NCBI RefSeq assembly: GCF_003352385.1
Contig: NZ_CP031243.1
Span: 1,909,062 to 1,973,061 of the forward strand
Length of the DNA: 64,000 nt
Direction of reading: 5' to 3'
Origin: Haemophilus haemolyticus
Lineage (GTDB): Bacteria > Pseudomonadota > Gammaproteobacteria > Enterobacterales > Pasteurellaceae
Shown: in pieces, positions 1-64,000 of the stretch
Numbering within the stretch: position 1 is the first letter of the stretch
Layout of the letters: every line of letters begins with the position of its first letter
Position numbers and translations under genes: made by a program
Notes under the pieces: model-generated
Told to the model about the DNA's origin: nothing
What the model saw: only the letters and a program-made list of their open reading frames with translations
Databases searched by the model: none

Positions 1-50
1 CACAGGCTGAGCCACCAATGGACGGATTCGATGACGATATCCCGTTTTGA
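1..50 (+). CDS. ssb: Single-stranded DNA-binding protein, C-terminal end (partial)
   Basis: Only the last 15 codons are inside the window. They end in DDDIPF, the acidic tip that bacterial SSB uses to recruit repair and replication partners. The gene enters from the left edge and stops at TGA 48-50. The acidic tip and the terminator just downstream support the call; the OB-fold domain is outside the window. Confidence 0.9.
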   Translation, partial: QAEPPMDGFDDDIPF

Positions 51-94
51 ATTCCATATACATAAATTATGTAAAAATACATCATAATAACCAG

Positions 95-127
95 AGAGAA
101 ACCTTATAAAACAAGGTTTCTCTTTTT
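95..127 (+). terminator. Rho-independent terminator of ssb
   Basis: An 11-bp perfect stem (AGAGAAACCTT at 95-105 with its complement at 113-123) is followed by a T run. It lies 45 bases after the ssb stop. Confidence 0.85.
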
Positions 128-134
128 ACGTTTA

Positions 135-162
135 TTATAGCCAGACGAAAGTCTGGCTATAA
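135..162. repeat. Perfect 12-bp inverted repeat with GAAA loop
   Basis: TTATAGCCAGAC at 135-146 is perfectly complementary to 151-162, leaving a GNRA-type tetraloop. There is no T run on either side, so a simple terminator is not obvious. It sits between the ssb terminator and the qat operon. Confidence 0.6.
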
Positions 163-168
163 TTAAAT

Positions 169-199
169 AACTCAAACCATTAGGATAATGGTTTGAGTT
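169..199 (-). terminator. Perfect 14-bp inverted repeat, possible end of qat transcript
   Basis: AACTCAAACCATTA at 169-182 pairs perfectly with 186-199, leaving a 3-base loop. Read on the minus strand it follows qatD by about 75 bases and is followed by an AT-rich but not pure T stretch. It may end the qat transcript; this is inferred from position and stem strength. Confidence 0.45.
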
Positions 200-274
200 G
201 AGATTGTAGGTAGAGATATTATAAGGAATTTGAGTTATTGGAAGTAATTGATAATTTTGAGGTAAGCTTATGGT

Positions 275-1006
275 TTATATATGTTTTGAAACTAAGCTAA
301 AGAGATTTTGTCTCAGCATACTTTCAGCTTCTGAAATATTCATCCTCCACATATCTGCCAATATTGCAATGGCAATATCAGCATTCCAAGGGAATAAAGC
401 TTGTGTTTTAAAATTCCCAAAAGGTCCATCAGTTTCAATTAATATTTTTTCTATTGGCATAAGTTGAGCTAAATCATCCCCCTTTTTACTACTTAACATT
501 GCGGGGCCTACAGAAAAATAGCAGCCCATTTCAATCGCTCGTTTTAACTGTTGCTTTGTGCCTGAAAACCAATGAAGGATTGGCAGGTTATCATTTACTT
601 GACTTAATTCATCTAGTACAGCATTTGCACTCATCCTAGAATGTATACTTAAGATTTTTCCGCCAGATTTTGCTGAGCTTCTTAAAATATGGCGAAAGAC
701 CTTTAATTGTGTTTCCCAATGTATTTTAAACTCTTTTCCGCCATCCAAACCAATTTCACCCACATAGCGAGTTTGGTTTAATAATGCATCAAACAATTCC
801 AATTCTTGCCAACGTTCATGAGCTAGTTGGGGATGCAATCCTAAGGCGGTACGAATACGAGGACAATCTTTTGCTAATGAACTTGTTCCACACCACGCTT
901 TTGGTGTAGTTGTAACAGATAAGACATAAATATTTTCATCTTTACATCGTTTTGCAACGTATTGTGGATTAGTATATAAATCCAAATGGCAATGCATATC
1001 CATCAT
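275..1006 (-). CDS. qatD: QatD, TatD-family metal-dependent DNase of a Qat defence system
   Basis: This 243-residue protein belongs to the TatD amidohydrolase family. The metal ligands are visible: HCH at residues 5-7, Glu84 in VGEIGLDG, His122, His145 and Asp193 in ETDGP. TatD proteins cleave DNA with divalent metal. The ATG overlaps the qatC stop by four bases (ATGA), which indicates translational coupling. It is the last gene of the qatABCD order known from Qat anti-phage systems. A housekeeping TatD is possible by sequence alone, but the three upstream genes make QatD much more likely. No uptake signal lies in the gene. Confidence 0.88.
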   Translation of the reverse strand: MMDMHCHLDLYTNPQYVAKRCKDENIYVLSVTTTPKAWCGTSSLAKDCPRIRTALGLHPQLAHERWQELELFDALLNQTRYVGEIGLDGGKEFKIHWETQLKVFRHILRSSAKSGGKILSIHSRMSANAVLDELSQVNDNLPILHWFSGTKQQLKRAIEMGCYFSVGPAMLSSKKGDDLAQLMPIEKILIETDGPFGNFKTQALFPWNADIAIAILADMWRMNISEAESMLRQNLFSLVSKHI

Positions 1007-2319
1007 AATATTTGGTTCTCTATTAAAAGTTGCTCCACTTCATCCAACCCATTTATAAAAACATTTGCAAACTGATTTAATTGTTGAGTGGGTAGTGAAC
1101 CACTTTGTAAAACCCATTGATTGATGTTGCGATGATTTTTTTGACGAATAGCACTTATTAAAGCAAATAAATCATCTCTTCTGTCCTGATTTATTAAAAT
1201 TTGCCGAATGTCATTAAATTCATATTGGGCATCATTGGTAATACCAGCATAATGCAATGACGCTCTACGAATCAGACATGGAACACAAACCCCGCATTGT
1301 TGATTTTTGCGTTTCCAATGGCTACACGAAACAGTATCAGGGATAATTTGCTTTAATAATGGTAAATTTTTGCATTCTGCTATCATTTGCCCTTTGGTTT
1401 TAAATTGATAAGGATTTCTTAAAGTGAAAGGAATATTGACCGCAGTGAGAAATTTTTGTATTTCTTGGATAAAATAAGGGTGAGTGGTACGGGTACTTAA
1501 AGTGCCTACTCTGCGTACTGTTAAAGGTGCATTGATTGAAATTACCCCATTTTCAGGAACTAAAATATCAATCTTTTTTTGCGCGACTTCCTGTAATGCA
1601 TAAGCTGATACAATGGCAAATGCCAAAAAATTTAAACTTCTAGTTCGCATTGTGATTTCAGTGCTTTTTCCATTATTTGAATGAGGTTGTGCAATCGCAT
1701 TAAATTGGGAAAATTGATTAATATAACCATTTCGGTTAAGTTGCTGAATAATAGCTTGCTGGCGTGATTTATCACCTTTATAAGAATGACTAACTAAAAC
1801 TGGTGAATGCCCCAACTCCAATAAATCAACTACCCCAATTGCTGAATCTAACCCACCTGAAAATAAACAAACACAGTCCTTATTTCTTAGATCTACCAAT
1901 TTGGTTCTGCCACTTAATTTATAGGGCTGTGGCGGTAACTGTCCGCCTGCCTGAAAATCAAATTGCCAAATATCACCACTTAAAAAGTGTAAAATCTGTT
2001 CTAAATGAACTTTGTTTGCTTGCCAAATATCTGGCTGGCACAATGGTAACGTGATAGAAAAGGAACGACACCAGCCATTTGCAGTATCTTTTCGCAAAAT
2101 AAAAGTATCTGCTGCTGTAACTGCCATTGCAATAGTTAGAAAATCCATTACTTGATTATTGAGTTCAACACCTAATCTTCTTACTCTATCCAAAACCATA
2201 TTACCAATATGAGCGATTTGTAGACTTTTATCACCCATACCATAAAGACGAATAGGTAAAACACCATTAGGCAAATTTTTTAATTGCTCAATATCGTGGT
2301 GAAAAAATAATTGATTCAT
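1003..2319 (-). CDS. qatC: QatC, QueC-like PP-loop ATPase of a Qat defence system
   Basis: This 438-residue protein is related to QueC (preQ0 synthase). It has the PP-loop SGGLDS at residues 154-159 and a zinc-type cysteine cluster (Cys332, Cys342, Cys345, Cys348) near the C-terminus. It is far longer than QueC (about 230 residues) because of an extra N-terminal region of about 140 residues, as in Qat systems. The chosen ATG overlaps the qatB stop (TGATG); an upstream in-frame ATG at 2400 lies inside qatB and is less likely. By family it would make or attach a deazaguanine-like modification; the real substrate in Qat defence is not known to me. Confidence 0.88.
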   Translation of the reverse strand: MNQLFFHHDIEQLKNLPNGVLPIRLYGMGDKSLQIAHIGNMVLDRVRRLGVELNNQVMDFLTIAMAVTAADTFILRKDTANGWCRSFSITLPLCQPDIWQANKVHLEQILHFLSGDIWQFDFQAGGQLPPQPYKLSGRTKLVDLRNKDCVCLFSGGLDSAIGVVDLLELGHSPVLVSHSYKGDKSRQQAIIQQLNRNGYINQFSQFNAIAQPHSNNGKSTEITMRTRSLNFLAFAIVSAYALQEVAQKKIDILVPENGVISINAPLTVRRVGTLSTRTTHPYFIQEIQKFLTAVNIPFTLRNPYQFKTKGQMIAECKNLPLLKQIIPDTVSCSHWKRKNQQCGVCVPCLIRRASLHYAGITNDAQYEFNDIRQILINQDRRDDLFALISAIRQKNHRNINQWVLQSGSLPTQQLNQFANVFINGLDEVEQLLIENQIL

Positions 2320-3059
2320 CAATAATTCTCCCATTCTTCCCAAATTTCCAAAATAACTTGGTTTTGAATTTCTTGCATTTGTTCGGTTGTTAACTGACAA
2401 ACATCATCCGTAAATTTAGGGGCAAGCGTAATATCCACCACCTCATGAACTAATTGTCTCAAATCATTTTCAACATTTGAAATTTGAACAAGATCGCCAC
2501 CTTTATTCCACGCCTTACCAGCATCGTGTACAATTTGCAGAAAAATACTTTCGGTTAAATAACAAATCATCATTTTACCAATGACTTCAGTGGTAATGCT
2601 ATTTTCATCAAAAGTTGTCATTCCTTCCAATGCTTCTGATAAAGCAATATTCATTGCAGAACGAATTTTGTCTGAATCACCGTGATGACCAGCCAAAAGT
2701 TCGGTAATTTGGTTGATGGCTTCATCGCAAGGCTGACCATTTAAACTATGTAAATTAACCGAATATTGTTGCTGCTGGCTGCCTGAAAAAATACCAAATA
2801 AACCCGAGCCTGCTTGGGTAATTTTCCCCAATTTTTGGACAGCTATATGCTTACCACCACTGGCTTTTCGTGCATAATGCCCAAGTGCTTTACGGACATC
2901 ATCACGCCCACCGCTTCGTACAGCCCTACCGATTGCTTGACGCAATCCCTTTAATCTCTGTGGGTCTGGTGTTTGTAACGATGTCTGACTATCATCAACC
3001 CAAGAGGGCAATAGAGGCGAACGACCATTTGGCCCTACGCTAGATTGTGAAGTACCCAT
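2319..3059 (-). CDS. qatB: QatB, conserved Qat defence protein of unknown biochemical role
   Basis: The 246-residue protein starts with a Gly/Ser/Pro-rich segment (MGTSQSSVGPNGRSPLLP), characteristic of QatB, followed by a mostly helical-looking body. It has no enzymatic motif that I can identify. A strong Shine-Dalgarno AAGGAG lies in the last codons of qatA, six bases before the ATG. The stop overlaps the start of qatC. Identity rests on the N-terminal signature together with its place between the KAP ATPase and the QueC-like gene. Confidence 0.85.
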   Translation of the reverse strand: MGTSQSSVGPNGRSPLLPSWVDDSQTSLQTPDPQRLKGLRQAIGRAVRSGGRDDVRKALGHYARKASGGKHIAVQKLGKITQAGSGLFGIFSGSQQQQYSVNLHSLNGQPCDEAINQITELLAGHHGDSDKIRSAMNIALSEALEGMTTFDENSITTEVIGKMMICYLTESIFLQIVHDAGKAWNKGGDLVQISNVENDLRQLVHEVVDITLAPKFTDDVCQLTTEQMQEIQNQVILEIWEEWENY

Positions 3060-3062
3060 TGC

Positions 3063-4829
3063 TTACTCCTTGTACCAAGTTTCACTTTTTAATCTTTTGT
3101 TCAACCACGGATAGTTAATGTCTTTATTTTTCAATTCAGCAATAAAGCGAGTTAAAATTTTTGCACCGTCTTCTGAATTTGCCGCTAGCAAACAAGCCCC
3201 CATAAAACCATCTGGGCTTTTATCCCAATTATCCAGTTTTCTTAATTGTTCAATCAATGCTTCCATAACGGAGATTTGTTCATCAATTGTTAATCCCTGA
3301 ATAGCGTTCTGAGTATTTTGTGAGCCTGTTCTTGATTTAGTTACAAGTAAAATACTTAAAACATCTTGGGCTTTTTGAGAAAGTTGAGCAGTGTAAGTAT
3401 TTAGCGGAATGGTTTCTCTAGATAAATAAATTGCTGCTCGTAAATTAACATCAGATAATTTTGGCTCTAATTTTACCCATTCTTTGATAAATGTTTGAAT
3501 GGATTTATTTTCGGAGAGCATTGATAAATTTTGCTCATTGTTCTTTTCAAGCCCTTTTAATAATTCAGAGTTACCATCTTCTTCATTGATACTCTGATAA
3601 AATTTTGTTACCACATCAGAATCCACGCATCGCTCAAAAATAACCAACTTGGTAATAATCGCTTCATCTAATGACATTTGACGCTTGTTTGCGATTTTGG
3701 TACGCATTTTAATGGTATTTAAAATGCGTTTTACAATTCTAGGATTACCGTGAATATTAGGTGAATTTGCTAATAAAGGCGCTACTCTGTTTGCGCGTTC
3801 AAAATCTGACAATAGAGCTTGATTGTGTTGCTCTTCAATAGTTTTGGCCACTTCTTCTGGATTTAAAGATTGACTTTTCCAAGATTGTTGCAAATGAGTT
3901 TCTAAAAATTGGCGTAAGCTTGCTAATTTTCCGGTTGGTACTTTTTGATGAATGGCGTACAGCATATATAAATACGCACGAATTTCAAGCACACCTGCTT
4001 TGGGTACACGAATAGGAATCTGTATGAGCTTATCCAAATAATCAATTTGATGACGATACGACAAATCTTTGTAATGCTCCGCAACTGAATGGCGAATCAT
4101 TTCCTCGTCGGCCGCGATAATGAATGCCGTCCGATTTAAAAACAAAAATAAACGAATCGCCTCCAATGTCTGAATAGCATTAGCAGGCAGACAACGGTCA
4201 AGATTATCAATTACAATAACCAGCTTTTTACCTAAATCCTGTAATATTTCGCTATATTCTTTTCTAAACTCATCTATTTGTTGTGGTGGTGTTTGTTTCT
4301 CTTTTGGCTTGATAAGATTTTTCCCTGAATCAACAAGATTTTTCCCTACTTCTACAATTTGCTTACTTTCTGTTTCATTTTGAACACCATCCAATGATTC
4401 TTTTGCTGTTTCAAATGTTTTGGAAATTAAGCCAAAAGTTGGCACTCCTGCAGCCAACGCAGCTCCTTCGGCCATTAAACCAAGCAAACGCAAACCATTA
4501 ATTCTCGCAAATAAGTTTTTGGATTTTTTCAAGATGGTTTCTTCATCTTTGGCGGCCTGAATCAAATGGCTTGCAATAGTTTCCAAAAGCGCCGCTCTGG
4601 CATCATCAAATCCCTGATAGAGCCAAGCATCAAATTTAATTATAATCCACTCATCAGGCTTGATTTGTTGCTCAATCAAATTTAACAAAGAGGACTTACC
4701 TGCTCCCCAGTTACCAAAAATACCTATTGAAACTGGTAGCATAGCCTCAGATTCCAATATTTCAGTAACAATTTGGGATACCTCACCAAAATTGAGATAG
4801 TCTTCTTTAGATTCAGTATCTGACCACAC
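3063..4829 (-). CDS. qatA: QatA, KAP-family P-loop NTPase of a Qat defence system
   Basis: This 588-residue protein has Walker A GNWGAGKSS at residues 39-47, Walker B VIVIDNLDRC at 204-213, and the KAP motif FIIAADEEMI at 236-245. A small hydrophobic segment at about 113-135 lies inside the NTPase insert, where KAP proteins often carry membrane segments. The start codon is GTG with AAGGGT upstream; no better ATG exists. As first gene of the operon it is expected to be the ATP-driven sensor or scaffold, which is an inference from Qat organisation. No uptake signals occur in this gene or the rest of the operon. Confidence 0.87.
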   Translation of the reverse strand: MWSDTESKEDYLNFGEVSQIVTEILESEAMLPVSIGIFGNWGAGKSSLLNLIEQQIKPDEWIIIKFDAWLYQGFDDARAALLETIASHLIQAAKDEETILKKSKNLFARINGLRLLGLMAEGAALAAGVPTFGLISKTFETAKESLDGVQNETESKQIVEVGKNLVDSGKNLIKPKEKQTPPQQIDEFRKEYSEILQDLGKKLVIVIDNLDRCLPANAIQTLEAIRLFLFLNRTAFIIAADEEMIRHSVAEHYKDLSYRHQIDYLDKLIQIPIRVPKAGVLEIRAYLYMLYAIHQKVPTGKLASLRQFLETHLQQSWKSQSLNPEEVAKTIEEQHNQALLSDFERANRVAPLLANSPNIHGNPRIVKRILNTIKMRTKIANKRQMSLDEAIITKLVIFERCVDSDVVTKFYQSINEEDGNSELLKGLEKNNEQNLSMLSENKSIQTFIKEWVKLEPKLSDVNLRAAIYLSRETIPLNTYTAQLSQKAQDVLSILLVTKSRTGSQNTQNAIQGLTIDEQISVMEALIEQLRKLDNWDKSPDGFMGACLLAANSEDGAKILTRFIAELKNKDINYPWLNKRLKSETWYKE

Positions 4830-5198
4830 TAAATTACCCTTATTTATAAAAATATAGATTTTTATATACTAACACATTTTTCAACAAGCATTTTTAATGT
4901 TTTTATAATGATAAGTATATAGAAGGTATCAAGATTGATGGATGAATTATCGAAATTAAAAGATATTAGGAAAAGGGATGGAAGTGGAATAAAACAAATT
5001 AAACTACTATAATCGACCAGCTTTTCCTTCTTTCAAGGATTTTATAGATAAACATTGTCAATTTGGTATCTCATAGCAAGCACATTGTGTAAAAAGTGAA
5101 TGACTAAAACCTAATTATTTGATTTTAAATAACTTTATGATTTACATTTTACTATAAAATAGAAACAACCATTTTAATTCAAACCAACTCAAAACAAA
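4830..5198. other. AT-rich intergenic region upstream of qatA
   Basis: About 370 bases separate qatA from the kefBC terminator. The part nearest qatA is very AT-rich and should hold its promoter, with several TATAAT-like hexamers and no clear single choice. A 24-codon ORF (4938-5012, plus strand) has no convincing ribosome site. I see no tRNA, repeat or gene relic here. Confidence 0.5.
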
Positions 5199-5227
5199 AA
5201 GGAAGCAATTTGCTTCCTTTTTTAGTT
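5199..5227 (-). terminator. Terminator of the KefB/C-type gene
   Basis: AAAGGAAGC pairs with GCTTCCTTT across a short AATTT loop. On the minus strand it is followed by TTTTTGTTTT, 20 bases beyond the antiporter stop codon. Confidence 0.8.
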
Positions 5228-5246
5228 GAAATGTATTGAAAGAATT

Positions 5247-7097
5247 TTAAGAATTATTATTTGACGTTTCTTCAGATTCCTCAATCAATATTCCTGCTGT
5301 TTCATCATTTAGCGCTTGAGCATCTACATGAGGTTTAATAAATGGTTTTGGCGTCCAATATTTTTTTAAGATTTCATTAGAAAAACCATGTAGAACTTCC
5401 TCATTTAGACGTTCTTGATCCAATGCTCGTACTTCTTTAATAACTTCATCAGCCTCAATCTTATCAATGCCAAGTTTCATTAGTGTTGCTTGGCTAAGTG
5501 CAATGGCGGATTCAAAAGTTTCACGCACAATAAAATCCACATCTTGCTTAATTAGGCTCACCGTCGTTTTTCTATCATAAGTGCGGGTTAAAATCGGCAA
5601 GTTTGGATAAGCCCCTTTAAGTTGGCTCACAATCGTTTCAATGCGATCTGTATCATTAATACCAATCACCACACATTTAGCTTTTTCAATTCCCGCGGCG
5701 TAAAGTACATCCAAACGAATACCATCACCATAATAGACTTTAAAACCAAATTTTGCCGCAGCACGGATATTTTCTATATTACGATCAATCACTGAAACGC
5801 TGATGCCTCGGATTAATAATGTTTGACATACGATCTGGCTAAAGCGGCCAAAACCAATTACAAGCACGTTATCTTCTAAATCATCAATAGGCGACAGATC
5901 GCTCGTATCTGGTTGAGTCGCTAATTTTCTCTCTCCAGATTGCGCTAATTTACGAGTAATTTGTGTAATAAATGGAGAAAACAACATGGAAATAATTACC
6001 GCTGCAGTAAAAGTGGCATTTTCATGGTTGCTCATTACGCCTGCTGTTGTTGCGGCAGAGAAAAGTACGAAAGCAAATTCACCACCATGCGCCAAAAGTG
6101 ACATTCTTCCCACTGCTTCCCTATGTTCTAAGCGAGTAATTCGAGCAACAACATACACAGAAAGTCCTTTACCAATAATATAAAGGAATACAATTCCGAG
6201 TAGTAATAACCAGTGATTAAACACTAAGCTCAAATCCAATGACATGCCCACGCCCATAAAAAACAGGCCAAGCAATAGACCTCGAAATGGCTCGATATCC
6301 GCTTCTAATTGATGACGGAACGAAGACTCTGACAGCATAACGCCTGCTACAAATGCCCCCATTGCCATTGAAAGTCCACCTATTTCCATGGCTAATGCTG
6401 CGCCAAGTACAACTAATAAAGCCGCCGCTGTCATCATCTCTCGAATATGTGCTTTAGAAATTAATCGGAATAATGGATTCATTAACCATTTACCCGCGAC
6501 AATCAAGCCGATTACCGCCCCTAATGCGATGCCGATTGACATCCAATCGGTATGAGTGCTTTCTTCAGAATGAGGCGCAAGAAACGCCACTGATGCCAAT
6601 AATGGCACAATAGCAATATCTTCAAAAATTAAAGTCGAAATAATTCGCTGACCTTTAGATGTACTGGTAATACAACGTTCTTCTAACGTTTGCATCACAA
6701 TCGCGGTTGAAGAAAGTGTAAATCCCATACCTGCTATAAACGCCACTTCTTTCGGTAAATCAAGTAAATAAATCCCCGCAAAAGTAAGCAGAACACCACA
6801 CAATCCAACTTGTAATAATCCCCGCCCAAAAATTGCTTTTTTCATAGACCAAAGCCGTTCAGGGTGCATTTCAAGCCCAATAATGAACAAGAACATCACG
6901 ACACCCAATTCAGCCAAATGCACGACTGAAGCCGGCTCTTGAATAACACCGAATACTGAAGGACCAATCATACAACCAGCCACTAAATACCCTAGCACAC
7001 TACCAAGCCCTAGGCGTTTAAATAACGGCACAATAGTCACGCTCGACGCAAGCAAAATTACGGTTTTAATCAGATCTGAATCAGCAAGATGGGACAT
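5247..7097 (-). CDS. kefBC: KefB/KefC-type glutathione-regulated potassium efflux antiporter
   Basis: This CPA2-family protein has about 12 hydrophobic segments in residues 1-380, then a cytoplasmic RCK/TrkA-N domain with the dinucleotide motif VIGFGRFSQ. KefB/C proteins release K+ in exchange for H+ when glutathione adducts accumulate, protecting against electrophiles. The start chosen is ATG at 7097, preceded by TTGGAG; a TTG at 7109 would put the ribosome site inside the gene. The 616-residue length fits the family. I cannot separate KefB from KefC. The gene is single, with its own terminator. Confidence 0.82.
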   Translation of the reverse strand: MSHLADSDLIKTVILLASSVTIVPLFKRLGLGSVLGYLVAGCMIGPSVFGVIQEPASVVHLAELGVVMFLFIIGLEMHPERLWSMKKAIFGRGLLQVGLCGVLLTFAGIYLLDLPKEVAFIAGMGFTLSSTAIVMQTLEERCITSTSKGQRIISTLIFEDIAIVPLLASVAFLAPHSEESTHTDWMSIGIALGAVIGLIVAGKWLMNPLFRLISKAHIREMMTAAALLVVLGAALAMEIGGLSMAMGAFVAGVMLSESSFRHQLEADIEPFRGLLLGLFFMGVGMSLDLSLVFNHWLLLLGIVFLYIIGKGLSVYVVARITRLEHREAVGRMSLLAHGGEFAFVLFSAATTAGVMSNHENATFTAAVIISMLFSPFITQITRKLAQSGERKLATQPDTSDLSPIDDLEDNVLVIGFGRFSQIVCQTLLIRGISVSVIDRNIENIRAAAKFGFKVYYGDGIRLDVLYAAGIEKAKCVVIGINDTDRIETIVSQLKGAYPNLPILTRTYDRKTTVSLIKQDVDFIVRETFESAIALSQATLMKLGIDKIEADEVIKEVRALDQERLNEEVLHGFSNEILKKYWTPKPFIKPHVDAQALNDETAGILIEESEETSNNNS

Positions 7098-7157
7098 TAA
7101 TAGCTCCAATGATGAAATGGAATATAATTGTATTCTAACTAGTTTCCTTTAAATAAA

Positions 7158-7189
7158 AAAGTGAGCATATCTCATATTATGCTCACTTT
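7158..7189 (-). terminator. Terminator of the slam gene
   Basis: AAAGTGAGCATA at 7158-7169 pairs with TATGCTCACTTT at 7178-7189. On the minus strand the stem is followed by TTTATTT, about 35 bases after the slam stop. Confidence 0.8.
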
Positions 7190-7222
7190 AGAAATGGATA
7201 AACCTAAGTTCAATTAATTAAC

Positions 7223-8691
7223 TTAAAATGTCTTTTCAAACAACATATTCACATTCTTCTGAGTGTAAGAATACATTTCTGGAATATTGCTATCTTGTTT
7301 ACGCCAGCTTAGTTGGAGTTTTGGTGTAATTCCCCAAATATGCCAGTCGCGTTTCCATAGGGATAAATTTATGCCGTAAATTTTATCTTCTCGACGTTTT
7401 CCAAAAGAAAACAAATTGAGATTACCAAGTTTGGCAATATCTTTAAATTCACGTTTCATTATGGATAAGCCGAGACGTGAGGAAATACCCCAATTCCATT
7501 CTTGTCCCCAACCTAAACGTAGGCTTTTACTGTCTGAACCATATTGACGAACCTTCGTTCTTTCTGCCATAAAATCAGAACCGAGATAGAAAAACTGTTT
7601 CGGTGTTCTTGCCCAAAGTAAGGTTGCGGAAATCAGTTTGTTATTACCGTTTTGTGATGTACTGTCTAAATAACGTTGTTTTGAAAACTCTCCCGCCGTA
7701 AAAAGTTGCCAGTTTGGACTTAACCAGCGAGAAAATTCCACCCTTGCCCCATTAGACCAACGGTAACTTTCGCCGCCATACCAACGTTTTTCATAAAAAG
7801 GTTTAATGCGGAAATTTTGCTTCGCGGTTTTATGTGCATAGCCAATAAAAGTGCGGTTGGAAATATCATCAAATTCATGATTATCCCAATAGCTCTTTCC
7901 CCCAAACTCATTGCCCACCGTGAGGTAATTAGAGCTCCATAAATTAAAATCTCTCGAAATATCGAGTGAATACGCCAAACCGTGGCTGTTTGTGGCATCA
8001 TCGATTCCGAACGTGTTAAGGTGCCACCATTATTTAATACGACCGTTTTGCCCTCACCAACATTATTGACATTGGTATCACGCACATAATTAAAAGAAAA
8101 ATCCACATTCCAGCTATCACGTTCTTTTAAAGCCTCTAAATAAGCATCCATTAAACGCTTAACTTGAGGCGGTAAATCCTCTGCGGTTTGTGCTTTTTCA
8201 AATTGGTCTTTAGCAGCCCCATCTTGTTTTTGATTGAATAAAGCGATAGCCAGTTCAATTCGCACAGGGTTTAAATTTGGATTTTTCGCCAAAATTTCGC
8301 GATATTTATCAATGGCTGCAGTATAGTTTTCCGTTAGCGCAGCCAATTTTCCTTCCGCAAAGTGTTCCATAATCGGGTCACGATTTGGAAAAGTGCGGTA
8401 AATTTCCAGCAATTTTTTTATCATTTCTGGATTGCGTGCGTAAATGGCACGAGTTAATAATTCGTGGGTTAAAACTGGGTTTTGTTTAAGTTGCTCAAGG
8501 GTAATTTGAATTTGTTCGACTTGCTCTGTGCCTAAGGGCGGTAAATTTTGTTCGCGTTTTTCAAGTTTGGCGACATTAATTTGTGGTTCAAGTTCGGTTT
8601 TAATTGGTGTTTGACGAATATCTAGTGCCGTTGTTTCTGCTAAAGCAAGAGCGGGGAAAAGTGCAGTAAAAAAGAAAGCAATACTTTTCAT
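7223..8691 (-). pseudogene. Slam-type surface lipoprotein assembly modulator, broken by a one-base frameshift
   Basis: The reading frame runs from ATG 8691 with a cleavable signal peptide (cut after LALA), TPR-like helices to about residue 210, and then shifts frame near 7978-7985 into the C-terminal beta-barrel, which ends in Phe. Total length is 1469 bases, one short of a whole frame; a missing base at ACGGTTTGG would restore T-A-T-G-L-A-Y-S. Slam (TPR plus DUF560) proteins move surface lipoproteins across the outer membrane, and the neighbouring lipoprotein gene is its likely client. Two uptake signals lie inside (near 7848 and 8390), so the gene is long-resident. A sequencing error remains possible. 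Confidence 0.8.
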
Positions 8692-8780
8692 AAAATGAGT
8701 AACTTTAAGTAAATATTTATAAACAAACAATAAGTTGAAAAATGGCGGACAAAAATCCGCCAAATATTGTTTTATAACGA

Positions 8781-9449
8781 TTATTTAGGTTGTTTGGTTG
8801 CATCAAAAAAGGCTTCATAGCCAAAAAGATATTTTGTTGCACCATCTTTGCCTTCAAAGCTTGGATAAAAACCATCCTCTATTGCGCGTCTAGAATTATA
8901 CTCCACACGTCCAACTATATCACCATTTTCTGAAATAGTAGCAGAATACTTACCGTCAGCATCATCCCCAAAATCTACATGACCATCTTTCACTTTATTT
9001 TCTATAATCTCTTTTTCTCTCAACTGAATGCTACCTACGGTTTTACTATCGATAGTTCCCGACATTTTAAATTTATCAGAAGAATTTTTTTGAACATTAA
9101 GTGTAACATCACCGTCTTCATCTGTCGTCGTTTGTGCGTATCTTTCCTCGTCAGTGTTACTAAGCTTAACTTTTGCAAATACTTTACCTTTATAAGTTGC
9201 ATCAACTAAATCGCTAGATTTACCATCTACTACAGCTCGATAAAACAGCTTTTTAAGATCATCGTATGAAGATGCCGCTGGTTGAGTTGCTGCTGGTTGA
9301 GTTGCGTCTGGTTTAGCTTCTGCTGGTTGAGTTGCTGCTGGTTGAACTGGTGTTGGACGAGCATCTGCAAAATTTGAAGTAGATTTACAAGCAGTCAAAC
9401 TTAGTGCAATACACATCGCTAATGCGGTTGTTTTTAACGTTGGTTTCAT
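8781..9449 (-). CDS. TbpB-like surface lipoprotein, probable Slam client
   Basis: This 222-residue lipoprotein has signal peptide and lipobox LTAC (Cys20). A low-complexity linker of QPAAT-like repeats covers about residues 30-58. The C-terminal domain looks like the small beta-barrel of transferrin-binding-protein-like or factor-H-binding-protein-like lipoproteins, ending in a glycine/aromatic-rich stretch. The start was set at the ATG after AAAGGAAAAG rather than the ORF start 87 bases upstream. It lies 89 bases upstream of the broken slam gene. Its ligand cannot be read from the sequence. A Fur-like box upstream suggests iron control. Confidence 0.72.
   Translation of the reverse strand: MKPTLKTTALAMCIALSLTACKSTSNFADARPTPVQPAATQPAEAKPDATQPAATQPAASSYDDLKKLFYRAVVDGKSSDLVDATYKGKVFAKVKLSNTDEERYAQTTTDEDGDVTLNVQKNSSDKFKMSGTIDSKTVGSIQLREKEIIENKVKDGHVDFGDDADGKYSATISENGDIVGRVEYNSRRAIEDGFYPSFEGKDGATKYLFGYEAFFDATKQPK
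9281..9350. repeat. Imperfect 15-bp tandem repeats coding for QPAAT-like units
   Basis: The unit GCTGCTGGTTGAGTT and variants repeat in the linker of the surface lipoprotein. Units are a multiple of three, so copy-number change would alter linker length without breaking the frame. Confidence 0.6.
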
Positions 9450-9559
9450 AACTTTTCCTTTAATATAAAGATATAGACTAACGCTTTCATTGAAATCATA
9501 CTGACTACATGATGCCTCATTAACAATGAATTTCAATAAAAACGCCCAGTATGATAAAC

Positions 9560-9590
9560 AAAAAAAAAAGACAAATGAAAATTATTAACA
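9560..9590 (-). promoter_or_regulatory. A10 tract plus Fur-like box upstream of the lipoprotein gene
   Basis: A run of ten A at 9560-9569 adjoins TGAAAATTATTAACA (9576-9590), which matches 12 of 14 defined positions of the 7-1-7 Fur consensus TGATAAT-N-ATTATCA. It lies 111-141 bases upstream of the lipoprotein ATG. No promoter elements were confirmed. Confidence 0.45.
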
Positions 9591-9696
9591 CTTGTTGATT
9601 CTAAATACAATTTTCTAAATAAATGGCGTATACAGTCATTCCATGTATTTTCATGATAGAATGCCCCTTAAAATTTTTTCACCGCACTTTTTAAGT

Positions 9697-10149
9697 ATGT
9701 CGTTACAATTCAATATAATCGCCTTGTTATTGGTGATTTTAATTATTCTCGGGTTACTCAGTCACAACAGCGCAATTACCATTTCTGCTGCTGTATTACT
9801 TATCATGCAGCAAACTTTTTTATCTTCACACATTCCTTTGCTTGAAAAATATGGCGTTAAAATTGGTATCATTATTTTAACCATTGGGGTTTTAAGCCCC
9901 TTAGTTTCAGGGAAAATTCAGTTGCCTGATTTATCAGGTTTTCTTAGTTGGAAAATGGCACTTTCCATTTCCGTTGGTGTGCTTGTGACATGGCTTGCCG
10001 GCAAAGGTATTCCTTTAATGGGAGAACAACCCATTTTAGTCACTGGCTTGCTTATCGGCACAATTATTGGTGTAGCATTTTTAGGTGGAATTCCCGTTGG
10101 CCCACTTATTGCTGCCGGTATATTAGCTTTACTTTTAGGGAAAATTTAA
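9697..10149 (+). CDS. UPF0756 (DUF441) inner membrane protein
   Basis: This 150-residue, very hydrophobic protein has about four or five membrane segments and a glycine-rich end, matching the DUF441/UPF0756 family (E. coli YeaL, H. influenzae HI_1074). Function is unknown. ATG at 9697 (MSLQFN) was chosen; the longer ORF start overlaps an uptake signal (ACCGCACTT near 9681) and adds a non-family extension. It is followed immediately by the DUF423 gene and then hrpA, giving a tight three-gene unit. Confidence 0.8.
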
Positions 10150-10524
10150 ATGAAAAACAAATACCTTACTCTTGCCGCTTTAAACGGATTCTTCTGTGTC
10201 GCACTAGGCGCATTTGCAGCTCATGGCTTAAGCCATATATTAGAAGCCAAAGCATTATCATGGATTGATACGGGTTTAAAATATCAAATGTTCCATACTA
10301 TTGCAGTGCTTGCCGTTGCATTATCTGCTTTACGTGACAATAAATTCGCCCGATTATCCATGTCCAATTGGTTAATTGGAACCTTATTATTTAGTGGAAG
10401 TTTATACACACTCGCTTTCGGAGCAAGCAATGTAATAGTGTGGATTACGCCTATTGGCGGAACGTTATTTTTAATCGGATGGATTAGCTTAGCTTACGGA
10501 AGTTTCAAAAATAAATCGCTATGA
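10150..10524 (+). CDS. DUF423 (YgdD-like) inner membrane protein
   Basis: This 124-residue protein has four hydrophobic helices and the family motif GAFAAHGL near the N-terminus, as in DUF423 proteins (E. coli YgdD, H. influenzae HI_1073). The role is unknown. It starts directly after the DUF441 stop codon, and its own stop overlaps the hrpA start (ATGA), so it is co-translated with both neighbours. Confidence 0.82.
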   Translation: MKNKYLTLAALNGFFCVALGAFAAHGLSHILEAKALSWIDTGLKYQMFHTIAVLAVALSALRDNKFARLSMSNWLIGTLLFSGSLYTLAFGASNVIVWITPIGGTLFLIGWISLAYGSFKNKSL

Positions 10525-13500
10525 AAAACAGATCGGTAAAACACGCATTAACACCTTTACAACAATCTCTTTTTTCTCAATTAAATGACATCATGTTGGT
10601 GGATCAACGCCGTTTATCCGCCCGCATTCATGGTATTGGAAAAATTAAAAGCCAAGAGGCTCAACAAGCTGTTGCCGCAGAAATCCAGCTACAGATTGAA
10701 CAGGCTCAATTACGAGTAGAAAATCGTAAAAGTGCGGTGCAAAATCCGATTGTTTTTCCAGAGAGTTTGCCCGTTAGTCAACGCAAAGCAGAAATTCAAA
10801 AACTGCTTTCTGAACATCAGGTCATTGTGGTGGCAGGGGAAACCGGTTCAGGTAAAACCACCCAATTGCCGAAAATGTGTTTGGAATTAGGTTTCGGCAA
10901 TTTGGGCATGATTGGTCATACTCAGCCTCGCCGTATTGCCGCTCGTTCGGTGGCGGCGCGTATTGCTGAAGAGTTGAAAACGGAACTTGGAGATTTAGTG
11001 GGATATAAAGTTCGTTTTAATGATCAGATTAGCGGCAACACCCAAATCAAGTTAATGACTGACGGGATTCTGCTAGCAGAAATTCAAAACGATCGTTTTC
11101 TCAATCAATATTCTTGTTTGATTATTGATGAAGCCCACGAACGTAGCCTAAATAACGATTTTATTCTCGGTTATCTGAAACAGCTGTTGCCACGTCGTCG
11201 TGATTTAAAACTTATCATCACATCCGCGACTATTGATGTGGAACGTTTTTCTAAACACTTTAACAATGCCCCGATTATCGAAGTCTCGGGCAGAACCTAT
11301 CCTGTTGAAGTGCGTTATCGTCCCGTAGTGGAAGAAGACGATCAAGATCAGCTACAAGGCATTCTCAACGCAGTGGATGAACTGCAAGCAGAAGGCCGTG
11401 GCGATATTTTGATCTTTATGAACGGTGAGCGAGAAATTCGTGATACCGCCGAAGCTTTACAAAAACAAAATCTAAAACACACGGAAATTCTACCGCTCTT
11501 TGCACGTCTTTCTGCGCAAGAACAAAATAAAATTTTCCATCCGAGCGGATTAAATCGCATCGTGTTGGCGACCAACGTCGCAGAAACCTCATTGACCGTG
11601 CCAGGCATTAAATATGTGATTGACCCAGGTACTGCGCGAATTTCCCGTTATAGCTATCGCACCAAAGTACAACGTTTACCGATTGAACCCATTTCACAGG
11701 CATCTGCTAATCAGCGTAAAGGTCGTTGTGGTCGTGTGAGTGAAGGGATTTGTATTCGTTTATATTCGGAAGAGGATTTTAATTCTCGTCCGGAGTTTAC
11801 CGATCCTGAAATCCTGCGCACTAACTTAGCCTCCGTTATTTTGCAAATGACGGCATTGGGTTTGGATGATATTGAAGCTTTCCCGTTTGTTGATGCACCG
11901 GATAAACGCCATATTCAAGATGGCGTGAAGCTATTGGAAGAATTAGGTGCATTTGAAATTGTTCGCACCAAAGCGGGCGAGAAGCGTCAATTAACGGCTG
12001 CAGGTCGTCAATTATCGCAACTCCCTGTGGATCCACGTTTAGCGAAAATGTTGTTGAGTGCTGTCTCACAAGGTGCGTTGCATGAAGTGATGATTATTGT
12101 TGCCGCGTTATCCATTCAAGATCCACGTGAACGTCCACAAGAAAAACAGCAAGCTTCCGATGAAAAACATCGTCGTTTTGCCGATAAAAAATCAGATTTC
12201 TTGGCGTTATTGAATCTTTGGCATTATGTGCAAGAACAGCAAAAAGAATTAACAAAAAACCAATTCCGTCGCCAATGCCAAAAGGATTTCTTAAATTATT
12301 TACGTATTCGTGAATGGCAAGATATTTATCATCAAATTCGTTTAACCGTCCGTGAAATGGGCTTGCCGATTAATTCCGAAAAAGCAGAGTATCAGCAAAT
12401 TCATACCGCACTTTTAAGCGGTTTGCTTTCTCATATCGGTTTAAAAGAAGCGGAGAAACAACAATATCTTGGCGCACGTAATGCCCATTTTGCAATTTTC
12501 CCCAATTCTGTGCTTTTCAAAAAACAACCGAAATGGGTGATGGCGGCAGAGTTAGTGGAAACCTCCAAACTTTGGGGGCGTATGGTGGCGGAAATCGAGC
12601 CAGAATGGATTGAGCCACTTGCCGAGCATTTGATAAAAAAATCCTATTCTGAACCTCGATGGTCGAAATCTCGTGGCGCCGTGATTGCAGATGAAAAAGT
12701 CACGCTTTACGGTGTGCCGATTGTGGCTGGGCGACCAGTGAATTACGGTACTATTGATCCAACGGCAAGCCGTGAGATCTTTATTCAATCTGCCTTAGTG
12801 GAAGGGGATTGGAATACCAAACATAAATTCTTCAAAGAAAATCAACGACTCGTTCGAGAAGTGGAAGAGTTGGAACACAAAAGCCGCCGCCGCGATATTT
12901 TGGTGGATGATCGCACGCTTTTTGAATTTTACGATCAGCGTATTGGCACGGAAGTAGTTTCCCAAAAACATTTTGATACCTGGTGGAAAAAGGCGCAGCA
13001 AAAAGATCCTGAATTGCTTAATTTTGAACGTTCATTCTTGATTAATGATGATGCGGAACAAGTGAGCAAGCTGGATTTTCCGAATTTCTGGCATCAAGGT
13101 AATTTGAAACTCAAATTAACTTATCAATTTGAACCAGGTAGCGATGCGGACGGGGTGACCGTGCATATTCCGTTGCCGTTGCTCAATCAAGTGGAAATGA
13201 CGGGTTTTGACTGGCAAATTCCAGGCTTGCGTGAAGAATTGGTGATTGCGTTGATTAAATCGCTGCCGAAATCTTATCGTCGTAATTTTGTACCTGCACC
13301 TAATTATGCCCAAGCCTTTTTAGGGCGTGCCGTGCCGTTGGAAAAACCGTTGTTGGATACGTTGATTTATGAATTGCGCCGCATGACGGGTGTCTCCGTA
13401 GAAGCGGAACATTGGAATTGGGAACAAATCCCAAGCCATTTAAAAATGACGTTCCGCGTGGTGGATGAAAACGGCAAGAAAATCGCCGAATCCATGAATT

Positions 13501-14441
13501 TGGACGAGCTGAAATTTAGCTTAAAAGATCGTGTGCAAGAAAGCATTTCTGCTGTAGCAGATGATGGCATTGAGCAAAGCGGGCTGCATATTTGGAGCTT
13601 TGCAGATTTACCACAATGTTACGAACAAAAACAACGTGGTTTTAGCGTCAAAGCGTTTCCAGCTATTGTAGATGAAAAAGATGCGGTTGGTATCAAACTG
13701 TTTGAAACAGAATTTGAGCAAGCAGTAGCAATGCAACAAGGTTTGCGCCGCTTATTGTTGCTCAATGTACCGTCACCGATTAAATATCTGCATGAAAAAT
13801 TACCGAATAAAGCTAAATTGGGTCTGTATTTTACTCCGTTCGGTCGTGTGTTGGATTTGATTGATGACTGTATCGCTTGTGCGGTAGATAAACTGATTGC
13901 CGATTTTGGCGGTTTTGTGTGGGATGAAGCAGGCTTTGAAAAATTACGAGATTTCGTGCGAGAAAACCTTAACGAAGTGACCGTGGATATTGCGCAGAAA
14001 GTAGAGAAAATCCTATCCCTTAACCATGCCTTAAACCAACGTTTAAAAGGCAAAATGGATTTCACTATGGCCTTTGCATTTTCCGATATTAAGGCGCAAT
14101 TAAGCGGGCTGATTTATCTAGGTTTTGTGCAAAAGAGCGGTTATGATCGCCTACCGGATTTACAGCGTTATCTGCAAGCGGTAGATAAACGCATTGATAA
14201 ACTGGCTCAAGATGTAAATCGCGATCGTGCTGCGATGCTACGCGTGGAACAGGTACAACAAGCCTACCAGCAACTTCTTGCCAAGCTACCAAAATCCAAA
14301 CCGATTTCGGATGAGGTAGCGGAGATCCGCTATATGATCGAAGAATTGCGAGTGAGTTTATTTGCCCAGCAGTTGGGGACGAAGTATCAGGTGTCGGAGA
14401 AGAGGGTGTTGGTTGCTTTAAAGAACGCATTTGAATTGTGA
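10521..14441 (+). CDS. hrpA: ATP-dependent RNA helicase HrpA
   Basis: This 1306-residue DEAH-box helicase has Walker A GETGSGKT at 106-113, the DEAH box in IIDEAHERS near 205, motif III SAT, and the family's long C-terminal region; the length matches E. coli HrpA. HrpA acts on RNA and rescues stalled ribosomes. The start overlaps the upstream gene by four bases. The last 40 codons are G-richer than the rest, and a decayed second copy of the same 3' end sits at 15961-16062, which suggests that this end was replaced when the next two genes arrived. An uptake signal lies near 10730. Confidence 0.93.
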   Translation: MKNRSVKHALTPLQQSLFSQLNDIMLVDQRRLSARIHGIGKIKSQEAQQAVAAEIQLQIEQAQLRVENRKSAVQNPIVFPESLPVSQRKAEIQKLLSEHQVIVVAGETGSGKTTQLPKMCLELGFGNLGMIGHTQPRRIAARSVAARIAEELKTELGDLVGYKVRFNDQISGNTQIKLMTDGILLAEIQNDRFLNQYSCLIIDEAHERSLNNDFILGYLKQLLPRRRDLKLIITSATIDVERFSKHFNNAPIIEVSGRTYPVEVRYRPVVEEDDQDQLQGILNAVDELQAEGRGDILIFMNGEREIRDTAEALQKQNLKHTEILPLFARLSAQEQNKIFHPSGLNRIVLATNVAETSLTVPGIKYVIDPGTARISRYSYRTKVQRLPIEPISQASANQRKGRCGRVSEGICIRLYSEEDFNSRPEFTDPEILRTNLASVILQMTALGLDDIEAFPFVDAPDKRHIQDGVKLLEELGAFEIVRTKAGEKRQLTAAGRQLSQLPVDPRLAKMLLSAVSQGALHEVMIIVAALSIQDPRERPQEKQQASDEKHRRFADKKSDFLALLNLWHYVQEQQKELTKNQFRRQCQKDFLNYLRIREWQDIYHQIRLTVREMGLPINSEKAEYQQIHTALLSGLLSHIGLKEAEKQQYLGARNAHFAIFPNSVLFKKQPKWVMAAELVETSKLWGRMVAEIEPEWIEPLAEHLIKKSYSEPRWSKSRGAVIADEKVTLYGVPIVAGRPVNYGTIDPTASREIFIQSALVEGDWNTKHKFFKENQRLVREVEELEHKSRRRDILVDDRTLFEFYDQRIGTEVVSQKHFDTWWKKAQQKDPELLNFERSFLINDDAEQVSKLDFPNFWHQGNLKLKLTYQFEPGSDADGVTVHIPLPLLNQVEMTGFDWQIPGLREELVIALIKSLPKSYRRNFVPAPNYAQAFLGRAVPLEKPLLDTLIYELRRMTGVSVEAEHWNWEQIPSHLKMTFRVVDENGKKIAESMNLDELKFSLKDRVQESISAVADDGIEQSGLHIWSFADLPQCYEQKQRGFSVKAFPAIVDEKDAVGIKLFETEFEQAVAMQQGLRRLLLLNVPSPIKYLHEKLPNKAKLGLYFTPFGRVLDLIDDCIACAVDKLIADFGGFVWDEAGFEKLRDFVRENLNEVTVDIAQKVEKILSLNHALNQRLKGKMDFTMAFAFSDIKAQLSGLIYLGFVQKSGYDRLPDLQRYLQAVDKRIDKLAQDVNRDRAAMLRVEQVQQAYQQLLAKLPKSKPISDEVAEIRYMIEELRVSLFAQQLGTKYQVSEKRVLVALKNAFEL

Positions 14442-14489
14442 TATTAGTCAGATTATACTTTTGTGAGTATTTTTAGGAGGCTTAGATAT

Positions 14490-15062
14490 ATGACAATAGA
14501 ATTAAAAGGGAATTGGAATCAGGGTTTTGCGTATGATAACCATATAGTTGAAAGTACATTTCTAGGTTATGATGAATATAACCATGAAAAATTTGATAAT
14601 TCGCGAAGCGCAATGGGGGAACTGGTTTATCAACTTAAGTATCGAAATGATATTAGCAAAGTAGGATTTATCATTGAATTACTGTTAAATGGTTTTTCAG
14701 GTTGGGATTATTTTGATTACATTATCCCAGCTCCTTTTTCTCAACAGCGAGTAAATCAACCTGTTGTATTAATATCACAGGAACTATCAAATAGGGTTAA
14801 TGTTCCTTTTTTACAGGCTTTATATAGGGATACTGTAGCGGGTATTCCTTTAAAGAATATCAATGACAGGAATGAAAAATTAGATTTGTTAGTTAAATCA
14901 ATTAAGATTTTGAATAATGATTTAATTAAAGGAAAGAATATATTACTAATAGATGATCTTTTTAGAAGTGGTGCTACATTAACAGCATCGACTGATATTT
15001 TATTAAAAAATGGTGCTAAATCTGTTTGTGTATTAGCAATGACTAAAACAAAGAGAGGGTAA
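14490..15062 (+). CDS. ComF-like phosphoribosyltransferase of an accessory two-gene module
   Basis: This 190-residue protein has a type I phosphoribosyltransferase PRPP loop, LLIDDLFRSGATL at 152-164, and the ComF-like segment IPAPFSQQR at 79-87. It lacks the zinc ribbon of true ComF. The substrate is unknown. The ATG was chosen because AGGAGG lies nine bases upstream; a GTG at 14463 would place that ribosome site inside the gene. Four bases separate it from the next gene. Base use is more AT-rich than in hrpA, and there are no uptake signals, which suggests transfer. It could serve nucleotide-based defence or salvage; I cannot decide. Confidence 0.7.
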   Translation: MTIELKGNWNQGFAYDNHIVESTFLGYDEYNHEKFDNSRSAMGELVYQLKYRNDISKVGFIIELLLNGFSGWDYFDYIIPAPFSQQRVNQPVVLISQELSNRVNVPFLQALYRDTVAGIPLKNINDRNEKLDLLVKSIKILNNDLIKGKNILLIDDLFRSGATLTASTDILLKNGAKSVCVLAMTKTKRG

Positions 15063-15066
15063 GTTT

Positions 15067-15618
15067 ATGTGTACTATTTTTATTTCTGGTTCTAGGAATG
15101 TTAAATCTTTAAATATAGAGATTCAGGATAGACTAAATAATATATTAGCTAATAATTTTCTTATAATTATTGGAGATGCTAATGGTGTAGATAAAGCTGT
15201 TCAGCAATTTCTAGTAGAGAAGGGATACCATACAGTTGAAGTATATTGTTCTGGTAATAGTTGCCGAAATAATTTAGGTAATTGGAATTCTAAGTATATA
15301 GATGTTAAAGCTAAAGGTAGATTGTTTTATGAGGCAAAGGATAAAGAAATGGCACAAATAGCAGATTATGGATTTGTTATTTGGGATGGAGGGAGTATAG
15401 GTTCATTAAATAATATTGCTGAGTTAGTTTCTCAAGATAAAAAATCCTTAGTATATTATTTGCCTAAGAGAGACTTTGTAATAGTAAAGTCAAATGAAAA
15501 TTTAAAATCATTACTAGAAAATAGTACTCCAGATTTATTAAATAAGATTAAAGAAAAAGGTTCTTTTTATCTAAAAAAATGTATCAATAAACAAGAAGAA
15601 CTACATTTTAGTAGTTAG
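15067..15618 (+). CDS. SLOG / DUF2493-like Rossmann-fold protein
   Basis: This 183-residue protein begins ISGSRN (residues 6-11) and has IIIGDANGVDKAVQQF at 33-48, the pattern of YspA/DUF2493-type SLOG domains that bind nucleotides or their derivatives. The remainder is lysine- and asparagine-rich. It follows the phosphoribosyltransferase gene by four bases, so the two are almost certainly co-expressed. SLOG proteins are known as sensors or effectors in nucleotide-centred conflict systems; assignment of such a role here is inference. No signal peptide or membrane segment is seen. Confidence 0.62.
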   Translation: MCTIFISGSRNVKSLNIEIQDRLNNILANNFLIIIGDANGVDKAVQQFLVEKGYHTVEVYCSGNSCRNNLGNWNSKYIDVKAKGRLFYEAKDKEMAQIADYGFVIWDGGSIGSLNNIAELVSQDKKSLVYYLPKRDFVIVKSNENLKSLLENSTPDLLNKIKEKGSFYLKKCINKQEELHFSS

Positions 15619-15657
15619 TTCTCCCACGATAGTACAAGTATCCCCCCAAGATAGCGT

Positions 15658-15700
15658 AAGCGTCCACGCTTGTGCTTATGTGCTCCAAGCGAGGACGCTT
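15658..15700. repeat. Inverted repeat AAGCGTCC...GGACGCTT
   Basis: The 8-bp arms at 15658-15665 and 15693-15700 enclose further CGCTT/AAGCG pieces. The element is G+C-richer than its surroundings and resembles a dispersed intergenic repeat; copy number cannot be judged from this window. Confidence 0.45.
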
Positions 15701-15778
15701 GAACCACCGTTTGTTTTTTTAAAGTGCGGTCATTTTTTCAACCTCAAAAAACACTTTCAAAATCCATCACACTTTTGC

Positions 15779-15905
15779 TTATCGAAACCCCACATAAATC
15801 TTCTTTCCTAATCCTTCTGCAATACGTTGTAAAAAGGCAAGTGATAGGTTGTGGTTGCTGATTCAAAACGGCTGATGGTACTTTGGGCGATGCCGTTTTT
15901 TTTCG
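15779..15905 (-). pseudogene. Relic of an XRE-type helix-turn-helix antitoxin, 3' part
   Basis: On the minus strand, one frame reads GIAQSTISRFESA (a helix-turn-helix recognition helix) and, after a frameshift, the next reads AFLQRIAEGLGKKIYVGFR then stop. This is the C-terminal half of a HigA/HipB-like XRE repressor. The 5' half and any partner toxin are missing. It lies inside the inserted segment between the SLOG gene and the hrpA ghost. Confidence 0.55.
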
Positions 15906-15960
15906 GAAAAACCGTTTTGGATGAACTACTATTATTGGCGTAATTTAATGAATAAATTTG

Positions 15961-16062
15961 ATACGTGATAGAAAATTACCAGTCAGTTTATTTGCGCAAC
16001 AGCTAGGAACAAAATATCAAATACCGGATAAAAGAATAGAAAATATTATTAGTCAATGTTAA
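15961..16062 (+). pseudogene. hrpA: Ghost copy of the hrpA 3' end
   Basis: The frame reads VSLFAQQLGTKYQIPDKRI and ends at TAA 16060-16062. The functional hrpA end has VSLFAQQLGTKYQVSEKRV. Homology seems to extend a few codons upstream with one lost base. The ghost has the AT-rich codon use of the genome, while the functional end is G-richer. The ghost therefore looks like the original end, left behind when 14442-15960 was inserted. Confidence 0.78.
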
Positions 16063-16078
16063 TGATAATAATACTCAA

Positions 16079-16110
16079 AATTAAGGCGGTATAAACCGCC
16101 TTAATTTATT
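16079..16110 (+). terminator. Terminator following the hrpA ghost
   Basis: AATTAAGGCGGT (16079-16090) pairs with ACCGCCTTAATT (16095-16106) around ATAA, followed by a short T-rich run. It is probably the ancestral hrpA terminator. Confidence 0.8.
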
Positions 16111-16122
16111 CCAAATAATGCA

Positions 16123-16138
16123 TACCTCTTTGTAAGTA
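16123..16138 (+). promoter_or_regulatory. NarP 7-2-7 operator upstream of nrfA
   Basis: TACCTCT-tt-GTAAGTA matches the NarL/NarP inverted heptamer pattern TACYYMT-NN-AKRRGTA at 13 of 14 defined positions. Its centre lies 30 bases upstream of the FNR-like site, close to the spacing in the E. coli nrf promoter. Confidence 0.65.
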
Positions 16139-16153
16139 TTTTAAGAAATAATG

Positions 16154-16167
16154 TTGATCAATCTCAC
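16154..16167 (+). promoter_or_regulatory. FNR-like site upstream of nrfA
   Basis: TTGATCAATCTCAC carries a perfect FNR half-site TTGAT and a weak second half. Anaerobic activation of nrf by FNR is established in enteric bacteria; this site is the best candidate here. Confidence 0.5.
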
Positions 16168-16318
16168 ATTTTTTAATTCTGCGAGTAGAAAAACTTTTTT
16201 CTTTTGGTATCTTACGCGCGAATGAATCTATATCCACATATTCTTTGTGGGATTAAGAATAATTCTCAACTTTCTATTTAACCTAACTTTTTTTATTACA
16301 ACAAATGGAGTGATTATC

Positions 16319-17845
16319 GTGAACGCATTCAAAAAAAGCCTCATTGTGGCAGCGTCTTTCGCGAGTTTAAGCTTATTTAACTCAGCGGTAGCTGATATGG
16401 TTTATAAGCCATTAGAACAACCTGTTGAACCAGTAAAACCAGATTTGAAAATTGAATCTGTAAATGAAAAATTTGCAGAAAAATATCCAAATCAATATAA
16501 CAGCTGGCGTTCAACTGCAAACGGCAACGGCGAAAAAATTATTTATGCCGATGAAGAAAACCCACGCCTAATTGTACTTTGGGGCGGTTATGCGTTTGCA
16601 AAAGAATATAACGCACCACGTGGTCACTTTTATGCGGTAACGGATGTACGTAATATTCTACGTACTGGTGCACCAAAAACTGCAAATGATGGTCCACAAC
16701 CAATGGCATGTTGGACATGTAAAGGCCCAGATGTTCCACGTTTAATCGCGGAATGGGGTGAAAAAGATTATTTCAATGCGAAATGGGCAAAAGGCGGTCC
16801 AGAAATCGTGAACTCAATCGGCTGTGCTGACTGTCACGATACGACCTCTAAAGATTTTGCAGAAGGCAAACCTGCATTACGTATTGCTCGTCCACACGTA
16901 TTACGCGCGCTTGACGCTTTAGAAAAAGCAACTGCTGAAAAAGATAAAGCAGAAGGTCGCCCACACAATAATTTAAGTTTCAACACTGCAGCTCGTACTG
17001 AAAAACGCGCTGAAATCTGTGCAAACTGTCACGTTGAATATTACTTCGCAGGCGATATCAAACAAGTAACCTTCCCTTGGAATAAAGGTCAAACCGTTGA
17101 TGATATTGAAAAATATTACGATGAAATCGGCTTCAGCGACTGGACTCATAGCCTTTCTAAAGCACCAATGTTAAAAGCTCAACACCCTGACTTTGAGATT
17201 TGGTCTTTAGGTATGCACGGTAAAAACGGTGTAACTTGTGTAGACTGCCACATGCCAAAAGTACAAGGTAAAGACGGTAAAGTTTATACTGATCACCAAA
17301 TCCAAAACCCATTCGATGCATTTGACCGCACTTGTGCAAATTGTCACGATCAAAGCAAAGAAAAATTACGCGATATCGTCACTTCACGTAAAAAAGAAGT
17401 GAAAGATGTAATGGGTCGTTTAGAAGAGCAAGTTGTTAAAGCTCACTTTGAAGCGAAAGCTGCTTGGGATGCAGGTGCAACTAAAGAAGAAATGGAAGCG
17501 GCATTAATGGATATTCGTCATGCTCAATGGCGTTGGGATTATGCTGCAGCAAGCCACGGTGGCCATATGCACGCACCTGAAGTCATGCTTCGTGTATTAG
17601 GTTCTGGCTTAGATAAAGCGGCTGATGCTCGTACTAAACTTGCAGCAATCTTAACTAAACACGGTGTGAAAACTCCAGTTCAAATCCCAGATATTTCAAC
17701 AGCTGATAAAGCGTGGAAAGTAATGGGGATTGATATCGAAAAAGAACGCAAAGCTAAAGAAGAATTCTTAAAAACTGTGGTACCACAATGGGAACAACAA
17801 GCTAAAGAAAAAGGCTTATTAGTTGATCCACCAGCACAAAAATAA
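16319..17845 (+). CDS. nrfA: Periplasmic nitrite reductase, pentahaem cytochrome c552
   Basis: NrfA reduces nitrite to ammonium with six electrons in the periplasm. The 508-residue product has a signal peptide (about 1-25), the diagnostic active-site haem motif CWTCK at 131-135, and four ordinary motifs: CADCH 169-173, CANCH 234-238, CVDCH 307-311 and CANCH 339-343. The GTG at 16319 was chosen because GGAG lies eight bases upstream and the signal peptide begins there. It leads nrfABCD. NarP and FNR-like sites upstream point to induction by low oxygen and nitrite or nitrate. Haem attachment depends on the ccm genes at 50057-56938. Confidence 0.96.
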
Positions 17846-17848
17846 ATG

Positions 17849-17896
17849 AAAAATCCACCGCACTTTTAAGTGCAAACTGAAAAGTGCGGTGATTTT
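17849..17896. terminator. Inverted pair of uptake signals between nrfA and nrfB
   Basis: ACCGCACTTTT and AAAAGTGCGGT face each other and form a stem with a T-rich tail, just after the nrfA stop. It could act as a partial terminator that lowers nrfBCD expression relative to nrfA. Confidence 0.6.
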
Positions 17897-17921
17897 CAAG
17901 GTCAAATTTGAGGTAACCCAA

Positions 17922-18572
17922 ATGAATTTAACTTCTTTAATCAACAAATCTGCAAAAGCGTTAGCGTTAAGTGCGGCATTTGTAGCTGCGCCATTTTTGG
18001 CTCATGCTGGTGATGCACAAAAACCTGCGGATCATTTTACTTATGAACCGCAATTAGATAACCAACGCGATCCAAATCAATATTGTGCTAAATGCCATAA
18101 ATTTGACAAAGTAGATAAAAACCAAACTGTAGATCAGTCTGGTGGCGAACTCCACTTTGGTAAATTCCATGGTGCACACTTAGATAAGAAAAATCCAAAT
18201 AACGGTAAAGCAATTACTTGTGTAAGCTGTCATGGTAACATTTCTGAAAACCACCGTCGTGGTGCTAAAGATGTTATGCGTTTTGAAGGGGATATTTTCG
18301 GTAATAAAAAACCGATGTATTCAGTTCAAGAACAAAACCAAGTTTGTTTTGCTTGTCACCAACCTGACAAACTTCGTGAAAAACTATGGGCGCATGATGT
18401 ACACGCAATGAAATTACCTTGTGCAAGTTGCCATACTCTTCACCCTAAAGAAGACGCAATGAAAGGTATTCAACCAAAACAACGCGTTAAACTTTGCGTA
18501 GATTGCCATGGTGAACAACAAAAACGTAAAGCAGAACAAGATAAACTAACCGAACAAAAGGATAAAAAATGA
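17922..18572 (+). CDS. nrfB: Pentahaem cytochrome c NrfB, electron donor to NrfA
   Basis: This 216-residue periplasmic protein has a signal peptide cut near AHA/G (residue 29) and exactly five CXXCH haem sites: 55-59, 100-104, 142-146, 167-171 and 192-196. NrfB passes electrons from the NrfCD quinol dehydrogenase to NrfA. The ATG at 17922 follows GAGGT; the longer ORF start lies upstream of this ribosome site. Its stop overlaps the nrfC start (ATGA). The lysine-rich tail is ordinary for the family. Confidence 0.95.
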   Translation: MNLTSLINKSAKALALSAAFVAAPFLAHAGDAQKPADHFTYEPQLDNQRDPNQYCAKCHKFDKVDKNQTVDQSGGELHFGKFHGAHLDKKNPNNGKAITCVSCHGNISENHRRGAKDVMRFEGDIFGNKKPMYSVQEQNQVCFACHQPDKLREKLWAHDVHAMKLPCASCHTLHPKEDAMKGIQPKQRVKLCVDCHGEQQKRKAEQDKLTEQKDKK

Positions 18573-19246
18573 CAGCCTGCTCACGCCGAAACTTTGTTTC
18601 CGGCATGGGGGCAGTGATCCTTATGACGGGAACATCTTTACCTTCTTTTGCGAAAGAAGACAAGGCGGATAAACCTAAACGTTACGCAATGATACACGAT
18701 GAAAATTCGTGTATCGGCTGTACAGCCTGTATGGATGCATGCCGTGATGTAAACCAAGTGCCAGAAGGCGTTTCTCGCTTAGAGATTCTACGCAGTGAAC
18801 CTTACGGTGAATTTCCAAATCAGGAATATGAGTTCTTCCGTCAATCTTGCCAACATTGTACAAACGCACCTTGCGTAGCAGTTTGTCCAACTGGTGCATC
18901 TTTTATTGATAAAGAGACTGGTATTGTAGATGTACATAAAGATTTGTGTGTAGGCTGCCAATACTGTATAGCAGTTTGCCCATATCGTGTACGTTTTATT
19001 CATCCAGTACATCGTACCGCAGATAAATGTAACTTCTGCCGCGATACAAATTTAGCTAATGGTAAACAACCAGCTTGTGTGGAAGCTTGTCCAACCAAAG
19101 CATTAACCTTTGGGGATATGAATGATCCAACAAGTGCAGTTTCACGTAAAGTGAAAGAAAAACCAGTTTATCGCACTAAAGTGGAACTAGGTACACAGCC
19201 AAACTTGTACCACATTCCATTCCAACATGGGGAGCCTAGAAGATGA
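18569..19246 (+). CDS. nrfC: Four-cluster ferredoxin subunit NrfC
   Basis: This 225-residue protein has a twin-arginine signal (SRRNFVSG) and four [4Fe-4S] cysteine groups, opening with CIGCTACMDAC, then CQHC...CVAVCP, CVGCQYCIAVCP and CNFC...CVEACP. NrfC relays electrons from NrfD to NrfB on the periplasmic side. It overlaps nrfB at the start and nrfD at the stop by four bases each, so all three are translationally coupled. Confidence 0.95.
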   Translation: MTACSRRNFVSGMGAVILMTGTSLPSFAKEDKADKPKRYAMIHDENSCIGCTACMDACRDVNQVPEGVSRLEILRSEPYGEFPNQEYEFFRQSCQHCTNAPCVAVCPTGASFIDKETGIVDVHKDLCVGCQYCIAVCPYRVRFIHPVHRTADKCNFCRDTNLANGKQPACVEACPTKALTFGDMNDPTSAVSRKVKEKPVYRTKVELGTQPNLYHIPFQHGEPRR

Positions 19247-20208
19247 CATTAGATTATCCAGTTCCATTTCATACGCCTAATCTAGTGTGGGATTCTACCA
19301 TTGCGATCTACTTGTTCTTATTAGGGATCTCATCTGGTGCGGTACAGTTAGCAATTGCGTATAAACGCAGTAATAAAATAGAAAATCTAAGCCAAAACTG
19401 GATTATTCGATCTGGGGTAATTTTAGGGTCTGTACCAACATTAATTGGTTTAACTCTATTAATTTTCCACTTGGCTCGACCTTGGATATTCTGGAAATTG
19501 ATGTTTAACTATCAATTTAACTCCGTAATGTCGATGGGGGTCATGCTATTCCAAATCTATATGTTGTTTTTAGTGATTTGGGGAGTGGTGATTTTCAAAA
19601 AAGAAATCGAAGCATTAATTAATCGCTTTATGCCAAAACTGCAATTTGTGATGAAACTCATCGGTATTGCAGAACGTCTTGCAAGTCCAGTCGAAGTTGT
19701 TCTTTTCGTATTGGCTGCAGTGCTTGGTGCATACACAGGGTTCTTACTTTCTGCATTGATCAGCTATCCAATGTTAAATAACCCAGTATTACCAGCATTA
19801 TTCTTAGCTTCTGGTACATCATCTGGTATTGCTGCAACCTTCTTAATTATCTTGATTGCAGGAAAATTAAAAGGTGATTCTCACGAATCGCACTTCATCC
19901 ATAAATTTGAAGTACCAATTATGGTAACAGAGCTTGGTTTACTTGTGTGTTTCTTCGTTGGCTTACATTTTGGTGGTGGCCAAAAAACAGTTGCGTTACA
20001 TAATGCATTATCTGGTTTCTGGGGTGCGGTATTCTGGATTGGGGTATTCTTTATTGGTATCTTGATCCCATTAATCGCCAATATGTTTGTTAATGACCGT
20101 TTAAAATACAACCGTAACTTTATTATCTTGGTGTCAATTTTTGACTTAATTGGGGTATTCTGTTTACGTTTCTTTGTTTTATATGCGGGACAATTAACAG
20201 TGGCATAA
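19243..20208 (+). CDS. nrfD: NrfD, membrane quinol dehydrogenase subunit
   Basis: This 321-residue integral membrane protein has about eight hydrophobic helices and the opening typical of the NrfD/PsrC family. It oxidises quinol in the membrane and hands electrons to NrfC. It is last in the operon and is followed within 20 bases by a strong terminator. No nrfEFG haem-lyase genes follow; the unusual CWTCK haem of NrfA must be served from elsewhere, perhaps by the ccm locus. Confidence 0.93.
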   Translation: MTLDYPVPFHTPNLVWDSTIAIYLFLLGISSGAVQLAIAYKRSNKIENLSQNWIIRSGVILGSVPTLIGLTLLIFHLARPWIFWKLMFNYQFNSVMSMGVMLFQIYMLFLVIWGVVIFKKEIEALINRFMPKLQFVMKLIGIAERLASPVEVVLFVLAAVLGAYTGFLLSALISYPMLNNPVLPALFLASGTSSGIAATFLIILIAGKLKGDSHESHFIHKFEVPIMVTELGLLVCFFVGLHFGGGQKTVALHNALSGFWGAVFWIGVFFIGILIPLIANMFVNDRLKYNRNFIILVSIFDLIGVFCLRFFVLYAGQLTVA

Positions 20209-20228
20209 ATCAGAATTATGTGTATAAG

Positions 20229-20260
20229 AAAGGCGTATTAATAAATACGCCTTTTTTCTT
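20229..20260 (+). terminator. Terminator of nrfABCD
   Basis: AAAGGCGTATT (20229-20239) pairs with AATACGCCTTT (20244-20254), followed by T residues. Confidence 0.88.
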
Positions 20261-20270
20261 GTTTAAATAA

Positions 20271-20750
20271 GGAGCTGACGTAGATTAGCAAGTGCACTAG
20301 TCTATAAAATGAAGATAACTCATTGTAAATTAAAGAAATCTATACAAAATAAGCTACTTGAATTTTTTGTATTAAAAGTTACAGCCCGAGCAACGGCTTA
20401 TTTACTAGGTCTCCACGCCAATTCAGCGATTTTGTTTTTCCGAAAAATTCCTAAAGTCATTAGCTATCATTTAGCCATTGAAGCCGATGAGTTTTTTAAT
20501 GTGAGCAAATTTCACCACGAACGAATCAATCATTCCGAACTATTTGCGGTGAAACAAAACCACATAAATGGAATAGAAAATTTCTAGAGTCAGGCGAAGA
20601 AAATACTCCGAAAATATAATGAAATTGACCGAAAAAACTTTCTTTATTCTTGAAGGAATGTAAATTTCGGTTTAACTTTATAACACCAAAAGAACAGCTT
20701 AAAATATTGCGAAAATAGTTCGGTATTTAGCGGTAATCTACGTCAGCCCC
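20271..20750 (+). mobile_element. IS1016 deletion derivative
   Basis: Imperfect terminal inverted repeats (GGAGCTGACGTAGATTA at the left; its near-complement ending CGTCAGCCCC at the right) bound 480 bases. Inside is a shortened transposase frame from ATG 20309: the N-terminus (MKITHCKLKK) joins directly to the C-terminal part (FHHERINHSELFAV), so the catalytic middle is deleted. A TAG at 20585 then interrupts the C-terminus. The full IS is about 0.7 kb. I see no clear target duplication. It cannot transpose by itself. Confidence 0.85.
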
Positions 20751-20982
20751 ATTTCTTTTTATCAATATTTATTACTTTAATTTTCAAATCCTATTTCTTT
20801 GAATAACTCTTATTAGAAATAATCGGTAATGATTTCTGGAAAATAGTGTGTTAACTAAAAGAATCATTTCGAAGAGACCTAATACCTACATAACATGAAA
20901 AATCCATAGAATCTCTATTGATATTCCTTTCGTAATGGTGTTAAATCACTCATATATTGTGAGGTTATATCTTATTTAAATT
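20751..20982. other. Leader region of the glutamine amidotransferase gene
   Basis: These 232 bases between IS1016 and the next gene hold no ORF or repeat that I recognise. GTGAGGT at about 20959 is the nearest ribosome-site-like sequence and is rather far from the ATG. Confidence 0.4.
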
Positions 20983-21807
20983 ATGTGTCAATTACTCGGA
21001 ATGAATTGTAATACGCCGACGGATATTGTTTTTTCTTTTGAAGGTTTTCGTCGTCGTGCTGGTTTAACTGATTGTCATTCAGATGGCTTTGGAATTGCTT
21101 TTTTTGAAGGGCGTGGAGTGCGTATTTTTCGCGACAATCAAGCTGCTAGCCTTTCCCCCATCGCTGATTGTGTGAAGCAATATAAAATCAAGTCTTTGAA
21201 TGTCATTGCGCATATTCGTAAGGCGACTCAGGGTGAAGTGAATATTGAAAATACTCATCCGTTTATTCGTGAAATTTGGGGGCAAAACTGGGTTTTTGCG
21301 CATAATGGTAATCTGAAAAACTTACCAGACATGACAGAACATTTTTTGCAGCCAATAGGTTCTACAGATTCTGAAGCTGCTTTTTGTTATATGGCGGAAT
21401 ATCTTAAAAATACTTTTCGTAAAAAACCGAGTGAAATGGAAATTTTTGAGGCTATTCAAAAAGTAACAAAAGAGCTTGCTCAACACGGCACATTTAATTT
21501 TATTATCTCTAATGGCGAATGGATGATAGCCCATTGTTCAACGAATTTACATTATGTCATGCGACAAGCGCCTTTTGGTAAAGCACACAGAATTGATGAT
21601 GATGGTGTCATTGATTTTAGTGATTATGCAAAGGAAGGCGATAAAGTGAATATCATTACAACCTTTCCATTAACCAAAGATGAAAATTGGACAAAAATGG
21701 AAAATGGTGGATTTGTATTTTTTAAGAATGGGGACAAAATTGCTGAAGTGGTAGGTACTCCGAAAGAAGCGATTGATGATGGTACCTTAGGTAATCGAGT
21801 AGCTTAA
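20983..21807 (+). CDS. Class II glutamine amidotransferase, YafJ-like
   Basis: This 274-residue protein begins Met-Cys, with Cys2 as the N-terminal nucleophile of class II (Ntn) glutamine amidotransferases. HIRKATQG and the FAHNGNL motif at about 104-110 form the glutamine pocket. No synthase domain is attached, as in the YafJ family (HI_1037 in H. influenzae). The acceptor of the released ammonia is unknown. It is a single gene, ended by a stem shared with tonB. Confidence 0.82.
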   Translation: MCQLLGMNCNTPTDIVFSFEGFRRRAGLTDCHSDGFGIAFFEGRGVRIFRDNQAASLSPIADCVKQYKIKSLNVIAHIRKATQGEVNIENTHPFIREIWGQNWVFAHNGNLKNLPDMTEHFLQPIGSTDSEAAFCYMAEYLKNTFRKKPSEMEIFEAIQKVTKELAQHGTFNFIISNGEWMIAHCSTNLHYVMRQAPFGKAHRIDDDGVIDFSDYAKEGDKVNIITTFPLTKDENWTKMENGGFVFFKNGDKIAEVVGTPKEAIDDGTLGNRVA

Positions 21808-21824
21808 TTAAATCTAGCCAAATA

Positions 21825-21866
21825 AAAATGCGGTTAAATTCAAAGAGAATTAACCGCACTTTTTTA
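21825..21866. terminator. Bidirectional terminator containing an uptake signal
   Basis: GCGGTTAA at 21830-21837 pairs with TTAACCGC at 21850-21857, with A/T-rich outer arms. It lies between the convergent amidotransferase and tonB genes. Confidence 0.75.
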
Positions 21867-22637
21867 TTGAAGCGTAAAACTAATTGGCACATTTAACCCT
21901 GAAGGGAATCCTGAAGGTCTTGCACCGACCGGTCTTGCGCTGTTAACTGCTTCTAATGCTGCATTATCTAGGCTTTCATCACCTGATGATTGAGTAACGC
22001 GAGCACCACTTAGTGAGCCATCAGGGCCTACATTGAAGGATACGCTGACTTTACCTTGCTTACGCATCATTTTTGCGCGAGTAGGGTAACGTTTATGACG
22101 TTCAATTTCACGACGAATTGCGGAGCGATAGGCTGCCATTTCGCTTGTGTCGGTTCCACTACCTGCTACTTGTGCATTGCTATTGGTGGCGCCAGTTGTA
22201 GTCGCTTTAGCATTCACGTTTGCACTTGAATCAATATTTTTATCACCTTTTGGTAGATCTTTATTGATTGGTTTTTCTTGTGGTTTAACGTCTTTTTTCG
22301 GTTTATCCTTTGGCTTTTCTTTAGGTTTCTCTTTTGGTTTTGGCTTTTCTTTTTCTGGTTCTTTGATTTTTTGTGGTTCAGGTTTCACTGTTGGATCTTC
22401 CACAACCTCTTGTTTTTCTGGTTCTGGCTCTTTTTGTACATTTTCTGGCTCAGGAGCAGGTTCTTCCATCACCATGCCTTGCACCATTTCCATGGAAATA
22501 CTTGTGGATATTTCGCCTGGTGCGCTATTGGCGCTATCACTTGGCTTATTCCAACTCCATAAGATTAACCCTACAACAATGCTGTGCACGATCAAAGAAA
22601 TAAGCAAACCTAATAGCGAACGTTTTGTTTGCTGCAT
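21864..22637 (-). CDS. tonB: TonB energy transducer
   Basis: This 257-residue protein has one N-terminal membrane anchor (about 9-28), a long Pro/Lys/Glu-rich spacer (about 60-125) that spans the periplasm, and a C-terminal TonB domain with RAKMMRKQGKVSVSF. TonB transmits proton-motive force to outer-membrane iron and haem receptors. It is the last gene of exbB-exbD-tonB, nine bases after exbD. The Lys-Pro spacer is repetitive and may vary in length between strains. Confidence 0.94.
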   Translation of the reverse strand: MQQTKRSLLGLLISLIVHSIVVGLILWSWNKPSDSANSAPGEISTSISMEMVQGMVMEEPAPEPENVQKEPEPEKQEVVEDPTVKPEPQKIKEPEKEKPKPKEKPKEKPKDKPKKDVKPQEKPINKDLPKGDKNIDSSANVNAKATTTGATNSNAQVAGSGTDTSEMAAYRSAIRREIERHKRYPTRAKMMRKQGKVSVSFNVGPDGSLSGARVTQSSGDESLDNAALEAVNSARPVGARPSGFPSGLNVPISFTLQ

Positions 22638-22646
22638 AATTATTCC

Positions 22647-23090
22647 TTAAGGCGTCGTTGGCACAGATTGAGTGGGTGCAGATTCTTGAGGATTTTTACC
22701 CGCACTTTTACCCTTATCTTTCATAGAAACAATAGCTACATTTTTGATCTCATTTTTAGAGAGCATATCTGTAATGGTCACAAAATCTTGGAAAGAGGCT
22801 TCAGCATCAATTTTTAATGTGACTTTTTGATCTTTGTTCCATTGGGCAATTTCTGCTTCTAGGGCTTCTTGCGTAATAGGTCTATCATTGAAATAGAGTT
22901 GTTTATCCGCTGTCACAGTCAATAATTTAGCAAGCTCATCAGCTTTAAATGCAACGGCTGTACTGGCTTTAGGTACGTTAACTTGAATTTTACCTTGAGA
23001 GATAAAAGACGCAGTGATAAGTACTACAGCAAGTAACACCAACATAATATCAATGAAAGGGATAATGTTGATTTCATCGAATTTTTTCAC
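22647..23090 (-). CDS. exbD: ExbD proton channel subunit
   Basis: This 147-residue protein has a single N-terminal membrane helix containing the conserved Asp in [13 protein letters not shown], and a periplasmic domain. With ExbB it forms the proton-driven motor that energises TonB. The start is GTG, three bases after the exbB stop. The tail is rich in Pro and Ser. Confidence 0.93.
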
Positions 23091-23093
23091 GGA

Positions 23094-23546
23094 CTATTCC
23101 TTATCTTTTTGTTCGTTTAACACTTTCCATTTCAAACGATTAACTTCAACTTTACGACCTAAACCGTTATAAAACACCATCGATGGAATAGCCACAAGAA
23201 TACCCAATGCTGTCGCTTTTAATGCTAAAGATAAGTGCATCATAATCACGCCGGTATCAATTTCACCACCGCCATGACCGATTTGATAGAACGTTAATAA
23301 AATCCCGATAACTGTACCAAGCAAACCAACATATGGTGCGTTTGCACCAATAGTAGAAATCACGGTCATATTGCGATTTAAATCGATATCTAATGCGTGA
23401 ATGGTGGAATAGTGTGCGACGTTTACCTTTCTTAAGAAAAGATAACGTTCAATTACCATGGCTAGCATAATAATGCTCATCAGTAATAATAAACCGATGA
23501 TAAAGTAGTCACTATACTGTTGTAAAAAATCAAAAAGCTGCATCAT
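23094..23546 (-). CDS. exbB: ExbB proton channel subunit
   Basis: This 150-residue protein has three membrane helices and the MotA/TolQ/ExbB signature GLLGTVIGI...F. It forms the pentameric scaffold of the ExbBD motor. It is first in the operon, with a Fur-like box about 45 bases upstream, in line with iron-repressed expression of Ton systems. Confidence 0.93.
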
Positions 23547-23590
23547 TTTTTTCTGTCCTTATTATTTGAGAAATATCTTGGGAATATAAT

Positions 23591-23605
23591 TGAGAATTAA
23601 TTTCA
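23591..23605 (-). promoter_or_regulatory. Fur-like box upstream of exbB
   Basis: TGAGAATTAATTTCA matches 11 of 14 defined positions of the 7-1-7 Fur consensus and lies just upstream of the first Ton gene. Confidence 0.5.
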
Positions 23606-23670
23606 ATCAAGATAAATTCTAGCAAAGGCGGAATAACGCGTAAATATCGAACTGAAAAAATAATGAATTT

Positions 23671-23707
23671 TTACCGCACTTTATATAGAAAAGTGCGGTA
23701 ATTTTTG
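23671..23707. terminator. Uptake-signal pair acting as bcp terminator
   Basis: TTACCGCACTTT at 23671-23682 pairs with AAAGTGCGGTAA at 23690-23701; A/T runs flank both sides. It closes bcp on the minus strand. Confidence 0.75.
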
Positions 23708-23712
23708 AAGGG

Positions 23713-24180
23713 TTATAGGGATCGAAGATAATCAACGATAACTTGATGATGTTCTGTTGTTTTGAATTTATCAAATACGTGAATAATTTTTCCGTTTTCA
23801 TCAATTAAAAAACTAATTCGGTGAATACCATCGTAAGTTTTACCCATGAATTTTTTCTCACCCCATACGCCAAATTGTTCTGCAATTTTGTGATCAGGAT
23901 CGGAAAGTAGTGTGAAATTAAGTGCTTTTTTCTCAATAAATTGAGCTAATTTTTTCGGTGTGTCAGGGCTAATACCAAGTACAACTAAACCTAATTCATC
24001 TAATTCTGATTTACTATCACGCAATCCGCATGCTTGCGTTGTACAGCCAGGCGTGAGTGCTTTCGGGTAAAAATAGACTAACACTTTTTTACCGCGAAAA
24101 TCATTTAAAGAAACAGGTTGTTCTTGTTGATTTAATAACGTAAAAATGGGTGCTTGGCTACCAACGGATAATGGATTCAT
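23713..24180 (-). CDS. bcp: Thiol peroxidase Bcp (peroxiredoxin Q)
   Basis: This 155-residue atypical 2-Cys peroxiredoxin has the peroxidatic Cys46 in ALTPGCTTQ and the resolving Cys51. It reduces hydroperoxides in the cytoplasm using thioredoxin. It is divergent from dapA with a 100-base shared upstream region. Length and motif match the family. Confidence 0.92.
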   Translation of the reverse strand: MNPLSVGSQAPIFTLLNQQEQPVSLNDFRGKKVLVYFYPKALTPGCTTQACGLRDSKSELDELGLVVLGISPDTPKKLAQFIEKKALNFTLLSDPDHKIAEQFGVWGEKKFMGKTYDGIHRISFLIDENGKIIHVFDKFKTTEHHQVIVDYLRSL

Positions 24181-24281
24181 AAAAAGCTCCTTTGATGAAA
24201 AAATATTTGCAAATTCAAGTTATTTTAGCGACTATAACGAGCCATACCAAATAATAAAATTAAAAAACCAACGGAGGTTCT

Positions 24282-25178
24282 ATGTCAGCACAAAATCCTT
24301 TATTTTCAGGCAGTATTGTTGCACTTGTTACACCTATGAATAATTACGGCGAAGTAGATTTCGCTTGTTTAGAAAAATTGGTGGAATATCACATTGAGGC
24401 AGGCTCTAATGCGCTTGTTTCTGTGGGAACAACAGGTGAATCAGCAACATTAAGTATTGAAGAAAATGTAAAGGTTATTGAGAAGACGGTTGAATTTGCC
24501 AAAGGTCGTATTCCTGTGATTGCTGGCGCAGGCGCAAATGCGACAAGCGAAGCAATTACAATGACTAAATTATTACGCGATAGCGGCGTTGCTGGTTGTC
24601 TATCCGTTGTACCTTACTACAATAAACCAACTCAAGAAGGAATCTTCCAGCATTTTAAAGCCATTGCCGAATGTACAGATTTACCGCAAATTCTTTATAA
24701 CGTACCAGGTCGTACCGGTAGCGATATGAAGCCAGAAACTGTTGCTCGTTTATCGAAAATCAACAACATTGTTGGTATTAAAGAAGCAACTGGAGATATC
24801 AGTCGTGTCACCAAAATTAAAGAACTCGCAGGTAAGGATTTCATCGTTTTAAGTGGTGATGATGCAACGAGTTTGGATGCGATGAAACTCGGTGCAGAAG
24901 GCGTGATTTCTGTAACGAATAACTTAGCACCAAAAGATATGGCGGATATGTGTCGCTATGCCCTTGCGGGAGATTTTGCTAAAGCCGAAGCAATTAATGC
25001 TCGCTTAATGCGTTTACATCATGATCTCTTTATTGAATCAAACCCAATTCCTGTGAAATGGGCAGCTTATCGTTTAGGTTTAATTAAGTCAGCACATTTA
25101 CGCTTGCCATTGACGGTGTTAAGCGAAGAGGTTCAACCAAAAGTAGAAGAAGCACTAAAAATCGCAGGATTATTATAA
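24282..25178 (+). CDS. dapA: 4-hydroxy-tetrahydrodipicolinate synthase
   Basis: DapA condenses pyruvate with aspartate semialdehyde, the first step to diaminopimelate and lysine. The Schiff-base lysine is Lys167 in GIKEAT, the catalytic Tyr139 is in ILYNVPGRT, and GTTGES sits at 49-54. Length is 298 residues. GGAGG lies eight bases before the ATG. It is followed by bamC in the same direction, as in many gamma-proteobacteria. Confidence 0.95.
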
Positions 25179-25276
25179 AAATCAGGGGTAAGTCATTACC
25201 CCTAAACTTTTTGCATTATAGGCTGTCGAAGTGCGGTCAAAATTCATAAAGTTTTCAATTTAGTTAAGGTTCAAAT

Positions 25277-26281
25277 ATGAAAAAAATAATGTTGAGTTTA
25301 GCAGCGGTTATCGTATTGGCTGGCTGTTCGTCTGATCCTGAAGCATTAAAGACTGCTAATGATTCTTTCCAAAAATCAGAGGCTTCTATCCCTGGATTCT
25401 CACCATTGGCGAGCGGGGGCGTAATGCTACCAAAAGCAGACGATACTTATGCATTGCCTAATATTGCTGTGAAAAAGGGAGAAAATATTGATATTCGTCC
25501 TCCATCAACACCGTTAGCGATTATTGAAAATTCATTAACACAATTCGATGGTGAACGTGCATTAATCGTGTATCCAGAACAGCAAGCAAGTGTGTATAAC
25601 CTCCAACAAGTTGAACGCTTATTGAAAGAAGACGGTATTTCATCAACGACGAATGGTGCGATTTTAACGACTGACTGGGCGCCAACAGGACGAATTGGTG
25701 ATAAGTCGGGCACTGAGATCAAATATCAAGTAGAACAAGTTATGGCTCAAGATGCGAGTGCGCTAGCAGTATCTGTTTTACAAATGCGTCGTGATGGCGT
25801 GATTTTCACTCCAAGTGTATCCGATAAGCAACGTTATACATCTGAACGATTAAATCGCATTGTGTCTGCATTAACTTCTGCTTACAACAAACAGCAACAA
25901 GATTTATCTAGCGCATCTGTGGGCGCGGTAGCTTCACAAGTTATTCAGGATTTGAATGGCCAAGCTGCATTAGCAATGAATGTTAATTTTGGTCAAGCAT
26001 GGGAAAAATTAGGTGGAGCTTTACCTAAAGTGGGTTTTGCGATCAAATCTGAGACTGCAGGTAAAGGTTATCGTGAATTAAAATATTCAGCATTAAACAA
26101 AGAAGATTGGTTACGTATGGGAGCTGAACTTCCAGAACTTGAAAATGGCACTTACCAAATGCAAATTTCTGATCATGGCAGACAAAGCTCCGTTGTCATT
26201 TCTGATGAAAAAGGCAAGGCATTGTCTGGCGATTCAGCTGTGAGAATTTACCAAGCAATTAGTAACTTGATTGCAAGATAA
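25277..26281 (+). CDS. bamC: Outer membrane assembly lipoprotein BamC (NlpB)
   Basis: This 334-residue lipoprotein has signal peptide and lipobox LAGC (Cys17), the unstructured N-terminal linker that in E. coli binds BamD, and two globular domains. It is an accessory part of the BAM complex that inserts beta-barrels. It follows dapA by about 100 bases containing an uptake signal, and a strong terminator follows. Confidence 0.9.
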   Translation: MKKIMLSLAAVIVLAGCSSDPEALKTANDSFQKSEASIPGFSPLASGGVMLPKADDTYALPNIAVKKGENIDIRPPSTPLAIIENSLTQFDGERALIVYPEQQASVYNLQQVERLLKEDGISSTTNGAILTTDWAPTGRIGDKSGTEIKYQVEQVMAQDASALAVSVLQMRRDGVIFTPSVSDKQRYTSERLNRIVSALTSAYNKQQQDLSSASVGAVASQVIQDLNGQAALAMNVNFGQAWEKLGGALPKVGFAIKSETAGKGYRELKYSALNKEDWLRMGAELPELENGTYQMQISDHGRQSSVVISDEKGKALSGDSAVRIYQAISNLIAR

Positions 26282-26283
26282 AT

Positions 26284-26312
26284 AAAAGCTCAGCGTTAGC
26301 TGAGCTTTTTCT
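26284..26312. terminator. Terminator of bamC
   Basis: AAAAGCTCAGC and GCTGAGCTTTT form an 11-bp stem with a GTTA loop; it also ends opsX from the opposite side. Confidence 0.88.
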
Positions 26313-27362
26313 TTAGAATAATCCTAATTTTTTCATTTGTTCAATAACGGGTTCGACTTGAATCTCTGCCATCAAATTTTTTCCTTTTAGTTTCGTTGCC
26401 CAAGGTAGTTCAGAAGAGGGTTTGCCAAATTCTTTTTGGGCATTTTCTTCATATACTGATACCACGTTATCTAAATTATTATAAGGCGCAGTACGCAAAG
26501 GATTGTGATAGGCATACAAGCCAATAACGGGTGTTCCTTGTGTTGTCGCAATATGGGCAGGGCCAGAATCTGGCGAAAGCACCAAATCAACCTTAGAAAT
26601 TAAAGCGGTAAGCTGTTTTAGGTTTGTTTTTCCTGCAATATTGGTTGGCGTGAAATGGCAAAGTGCGGTAATTTTTTCGACTATTTCTAATTCACGTTTG
26701 GCTGGCGAACTGCAGAAAATCACATTGACATTATGCTGATGGGCAATATTGGCAACCTCTGCATAACGTTCAATTAGCCAATCTTTTTCTGCTTTGCTAG
26801 AGCAAGGGGAAATTAATAAATTTTTACGAGAGAAATCAATAAATTGATCGGCAAATTTATAATCATCTTGTGAGATAGCTAATTCCCATTTCGGTTCTGT
26901 TTTCGGTACGCCAATATATTCAGCGAAAGCCATAAATCCATCTAATACGTGAGGGGAAAAAGGATCTCTGATACGACGATTTACAAATAGCCATTGCCCT
27001 TCTCGAGAACGTTTTTCTCCAAATCCAATTTTGAATTTTGCTTTAATTCCTAAAGAAAGGATTGATGCACGAAATGCTGTTTGCATATTTAATAGTGCAT
27101 CAAATTGTTTATTTTTCAGTTGTTTCCACAAAGATAATACACCTTTCCATCCCGCTTTTTTATCGTAAGGAATGAGCGTGACATTAGGAATACCCGAAAG
27201 CAAACCCATTTCGGTTTTGCCTACAACCCACGTAATTTCTGTTTGGGGATAATATGCTTGAATGTGCTGAACCACAGCTAAGGCATGACAGACATCGCCT
27301 ACAGCTGACAATCGGAGAATACAAAGGGATTTTGGGGCTTCGGTAAAAAGTGGCATTGACAT
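26313..27362 (-). CDS. opsX: Heptosyltransferase I (OpsX) for lipooligosaccharide inner core
   Basis: This GT9-family glycosyltransferase of 349 residues has an N-terminal segment LRLSAVGDVCHAL and the nucleotide-sugar motif LVLSPDSGPAHIA. OpsX adds the first heptose to the phosphorylated Kdo of Haemophilus lipid A-Kdo. It is divergent from kdkA, which makes the Kdo phosphate, an arrangement characteristic of the genus. A second ATG six bases downstream is an equally possible start. Confidence 0.9.
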   Translation of the reverse strand: MSMPLFTEAPKSLCILRLSAVGDVCHALAVVQHIQAYYPQTEITWVVGKTEMGLLSGIPNVTLIPYDKKAGWKGVLSLWKQLKNKQFDALLNMQTAFRASILSLGIKAKFKIGFGEKRSREGQWLFVNRRIRDPFSPHVLDGFMAFAEYIGVPKTEPKWELAISQDDYKFADQFIDFSRKNLLISPCSSKAEKDWLIERYAEVANIAHQHNVNVIFCSSPAKRELEIVEKITALCHFTPTNIAGKTNLKQLTALISKVDLVLSPDSGPAHIATTQGTPVIGLYAYHNPLRTAPYNNLDNVVSVYEENAQKEFGKPSSELPWATKLKGKNLMAEIQVEPVIEQMKKLGLF

Positions 27363-27432
27363 TCATTTCTCATTTAACTTGCGCCTATTTTAAAGTAGAA
27401 TGAGCCCATTTTCTATTCATAACAACATTCCC

Positions 27433-28158
27433 ATGCACCAATTCCAACAAGATAACCAATATTTTATCTTTAATTTTGACCGCACTTTTGAGCAAGCAAC
27501 CGAGTTTTTCCAGGCGGAATTTTGGCAAAAACAAGAACGAGTGATAGGCAGTGCAAAAGGTCGAGGCACCACTTATTTCTTGCAAACGGAAGATTGGTTT
27601 GGCGTAAATTGTGCGTTGCGTCATTATTATCGAGGTGGACTTTGGGGTAAACTGAACAAAGATCGTTATCGTTTTTCTGCTCTTGAAACTACCCGTAGCT
27701 TTTCTGAGTTTCATTTGTTGCAACGTTTGTATGAAGCGGGTTTACCTGTGCCTAAACCGATTGCTGCACGTATTCAAAAAGGCAAGTTAGGTATTTGCTA
27801 TCAAGCGGATATTTTGACGGAAAAAATCGAAAATGCGCAGGATTTAACCGCGCTTTTACAAACACAAACATTACCAAAAGAAACTTGGATGCAAATTGGT
27901 CGTTTGATTCGAAAACTACATGATTCACAGATTTGCCATACGGACTTGAATGCGCACAATATTTTGCTTCAACAGACTGAACAAGAGCAAAAATGTTGGT
28001 TACTCGATTTTGATAAGTGCGGTGAAAAATCTGGAGATTTTTGGAAAGAGCAAAATCTGAATCGTTTAAAACGTTCCTTCGAAAAAGAAGTTGGACGAAT
28101 GAATATTCAATTTACCGAGCAAAACTGGGCTGATTTAACGACAGCTTATCATCAATAA
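27433..28158 (+). CDS. kdkA: 3-deoxy-D-manno-octulosonic acid kinase
   Basis: KdkA phosphorylates the single Kdo of Haemophilus lipid A at O-4, allowing OpsX to act. The 241-residue protein has the small kinase catalytic loop [11 protein letters not shown] and the DFDK metal motif that follows it. ATG at 27433 (MHQFQQDN) gives the known length; the upstream ORF start adds a short unrelated extension. Two uptake signals lie within the gene. Confidence 0.93.
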
Positions 28159-28169
28159 AAGGACTGATT

Positions 28170-28757
28170 ATGAAACAAAAAATCGTACTTGCTACAGGCA
28201 ATAAAGGCAAAGTAAAAGAAATGGCTGATGTCCTATCTGATTTTGGTTTTGAAGTGATTGCGCAAACAGATTTAGGCATTGAAAGCCCAGAAGAAACAGG
28301 CTTAACTTTCGTTGAGAATGCGTTATTAAAAGCGCGCTATGCATCAGAGAAATCGGGTTTACCTGCTATTGCGGATGATTCAGGCTTGGTAGTTTCCGCA
28401 CTTAATGGCGCGCCAGGTCTGTATTCTGCACGTTATGCTGGTGAAGAGGGAAATGATGCTAAAAACCGTGAGAAATTATTGGCAGAGCTTGCTCATGTTG
28501 CACAAGATAAACGCCAAGCCAAATTTGTGAGCTGTATCGTGTTTTTACAGCATCCAACAGATCCATCGCCAATTATTGCCGAAGGTGAGTGTCACGGTGT
28601 GATTGGTTTTGAAGAAAAAGGCGAAAATGGTTTTGGTTATGACAGTTTATTCTTTAGCCCAGAACAAGGTTGCACATTTGCTGAATTAGAAACTGTTGAG
28701 AAGAAAAAAATTTCTCATCGTGCACGAGCATTGACAGTATTAAAAAGTAAGTTATAA
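28170..28757 (+). CDS. rdgB: XTP/dITP diphosphatase (RdgB/HAM1)
   Basis: This 195-residue protein has the N-terminal [12 protein letters not shown] nucleotide-binding segment and the FGYDSLFF motif of HAM1 pyrophosphatases. It hydrolyses dITP, XTP and dHapTP to keep deaminated purines out of DNA. It follows kdkA by 11 bases and is ended by a strong terminator. Confidence 0.94.
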
Positions 28758-28780
28758 ATCTAGTTAAACGTATAATGATA

Positions 28781-28815
28781 AAAGGCACGCATATTTTTTA
28801 TATGCGTGCCTTTTT
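28781..28815. terminator. Bidirectional terminator between rdgB and ABC exporter
   Basis: AAAGGCACGCATA at 28781-28793 pairs with TATGCGTGCCTTT at 28801-28813, with T-rich tails on both strands. Confidence 0.9.
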
Positions 28816-28847
28816 ATATGGATTTTATCTATAGCGGAAAAGTAATA

Positions 28848-30692
28848 TTATTCAGCATGTTCACTTAAAAATCCGCCACTTTGATGATTCCAAAGTTTAG
28901 CATACAGACCATTGCGCTCCAGTAATTCAGCATGGGTGCCTTGTTCAACAATTTGTCCTTTATCAAGCACAATCAGGCGATCCATCGCAGCGATGGTGGA
29001 TAAACGATGGGCAATGGCAATCACCGTTTTATTTTCCATCATCTTATCGAGACTTTCTTGTATTGCCACTTCCACTTCAGAATCCAGTGCACTTGTGGCC
29101 TCATCTAACAATAGAATTGGTGCATCTTTTAACATCACACGAGCAATAGCAATACGCTGACGCTGACCACCTGAAAGTTTTACACCTCGTTCACCCACAT
29201 GGGCATCATAGCCTTTTCTGCCTTGAGCATCAGTGAGGAATGGAATGAAATCATCAGCTTCCGCTCGTTCAGCAGCTAAAATCATCTCTTCATCTGTGGC
29301 ATTAGGACGTCCATAAATAATATTGTCACGAACAGAGCGATGCAGCAGCGAAGTGTCTTGAGTCACTAAACCTATTTGGCGGCGTAGGCTTTCTTGCTGA
29401 ACATCTAGTACATTTTGCCCATCAATGGTAATCGCGCCTTGTTGTGCTTCATAGAAACGCAGTAATAAGTTCACAATTGTAGATTTTCCTGCACCTGAGC
29501 GACCGATCAGCCCAACTTTTTCGCCAGGTTTGATGGTGAGATTGAAATGATTGAGCAATGGTTTTGTCGGATTATAAGCAAAGGTAATATCGTTAAACTT
29601 AATTTCCCCTTGTGTCACTTGTAACGGCGATGCTTGTGGTTTATCCACTATTGTGTGAGGTTTAGTCAACGTATTCATTCCGTCGTTTACAGTTCCGATA
29701 TTCTCAAACAAACGCGCAGACTCCCACATAATCCAGCGAGACAGCCCATTTACTCGTAATGCCATCGCTGTTGCCGTTGCAATTGCACCCACGCCAACTT
29801 GACCATTTTTCCATAAAATAATTCCGAGTACGGCTGTGCTTAGTGTAAGTAAAATATTAGCTGCATAGGTGAGCGTATCCAATGATGTTGCTAAGCGCAT
29901 TTGGGCGTGCACTGTGACCATAAAATCTTCCATAGAACGCTTGGCATAAGCGGCCTCTCGCGAACCATGAGAGAATAATTTTACTGTGGCAATATTGGAA
30001 TAAGCATCTGTAATGCGTCCTGTCATTAAAGAACGAGCGTCAGCTTGTCGTTGAGCAGTCTTTGATAATTTAGGAATGAGGGTTCGTAGGATAAAAACAA
30101 AAATCGTAATCCAAGCAATAAATGGCAGTAAGAACCAAGAATCTAATGCTGCGAGCACCAAGCCCGATGTAATAAAATATACGATGACATATACAAACAT
30201 ATCCGCTAGTGTGAGCACTGTATCACGAACAGCAAGTGCGGTTTGCATTACTTTGGCAGAGACTCTGCCGGCAAATTCATCTTGATAAAAACTCAAACTT
30301 TGTCCAAGCATTAAACGATGGAAATTCCAACGTAATCGCATTGGAAATACGCCTTGTAAGGTTTGTAAACGTACGGTAGAGGCTAAAAATCCCCACACTA
30401 TGCTAACAAGTAATAGGGCAGCCATACCAATTAATAAATGACCTTTTTCTTGCCATAATGCCTCAGGCGTAAATGTCCCTAACCAATCTACAAGCGTTCC
30501 CATAAATTGGAATAATACGGCTTCCATTACACCAGTACCAACCGTTAGCACTGTCAGTAAGAGAATCCAGCCTTTCATTCCTTCAATGCTAGACCAAATA
30601 AAACGCAATAAGCCTTTTTTAGGTGTTGTTGGATTACCTTCTGGATAAGGATTTAAGCGGTTTTCAAACCACGAAAAAATTTTGTTAAACAT
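28848..30692 (-). CDS. ABC transporter with fused permease and ATPase (HI_1051-like)
   Basis: This 614-residue half-transporter has about six membrane helices in residues 40-320, then an ATPase with Walker A GRSGAGKST, signature LSGGQRQ and Walker B ILLLDEATSALD. It is of the MsbA/multidrug-lipid exporter class and matches the uncharacterised H. influenzae HI_1051 family. Substrate is unknown. It stands alone, transcribed away from the AraC gene. Confidence 0.82.
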   Translation of the reverse strand: MFNKIFSWFENRLNPYPEGNPTTPKKGLLRFIWSSIEGMKGWILLLTVLTVGTGVMEAVLFQFMGTLVDWLGTFTPEALWQEKGHLLIGMAALLLVSIVWGFLASTVRLQTLQGVFPMRLRWNFHRLMLGQSLSFYQDEFAGRVSAKVMQTALAVRDTVLTLADMFVYVIVYFITSGLVLAALDSWFLLPFIAWITIFVFILRTLIPKLSKTAQRQADARSLMTGRITDAYSNIATVKLFSHGSREAAYAKRSMEDFMVTVHAQMRLATSLDTLTYAANILLTLSTAVLGIILWKNGQVGVGAIATATAMALRVNGLSRWIMWESARLFENIGTVNDGMNTLTKPHTIVDKPQASPLQVTQGEIKFNDITFAYNPTKPLLNHFNLTIKPGEKVGLIGRSGAGKSTIVNLLLRFYEAQQGAITIDGQNVLDVQQESLRRQIGLVTQDTSLLHRSVRDNIIYGRPNATDEEMILAAERAEADDFIPFLTDAQGRKGYDAHVGERGVKLSGGQRQRIAIARVMLKDAPILLLDEATSALDSEVEVAIQESLDKMMENKTVIAIAHRLSTIAAMDRLIVLDKGQIVEQGTHAELLERNGLYAKLWNHQSGGFLSEHAE

Positions 30693-30710
30693 ATCTTTTC
30701 CTTAAAAAGA

Positions 30711-30732
30711 AAAGGCAACAGATGTTGCCTTT
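30711..30732 (-). terminator. Terminator of the AraC-family gene
   Basis: AAAGGCAACA and TGTTGCCTTT form a 10-bp stem, followed on the minus strand by TCTTTTT. Confidence 0.78.
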
Positions 30733-30770
30733 CAAAAAACTTGGAGATTATAGCGCAAAAATTCTCCAAT

Positions 30771-31667
30771 TTATAGGCTGGCAGATTTTCTGTATTGACT
30801 TGGCGAAAGTTGGTAGTAATTCTTGAAGGCTTTACTAAAATGCGCTTCCGATTGATACCCTACCTCTAAAGCAATGGCAAGCACAGATTGTTGGGATTGC
30901 TTTAATAAAAACGCTGCCGATTGTAACCGCACTTGAGTAATAAAACGCCCTGGCGACATGCCAAGTTGTTGTTGAAAAACACGAATAAAGTTTGCACGAG
31001 ACATTGCAGAAAGGTCAGCTAATTGTTCAATTCGCCAATCTTCTTGAGGGCGTTGTAATATCGCACCTAGCACCGCATTTAATCGCTTGTCTTGCAACGC
31101 GAGTAGCACACCGCCTGTAATTAAGTTCTCTTGAATCGCATGGCGTAAAATATAAATTAAAAGCACATTCGAAAGTGCATCGACGACAGATTTTGTACCT
31201 ACATCGTTTTTTTGTGCTTCTTGTAGAAAAAGCTGAACCAAAGGATGAATCGGTGTATCGCATAAATTGAGATGCAAGTATTCAGGCATAGAAGCGGTGA
31301 GGAGTGCATCTTGCTGATAATAAAATGCCCCGCAGAACATTTTTAAATCTGGTGTGCCTTGCCCTACTTGATGCAATTCAAATGCACCTTTCCAGCTTTT
31401 TTTTAATGATGCGTCCTTTGTTTGGTTGGACGAATGACGCATAAAGTGCGGTTGATTTTGGGGAAGAAAAAAGATATCACCTTCCTTTAAATGAAATTGC
31501 TTTTGTCCGAGCGTAAGCCAGCATTCGCCTTGTTCAATAAGATGGAATACGCCTTTTCCTACATCTTTTTCTTGGTGGGCAACTTGCCATTCACCTTGAA
31601 ATTCACAGCGAATATTAATTTCCCCACGCACTTGTGCTAAATGGGTGAGTTTATCTAAATAATCCAT
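30771..31667 (-). CDS. AraC-family regulator with N-terminal cupin domain
   Basis: The 298-residue protein has an N-terminal cupin-like sensor (residues about 10-160, GEGDIFFLPQNQPH-like region) and a C-terminal pair of AraC helix-turn-helix motifs (about 200-296, ending in LEVGYQSEAHFSKAF and LSPSQYRK). It is divergent from the AhpD-like gene 112 bases away, which is a probable target. The inducer is unknown. Confidence 0.85.
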   Translation of the reverse strand: MDYLDKLTHLAQVRGEINIRCEFQGEWQVAHQEKDVGKGVFHLIEQGECWLTLGQKQFHLKEGDIFFLPQNQPHFMRHSSNQTKDASLKKSWKGAFELHQVGQGTPDLKMFCGAFYYQQDALLTASMPEYLHLNLCDTPIHPLVQLFLQEAQKNDVGTKSVVDALSNVLLIYILRHAIQENLITGGVLLALQDKRLNAVLGAILQRPQEDWRIEQLADLSAMSRANFIRVFQQQLGMSPGRFITQVRLQSAAFLLKQSQQSVLAIALEVGYQSEAHFSKAFKNYYQLSPSQYRKSASL

Positions 31668-31778
31668 AATGAGATGTTAGCGATAAAAATTGAGATAAAT
31701 AAGCAAGTATCATAATCCAATCTGCCTATAATTTGCCACAGCAGTTCATTATTAATTCAATATATTTAGGAGAACATT

Positions 31779-32120
31779 ATGTTTGCAGATTGGAAAGAAG
31801 AAACATCACACGTTAAAAAATCATTTGGTGCGTTAGGTAAACAATATCCAAAAATGTTACAAGCTTACCAAGCATTAGGCGCAGCAGCGGCAGAAGGCAA
31901 TGTGCTTGACGCTAAAACTCGTGAGCTTATCGCATTAGCCGTTGCTGTAACAACTCGTTGTGAAAGCTGCATTAGTGTACACGCAGAAGAAGCTGTAAAA
32001 GCTGGTGCGAGCGAAGCTGAAGTGGCTGCAGCATTAGCAATGTCTATCGCATTAAATGCAGGCGCGGCTTATACTTATTCTTTACGTGCATTGGAAGCAT
32101 ATAACGTACAGAAAGGTTAA
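31779..32120 (+). CDS. AhpD-like carboxymuconolactone decarboxylase-family protein
   Basis: The 113-residue helical protein has the redox motif CESCISVH with Cys61, Cys64 and His68, characteristic of AhpD-like members of the CMD family (HI_1053-type). Such proteins act as small thiol oxidoreductases or peroxidase partners; the exact role here is unknown. It has AGGAG upstream and its own terminator, and is divergent from the AraC regulator. Confidence 0.8.
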   Translation: MFADWKEETSHVKKSFGALGKQYPKMLQAYQALGAAAAEGNVLDAKTRELIALAVAVTTRCESCISVHAEEAVKAGASEAEVAAALAMSIALNAGAAYTYSLRALEAYNVQKG

Positions 32121-32156
32121 TTACCTGTCATTCCATAGAGTTAAGTTGATTAAAGG

Positions 32157-32184
32157 AAAGGGAGTATTTTTAATACTCCCTTTG
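32157..32184. terminator. Terminator between the CMD-family gene and rnhB
   Basis: AAAGGGAGTATT (32157-32168) pairs with AATACTCCCTTT (32172-32183), followed by GTTTT. Confidence 0.82.
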
Positions 32185-32237
32185 TTTTATCAATATTTTA
32201 CTGTCTAATAAGATAAAAGCATTTTGCGATTAAAATT

Positions 32238-32831
32238 CTAACGATTTTCTAGCGCTTTTTTCACTGGGGCAAAGCTACGACGATGTTGCGGTAACGCGCC
32301 AAGTTCAGCTAATTTTTCCAAATGTAATTTGGTTGGATAGCCTTTATGCTGGGCAAAAGCGTATTCTGGATATTGCTTGTCTAATTCTTCCATTTCTTGG
32401 TCTCGTGCCACTTTCGCCAAAATAGAGGCTGCACTGATTTCCGCCACAAGGCTATCGCCTTTTACGACGGCTTGCGCTGGAATATCTAAATCTTTTGGGA
32501 TCTTATTGCCATCAACCAACACAAAGTGCGGTTGAATTTTTAAAGATTTTACTGCTCGAGTCATTGCTAATAAGGAGGCTTGCAGGATATTTATCTCGTC
32601 AATTTCGTTAGCTTCAGCTCGACCTAATGCCCAAGCAAGGGCTTTTTCTTTGATTTCTTCGGCAAGGGCTAAACGTTTTTTCTCAGAAAGTTTTTTAGAA
32701 TCAGCGAGGCCTTCAATTGGGTTATTCGGATCTAAAATAACGGCAGCCGTTACAACGGCCCCAACTAGAGGGCCGCGTCCAACTTCATCAACGCCAGCGA
32801 TCAATTCATAGCCTTGTGGATATTCAAACAT
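32238..32831 (-). CDS. rnhB: Ribonuclease HII
   Basis: This 197-residue protein opens with [13 protein letters not shown] carrying the catalytic Asp-Glu pair, followed by LVDGNKIP and the C-terminal catalytic Asp region. It cleaves RNA of RNA-DNA hybrids and single ribonucleotides in DNA. Its start lies inside the end of lpxB (8-base overlap), the usual lpxB-rnhB order. Confidence 0.94.
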
Positions 32832-33996
32832 TTTCTGTTCCTTCTAATAAATCAATGACTGCTTGGGCCGCTTGCTTATCGGCATTGCATTGAATTTTTT
32901 GGTGTAAATCCGTGAAGTGCTGAATTAAAACATGGCGATTTTTTACCGCACTTTCATCATCAGAAAGATAAGCAGATAGTTTTTCAGCGAGCAATTCTGG
33001 CGTGCATTCTTCTTGAATCATTTCAGGAACGAGCATTTCATTCGCAAGCAAGTTTGGTAAAGAAATATAATCGGTTTTCACTAAACGTTTTGCCAAGAAA
33101 TAGGTCAGTGGTTTCATTCGATAGCCAACCACCATAGGCGATTTACAAAGCATTGCTTCAAGCGCAGCTGTTCCTGAAGCAAGCAATGTTGCATCAGCTG
33201 CGATCATTGCTTGTCGTGCATTGCCATCAATTAAATGCATATCTAGATTTGGCGCAATTTTAGTTTTAATGGCTTCAAATTGAATTCGTCGTTTTTCGTT
33301 CACCAAAGGAACGAGGAATTGTAAATCAGGAAATTGTTTTTTTAATAATAAAGCGGTTTTCAAGAAAGGCTCAGCCAGAAATTCCACTTCTGAACCACGG
33401 CTTCCAACTAGGATAGCTAAATAGCGTTGTGCGGGATCAATCTGTAGCATTTGGCAGGCTTCGGCACGGTTTGGTTTGAGCGGAATAGCATCTGCCATTG
33501 TGTGTCCAATAAAGCGGCAAGGTACGTTAAATTTATCGTAAAAGGCTTTCTCAAAAGGCAAAAAGGCAAGAACTTGGTGAGTCGCTTTGGCAATTTTGTG
33601 AATGCGATTTTGACGCCATGCCCATACAGAGGGGCTCACGTAATGAATAGTTTTAATTCCGTTTGCTTTGAGCTTGAGTTCTACATCCAAATTAAAATCA
33701 GGCGCATCAATGCCGATGTAAACATCAGGTTTTTCTTGCAACATGGTTTGAATGACATTTTTGCGAATTTTCAACAGACGAGGAAGATGTTTCAAAATTT
33801 CAGCCAAGCCCATGACTGAAAGTTCTTCCATATCGACAAGCGTCTCACAGCCTTCAGCCAACATTCTTGGGCCAGCAATGCCAATAAAGCGAGCATTAGG
33901 ATAATGAGCTTTGAGCTGACGAATTAAACCTGCACCTAGAATATCACCAGATACTTCTCCTGCAACAAGAGCAATGGTTGGGCTTATCCTATTCAT
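32824..33996 (-). CDS. lpxB: Lipid-A-disaccharide synthase
   Basis: LpxB (GT19) joins UDP-diacylglucosamine and lipid X to form the lipid A disaccharide. The 390-residue protein has the GEVSGD opening and LVGSRGSE motif. AAGGAT precedes the ATG. It normally follows lpxA directly; here an autotransporter-like gene and its terminator separate them, so lpxB and rnhB need their own promoter in the 40 bases upstream of 33996 or readthrough. Confidence 0.94.
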
Positions 33997-34037
33997 AAAC
34001 GTTATCCTTGAATAAAATTAAAACAATAAAAATTATA

Positions 34038-34063
34038 AAGGGCGTTTGTATAAGTACGCCCTA
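34038..34063 (-). terminator. Terminator of the autotransporter-like gene
   Basis: AGGGCGT pairs with ACGCCCT around a ten-base loop. It lies about 50 bases beyond the stop on the minus strand, followed by a T/A-rich run, upstream of lpxB. Confidence 0.6.
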
Positions 34064-34111
34064 ATGTGATTTTTAATTTAACATGATATAAAACATCCTA
34101 GAACTACTATT

Positions 34112-35763
34112 CTAGAATTTACCTTCTAATGATAGATAGGTTCCCCATTGTTTACTACTAATCAGTCCATTTTTTATATAAGGTGTAAAGGATATACTAA
34201 ATTTTGGAGAAAATTGGTAATTTAATCCTGAACTAATACTCCACTGGGTTTTGTGAATATTAAGATGATAGTCATGTTTGAGGTTTTCTATTTGCACAGC
34301 ACCAGTCACATTGCTTTTAATTTGATGTTCAATTTCTATAGTATTTAACCATGTTAATTTAGTAGCTATTGAATAATTCCATTTTATACCTGATGCAAGT
34401 GAATGATCTGTCCATTTTATATTATTGTATTTCATTAAAAACTGAGAAGCAGGTGCATCATATCCATTTTGTTTAATCTGTGTATTTCGGTAAGATAAAT
34501 ACCAACCTAAAGAGTTTTTATTTGATAGCACTAAGTCTTGACCCAATGTTAAATTCCATGAAACTCCCTTTACATCTGATAACGCTGTTGTTAAAACAGG
34601 GGATGTCTTTTGATAAGAATTACTATCTTTTCCAATACTAGCTGCAATATATAAATTAGAAGGCAATTTATAATGTGCGAAAGCCCCTATTCCAACATTA
34701 TTATGAAGTGTACGATAGTTGTTTGATAAATGATTTTCTAATGAACGCTCTATGTTTATTCCTAAAGTTAACTTATTTGTTATTCCGTATCCCAAACGTA
34801 GGCCAAGTAAATTGTCATGTATATCATTTTTAGCCATATAATGATGTCGAATGCCATAACAAAACTCATTTTTATTAGCAATACAATAGGTTTGTAAGGA
34901 GCGTAATTTGTTAAATTGATGCTTCAATAATATACTATTGTTTTCTTCTAATTTTCGTTGTGATAGCGATTGGCGAGGCTCAACATATTTCGTTTTATTT
35001 GTTACTGGTAAATCCCCGGAGTTAACACCAATATATTCAGGTTTATCTATTACTGGTACTAGTGCATCGCTAGGAACAATGCCAATATATTCAGGTTTAT
35101 CTATTATTGGCGCATTAGATGGCACAGCTGTAATTGAAACATATGTAACTACTGGTAGTATATCTTGAAAATCAGCTTCACCATCCTTATCTCCATTAAC
35201 CCCACCATTAAACTCTGGATATTCGGCTTCTTCAGGAATACCATTAACTGGACCTGTAAATTCGATTTTTGAATGTATCTCAGGTGAGCCTTTCTCATAT
35301 AGAATTTTAGGGGCATCAGCTTCTTTATCAACAGATACTTTCACTTCATCAGCAGATACTTTCTTTTCAACAGATACGTTCACTTTATCAACAGCTTCGT
35401 TGTAAATCTTATCATAAGATTTACCTACCTCTACACGAAGCGCATCACTACAATTAGTAATGCAACCTTTATATTCTGGTATTTCAAGAATTGGTGGCTC
35501 CATATCATTTACCCCTCCAGTAAACTCTGGATATTCATTTGTAACGGGAATACCGTTTACTGCTCCATTAAATTCATCAGTTTTTATTACACTGGAAGAA
35601 ACTGCGCCAATAGAAATAACATCTTTAATTATTAATGATTCAGAAATAGGAGATTCTTTATCATCAATCGAAACTGATAGATGTAGTGCTAATGTATCAG
35701 GAGAAGAAAATAAAAAGGTTGTAGTAAGAAAAAATTTAAACTTACTGTTGAGATTAATAACAT
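34112..35763 (-). CDS. Autotransporter-like surface protein inserted between lpxA and lpxB (start uncertain)
   Basis: After a signal peptide (hydrophobic stretch ending SSPDTLA), the short passenger carries repeats of the types EYPEFNGGVNG and IDKPEYIG, like linker repeats of other surface proteins. The last 260 or so residues form a beta-barrel with alternating aromatic strands, ending in Phe. This is the plan of a short type V autotransporter. In-frame codons between the lpxA stop and the signal peptide include no ATG, GTG or TTG. ATG 35763 is one base out of frame; an extra T in the T6 run at 35729-35734 would join it. The gene may be switched off or decayed. It has no uptake signals. Confidence 0.6.
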
Positions 35764-35807
35764 AAATTTTTCTTATAATTATTATGAATAGTGAATGAAA
35801 AATATTA

Positions 35808-36596
35808 TTAACGAATAATACCGCGAGTTGAACGTTTGAAAAATTCAACAAAGAAACTAATCGCTGAATCGGTTTCCGCAATTTGCTCAATTTCTGGTAA
35901 TACTTCTTCAAGCGTTTTACCGCTACGATAGATCATTTTATAAACGTTACGGATTGCGTGCATGGTTGGTTTATCAAAACCACGACGTTTTAAACCTTCT
36001 AAGTTCACACCGAATGGACGGGCGTGGTTGCCTTGCGCCATAACGTAAGGAGGTACATCTTGGCTTACCATAGAACCGCCGCCTAACATGACGTGTGCAC
36101 CAACGATTACAAATTGGTGAATTGCTGACATGCCACCAACAATCACGAAATCATCTAATTCTACGTGACCTGCAAGCGTTGCATTGTTTGCTAAAATACA
36201 GTTGTTTTTAATTTGGCAATCGTGCGCAACGTGAACATTAACCATTAATAAATTGTTATTGCCAATAGCGGTTACGCCACCGCCTTGGATGGTACCACGA
36301 TGGATTGTCACATGTTCACGGATTCGATTGCCATTACCAATAATGGTTTTTGTAGCTTCGCCTTTGTATTTTAAATCTTGGTTCACTTCACCAATGCTAG
36401 CGAATTGATAGATTTCATTATCTTCGCCAATCACGGTATCGCCACGTACCACAACGTGAGATTTCAATACAGTGCGAGCTTTAATTTCAACGGAGCCTTC
36501 AACAATACAGAAAGGCCCGATAATAACACTTTCACCAATAACTGCGCCTTCTTCGACTAAGGCTGTAGGATGGATTTTTGCATTTGGGTGGATCAT
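35808..36596 (-). CDS. lpxA: UDP-N-acetylglucosamine acyltransferase
   Basis: LpxA performs the first step of lipid A synthesis. The 262-residue protein is a left-handed beta-helix of hexapeptide repeats ([14 protein letters not shown] region onward) with the catalytic His in [18 protein letters not shown] 36596 is preceded by AAGGGGG and gives the usual length; the longer ORF start overlaps fabZ. It is co-transcribed with fabZ. Confidence 0.95.
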
Positions 36597-36610
36597 ATTT
36601 ACCCCCTTAA

Positions 36611-37057
36611 TTAACGACGAGCGCACATTAGTTTTGCTTCACAAGCGATTTCGCCATTTACGGTGGCAACGCCAGTAAATGCAGTAATACCACGGCGTTC
36701 TTTAATCACTTGAACGTTTAATTCCATTTGATCACCAGGTAATACTGGGCGTTTAAAGCGCGCTTCATCAATACCTGCAAAGTAGAACAGTTCGCCGCCT
36801 TTTAATTCGTGAGTTTTAAAGGCTAAAATGCCCATTGCTTGTGCCAAAGCTTCTAAAATTAAAACGCCCGGTAAAATAGGTTCGCCGGGGAAGTGACCTG
36901 TGAAACAAGGTTCATTGACGCTAATATTTTTAATTGCTTTTAACCATTCGCCCTCTTTAAAATCCAATACGCGATCCACTAACAAAAATGGGTAGCGATG
37001 TGGCAATAAAGTCATAATTTCTTTTGATTCGATCACTCTTGGTTGTTGTTCTGACAC
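36611..37057 (-). CDS. fabZ: 3-hydroxyacyl-ACP dehydratase FabZ
   Basis: FabZ dehydrates 3-hydroxyacyl-ACP in fatty acid synthesis and competes with LpxA for 3-hydroxymyristoyl-ACP. The 148-residue hot-dog protein has [11 protein letters not shown] and the catalytic [16 protein letters not shown] region (His and Glu). It sits immediately upstream of lpxA, the standard order. Confidence 0.95.
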
Positions 37058-37142
37058 GTTGATACCTTACAAAAAATAAACAAATAAAATCCCTTGGATT
37101 ATACGATATTTACGGCTAAAAATAAAACGAACTCAATATAGT

Positions 37143-38702
37143 CTAGTGTTTAGGACGAATATCAATGGCTGGATCGTCATCTTTACGATATTTTTCATCA
37201 ATTCGTTTTTGCAATCCAAAGTCATTTTTATCCGACTCGTTAGAAAATAAATCTTCTGTTTGCGTTAATTGCGGATTTTTAATTCCGATCCAATTTGCGA
37301 TTCCTTCTAAGAAGTTCAAACCTGATTTAAACACCTTATATTCTTTGCGTTCGGTGTCATCCGACGAAATTTTGAATAACGGAATATTATGGTGTTCTCG
37401 ACTGAAACAGTTTTGATTAAACAAAAGTATATTGTTTTTTTCATCTTGTTGGTGGCACAAACCGTGATCTGAGAAATAAATCATTGAGAAAGTGCGGTGA
37501 TTTTTCTTAGCGTTTTCTTCAAGCTGTTCATATACACGTTTTAAAAATTCATCAGTTTTCTTAATAGACGACACATAGCAATTTAAATAACCATATCTCG
37601 GATTAAGATCGTTATCATCAAAGATTTTTGGATAATCTTCGACACGGTCGCAAGCCATTGGATGTGAGCCATAAATATGTAACACGATGAAACGTTTTCC
37701 TTGAACAGGATCTTCTAGTACTTGGGTGAATTTTGGTAATAAATCAAAATCGCTAAAGTTAGTAGAATTAAAGCTTCCGCCTTTTTTCAAGAAAAAGGTT
37801 ACATCAGATTTTGAAGCGAGCGATGAAACGGGCGTATCGAATTCGCCGAGCATACCTTGATTAGAAAGCCAATAAGTTTTCACGCCTGCAGATTTGATGA
37901 GATCCACTAAACTCAAACTATAATTGGGTTCCCATTTTTCTTTGTTAGGAAGGGTTAACATGAGTCGAAGTGAGGCGACAGTATTGGTTCCCGCTGAACG
38001 AAAACCATCAATCAATGTACCTTTAGTGCTAGACATAAACGGCGTATTTTCAATCGGATAACCATAGGCATGGTGGTAATCTTTACGCGCACTTTCACCA
38101 AGAACAATCACATAATCATCATAGCGTGAATTTTCTAATGTTGATTTTCCCCAGTTATCAGATTGGGACATTTGTTTTAGTTTTTGCACTTCATCTACAA
38201 TTTTTAATGTGGAACTTACGGTTTCTTTGATCGGTTCAGCAAGTGGCATGTTGTAGGTAAAGAGCAATGTCGCCAAGGCAATAAATGTTTTATTACGATA
38301 AAATTTTATGCCAGATTTCACCGCACTTTTGTATTGAAGAAAAATAAAAATAGGTATGGCGAAAGCAATTAAGTAACTACTCACTGGGATTTGCAATAGA
38401 AATTCCTTCGTTTCCAACATATCAGTCGCGAAAAGCGAGGCGATATATTGGTAGCTTGGAGGGCCAAAATTTAACCCTGTAGGCGTATAAAAAGCATGCA
38501 GTAACGCAAGAGGTAGTAAAATAAAATAGAAGGATTTTTTACTGCTGCTTAATAAGAGAATAGTTGTTGTCGCCAGTAGAATGAGAACCACACTTGGTTC
38601 TGTAAACATTCCTGAACCGATTAAAATAAAATAACCTGCTAATGCGGCACAAATCACCGCAAAAAGTGCGGGCAAAATTTGGCTTGTTTTTTTCGTGTTC
38701 AT
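37143..38702 (-). CDS. EptA-like phosphoethanolamine transferase (HI_1064-type)
   Basis: This 519-residue inner-membrane enzyme has five hydrophobic helices (to about residue 180) and a periplasmic sulfatase-fold domain. Metal-site features are GESARKDYH, the Thr-containing GTNTVAS segment and YFSDHGLCH. Family members transfer phosphoethanolamine from phosphatidylethanolamine to lipid A or core sugars. ATG 38702 (MNTKKTS) follows AGGGAAG and begins the first helix; the longer ORF adds 13 residues without a ribosome site. The acceptor site cannot be told from sequence. Confidence 0.8.
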
Positions 38703-38832
38703 AATTGTCTTCCCTGAAAAGAAAATGTCGCTATTATCCACCTTTCACTCAGAATTTCCATATTTAACTTCTTCACTCTTGAGCGGTTATTTTATAGAAT
38801 AAGCCAATTTTTTAAGCCTGAGGGAAAAAACA

Positions 38833-39546
38833 ATGAGCCAACCAATTTATAAACGTATTTTATTGAAATTAAGCGGTGAAGCATTACAAGGAGAAGATGG
38901 TTTTGGTATCGATCCTGCGATTCTCGATCGTATGGCTGTTGAAATTAAAGAATTAGTGGAGATGGGCGTGGAAGTCGGTGTCGTTCTTGGGGGTGGCAAC
39001 TTATTCCGTGGCGCAAAACTAGCAAAAGCGGGAATGAATCGCGTGGTGGGCGACCATATGGGAATGCTTGCTACGGTGATGAATGGTTTGGCAATGCGTG
39101 ATTCTTTATTCCGTGCTGATGTGAATGCAAAATTAATGTCCGCTTTCCAATTAAATGGTATTTGTGATACTTATAACTGGTCTGAAGCAATCAAAATGTT
39201 ACGCGAAAAACGCGTAGTTATTTTCTCTGCGGGAACAGGAAGTCCATTCTTTACCACTGATTCTGCCGCTTGTTTGCGTGGTATTGAAATTGAAGCTGAT
39301 GTTGTATTGAAAGCGACTAAAGTTGATGGCGTATATGATTGTGATCCGGCGAAAAATCCTGATGCAAAACTTTATAAAAATTTAACTTATGCAGAAGTAA
39401 TCGATAAAGAATTACAAGTGATGGACTTAGCGGCGTTTACTTTAGCTCGCGATCATGGCATGCCGATCCGAGTGTTCAATATGGGTAAACCTGGTGCATT
39501 ACGTCAAGTAGTGACTGGTACCGAAGAAGGAACCACTATTTGTTAG
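38833..39546 (+). CDS. pyrH: Uridylate kinase
   Basis: PyrH phosphorylates UMP to UDP with ATP. The 237-residue amino-acid-kinase fold shows [21 protein letters not shown] and the [13 protein letters not shown] segment. It ends in CTIC-type residues and is followed by a strong terminator. It is divergent from the EptA-like gene. Confidence 0.95.
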
Positions 39547-39562
39547 TGAATGTTGAAAAGTA

Positions 39563-39595
39563 AAACGGTAGGAAAATTCCTACCGTTTTTGTTTG
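39563..39595. terminator. Terminator between pyrH and catalase gene
   Basis: AAACGGTAGG (39563-39572) pairs with CCTACCGTTT (39579-39588), followed by T-rich sequence. It can act on both strands. Confidence 0.85.
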
Positions 39596-39610
39596 GCTGT
39601 AGCCTAGAGA

Positions 39611-41137
39611 TTATAACAATCCACCTTGACCTAATGCTGGGTCAGTTTCACGTGCTTTTAATGCATTTTCAACTGTTAAGCCCAATGCTTTTGCAACGCC
39701 TTCACCATATGCAGGATCACACCAGTGACAGTTACGGATATGACGGTATTTGATGAATTCCGGTGCATCGCCCATTGCAGCCGCAGTATTGTTGAACAAT
39801 GCTTGTTTTTGCTCTGGGTTCATTAAGTTAAATAATGCACGTGGTTGGCTGAAGTAATCATTATCATCATTACGGAAATCCCAGTGTGCAGCATCACCAT
39901 TAATGCGAAGCGGTGGTTCAGCAAAGTCTGGTTGTTGTTGCCATTGGCTGAAGCTGTTTGGTTCATAGTGCGGTAAGCTTCCGTAGTTACCATCTACACG
40001 ACCTTGACCATCACGTTGGTTGCTATGAACTGGGCAACGTGGACGGTTTACTGGAATTTGACGGTAGTTCACACCTAAACGGTAACGTTGTGCATCCGCA
40101 TAGTTGAATAAACGAGCTTGTAACATTCTGTCAGGACTTGCACCGATACCCGGCACCAAGTTACTTGGTGCAAATGCAGATTGTTCTACATCAGCGAAGA
40201 AGTTTTCTGGGTTACGGTTTAACTCAAATTCACCCACTTCAATCAATGGATAATCTTTTTTCGGCCACACTTTGGTTAAGTCGAATGGATGATAAGGCAC
40301 TTTTTCCGCATCTGCTTCAGGCATAATTTGTACGAATAGCGTCCATTTCGGGAAGTCGCCACGTTCGATTGCTTCATATAAATCGCGTTGATGGCTTTCA
40401 CGATCATTTGCGATCACTTCAGCTGCTTCTGCATCAGTTAGGTTTTTAATACCTTGTTGAGTATGGAAATGGAATTTTACCCAGAAACGTTCACCAGCTT
40501 CATTCCAGAAACTGTAAGTATGTGAACCATAACCATGCATATGACGATAGCTTGCAGGAATACCACGATCACTCATTACAACGGTTACTTGGTGTAATGC
40601 TTCTGGTAATAATGTCCAGAAATCCCAGTTGTTCGTTGCTGAACGCATATTAGTACGTGGATCACGTTTTACCGCTTTGTTTAAATCTGGGAATTTACGT
40701 GGATCACGTAAGAAGAATACCGGAGTGTTGTTACCCACCAAGTCCCAGTTACCTTCTTCGGTATAGAATTTTAATGCGAAACCACGAATATCACGTTCAG
40801 CATCAGCTGCACCACGTTCACCGGCAACAGTGGTAAAGCGTGCGAACATTTCTGTTTTTTTGCCCACTTCACTGAAAATTTTTGCACGAGTATATTTAGT
40901 AATATCATGTGTGACAGTAAAGGTACCAAATGCACCAGAACCTTTTGCGTGCATACGACGCTCTGGAATAACTTCGCGTACGAAATCAGCTAATTTTTCG
41001 TTAAGCCATAAATCTTGTGAAAGTAATGGACCACGCGGACCTGCAGTTAAGCTATTTTGGTTGTCCGCCACAGGGGCGCCATTTCCCATAGTTAGGTTAG
41101 TAGAAGATAAATGCGAAAAAGGGCATTGAGAACTCAT
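39611..41137 (-). CDS. hktE: Monofunctional haem catalase (HktE/KatA type)
   Basis: This 508-residue clade-typical catalase has the distal His63 region [19 protein letters not shown], and the proximal haem-ligand segment [14 protein letters not shown] near residue 350. It removes hydrogen peroxide in the cytoplasm. A strong AGGAG site precedes the ATG. H. influenzae has one such catalase, hktE. Upstream bases 41138-41300 are AT-rich and should hold its promoter. Confidence 0.92.
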
Positions 41138-41303
41138 TATTAACTCCTTGTATGTATGAAATAAGTAGGGTTGAAATAAATTTCTTGAACATCATACAAA
41201 AAGGTTTTAACGATTGAAATCTATTAAATCAATCAAAAAAAACTATGCAAGGTAACAAGGTTTTGAGATTAGATGTATTTTTATTGGTTTTATAATGCAA
41301 CAA

Positions 41304-41337
41304 AAAAAGCCTTGAAATTTAAAATTCCAAGGCTTTC
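41304..41337 (-). terminator. Terminator after tRNA-Ala
   Basis: AAAGCCTTG and CAAGGCTTT arms (with short mismatches inside) are followed on the minus strand by seven T. It ends the tRNA-Ala transcript. Confidence 0.8.
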
Positions 41338-41345
41338 TCATAAAC

Positions 41346-41422
<77 letters not shown>

Positions 41423-41501
41423 TAAAAGACAGCAACATAATAAAATTTGACTATGTGGCTGTCAATACGATTTTATTATGCGTTTGTTATCCGATTAAAT
41501 A

Positions 41502-42944
41502 TTAAGCATTTTGTGCATTAATAAAATCAATAGCACGCTGAATACGTGCAAGTACGCGATCTCTGCCGATACCGACTAGGGTCACATCCATTGATGGAGA
41601 TTGACCAGAGCCTGTCACTGCGACACGTAATGGCATGCCAACTTTACCCATGCCCACTTCTAGTTCAGCAGCCGTTTGCTCAATTGCTTCGTGAGTAGAA
41701 TGTAAATCCCAGCTAGAAAGTGCGGTTAATTTTTCTTTCACTTTTGCAAGCGCTTCAGCAGCATTGCCTTTGAAATGTTTTTTCGCTGCGGCTTCATCAA
41801 AGGTTTCAAACTCTTCAAAGAAGTAGCGGCTTGAGCTAGCCATTTCTTTTAAAGTTTTGCAACGTTCCGCAAGCATGGTGACTATTTCAGTTAATGCAGG
41901 ACCATTGGTTGTATCAATGCCTTGGTCTTTGTAATGCCATTCAAGATGTTTAGCCACATATTCTGGCGGTAATTCACGGATATAATGTTGATTCAACCAT
42001 TGTAATTTTTCGGTATTAAATGCGCTAGCTGATTTGCTAACGTGATCTAATTCGAAATACTTGATCATTTCTTCGCGACTGAAAATTTCTTGGTCGCCAT
42101 GTCCCCAGCCTAAACGCACAAGATAGTTGATTAAAGCTTCTGGTAAGTAACCATCATCACGATATTGCATGACGCTCACTGCGCCATGTCGTTTAGAGAG
42201 TTTTTGGCCATCATCTCCATTAATCATGGAAACGTGCGCATAGGTTGGAATTGGTGCACCAATTGCTTTTAAAATGTTAATTTGACGTGGCGTGTTGTTG
42301 ATATGATCTTCACCACGTACTACATGAGTGATACCCATGTCCCAGTCATCTACAACTACGCAGAAGTTGTAAGTTGGTGAACCGTCTGTGCGACGAATAA
42401 TAAGATCATCAAGTTCACCGTTGCTGATTTCAATACGGCCACGTACGGCATCATCAAATACGACCGAGCCTTCAGTTGGATTTTTAAAACGTACAACGTG
42501 GGGTTCATCAGGTGAATGGTTGTGATCGTGTAAGCAGTGACGGTCATAACGTGGTTTTTCTTTATTTTGTTCTTGAGTATGACGAAGTTCTTCTAAGCGA
42601 TCTTTAGTACAGTAACAACGATATGCTAAGCCTTGTTCAATCATTTCATCGATCACTTGGTTGTAACGATCAAAGCGTTTAGTTTGGTAATAAGGACCAT
42701 GCTCCCACGGAAGATTTAACCATTCCATTCCTTCAATAATTGCAGCTGTTGCTTCTGGTGTTGAACGCTCTAAATCTGTGTCTTCAATTCGTAATACAAA
42801 TTCGCCGCTATTATGTTTTGCGTATAACCAAGAATAAAGTGCGGTACGTGCGCCACCTACATGTAAATAACCTGTAGGGCTAGGAGCAAAACGAGTACGC
42901 ACTTTTACATTTGGATCTAAATTAAAAGGAGCATCTAGTTTCAT
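41502..42944 (-). CDS. gltX: Glutamyl-tRNA synthetase
   Basis: This class I synthetase of 480 residues has the HIGH-type motif [11 protein letters not shown] at 21-31 and the KMSKS-type motif KLSKRHG. It charges tRNA-Glu. It has a zinc-type Cys pair in CYCTKD. A uptake signal lies near each end. The tRNA-Ala gene follows on the same strand and may be co-transcribed. Confidence 0.95.
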
Positions 42945-43068
42945 TTTTATAACCTGTCTTCAATAAAATATTAGTTGTTATTCTACTACGACTTGTTTGA
43001 CTTCTAAATAAAAAAGCGGATTTTATGCTTATTTTTACGACAATTAAACAAAATTTAATAAAAAGGTA

Positions 43069-43096
43069 TTGACTGAAAATGCATTCTCCCTATAAT
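43069..43096 (+). promoter_or_regulatory. Sigma70 promoter of the tRNA-Val cluster
   Basis: TTGACT (-35) and TATAAT (-10) are separated by 16 bases and lie 18 bases upstream of the first tRNA-Val. Confidence 0.85.
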
Positions 43097-43114
43097 GCCA
43101 ACCCACAACATTAA

Positions 43115-43190
43115 GGGCGATTAGCTCAGTTGGGAGAGCACCTCCCTTACAAGGAGGGGGTCACTGGTTCGAGACCGGTATCGCCCACCA
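43115..43190 (+). tRNA. tRNA-Val (anticodon TAC), copy 1
   Basis: The 76-base cloverleaf has acceptor GGGCGAT, anticodon loop CTTACAA and encoded CCA. It is the first of four identical copies. Confidence 0.97.
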
Positions 43191-43233
43191 CTTCTCTAAA
43201 AAGTGTTCTTAATGTTACTAAGTTTGACCTAGC

Positions 43234-43309
43234 GGGCGATTAGCTCAGTTGGGAGAGCACCTCCCTTACAAGGAGGGGGTCACTGGTTCGAGACCGGTAT
43301 CGCCCACCA
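43234..43309 (+). tRNA. tRNA-Val (anticodon TAC), copy 2
   Basis: Identical in sequence to copy 1, with a different 43-base spacer before it. Confidence 0.97.
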
Positions 43310-43367
43310 CTTTTCTAAAGTGTCCTTTCCGCTCAAACTTTCCCTTTATATTTAAACGCTTTCTAGT

Positions 43368-43443
43368 GGGCGATTAGCTCAGTTGGGAGAGCACCTCCCT
43401 TACAAGGAGGGGGTCACTGGTTCGAGACCGGTATCGCCCACCA
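43368..43443 (+). tRNA. tRNA-Val (anticodon TAC), copy 3
   Basis: Identical in sequence to copy 1, after a 58-base spacer. Confidence 0.97.
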
Positions 43444-43494
43444 CTTAAAAGTGTTTAAATAACCGAAAATTTAGGGTTTTGCCTTAATATTATC

Positions 43495-43570
43495 GGGCGA
43501 TTAGCTCAGTTGGGAGAGCACCTCCCTTACAAGGAGGGGGTCACTGGTTCGAGACCGGTATCGCCCACCA
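43495..43570 (+). tRNA. tRNA-Val (anticodon TAC), copy 4
   Basis: Identical in sequence to copy 1; the last of the array, 121 bases before the lpt6-like gene. Confidence 0.97.
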
Positions 43571-43691
43571 CTTTATTTTCAAATTATCCAAATAATTTTC
43601 TTTTCCCGTTCAATCCATTACGTTTACGTGATAAAGTGCACAGACATTGTCATGTCTCATTTTAGTCTGTTATGCATCATAGGGAAAATTC

Positions 43692-45347
43692 ATGATCGCT
43701 TATATTTTCTTAGCTTTATTCACGATTGCGGCAGTGATTTTTATCGTAAACTCCCATTATCGTTGGACTTATTTCTTTGCTATTACGCTTTTTACTTTTT
43801 TATTTGGCGGCATGCTTATGGTTTCCGGCCAATGGCAACGTGCTTTAAATTTTTCATCTGTGCTTTTTGTAGTGCTGATGTTATTTCACCGTTTAAAAAT
43901 TCATTATTACAAACAGCCTTTGTTAATTTCAGATTTCTTTCTTGTGGTGGATTGGAGAAATTGGGAAACCTTAATTCATTATAAAGGTGCATTGCTTGGT
44001 GTTATTGGGCTACTTGCGTTATTAGGTTATGCGATTTTTGGTTTTAATGATGTCGAGTCTTTAGGGGGATTAGGTAACAGCATGGGGGCGTTATTGTTTA
44101 TCGTTAGCTTTAGCTTGATGTGGCATTATTCTAAAAAGCCAAGTGCGGTGCAAGTTTGGTTAGATTCTTTGCCCGATGATGGTCGTGATGTGTTTTTAAA
44201 TTTACCAATGTCTTGCCGCGGTATTTTTTTCAAGGTGCCAAATTTTGATGGCAATAGCCAAAATTTTATTGAAAAAATGACCGCACTTCCATCTGATACA
44301 AACAGCATATCTGAAACAAAACCCGATATTGTTGTGACATTAATGGAATCCACGCTGAACCCTCATCAATTTGCTTTTAGTCAGCAATCTATTCCACCAC
44401 TTTCCATGTTTGAACCTCAAAATGATACAGTGTTTGCTTCGCCGTTGCGTGTACATACTTTTGCTGGCGCAACCTGGAAATCAGAATTTGCTTTTTTAGC
44501 CGGTGTGCCTTCGACCGATTTTGGCGCGTTAGCAAGTGGCGTTTTTTATTCTGTTGTACCGCACTTGCAATCAGGTTTAGTGAAAAATCTAAAAGCACAA
44601 GGATATTTTTGTGTTGCCTTGTCGCCTTTTACAAAAGGTAATTACAATGCGAAATCCGCTTATGATCATTTTGGTTTTGATTTGATGTTACAGCCACAAG
44701 ATCTTGGTTATCCTGCGCCTATCAGTAAAAATCTTTGGGATATTAGTAGTGAAGAAATGATGAAGTACACCCGAATGATTTTGGAAAAGCAGCATCCTGC
44801 ATTAGAAAATGTGGATCAGCCGATGTTTGTTTATGTATTGACTATGCGTGAACATGGTCCATATGAATTGGGCATGGAAAATAAATTTAATCTTCAAATG
44901 CCTAATTTAGGGGCTAAAAGTATTTCTGCATTGAATGACTATACTCAACGAATTGTCGCCTTGAATGAGGCGATTGAAGGAATGAATAACTATTTACATG
45001 AACGTAAAAAGCCTTTTGTTCTAGGGTATTTCGGTGATCACCAAGTAGCATTTGATAATGTTATCCCTCCGAAGAAAGGGGATTATGCGCAACCCGATTA
45101 TGTGACACAATTTGTTGTAAGAAGTAATTGTGCGAGTCAATTTAAGCAAGAGCAACTTTTTTTAGATCTCGCTTTTGCCGGAGGCGTCTTGATGAATGTA
45201 GCTGGATTATCAGCAGAAGATGAATTTATGAAAGCGAATATGGCAATGTGTAAACTAAGTAACGGAAAATTGGAAGATTCTTCTAATCCTGCATTTGTGA
45301 ATGACTATCGTCATTACCTCTATCAAACCTTAAAGATTGCAAAATAG
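43692..45347 (+). CDS. lpt6: Sulfatase-fold membrane transferase, lpt6-like (HI_0275-type)
   Basis: This 551-residue protein has four or five N-terminal membrane helices (to about 150) and an LtaS/sulfatase-fold periplasmic domain with VVTLMESTLNP, which carries metal and nucleophile residues, and GYFGDHQVAF. From memory the H. influenzae HI_0275 protein is Lpt6, which adds phosphoethanolamine to O-6 of heptose II; I rely on gene neighbourhood (gltX before, yihY and ychJ after) for that identity. Three uptake signals lie in the gene. Confidence 0.7.
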   Translation: MIAYIFLALFTIAAVIFIVNSHYRWTYFFAITLFTFLFGGMLMVSGQWQRALNFSSVLFVVLMLFHRLKIHYYKQPLLISDFFLVVDWRNWETLIHYKGALLGVIGLLALLGYAIFGFNDVESLGGLGNSMGALLFIVSFSLMWHYSKKPSAVQVWLDSLPDDGRDVFLNLPMSCRGIFFKVPNFDGNSQNFIEKMTALPSDTNSISETKPDIVVTLMESTLNPHQFAFSQQSIPPLSMFEPQNDTVFASPLRVHTFAGATWKSEFAFLAGVPSTDFGALASGVFYSVVPHLQSGLVKNLKAQGYFCVALSPFTKGNYNAKSAYDHFGFDLMLQPQDLGYPAPISKNLWDISSEEMMKYTRMILEKQHPALENVDQPMFVYVLTMREHGPYELGMENKFNLQMPNLGAKSISALNDYTQRIVALNEAIEGMNNYLHERKKPFVLGYFGDHQVAFDNVIPPKKGDYAQPDYVTQFVVRSNCASQFKQEQLFLDLAFAGGVLMNVAGLSAEDEFMKANMAMCKLSNGKLEDSSNPAFVNDYRHYLYQTLKIAK

Positions 45348-45356
45348 CTAAATAAA

Positions 45357-45386
45357 AAAGACCGATGTTAATAAATCGGTCTTTCC
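45357..45386. terminator. Bidirectional terminator between lpt6-like gene and yihY
   Basis: AAAGACCGAT (45357-45366) pairs with ATCGGTCTTT (45375-45384); on the minus strand six T follow. Confidence 0.85.
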
Positions 45387-45390
45387 ATTT

Positions 45391-46188
45391 TTATTCTTTT
45401 AACTCGCCTAATACTTCAGATAATTGTGCCCCGACCAACACAACTAGCCAGCTAATCTGAATCCACAATAGCATGATCGGTAATGTTGCCATTGCGCCAT
45501 AGATTAGTTGATAAGAAGGGAATGTGGTGATATACCAAGTAAAGGCTTGTTTACCGAGTGTAAAGAAAATAGCGGCAATAAGCGCACCACAAGCAGAATA
45601 TCTGATATCCACTTTCTTATTTGGCACGATGGTATAAATCAATGTGAAAATAAACCATGTGAAAAAGAACGGGAGTAAACTGAGCAATTTCACACCGAGC
45701 GAAAGTGTTTCTGATTGTTCAAACATCACTTTTATATAAGAGCTAATCCCTATACTTATACCTATAACGAGAGGTCCAAAAGTCAGAATCATCCAGTAAA
45801 TTGCGAAAGAGGTAAAAATAGGGCGAATACTTGTATCATGCCAAATGCTGTTGAGGGTTCGGTCGATGTTATTAATTAGCATCAAGGCAACAGCAATTAA
45901 ACTCACAATTCCCACCGCACTCATTTTTTTTGAGTTTAATACGAATTGATCGATATATTCGCCTACCATATCACTCGCTGATGGCGCGAAATTGGTGAAA
46001 ATCATTTCTTTCAATTCTCCAGTGACTTCATTGAATACAGGAAATGCAGAGAATATAGAAAAAATCACCATCACCATTGGCACGATAGCAAGCATCGTGC
46101 TGTAAGTTAGTGCGCCAGCAGCTTGGTTGAGTTTATTTTCTGAAAAACGTTTCCAAAAGAGCAGGCTAAATTGTTTCAATGAAATCAT
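45391..46188 (-). CDS. YihY/BrkB-family inner membrane protein
   Basis: The 265-residue protein has about six membrane helices and the family pattern [14 protein letters not shown] near the N-terminus. It was once named rbn (RNase BN) but that activity belongs to another gene; the role is unknown. ATG 46188 overlaps the ychJ stop (ATGA), with GGGGGA upstream inside ychJ. Confidence 0.85.
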
Positions 46189-46667
46189 AAAAATCCCCCA
46201 CAGCAATGTTTAAATTTTTTACCAGAACCACATACACAAGGTTGTTTCATTGTAGGCAAGGATACGGTCGGATCCACAAAATACCAACGGTTTTCAATTT
46301 TCACAAAAATTGACCGTTCTTGATGGGTTAGTTCTCCCTCTTCGCCTTGAAAAATAGCTTTAAATTCCACCGCACTTTGAGTTTTTGTGAGGTTTTCTGT
46401 TTTTAGGACTTCTAATCCTAGCCATGTAGTATTGTCAGCCCATTCTTGCAATAGATGAATCTCTAATAAAGTTTGTTGGCTTGGCACAGTTGTTGCAACA
46501 ATATAAGGTATATTTTTTAAAACATAAGCCGTATAACGTGAACGCATGAGTTGTTCTGCCGTTTCGGGAAACGATTGTCTCAAATGAAATTTGCCACAAC
46601 AATCTGCGTACTGATGACCAGATTGACATGGACAATCTTCCGAAAGTGCGGTTGAAATTTCTGACAT
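46185..46667 (-). CDS. YchJ-like SEC-C motif protein (UPF0225)
   Basis: The 160-residue protein has two zinc-type SEC-C motifs, [14 protein letters not shown] near the N-terminus and [14 protein letters not shown] at the C-terminus, with an NTF2-like middle. The exact role is unknown. It overlaps yihY and lies two bases after yiiM, forming a compact three-gene operon. Confidence 0.86.
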
Positions 46668-46669
46668 AT

Positions 46670-47332
46670 TTATCCCTGTTGTTTGAATTTCGATACTTGT
46701 GATCGAATTGAGCGTTTAAAGGCTTCAGCTAATACTTCAATATCTAATGCTGCTTCTAGTTCAGCTTCATTTTCGGGTGCAGATAACAATCGATTTAAAT
46801 GGCGAATTGTTACTTGCGGATAAGGGCGCGCGAGCAATTTCAATTCATCACCTTGTCTAATTTCTCCCGTTTCAATGACGCGAACATACCATCCACTGAG
46901 CCCAGTTTGATAAACAATATCGCGAGTCTCTTCGTTTTCCGTATTTTTTGATAAACGCTCACAAGGTTTACGTGGCTGAGATACTTCTAAAATAGTTGAG
47001 CCGATTTGATAGCGATCACCAATGCAGACATTGTCTTCATTCAAGCCTGACACAACAAAATTTTCTCCGTAAGTGGCGGTTTCCATGTAAGAAAAATTTT
47101 TATTTAATAAAGCATTTAATTCATTAAAAGAATCTGCCGACATAAAAAAGAGAGATTTATCTACACCACCATGATGTTTTTTCAAGCCCACATCGTTTCC
47201 TTCTGCACCAAGAGAATGAATTTTTACCGATGGCACAACTTTTTTACGAATCGCGCTTTCATACTGGCTTCCATCTGAAAAGGTTAGGGTTTGAACTTCC
47301 CCTACTTTTATAACTAAAATTTTTGCATTCAT
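46670..47332 (-). CDS. MOSC-domain protein, YiiM-like
   Basis: The 220-residue protein has a MOSC fold with the signature Cys in [12 protein letters not shown] and a C-terminal 3-alpha domain. YiiM reduces N-hydroxylated bases such as 6-hydroxylaminopurine with a molybdenum cofactor. It is first in the yiiM-ychJ-yihY operon. Confidence 0.82.
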
Positions 47333-47569
47333 TTTATTTTTCGCTTGTTCTAGAAAAAATTTACGTGGAATTATAACCGAAAACGTTTAACTTTTTGACC
47401 GCACTTCTTTTTTTACTTATTATTTGTTATCAGAAAAATGAAAGAGAAATAATGAAAATGTTTGAAAGAGAAAACAAAATTTTCTAAAAATGTTTTATTT
47501 CTTTTCTTTACAATAAGATTTTTCCTAAGGGCGAAATCATCACGTTCAATGATAATAAGGAGATTTATT

Positions 47570-48328
47570 ATGTCAGACGTATTTCACTTAAACCTCACTA
47601 AAGCACAACTTAAAGGCGCAACACTCGCTATTGTTCCAGGCGATCCTGCGCGCAGTGAGCGTATTGCGAAACAACTTGATAACCCAGAGTTTCTTGCAAG
47701 CACGCGTGAATTTACATCGTGGTTAGGTTATCTTAATGGACAACCTGTTGTGGTATGTTCTACGGGTATTGGTGGGCCATCAACATCAATTTGTGTGGAA
47801 GAGCTTGCTCAACTTGGTGTTCGCACTTTCTTACGTATTGGCACAACGGGTGCAATTCAACCACATATTAATGTAGGCGATGTTCTTATCACAACTGCTT
47901 CTGTTCGCTTAGATGGTGCAAGCCGTCATTTTGCACCGTTAGAATATCCCGCTGTGGCAAACTTTGAATGTACAACCGCACTTTATAATGCAGCGAAAGC
48001 AAAAGGTATCGAGCCTTATGTAGGCGTAACCGCATCATCTGATACATTCTATCCAGGTCAAGAACGTTATGATACCTATAGCGGTAAAGTATATCGAGAT
48101 TACCAAGGGCTACTTAAACAATGGCAAGATTTGAATGTGATGAACTACGAAATGGAATCGTCAACATTGTTTACCATGTGTAGCGCATTAGGTTTGCGTG
48201 CTGGGATGGTTGCGGGCGTAATTGTAAACCGCACTCAACAAGAAATTCCAAATGAAGCAACAATGAAACAAACGGAAGAGAAAGCTGTGTCTGTTGTGAT
48301 CGCAGCTGCGCAGGCATTGTTAAGTTAA
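47570..48328 (+). CDS. udp: Uridine phosphorylase
   Basis: Udp cleaves uridine to uracil and ribose-1-phosphate. The 252-residue NP-I family protein shows [11 protein letters not shown] and the phosphorylase signature [16 protein letters not shown], and [13 protein letters not shown] near the active site. ATG 47570 follows AAGGAG; the longer ORF start is not supported. No terminator is seen; a decayed IS begins 20 bases later. Confidence 0.94.
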
Positions 48329-48348
48329 TCTCTTTTAATTGAAAGAAT

Positions 48349-49083
48349 ACTGCACCAAAAAGTTAGACGAAACAACTAACTGATTAAGGTGCAGATTTTT
48401 TATGATTAAATATACCCAATCCGTCAAACAACAAGTGATCAATTTTTATCTTCGACACAGTAAAAATCCTTTTCTCACAAAGAAATATTTTCATTTTACT
48501 GACATAATCTTGAGAGACTGGATTAAACAATTTTGGGCTATCCTAGATACTAACTTAAATTCCTCTTAACTAATTGTTTTAAAGTGAGTTTAAAACTGCT
48601 CTAAACAGAATAACTCATAGAGTTTTGATAGTGAGAATTTAACTAAATCATCGACCATATACTCAATAAATCGTACAAATTCTGAATGAGTTGAACTAAT
48701 GAAAGGTGGGTAATAAGCCTAAGTGAATTAAATATGTAGAAAATGGTAGCAAGGCTTGAGGGGCAAACCCTATTTTACATTTTGCTCAAGGGTTGCAATA
48801 TCAAATAAGAAGTTATCAAGAAATCCTGTTGAAAAATAGTATTTGAAAAGTATGTCAAGAAAAAGAAATTGTCTAGATAATAAGATGATAAATAGCTTCT
48901 TTGGATGGTAAAAACGGGGTTTACGATAGAAAATAATTTGATACTTTTGAGCAACTCGAAAAATGATCCATGAATATATTTATTATTACAACCATAAGCA
49001 TATTCAGTTTAAACTAAGAGAACTAGCCCTATGGTTCCCATAACTTAGGCCTTGATTTTACAGTCCAACCTTTTGGAGGTTGC
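48349..49083 (+). mobile_element. Decayed IS3-family (IS150-like) element
   Basis: The left end CTGCACCAAAAAGTTAGAC and the right end GTCCAACCTTTTGG form related inverted termini about 735 bases apart. A 55-codon start of orfA (48402-48569, MIKYTQSVKQQVINFY) survives. Later, scattered frames match the end of an IS3 orfB transposase, such as QYQIRSYQEILLKN and KFDTFEQLEK-like pieces. Most of the 1.2-1.4 kb element is deleted and many stops are present. Confidence 0.68.
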
Positions 49084-49107
49084 TGAATTATCAAGGCTTT
49101 ATTTTTT
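49049..49107 (+). terminator. Long composite stem-loop at the IS right end
   Basis: Outer arms GCCTTGAT (49049-49056) and ATCAAGGC (49090-49097) enclose a second stem CCAACCT/AGGTTG, followed by TTTATTTTTT on the plus strand. It overlaps the IS right terminus and sits beside the lipoprotein gene's stop. Confidence 0.6.
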
Positions 49108-49407
49108 CTATCTAAAATGATGGTAATTATAATGATACCCGACACTTGGCACTACAGGAATAACGGGTAGCGAACTCCTCACTCGAATTCTAACCTTATT
49201 ATCACTCACATTCAATTTTAAGTTAGTATCAACTTGACTTGCCACTTTATCTTTCTGTGCCTGAGTAACCGTATTACCACTTGTTACACGAGCATTATAT
49301 TCTTGCACAGCCTTCATATCATAAACACCGCCACCAGTTTGTTCTGATTGAGAGGAACATGCTACTAAACCTAAAACAGCAAAAGCAATAAGAACTACAC
49401 TTCTCAT
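49108..49407 (-). CDS. Small lipoprotein of unknown function
   Basis: This 99-residue protein has a signal peptide and lipobox LVAC (Cys17). The mature part is polar, with a basic segment RIRVRS and a His/Tyr-rich end YHYNYHHFR. I do not recognise the family. It follows the secreted protein gene by 11 bases on the same strand, so the two probably form an operon. No uptake signals are present. Confidence 0.6.
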   Translation of the reverse strand: MRSVVLIAFAVLGLVACSSQSEQTGGGVYDMKAVQEYNARVTSGNTVTQAQKDKVASQVDTNLKLNVSDNKVRIRVRSSLPVIPVVPSVGYHYNYHHFR

Positions 49408-49418
49408 TTAATATAATC

Positions 49419-49949
49419 CTATTTACAAATTACGTCAGTTAATACAGCTCTACCTTCTGATACATAATTAGCGGCTTTTTCCTTTAGTTTTTTATTTTCT
49501 TGTGATTGAATACGCTTAGACACATTTTTATCTGTAATTGAATAAACTGGCACATAACTTAAATTTTGAGGATCTTTTTGATTATAAATCGTTGCCCCCG
49601 TTACACTACCGTAATATTCACTTTTATCATTTGGCGAAAGATAATTGTGAGTTGAATTTGTGTAATCCACACCTATTTTTACTTTAAATCCTTGACAAAT
49701 ACCAGCTGGAGACTCAAAAACACTTTCTGATGAACTCATCTCATTAATTTTATAAACTTTTAACTCAATGCTTTGAGCCAATTTCTGAGTATCATTACTT
49801 GATATATCAGAGCTAAAGGCTTTCTTATCTTTTTCATCAACATAAGTTACTGAACTAGATGTATCTTCAGCAATAGATAAATGCGGTATAAACAAACTAA
49901 CCAGCATGCTACAAAATAAAGAAAAAGAAGTACAATTTTTGTAATTCAT
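49419..49949 (-). CDS. Secreted protein of unknown function
   Basis: This 176-residue protein has a signal peptide cut near LSIA/ED (residue 27) and a Ser/Asp/Lys-rich mature part with two cysteines (one near residue 85, one near the C-terminus) that could form a disulphide. AAGGAG and GGAG motifs precede the ATG. I recognise no domain. It is first of a two-gene unit with the small lipoprotein and lies between an IS relic and the ccm operon. Confidence 0.6.
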   Translation of the reverse strand: MNYKNCTSFSLFCSMLVSLFIPHLSIAEDTSSSVTYVDEKDKKAFSSDISSNDTQKLAQSIELKVYKINEMSSSESVFESPAGICQGFKVKIGVDYTNSTHNYLSPNDKSEYYGSVTGATIYNQKDPQNLSYVPVYSITDKNVSKRIQSQENKKLKEKAANYVSEGRAVLTDVICK

Positions 49950-50056
49950 CTCCAGTTCTCCTTAACGTTCTTTAAAGTAATTTCTAATATTAAAATAGCT
50001 ATTTGCCAATTAATAGCATTACCGAACTATATCAAAAAGACTTATATGATACTAGG

Positions 50057-50974
50057 TTATTTTTCAGGAGTTATACTTTTTGATTTTTCTTCGTTTTGAG
50101 CTTCTAAAGCATCACGCGCAGCACGAATACTTTTTTCAATTAGTGGAACTCGCTCATCATCTTTCGGCATTAAGCGCAGCATCATCGCCCAAGTCACTGC
50201 CGCCATTTTATAATCTTCCGTTTCAAAATAACGGAATGCGAGCAGACTTAACGCTTCAATGTTAGTATGATCTTGACGAATCACTTCTCTCAATAAATTG
50301 CCACCTTTAAGTTTATCAGTCGCGTCTTCAGAGAACATCAATATGCGAGCATAACCTAATTTATATTGCACATTATCTGGTTCAAGTTTATTAGCCTTTT
50401 GATAACTATCAAATGCCAAACGTGCGTCACCTAAATTCATCCCAATTTGACCGAGCATCCACCATTTTTTTGCATCAGTTGGATTTTTCTGCAAATCAAT
50501 TCGAAGTGCGGTAGAAAATTGCTGCATTTCTGCATCAGAAAATGGATTTTTATCTTCATCTTTCATTCGATCAAAGAAATAGGGCAATTTCGCATAAGTT
50601 TGCTCTAACATCGATTCAGCTTGCCAAGATCCCACCATAAAATAAGAAGAACCCGCAATAATTCCTAGCGCCAACACGCCAGACACAAACCACACTTTTC
50701 CATAAGATTTGCCAAAATAATCCACGCTCTCTTGAATCTTGCTCGGAACATCATCAAGCAAAGTTTTCTGTAATTCTTGTTTGAGTTGCTCAACATTTTC
50801 AACTAAACCTTGGGAATTATCTTGCTCAATTTCTTCCAAGCGTGAGAAATATAACGCCTTATTTAAATCATCACGTTTTTGCCCATGTTTCGCTTTGAAT
50901 TGACGCAATAAAGGATAAAAACAAATTAACGCCACAACTAAAGTGGTTAATATAAAAATTAATGCAAAATTCAT
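50057..50974 (-). CDS. ccmI: Cytochrome c biogenesis protein CcmI (NrfG-like TPR)
   Basis: This 305-residue protein has an N-terminal membrane helix, a coiled segment, a second helix near residue 95, and C-terminal TPR repeats (about 160-290). CcmI/NrfG presents apocytochrome to the haem ligation complex of CcmF and CcmH. It is the last gene of the ccm operon, next to ccmH without a gap. Confidence 0.85.
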   Translation of the reverse strand: MNFALIFILTTLVVALICFYPLLRQFKAKHGQKRDDLNKALYFSRLEEIEQDNSQGLVENVEQLKQELQKTLLDDVPSKIQESVDYFGKSYGKVWFVSGVLALGIIAGSSYFMVGSWQAESMLEQTYAKLPYFFDRMKDEDKNPFSDAEMQQFSTALRIDLQKNPTDAKKWWMLGQIGMNLGDARLAFDSYQKANKLEPDNVQYKLGYARILMFSEDATDKLKGGNLLREVIRQDHTNIEALSLLAFRYFETEDYKMAAVTWAMMLRLMPKDDERVPLIEKSIRAARDALEAQNEEKSKSITPEK

Positions 50975-51436
50975 CTATTTATCCTTGTTTAATAATTCTG
51001 CCAAACGCGCATTATCTTCATCAGTTAAAACATCTTGGGATTTCACCGCACTTTGAGCTTTTGGTTTACGTCTTAATAAAAATACCACGCCCAACAACAC
51101 AAGCAATAATGGCGCAATCCATAGCACTAATGTACTCGCTGTCATAGGCGGATCGTAAGTTACAAAATTGCCATAGCGCGCCACCATATAATCCACTACG
51201 TCATTTTTCGATTTGCCTTCTTGTAAAAGCTCAAATACTTTGCCACGCATATCCACAGCAATAGTTGCGTTGGAATCCGCAATATTGTTATTTTGACATT
51301 GAGGGCAACGCAAAGATTGTGTTAATTGATGGTAATCACTCTCTTGCTGTGGAGAACTAAAATTAAGCGCATCAATGGATGAAAACGCCACTGAGCTAAA
51401 CAAAAGTGCGGTCAAAAATAGCCATATTTTTTTCAT
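50975..51436 (-). CDS. ccmH: Cytochrome c biogenesis thiol reductant CcmH (NrfF-like)
   Basis: This 153-residue protein has a signal peptide, the redox motif LRCPQCQNNNIADSN, and a C-terminal membrane helix. It reduces the apocytochrome haem-binding cysteines. It overlaps ccmG by one base and adjoins ccmI. Confidence 0.9.
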   Translation of the reverse strand: MKKIWLFLTALLFSSVAFSSIDALNFSSPQQESDYHQLTQSLRCPQCQNNNIADSNATIAVDMRGKVFELLQEGKSKNDVVDYMVARYGNFVTYDPPMTASTLVLWIAPLLLVLLGVVFLLRRKPKAQSAVKSQDVLTDEDNARLAELLNKDK

Positions 51437-51981
51437 TATTGTTGCTCCGAAAGTTTGTCATAAATTGGTTTTAAAGTCTGAGTCCAAACTTTCTCGTTTA
51501 CATCACCGGCATAACGATAATGAATCACGCCTTTTCCATCTACAATGAAAGTTTCTGGCGCACCATATACCCCTAAATCCAAACCAAAAGAACCTTTTTC
51601 ATCTTTTAAAACAACTTGATAAGGATCACCAAGATCTTTTAACCACTTCATTGCTTTAGGTGATTCATCTTTATAATCTAAACCGATAATTCGCACACCA
51701 TCTTTGGCTAGTTTATTTAAGTATTGATGTTCGGCATAACAAGTCGGGCACCAAGTCGCCCACACGTTAAGCAAAACTGGCTTACCTTGTTGAAACAATT
51801 CATTCGTGTAAGCTTTATTTTCAAAAAGCTCCGTTAAATTTTTTGCTGGCACAGGCTTTCCAACCAAAGCAGACTCTAATGCTTTAATATCTTCACCTTG
51901 CGCATTACGTTTTAATTGCACTAAAAATGCAATTGTTATCGATAAAAAGAGAATAAGAGGAACGAGTAATTTTTTTTTCAT
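51436..51981 (-). CDS. ccmG: Thiol:disulphide interchange protein CcmG (DsbE)
   Basis: This 181-residue membrane-anchored thioredoxin-fold protein has the active site ATWCPTCYAEH and the conserved VYGAPETF cis-Pro segment. It keeps CcmH and apocytochromes reduced. It is separated from ccmF by a 140-base palindromic repeat element. Confidence 0.92.
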   Translation of the reverse strand: MKKKLLVPLILFLSITIAFLVQLKRNAQGEDIKALESALVGKPVPAKNLTELFENKAYTNELFQQGKPVLLNVWATWCPTCYAEHQYLNKLAKDGVRIIGLDYKDESPKAMKWLKDLGDPYQVVLKDEKGSFGLDLGVYGAPETFIVDGKGVIHYRYAGDVNEKVWTQTLKPIYDKLSEQQ

Positions 51982-52009
51982 TTTTTACCGCACTTTTTCA
52001 TTAACTTTG

Positions 52010-52110
52010 CTCCACCCATTTATGGGGGGAGCTGTCGCGAAGTGACTGAGGGGGGATATCGTAATCCCCCTTCCGCCCTTCGGGCACCTTCCCCCGCAAG
52101 CAGGGGAAGG
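52010..52110. repeat. G+C-rich palindromic repeat cluster between ccmF and ccmG
   Basis: Four stem-loops occur back to back: CTCC...GGAG (52010-52031), GGGGGAT/ATCCCCC (52051-52070), GCCC/GGGC (52075-52085) and CCTTCCCC/GGGGAAGG (52087-52110). The composition is strikingly unlike the flanks. It looks like a dispersed REP/MITE-type element. Confidence 0.75.
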
Positions 52111-52121
52111 CAAGAATAAAA

Positions 52122-54068
52122 CTATTTCTTCAACAATGCATTAAATCGATAGCGTCGATCGAACATACACAACAATCCACCTAATGCCATAAACAAGCCG
52201 CCAATCCAAATCCAGCGAATAAATGGCTTGTAATATAAGCGTAACGCCCAAGAATTGTCCTCAAGTTTTTCGCCTAGAGCCACATAAAGGTCACGAGTTA
52301 AACCACCAGCAATAGCGGCTTCTGTCATAGACATCCGACTTACTGTGTAAAAACGTTTTTCTGCAAATAAACTTGCCTCTGTTTGCCCATCTTTTGAAAT
52401 ATCAATTTGCGCTTTTCCACCAATATAGTTTGGACCATTTTCATCCGTCACACCGGCAAATTTAAAATCGTAACGACCAATTTGTGCACTCTCGCCAACT
52501 TTCATTCTCACATCACGTTCTACGCTAAAGTTTTGACTAAATGCGATCCCCCAAACAGTCATAGCTACGCCTAAGTGAGCTAACATCATTCCCCAATGAG
52601 AACGAGATAGTTTGCGTACGCCCACAAAGAATGGTTCACGATGCGTCGCACGTTGTTGCAATTCATAAAGCGCAAGTAACGCGATAATCACCGTCATCAT
52701 TGAACCAAGCACGGAACTTACTGTAATTTTATCTTGCAAGAAGTAAGGTAACGCAAAACCTGCAATCACCATAACAAATACACTGATAACAACAGGCGTA
52801 CGAATTGCAGAAAATTGATCTCTACGCCATTTCACCAAAGGTCCAATACCAAGCAATAATGCAAATGGTGTCATAATGATTAAGAACATTTGATCAAAGA
52901 ATGGCGCCCCAATAGAAATAGAACCTAAGCCAAGTTGTTTGTGAACGAGTGGTAACAACGTTCCTAAGAATACAACGCAAAGTGCGGTCATTAATAAGAT
53001 ATTATTTAATAACAACATACTTTCGCGTGAATAGCGTTCTGCATTATCACGAGAGCGAATTTGACTTCCTTTATACGCATAGAGCGCTAGTGACCCACCA
53101 ATCACCACAACGAGGTAAGCCAATATATACAAACCACGAGTTGGATCCGATGCAAATGCGTGAACTGAAACTAAGATACCAGAACGAACTAAGAACGTAC
53201 CGAGTAAACAAAGTGAAAAGGCTAAAATTGCAAGTAATACCGTCCAAGCTTTGAAAGAACCACGTTTTTCTGTGACAGAAAGAGAGTGAATCAATGCAGT
53301 ACCAGCAAGCCAAGGCATAAATGATGAATTTTCCACAGGATCCCAGAACCACCAGCCCCCCCAGCCAAGCTCATAATAAGCCCACCAAGAACCGAGTACG
53401 ATACCTAAAGTTAAAAACACCCAAGCAGCAAGCGTCCAAGGACGTGACCAACGCGCCCAAGCTGAATCTAATTTTCCCGTCATTAAGGATGCAATCGCAA
53501 ACGCAAATGCCACTGAAAAACCAACATAGCCCATATAAAGTAAGGGCGGATGGAAAATCAAGCCTACATCTTGCAACATTGGATTGAGCTCTTTTCCGTC
53601 CACTGGGAAATCAGGGAAAGTACGCGTAAAAGGATTTGAGGTGAACAAGACGAACAACACAAAACCGACGCTAATAATCCCCATAATACCAAGCACGCGA
53701 GCAACTGCTTCTTGAGGTAAATGTTTACTCAATAAAGCAACAGCTGATGACCAAACAGCCAGTAGCCAGATCCACAGTAATAAAGAACCTTCATGAGAAC
53801 CCCAGACGGCAGACAAACGATAATAAATCGGTAAAGCCGTATTAGAGTTATTCACGACATACTGAACACTAAAATCATTTACAGCAAATAAATAAAATAA
53901 CGCAGCAAAAGCGATGCTTAAACTTGCAAATAAACCATAAGTCATTGGGCGAGCTAATGCCATTAATTGTGCATTGCCCTTTTCCGCCCCCCACAAAGGG
54001 AAAATCGCCAACATAAGCGATACGGCTAAACTTAAAGCCAGCGCATAATTTCCTAATTCAGCAATCAT
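52122..54068 (-). CDS. ccmF: Haem lyase subunit CcmF
   Basis: This 648-residue membrane protein has about 15 helices and the WWD haem-handling motif [17 protein letters not shown]. With CcmH and CcmI it attaches haem from CcmE to apocytochromes. It overlaps ccmE by four bases. Confidence 0.94.
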
Positions 54069-54586
54069 TTTGCGCCTTCTTTTTCTTGACGATCACGTAT
54101 GCTTTCGCCTTTTAAATCTGCATCACCAATACCCATTGGTTTATGCACTTTTTGCATTTTTTCACCTAATTCTGGTGGCACATAATTTTCATCGTGTTTA
54201 GCCAATACTTCTGTCGCGGTTAAAACGGTTGGCTGAGTTAATACCCCTTGAGCCACAATCCCCTGTCCTTCACGGAAAAGATCCGGCAAAATGCCTTCAT
54301 ATTCAACAGTGATCGCAGGGCCAATATCATTTAAATCGAACCGCACTTTTAAGCTTTTTGGATCACGCACTACTGTGCCCTCAACCACCATACCGCCAAC
54401 ACGAATACGTTGCCCCACTTCAGGTTTTTGATTCGGGTTATTATCCTTACCTTGGATCACTTCAGATGGCGTATAAAACAAGTCGATATTTTGACGTAAC
54501 GCATACAGCATCAATCCACTTGCAATAGCAATGCCGAGCGCAACAAAAATGACTAATTTAAATCTGGATTTACGTCTTGGATTCAT
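54065..54586 (-). CDS. ccmE: Haem chaperone CcmE
   Basis: This 173-residue protein has an N-terminal membrane anchor and an OB-fold domain; the covalent haem ligand His is in [10 protein letters not shown]. It carries haem from CcmC to CcmF. It overlaps ccmD and ccmF by four bases each. Confidence 0.93.
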
Positions 54587-54786
54587 AGTGTGTTCCCTTT
54601 ATTTGCTTGTTGTAAACGTTCTTCGCGTTGTTGCTCACGCAATACATTTTGTAACACTGTCTTGCGTTGTTTTACACTTTGAACAATTAAGGCAATCACT
54701 GCCACTAAACTTACTGCATAGGATAACCATACGTAAAAACCGTAGCCACCCATATTAAAAAAATCACTCCAAGTTTGGAAAAACAT
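54583..54786 (-). CDS. ccmD: Small haem exporter subunit CcmD
   Basis: This 67-residue protein has one membrane helix ([17 protein letters not shown]) followed by a basic tail. CcmD helps release haem-loaded CcmE from the CcmABC complex. It lies 43 bases after ccmC, with an uptake signal in the gap. Confidence 0.9.
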
Positions 54787-54828
54787 AAAATATTCCTTAT
54801 AAAAAATCGCTAAAAAACTAACCGCACT

Positions 54829-55569
54829 TTATTTCAGTGTTTGAGCCAATGCTTTAACCCAAGGACGTTTCGCATCTTCTTTCAATAATTCCACGCGATA
54901 ACGAACTAAAGTAAGCCAAATATACAAGGTTAAAAAACCGAAGATACACAAAATTAATGGAACCAACATTGGAATTGCAATCGATGGTTTTTCTAGTTTA
55001 GTGATACTCGCACCTTGATGTAACGTGTTCCACCATTCCACAGAAAAATGAATAATCGGTAAAATCACGACCGTTGTAATGCATAAAATCCCAGCTGCTT
55101 TTGCCCCTACGTTACGATCTGAAAAAGCAGAATAAAGCGCTAAGATACCAAGATAAAGAAAGAATAAAATTAATTCTGCAGTTAAGCGAGCATCCCACAC
55201 CCACCAAGTGCCCCACATTGGTTTACCCCAAATTGCGCCCGTAACAAGCGATAAAAAAGTAAACAATGCACCAATTGGCGCCATTGCAATCATGGCGAGG
55301 TGAGCTTGCTTAATTTGCCACACAAGGGCAACCACAGCTGCAATCGCCATTGAACCGTACACGCCCATTGACCAAATCGCTGTCGGCACATGCACGTACA
55401 TAATTCGGAAACTATTACCTTGTTGATAATCTGCCGGAGCGAATGCTAAGCCCCATACAATGCCGACACCGAGTAAAATAAGCGTTAAAAATGCAAATAG
55501 CGGACTCAATTTACCGCAGATATGATATTGAGTTTCGGGTTTTGCATAAGGATGTAGCCACTTCCACAT
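54829..55569 (-). CDS. ccmC: Haem handling protein CcmC
   Basis: This 246-residue protein has six membrane helices and the WWD motif GTWWVWDARLTAEL. It loads haem onto CcmE. ATG 55569 follows AAGGA; the longer ORF start adds a short unsupported extension. Confidence 0.93.
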   Translation of the reverse strand: MWKWLHPYAKPETQYHICGKLSPLFAFLTLILLGVGIVWGLAFAPADYQQGNSFRIMYVHVPTAIWSMGVYGSMAIAAVVALVWQIKQAHLAMIAMAPIGALFTFLSLVTGAIWGKPMWGTWWVWDARLTAELILFFLYLGILALYSAFSDRNVGAKAAGILCITTVVILPIIHFSVEWWNTLHQGASITKLEKPSIAIPMLVPLILCIFGFLTLYIWLTLVRYRVELLKEDAKRPWVKALAQTLK

Positions 55570-55629
55570 AAAAAAATCCTTAAAAATTAAAGAGAAAAAC
55601 CACCGCACTTTTTATACGGTGGAATGAAA

Positions 55630-56295
55630 TTAATTATCTAAACTAATTCGCAGTGCCGCTGCGATGGCAAAAGGCGAAAGCGTTACAGCGCCAACCATCA
55701 TAGCACCTAAAATCGCTAGTTGCCCCCCATAAGGCACATTCAATCCTGCCGCCTCTAATACTGATGACGCAAAAATTAAAACGGGAATAAATAATGGAAC
55801 AACAAGCAAACTCAACAACACGCCACCTTTTCGTAATCCCACCGTTAAAGCCACGCCAATTGCACCGATACAACTCAATACAGGAGTGCCCAGTAACAAT
55901 GTCAAAACCAATGCCCACCAAATATTGACCTCAAGAGAAAGCAACAAAGCAGCAATAGGTGATAGCAAAATAAGCGGCAAGCCAGTGAGCAGCCAATGTG
56001 CAACGACTTTAGCCAAAGCCGTCATCGGCAAAGGCTGTGCGGTTAACATTAATTGTTCAAGAGAACCATCAATAAAATCATCACGAAACAAACGTTCAAA
56101 AGAAAGCAATGCTGAAAGTAATGCAGCTACCCATGCAATACCCGGTGCGATACGGGAAAGTAATTTTGGATCTGGCCCAATAACAAGCGGAAACAAAGTA
56201 ATCACAAGCAAAAAGAACCATAGCGGATTTAAAATTTCCGCATTTTTGCGCATCGCAATTTGAAGTTCGCGTTTAATTATTTCTAAAAAAATCAT
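55630..56295 (-). CDS. ccmB: Haem ABC transporter permease CcmB
   Basis: This 221-residue protein has six hydrophobic helices and the FFRDDFIDGSLEQL-like cytoplasmic segment. With CcmA and CcmC it releases holo-CcmE. It lies four bases after ccmA. Confidence 0.92.
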   Translation of the reverse strand: MIFLEIIKRELQIAMRKNAEILNPLWFFLLVITLFPLVIGPDPKLLSRIAPGIAWVAALLSALLSFERLFRDDFIDGSLEQLMLTAQPLPMTALAKVVAHWLLTGLPLILLSPIAALLLSLEVNIWWALVLTLLLGTPVLSCIGAIGVALTVGLRKGGVLLSLLVVPLFIPVLIFASSVLEAAGLNVPYGGQLAILGAMMVGAVTLSPFAIAAALRISLDN

Positions 56296-56299
56296 TAAG

Positions 56300-56938
56300 T
56301 TATTCCGCTTTATAAGCCGCTAAATTCAATTTTTGCAGATGAGAACTTGGCACTTCTTGGTGGCTGGTTAACAACACAATACCACCTCGTTGAGCATGCT
56401 CATCAAAAAGTGCGGTTAGAATTTCCACACCTTTTTTATCAATCGCAGTAAAGGGCTCATCTAAAATCCATAAGGGCGCTTGAGACAGCCATAAGCGACC
56501 TAACGCGATACGCTTTTGTTGCCCTGCAGAAAGTTGTGCGGCGGGCAAATCTTCACGACCTAACAATCCCACTTTCTCAAGCAAATCCCACAAAATCTCA
56601 GTATTTTGTTCCGCTTGACTAATTCGTTGATAAAACTGCAAATTTTCCCATGCGGTTAACTCTGGTTTTACGCCCGAAAGATGACCCAAATAAAGCAAAT
56701 TCTGATGATACTGCTCACGTTGTTTAGAAATTGCTTCAGCATCCCACCGCACTTCGCCTTCTAAAGGTTGGGCTAACCCCGCAAGAATACGCAATAAACT
56801 GGTTTTACCAATGCCGTTATGCCCTTCAATTTGCACAAAATCACCGCTATTAAAATCGCAAGTCAAAGCACGAAAAAGTACTCTCTCACCACGTTGGCAG
56901 GATAAATTTTGCAGAGATAACTTGTGTGGTTCAAACAT
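56300..56938 (-). CDS. ccmA: Haem ABC transporter ATPase CcmA
   Basis: This 212-residue ABC ATPase has Walker [12 protein letters not shown], signature [14 protein letters not shown] and Walker B LWILDEP. It powers release of haem-loaded CcmE. It is first of the nine-gene ccmABCDEFGHI operon. Confidence 0.94.
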
Positions 56939-57141
56939 AATTGCAAAGGGAAAATAAAAAGTGGCGGTATTCTATCACAAGAGAAATATTTGACGAGATT
57001 TTAGCCCCCAAAACAAATAACTCTTTAGGTGTAGATCGATAGGTTTGTTGATTTAAAACAAGGTTTAATAAATTCGTCTATTAATGCAAAAGGAAAAACA
57101 TTTAATGATCTAAATCAAAATTTTTGCTATTATTTGCCCAA

Positions 57142-57160
57142 TTTTGGTTATAGACCAAAA
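57142..57160 (+). promoter_or_regulatory. 7-bp palindrome in the sodA leader
   Basis: TTTTGGT-TATAG-ACCAAAA is a perfect inverted repeat about 43 bases before the sodA ATG. It could be a repressor operator or a leader hairpin; the binding protein is not identified. Confidence 0.45.
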
Positions 57161-57202
57161 CCCTCAACGAAATTTGTCTTTACATAATAGAAGGAATAAA
57201 TT

Positions 57203-57850
57203 ATGGCTTACACTCTACCTGAATTAGGCTACGCCTACGATGCATTAGAACCACATTTCGATGCGCAAACAATGGAAATCCACCACAGCAAACACCACCA
57301 AGCGTACGTAAACAATGCAAACGCGGCATTAGAAGGTTTACCGGCTGAATTAGTGGAAATGTGCCCGGGTCAATTAGTTTCTAACCTTGACAAAATCCCT
57401 GCAGAAAAACGCGGCGTATTACGCAATAACGCAGGCGGTCATACCAACCACAGCTTATTCTGGAAAGGCTTGAAAAAAGGCACCACCTTACAGGGCGCAT
57501 TAAAAGATGCTATCGAACGTGATTTCGGTTCTGTAGATGCATTTAAAGCTGAATTTGAAAAAGCAGCAGCAACTCGTTTCGGTTCAGGTTGGGCATGGTT
57601 AGTATTAACTGCTGAAGGTAAATTAGCCGTGGTATCAACAGCAAACCAAGATAACCCATTAATGGGTAAAGAAGTGGCAGGTTGTGAAGGTTTCCCACTT
57701 TTAGGTTTAGACGTTTGGGAACACGCTTACTACTTAAAATTCCAAAACCGTCGTCCAGACTACATTAAAGAATTCTGGAACGTAGTAAACTGGGATTTCG
57801 TTGCAGAACGTTTTGAACAAAAAACAGCACACTGCAATTGTGCAAAATAA
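57203..57850 (+). CDS. sodA: Manganese superoxide dismutase
   Basis: This 215-residue protein has metal ligands in [16 protein letters not shown] and [10 protein letters not shown]. It converts superoxide to peroxide in the cytoplasm. AGAAGGAA precedes the ATG. The C-terminus is extended by a His/Cys-containing tail (TAHCNCAK). The Gly and Gln/His positions favour manganese over iron, but metal choice is not fully decided by sequence. Confidence 0.92.
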
Positions 57851-57862
57851 TAAATATTGAAG

Positions 57863-57890
57863 AAGCCTAGCAAACGCTAGGCTTTTTTGT
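57863..57890 (+). terminator. Terminator of sodA
   Basis: AAGCCTAGC pairs with GCTAGGCTT around AAAC, followed by TTTT. Confidence 0.9.
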
Positions 57891-57910
57891 TTCCAGATAT
57901 GCCAAATACA

Positions 57911-57948
57911 AAAATGCGGTGAAAATTCACCGCACTTTGTTCTTTTTT
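57911..57948. terminator. Uptake-signal hairpin terminating cysK
   Basis: GCGGTG and CACCGC arms (57916-57933) belong to a degenerate and a perfect uptake signal in inverted order, with A/T-rich flanks; it lies just past the cysK stop. Confidence 0.72.
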
Positions 57949-57950
57949 GT

Positions 57951-58901
57951 TTATCCTTCAATCCCTTCAAACAGTGCTGTGCTTAAATAGCGTTCAGAAG
58001 CTGAAGGCAAAATAACGACAATGAGTTTATCAGCAAATTCTGGTAATTTAGCTAAACGATCTGCAGCCGCGACAGCTGCACCAGATGAAATACCTGCAAG
58101 AATGCCTTCTTCCGCCATTAAGCGACGAGCTGTAGCAAGTGCGGTATCGCTATCAACAGTTTCTACGCGATCAATAATAGATAAATCTAAATTTCTTGGA
58201 ATAAAACCTGCACCGATGCCTTGAATTTTGTGTGGGCCTGGTTTTGCTTCTTCGCCCGCTAAAGTTTGAGTAATGACTGGAGATTCCACTGGCTCAACCG
58301 CAACAGAAGTGATTTGTTTACCAAAATCTAATTTAATCGCGCGAGAAATACCCGTAATCGTGCCGCCTGTTCCTACGCCAGCAACCACAACATCGACTTT
58401 ACCATCCGTATCTTTCCAAATTTCAGGGCCTGTTGTTTCTCGATGAATTTGTGGGTTGGCTGGATTTTCAAACTGTTTAAGCATGACATAGTGGTTTGGA
58501 TCAGACGCAACAATTTCTTCCGCTTTCGCAATCGCGCCTTTCATTCCTTTTGCACCTTCGGTAAGCACTAAATTTACACCTAATCCACGCAATAAGCGTT
58601 TTCTTTCTTGGCTCATTGTTTCTGGCATGGTGAGCGTGATTTTATAACCTCTAGCCGCTGCAACATAAGCCAAAGCGATACCTGTGTTACCGCTCGTTGC
58701 ATCTACAATTTCTTTTCCTTTCGTGAGCGTGCCATCTTTTTCTGCTTGCCACACCATATTCGCCCCAATTCGGCATTTTACGCTGTAGCTTGGATTTCGC
58801 CCTTCAATTTTAACTACCACATTGCCGTTGTGACCAAAGTGTTTTAAACGTACAAGTGGCGTATTTCCGATAGAATAAGAATTGTCTGCATAAATTGTCA
58901 T
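57951..58901 (-). CDS. cysK: Cysteine synthase A
   Basis: CysK (O-acetylserine sulfhydrylase) makes cysteine from O-acetylserine and sulfide. The 316-residue PLP enzyme has Lys42 in YSVKCRIG as cofactor lysine, [10 protein letters not shown] as the substrate loop and GTGGTITG as the phosphate-binding loop. It lies 99 bases after cysZ on the same strand, with an uptake signal in the gap. Confidence 0.94.
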
Positions 58902-59000
58902 AATATTTCCCTTTCGTTGGACTTCGTTAATATGGGTTTATTTATAGCACCGCACTTTTGATTAAAAAAATAGTTATTTGATCTATTTTATAACCGCAAG

Positions 59001-59819
59001 CTATTTAACAATCCCTGTATTTTCTGAACGAACATCAATCCCTGTTTGAGATGAGGGGTTGCTATTCATATTAAAACGTAAGTCATTACGATAATTTTCC
59101 ACCCACATCACCGTCGCACCACATACTGCAACAGGCATAATTAATAAATTAATCACTGGTACAAAAGTACAACAAGTAACCAATCCACCAAAAGTTAAAC
59201 TTTGTGTTCGTTGATTGCCAAGCGCATTTTTCATGATATCAAAAGAGACTTTGTGATTATCAAAAGGATAATCACAATATTGAATTGCCATCATCCAACA
59301 AGTGAACAAGAAAGTAAGTACAGGCACGATGGTTTGCCCAACCAAAGGAATAAAACTCAGTAAAAACAAGGCGATAATTTTTGGTAGGCTATAACGTAAT
59401 TTTTGCCATTCTCGAGCAAGCATACGAGGCACATCTCTCATTACATCCACAAGACTATCATCATTAATATTTTCACCTGTCAGCATTTTTTCTACTTTTT
59501 CCGCTAACAAGCCATTAAAAGGTGCGGCAATAAAGCCTGAAAGTGTGGTGAAGGTAAAATAAAAGAGCAATAAAATTGTTAAGATCGAGAGTGTCAGTAA
59601 AATTACACTGAGAAAACTAAGCCAGTCCGGAATAAAATTCATTACCCAATCAATCGCACTGGTGATTTGGCTAATAAAAAGCCAAAATAAACCACAAAGT
59701 AAAACGGTGTTGAGTAAAATTGGAATAATAACAAACCGACGCAAACCTTTTTGTGTGATGTAATGCCAGCCCATTACAAAATAATGGAAACCAGATTTCA
59801 ATTCATTAGGATTCAACAT
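59001..59819 (-). CDS. cysZ: Sulfate transporter CysZ
   Basis: This 272-residue inner-membrane protein has four or more hydrophobic segments and the family pattern [11 protein letters not shown]. CysZ imports sulfate for cysteine synthesis, consistent with cysK directly downstream. It is divergent from zipA, as in E. coli. Confidence 0.92.
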
Positions 59820-59971
59820 TTTTCTTTCCTTTCAATAAAAATACGCCTAAAACAGACCGCTCTTCTCCCTTAAAATTCCACGCATTGAAGTATTTTTTCA
59901 CCTACTGAAATATGGTAGGATTAGCGCCATTAATAGCATTCTCGCTTGACTCGCACGCGTAAGGAATAAAG

Positions 59972-63087
<3,116 letters not shown>

Positions 63088-63107
63088 TAGGATTTAAATC
63101 GTATAAA

Positions 63108-63150
63108 CAAGAGCGACCAAAAATCATCATATTTTTGACCGCTCTTTTAT
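63108..63150. terminator. Bidirectional terminator between ligA and the EmrB-type gene
   Basis: AAGAGCG and CGCTCTT outer arms and CAAAAAT/ATTTTTG inner arms form a two-part stem, with T residues after it. Confidence 0.8.
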
Positions 63151-63165
63151 ATCTGAAATACGCTA

Positions 63166-64000
63166 CTAATGACGCCCGCCAAATGGTGGTTTTGCAAACC
63201 AAATCACAATAAACAATCCTAAGAATCCCATAGCTGATAGCCAAAATATTTCATTTGCGCCAATAATAAATCCTTGCGATGTTATTTGTTGAGCGAGGTA
63301 AGCTGAAGTTTGGATATCACTTAAACCAAATTGATTCATTTGATGATAAAAACTTTGGGAAATTGGGTTATAAGGATTAATGTGTTCTGTTAATTGAGTA
63401 TGGTGAACGGCTTCACGGTTATACCACATAAATGTGGTTAAAGATGTCCCTACAGAACCCGCTAAAGTTCTCAAGAAGTTAAATAAGCTAGACGCAGAAG
63501 CCATTCTATGCGCAGGCAAACCAGATAACGTTATTGTGGTAAGTGGCATAAAGAAACAGGCTACCGCTAAACCTTGTACTAATTGTGGTAAAGCCACATC
63601 AGCAAAAGTCATTGATGGCTCGAAAGTCACCGCTCGCCAATAAAATGTTATTGCATATACAATAAAGCTTATCGTCACTAAAATTCGCATATCGATCTTA
63701 TAACCGAAACGCCCAATAATCGGTGAAAGCAAAATTGGGAATAATCCAACTGGGGAAGCAGCAAGCCCTGCCCACGTCGCGGTGTAATGGAAGACTTGTT
63801 GTAGCAAGAGCGGAATTAATACCACAGAACCTAGATAAATCAAAAAGGCTAAACTAGTACATAAACACCCTACGCTAAAATTACGAGAATGGAAAAGCGA
63901 AATATCCACCACAGGATTGTCATCCGTCAATTCCCAAATAACCAAGGCAATCAGACAAACGACAGCGATAACGGCTAATATAATGATTTCATTAGAATTA
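63166..64000 (-). CDS. emrB: EmrB/DHA2-type drug:H+ antiporter, C-terminal part (runs off the window)
   Basis: The frame is open to the right edge, so the N-terminal half is outside. The visible 277 residues have about seven hydrophobic helices and pieces typical of 14-helix DHA2 exporters, such as NPVVDISLFHSRNF and LPAHRMASASSLFNFLRTLAGSVG. EmrB works with a periplasmic adaptor EmrA and TolC to export hydrophobic drugs; emrA would be expected upstream (beyond the window). Confidence 0.82.
   Translation of the reverse strand, partial: NSNEIIILAVIAVVCLIALVIWELTDDNPVVDISLFHSRNFSVGCLCTSLAFLIYLGSVVLIPLLLQQVFHYTATWAGLAASPVGLFPILLSPIIGRFGYKIDMRILVTISFIVYAITFYWRAVTFEPSMTFADVALPQLVQGLAVACFFMPLTTITLSGLPAHRMASASSLFNFLRTLAGSVGTSLTTFMWYNREAVHHTQLTEHINPYNPISQSFYHQMNQFGLSDIQTSAYLAQQITSQGFIIGANEIFWLSAMGFLGLFIVIWFAKPPFGGRH

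Follow-up and report, generated by a model that had tools for sequence, protein, structure and literature searches.

The 64,000-nucleotide window analysed here (Haemophilus haemolyticus contig NZ_CP031243.1, positions 1,909,062 to 1,973,061) contains a complete qatABCD operon at 275-4829 on the minus strand, in a host in which neither QueD nor a canonical QueC was found, and this combination is the surprise of the locus. By gene set and gene order, the operon is a complete and ordinary member of the Qat family. It is probably an intact, horizontally acquired anti-phage system working through QatC-dependent loading of the QatB N-terminus, as proposed below, with a QatC substrate that would not be 7-carboxy-7-deazaguanine (CDG) made by the host.

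The four genes are tightly packed in the order A-B-C-D, and the coordinates confirm the arrangement given in the original prediction (minus strand, gaps or overlaps of at most 4 bases). They comprise qatA (3063-4829, GTG start, 588 aa), encoding a KAP-family P-loop NTPase, qatB (2319-3059, ATG start, 246 aa), encoding the proposed protein substrate of QatC, qatC (1003-2319, ATG start, 438 aa), encoding a QueC-like PP-loop enzyme, and qatD (275-1006, ATG start, 243 aa), encoding a TatD-family metal-dependent hydrolase. The A/B junction is a 3-base gap, while B/C and C/D overlap by 1 base and 4 bases, respectively. Each frame is open, with a length that is a multiple of three and one stop, at its end. 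The mechanical open reading frame of qatC opens at a TTG at 2400; the ATG-start frame of 438 aa was adopted, and the near relatives of qatC mostly have 438 aa. The GTG start of qatA contrasts with an ATG at the equivalent position in 6/6 aligned relatives. The upstream neighbour is a KefB/C-type exchanger (5247-7109, minus strand; PF00999 and TrkA_N), and the downstream neighbour is ssb, as originally predicted, the 3' end of which finishes near position 50 (ssb and uvrA were matched in L004). The upstream non-coding segment (4830-5183, minus strand) accompanies the operon in some relatives and is a putative leader or promoter region; its outer part aligns at 85-90% with the segments upstream of qatA in loci L024, L027 and L028, which contain a stretch missing from the window. 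The segment between ssb and qatD (161-274) is likewise common to some relatives, with homology starting at 161-163 for L026, L027, L103 and L106 and at 265-275 for the other matching relatives. No Rfam matches were found in window positions 1-8000.

The profile search proposed together with the original prediction placed all four proteins in Qat families by PADLOC, while by NCBIfam only QatC and QatD score above cut-off. The four adjacent PADLOC matches, the weakest with an E-value of 5.4e-100, are far beyond chance. QatA matches PDLC02210 (1094.9 bits) and PF07693 (192.8 bits), and carries a Walker A-like GNWGAGKS at residue 39 and a Walker B-like VIVIDNLDR at residue 204. QatB matches PDLC02212 (461.1 bits), and has an N-terminal MGTS and a PSWVDD at residue 18 that includes the conserved P-x-W. 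Against the NCBIfam models, QatA (424 bits, cut-off 600) and QatB (82.6 bits, cut-off 100) fall short; since PDLC02210 and PDLC02212 fit closely, the window subgroup appears to be divergent from the NCBIfam QatA and QatB models. QatC matches PDLC02214 (504.7 bits) and NF041925 (418.9 bits, cut-off 280), with SGGLDS at 154-159, STRTTH at 275-280 and zinc cysteines at 332, 342, 345 and 348. QatD matches PDLC02215 (332 bits), NF041926 (331.7 bits, cut-off 230), PF01026 (156.1 bits) and PDB 9xsn (E 1.3e-69), with HCH at 5-7 and ETD at 191-193. The prediction of four intact frames with their key residues holds, and the operon is presumably functional, as predicted.

The Qat systems of Pseudomonas aeruginosa and E. 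coli (PMC13279940; PDB 9zee/9zef and 9vlk/9vll) have the same gene set, gene order and QatA and QatD families as the window operon, and share with it the QatB MGTS start and the QatC SGGxDS, Thr-x-Thr and zinc cysteines. In sequence, the PDB matches are distant, involving 9vlk (E 1.6e-60) and 9zee (E 5e-52) for QatC, and for QatB 9vll_A (E 7.7e-10), a chain named DUF5610 protein in an entry shared with QatC, and 9zee_A (QatB; E 1.3e-6); the organism of 9zee was not stated, and it was taken as the P. aeruginosa protein by residue count. In other Qat systems, a QatBC complex and ATP binding have been shown, QatBC is the core and suffices against phage lambda, and defence requires the active site of QatC as well as the glycine of QatB, being abolished by QatB G2D (PMC13279940). 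The same 2026 structural study described long extensions in QatC, and named the QatC reaction as a key question. The window operon presumably acts as these studied systems do.

A further close parallel is Cap9 of type IV CBASS, for which N-terminal deazaguanylation of the CD-NTase is described (PMC11996544). Cap9 and QatC are both QueC-like ligases acting on the N-terminal glycine of a partner (presumed, in the case of Qat). By contrast, the four genes of the window operon include neither a CD-NTase nor Cap10, and the positions of the CDG-reading Tyr/Asp are occupied in QatC by T278/T280 (numbering of the studied protein), seen as Thr/Thr in the window STRTTH; changing Thr/Thr to Tyr/Asp led to loss of defence, and CDG, although added, was not visible in the crystal (PMC13279940). 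The window host also shows no QueD match, as described below.

QatC proteins and their QatB partners are conserved across Qat loci at the sites concerned. SGG.DS and the T278-equivalent residue are present in 78/78 aligned QatC rows, and at the T280-equivalent position 74 rows have Thr and the other 4 have Ser, but conservation of both sites is partly built in, because rows were required to contain SGG.DS and [ST]T.[ST].H in one frame. This motif filter removed L089, and L086 and L094 are one locus counted twice. A frame with an [MV]GTS start is present in 67/68 Qat loci, with QatB recognised in this count through the start motif, strand and length rather than by profile; in L089 the [MV]GTS frame lies ~2.3 kb away from the QatC match. 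Searching viral_contigs with QatC and QatB as single sequences yielded no relatives, while an alignment scan matched 7 loci.

In the known CDG pathway, QueD catalyses the first dedicated step, and no PF01242 match for it was found anywhere in the one-contig genome that contains the window, nor was a canonical QueC found in this genome. A 19.5-bit match at 736858 was considered as a second QueC and rejected; it lies in a 425-aa frame that has a counterpart in 10/10 genus genomes (397-430 aa) and that we take to be most likely TilS. The condition is not confined to this host. Neither QueD nor canonical QueC was found in 10/56 Qat+ genomes tested for both (11 if the ambiguous MAG G051 is counted). 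Two loci from such genomes, L079 and L086, have all four Qat proteins by profile, with QatB at just 34-38 bits, and a third, L091, has QatA and QatB by profile up to the contig end, with QatB at 24 bits. In a QatC tree of 56 rows, which left out L094, L031, L045 and the loci from untested genomes, the genomes without both genes occur in several separate parts, with 7 state changes (G051 counted), and several long branches make the deep placements unsure. The QueD search is imperfect, since no PTPS was detected in 5/38 genomes with canonical QueC, owing to gaps, decay or genes that were missed. Given that this genome and other Qat-bearing genomes lack QueD and canonical QueC, QatC most likely loads QatB with something besides host-made CDG.

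QatC is the only PF06508 protein above cut-off in the window genome, which would fit a role as the working QueC of the host, with the operon doubling as a queuosine gene. QatC and canonical QueC have the PP-loop ATP motif and zinc cysteines in common; however, the TIGR00364 model has 201 positions against 438 aa for QatC, which scores 25.5 bits against its cut-off of 150.3, and on this score the role was rejected. With no QueD match to supply the substrate, and with E. coli QatC stated not to substitute for QueC (PMC13329287), it is highly improbable. More serious is the proposal that QatC uses CDG exactly as Cap9 does, with QueD-less hosts importing CDG from their neighbours or having a Qat that works only when CDG is present. 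QatC has the QueC fold and ATP site and QatB the Cap9-substrate glycine motif (PMC13279940), carboxydeazaguanylation of QatB has already been proposed (PMC13329287), and Q precursors are thought to pass between members of the microbiome (PMC11130926). A QueD-fold protein is also present in most Qat+ genomes (37/46, including six, G018, G019, G020, G026, G028 and G047, with only 25-35-bit matches in long frames), and in 7/9 Qat+ Pasteurellaceae, with G454, G465, G530 and G543 among the positives. However, the Thr/Thr positions and the loss of defence on their exchange argue against CDG recognition, and the text of PMC11130926 describes salvage of preQ0, preQ1, queuine and Q and contains no mention of CDG or its uptake. 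Nor does Qat track QueD in Actinomycetes (n=394), where PTPS (QueD-fold) is present in 3/10 Qat+ genomes, being absent from 7/10, versus 82/394 overall (Fisher p 0.44), and QueC in 0/10 Qat+ genomes, while PTPS is found in 11/11 QueC+ genomes (p 2e-8). In this survey, a 23-bit Qat match in G417 was rejected; it overlaps a 135-bit QueC-like match with a PTPS gene alongside. Altogether, use of CDG by QatC in the manner of Cap9 appears doubtful.

The absence of QueD would also be uninformative about QatC if the operon were a recently imported passenger, inactive in the window host. The Qat operons of Neisseria elongata (L024; 91.7% DNA identity over 4.75 kb) and Haemophilus sputorum (L025; 90.2%, whole operon) are at least 90% identical to the window operon, and the upstream segment is partly common to L024, yet their hosts have QueD-fold and QueC matches, unlike the window host. 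The operon is present in only 1/10 genus genomes and, judging from these comparisons, it has moved horizontally. Flank comparison places Qat beside ssb in 4/9 Qat+ Pasteurellaceae, while neither ssb nor uvrA was matched in the flanks of L024 and L025, which occupy other chromosomal sites. The uptake sequence AAGTGCGGT is absent from the operon (0 seen, 3.3 expected, P 0.035), a weak deficit because the adjoining kef gene also has none. Recent acquisition means that the operon could be idle in the window host, and in the related genome G530 qatC is broken into two frames. On the other hand, the window frames and motifs are all intact, and each qat gene shows a dN/dS of 0.10-0.26 in comparisons with seven relatives (L106 and L108 contain only part of qatA), which is purifying selection and records history across all hosts rather than the window host alone. 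The argument also extends beyond this genome, as both genes are missing from nine further Qat+ genomes, which fall in several distinct regions of the QatC tree. An inert passenger is therefore quite unlikely.

In the mechanism favoured here, QatC would bind QatB and activate a small substrate with ATP at the SGGxDS site, while QatB would lose its first methionine, exposing an N-terminal glycine that would receive the activated substrate. The modified QatBC pair would form the defence core, with QatA and QatD affecting the range of phages stopped. We lean somewhat towards QatC being no deazaguanylating enzyme, and instead placing on the QatB N-terminus a compound found in every cell. Candidate substrates may include another carboxylate, or a carbonyl group on a base, either in a nucleotide or in phage nucleic acid, the latter analogy being modelled on the PP-loop enzyme TilS.

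Intact Qat systems in genomes without QueD and QueC are a natural experiment on the QatC reaction, through which the question of CDG as a substrate becomes testable, as any QatB modification in such hosts is unlikely to derive from CDG that the host itself made through the known pathway. If QatC is indeed not a deazaguanylating enzyme, Qat would form its own branch of immunity by protein modification, able to work in bacteria without 7-deazaguanine synthesis, such as the H. haemolyticus strain studied here and Qat-bearing Mycobacterium, Nocardioides and Caproicibacter.

The original prediction placed a Qat operon on the minus strand at 275-4829, and its frames were confirmed as open in all four genes: qatA (3063-4829, minus strand), qatB (2319-3059, minus strand), qatC (1003-2319, minus strand) and qatD (275-1006, minus strand), with junctions of no more than four bases (a 3-base A/B gap, and B/C and C/D overlaps of 1 and 4 bases). 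All six aligned relatives have ATG at the position of the qatA GTG, which supports that start. The name was also correct, as PADLOC profiles assign all of QatA, QatB, QatC and QatD (E 5.4e-100 to 0); against NCBIfam cut-offs the placement stood for QatC and QatD, but QatA and QatB fell below. Pfam matches comprised KAP_NTPase, QueC (C-terminal part) and TatD_DNase, and none was found for QatB. The nearest solved structures by sequence were 9vlk and 9zee for QatC, the QatB chain of 9zee and chain A of 9vll for QatB, and the TatD proteins 9xsn and 3gg7 for QatD, while none was matched for QatA. Residues corresponding to those of the studied Qat proteins are present, namely MGTS and PSWVDD (at 18) in QatB, and SGGLDS (at 154), STRTTH (at 275) and four cysteines in QatC. 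Compared with seven relatives, each of the four genes has a dN/dS of 0.10-0.26. The operon is an ordinary Qat locus, belonging to an already known system. Nearby, a SLAM-like (surface lipoprotein assembly modifier) gene at 7223-8763 (minus strand) is spread over two overlapping frames, one holding its TPR part (PF24575) and the second PF04575; a frame break, phase variation or an error in the sequence would account for this.

A scan of genome contigs returned 68 QatC loci, including, by their titles, Gammaproteobacteria, Cyanobacteria, Bacillota and Actinomycetota. A same-strand frame with an [MV]GTS start was found for 67 of them, the exception (L074) having its QatC 306 bases from a contig end. 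Over 4.75 kb the operon DNA matches that of Neisseria elongata at 91.7% identity; for Haemophilus sputorum the figure is 90.2%. Homology to relatives runs from 161-275 up to 4910-5183 in loci reaching that far, indicating that a non-coding upstream segment moves with the operon in some relatives. QatC is carried by 1/10 genomes of the genus and 9/140 of the family. Four of the nine Qat-positive Pasteurellaceae (the host, G465, G478 and G487) have Qat tail to tail with ssb, followed by uvrA (loci L113, L114 and L115, and window 1-274), suggesting that Qat has inserted repeatedly at ssb, possibly a hotspot for defence genes. Matches to kef were absent from the 13 relatives' loci examined, and of all the loci compared only the window has kef adjoining Qat. 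The operon is a mosaic, as recombination would give, since protein identity to G465 is 97.9% for qatC, 87% for qatA and 89% for qatB. In another Pasteurellaceae genome (G530; loci L109, L111 and L117) qatC lies in two frames, with full-length qatA, qatB and qatD matches.

Phages or prophages may carry Qat-like genes as well, since seven IMG/VR viral contigs (L119-L125) encode QatC relatives (26-57% identity, weakest E 8e-5). Window 2304-2611 (minus strand) has a DNA match in Pasteurella phage vB_PmuM_CFP3 (OQ025560, Peduoviridae; L012:4733-5293), where a 186-aa hybrid frame sits immediately behind two genes, one for a tail fibre and one resembling a fibre-assembly gene. Its residues 6-91 match the phage family phrog_3342 and residues 88-186 the QatB profile (151 bits); the DNA match, at 82% identity, is to qatB and its junction with qatC. 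This hybrid may be a remnant of Qat cargo or a decoy of QatB with the potential to bind QatC.

A 1:1 QatB-QatC complex is enough against phage lambda, with QatA and QatD influencing range; QatC binds ATP and requires the SGGxDS serines and T278/T280, and QatB requires the MGTS glycine and residues 16-22 (PMC13279940). Carboxydeazaguanylation of QatB by QatC is a proposal (PMC13329287). 7-Carboxy-7-deazaguanine (CDG) was supplied yet did not show up in the crystal, and the reaction was not reconstituted (PMC13279940). Whereas QueC and Cap9 read CDG through a Tyr and an Asp, T278 and T280 occupy these sites in QatC (PMC13279940), and E. coli QatC is unable to substitute for QueC (PMC13329287). 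In a 78-row, motif-filtered QatC alignment, the T278 equivalent is Thr in 78/78, and the T280 equivalent is Thr in 74 rows, the other four having Ser.

In CDG biosynthesis, QueD yields the precursor, QueE forms CDG and QueC consumes it (PMC13329287). The host genome (one contig, 100% complete) contains no match to PF01242 (QueD fold, PTPS), likewise none to canonical QueC (TIGR00364), and nothing for the QueC family PF06508 besides QatC and a 19.5-bit match whose frame has counterparts in 10/10 genus genomes. The host appears to lack the known route to CDG. Across the genus, QueD is present in 4/10 genomes and QueC, with QatC excluded, exceeds the cut-off in 5/10; among the latter, G004 (L016) has an internal stop in queC, and G007 (L013) has queC with no queD or queE within 1.5 kb either side. 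The queCDE operon appears to be decaying in this genus, and with it the CDG pathway is apparently being lost.

From the 68 QatC loci, 50 were selected and 46 genomes tested for both genes. PF01242 was matched in 37/46 (six weakly) and TIGR00364 above cut-off in 38/46. As 5/38 QueC-positive genomes showed no PF01242 match, QueD absence alone is unsafe in drafts, and only genomes lacking both genes were counted: Nocardioides luteus (G038), Mycobacterium yunnanensis (G040), Caproicibacter fermentans (G042) and the MAG G051, treated as ambiguous for its 78-bit QueC-like frame. PADLOC finds all four Qat genes, QatB weakly, in the first two (L079 and L086); in C. fermentans (L091) QatA is matched, QatB weakly, and QatC runs past the contig end. 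With the host and nine further Actinomycetes, 10/56 Qat-positive genomes have neither gene (11 with G051), and the QatC tree of the 56 implies at least seven state changes, G051 scored as lacking.

If QatC needed home-made CDG, Qat would track QueD, as QueC does. Among 394 Actinomycetes, PTPS occurs in 82 and canonical QueC above cut-off in 11, all 11 with PTPS (Fisher p 2e-8). QatC was matched in 11; G417 was dropped, and of the 10 kept, three exceed the curated cut-off and nine have an [MV]GTS-start frame beside QatC (MGTC in the remaining one). None of these 10 has QueC above cut-off, three have PTPS and seven neither (Qat versus PTPS, Fisher p 0.44, a test of limited power with 10 Qat-positive genomes). 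The three with PTPS (G073, G289 and G307) belong to a divergent QatC clade (L099, L100 and L101) with STRSVHP replacing STRTTHP.

Qat does not track QueD in Actinomycetes, which, together with the Thr/Thr replacement, favours a QatC substrate other than home-made CDG; uptake of CDG is a less probable alternative. The main text of PMC13279940 has 0 occurrences of the term QueD, and no statement on Qat/QueD co-occurrence was found in the consulted portions of PMC13279940 or PMC13329287; this co-occurrence result is not claimed as new. The interest of the locus lies in the host that carries the operon and its bearing on the substrate of QatC.
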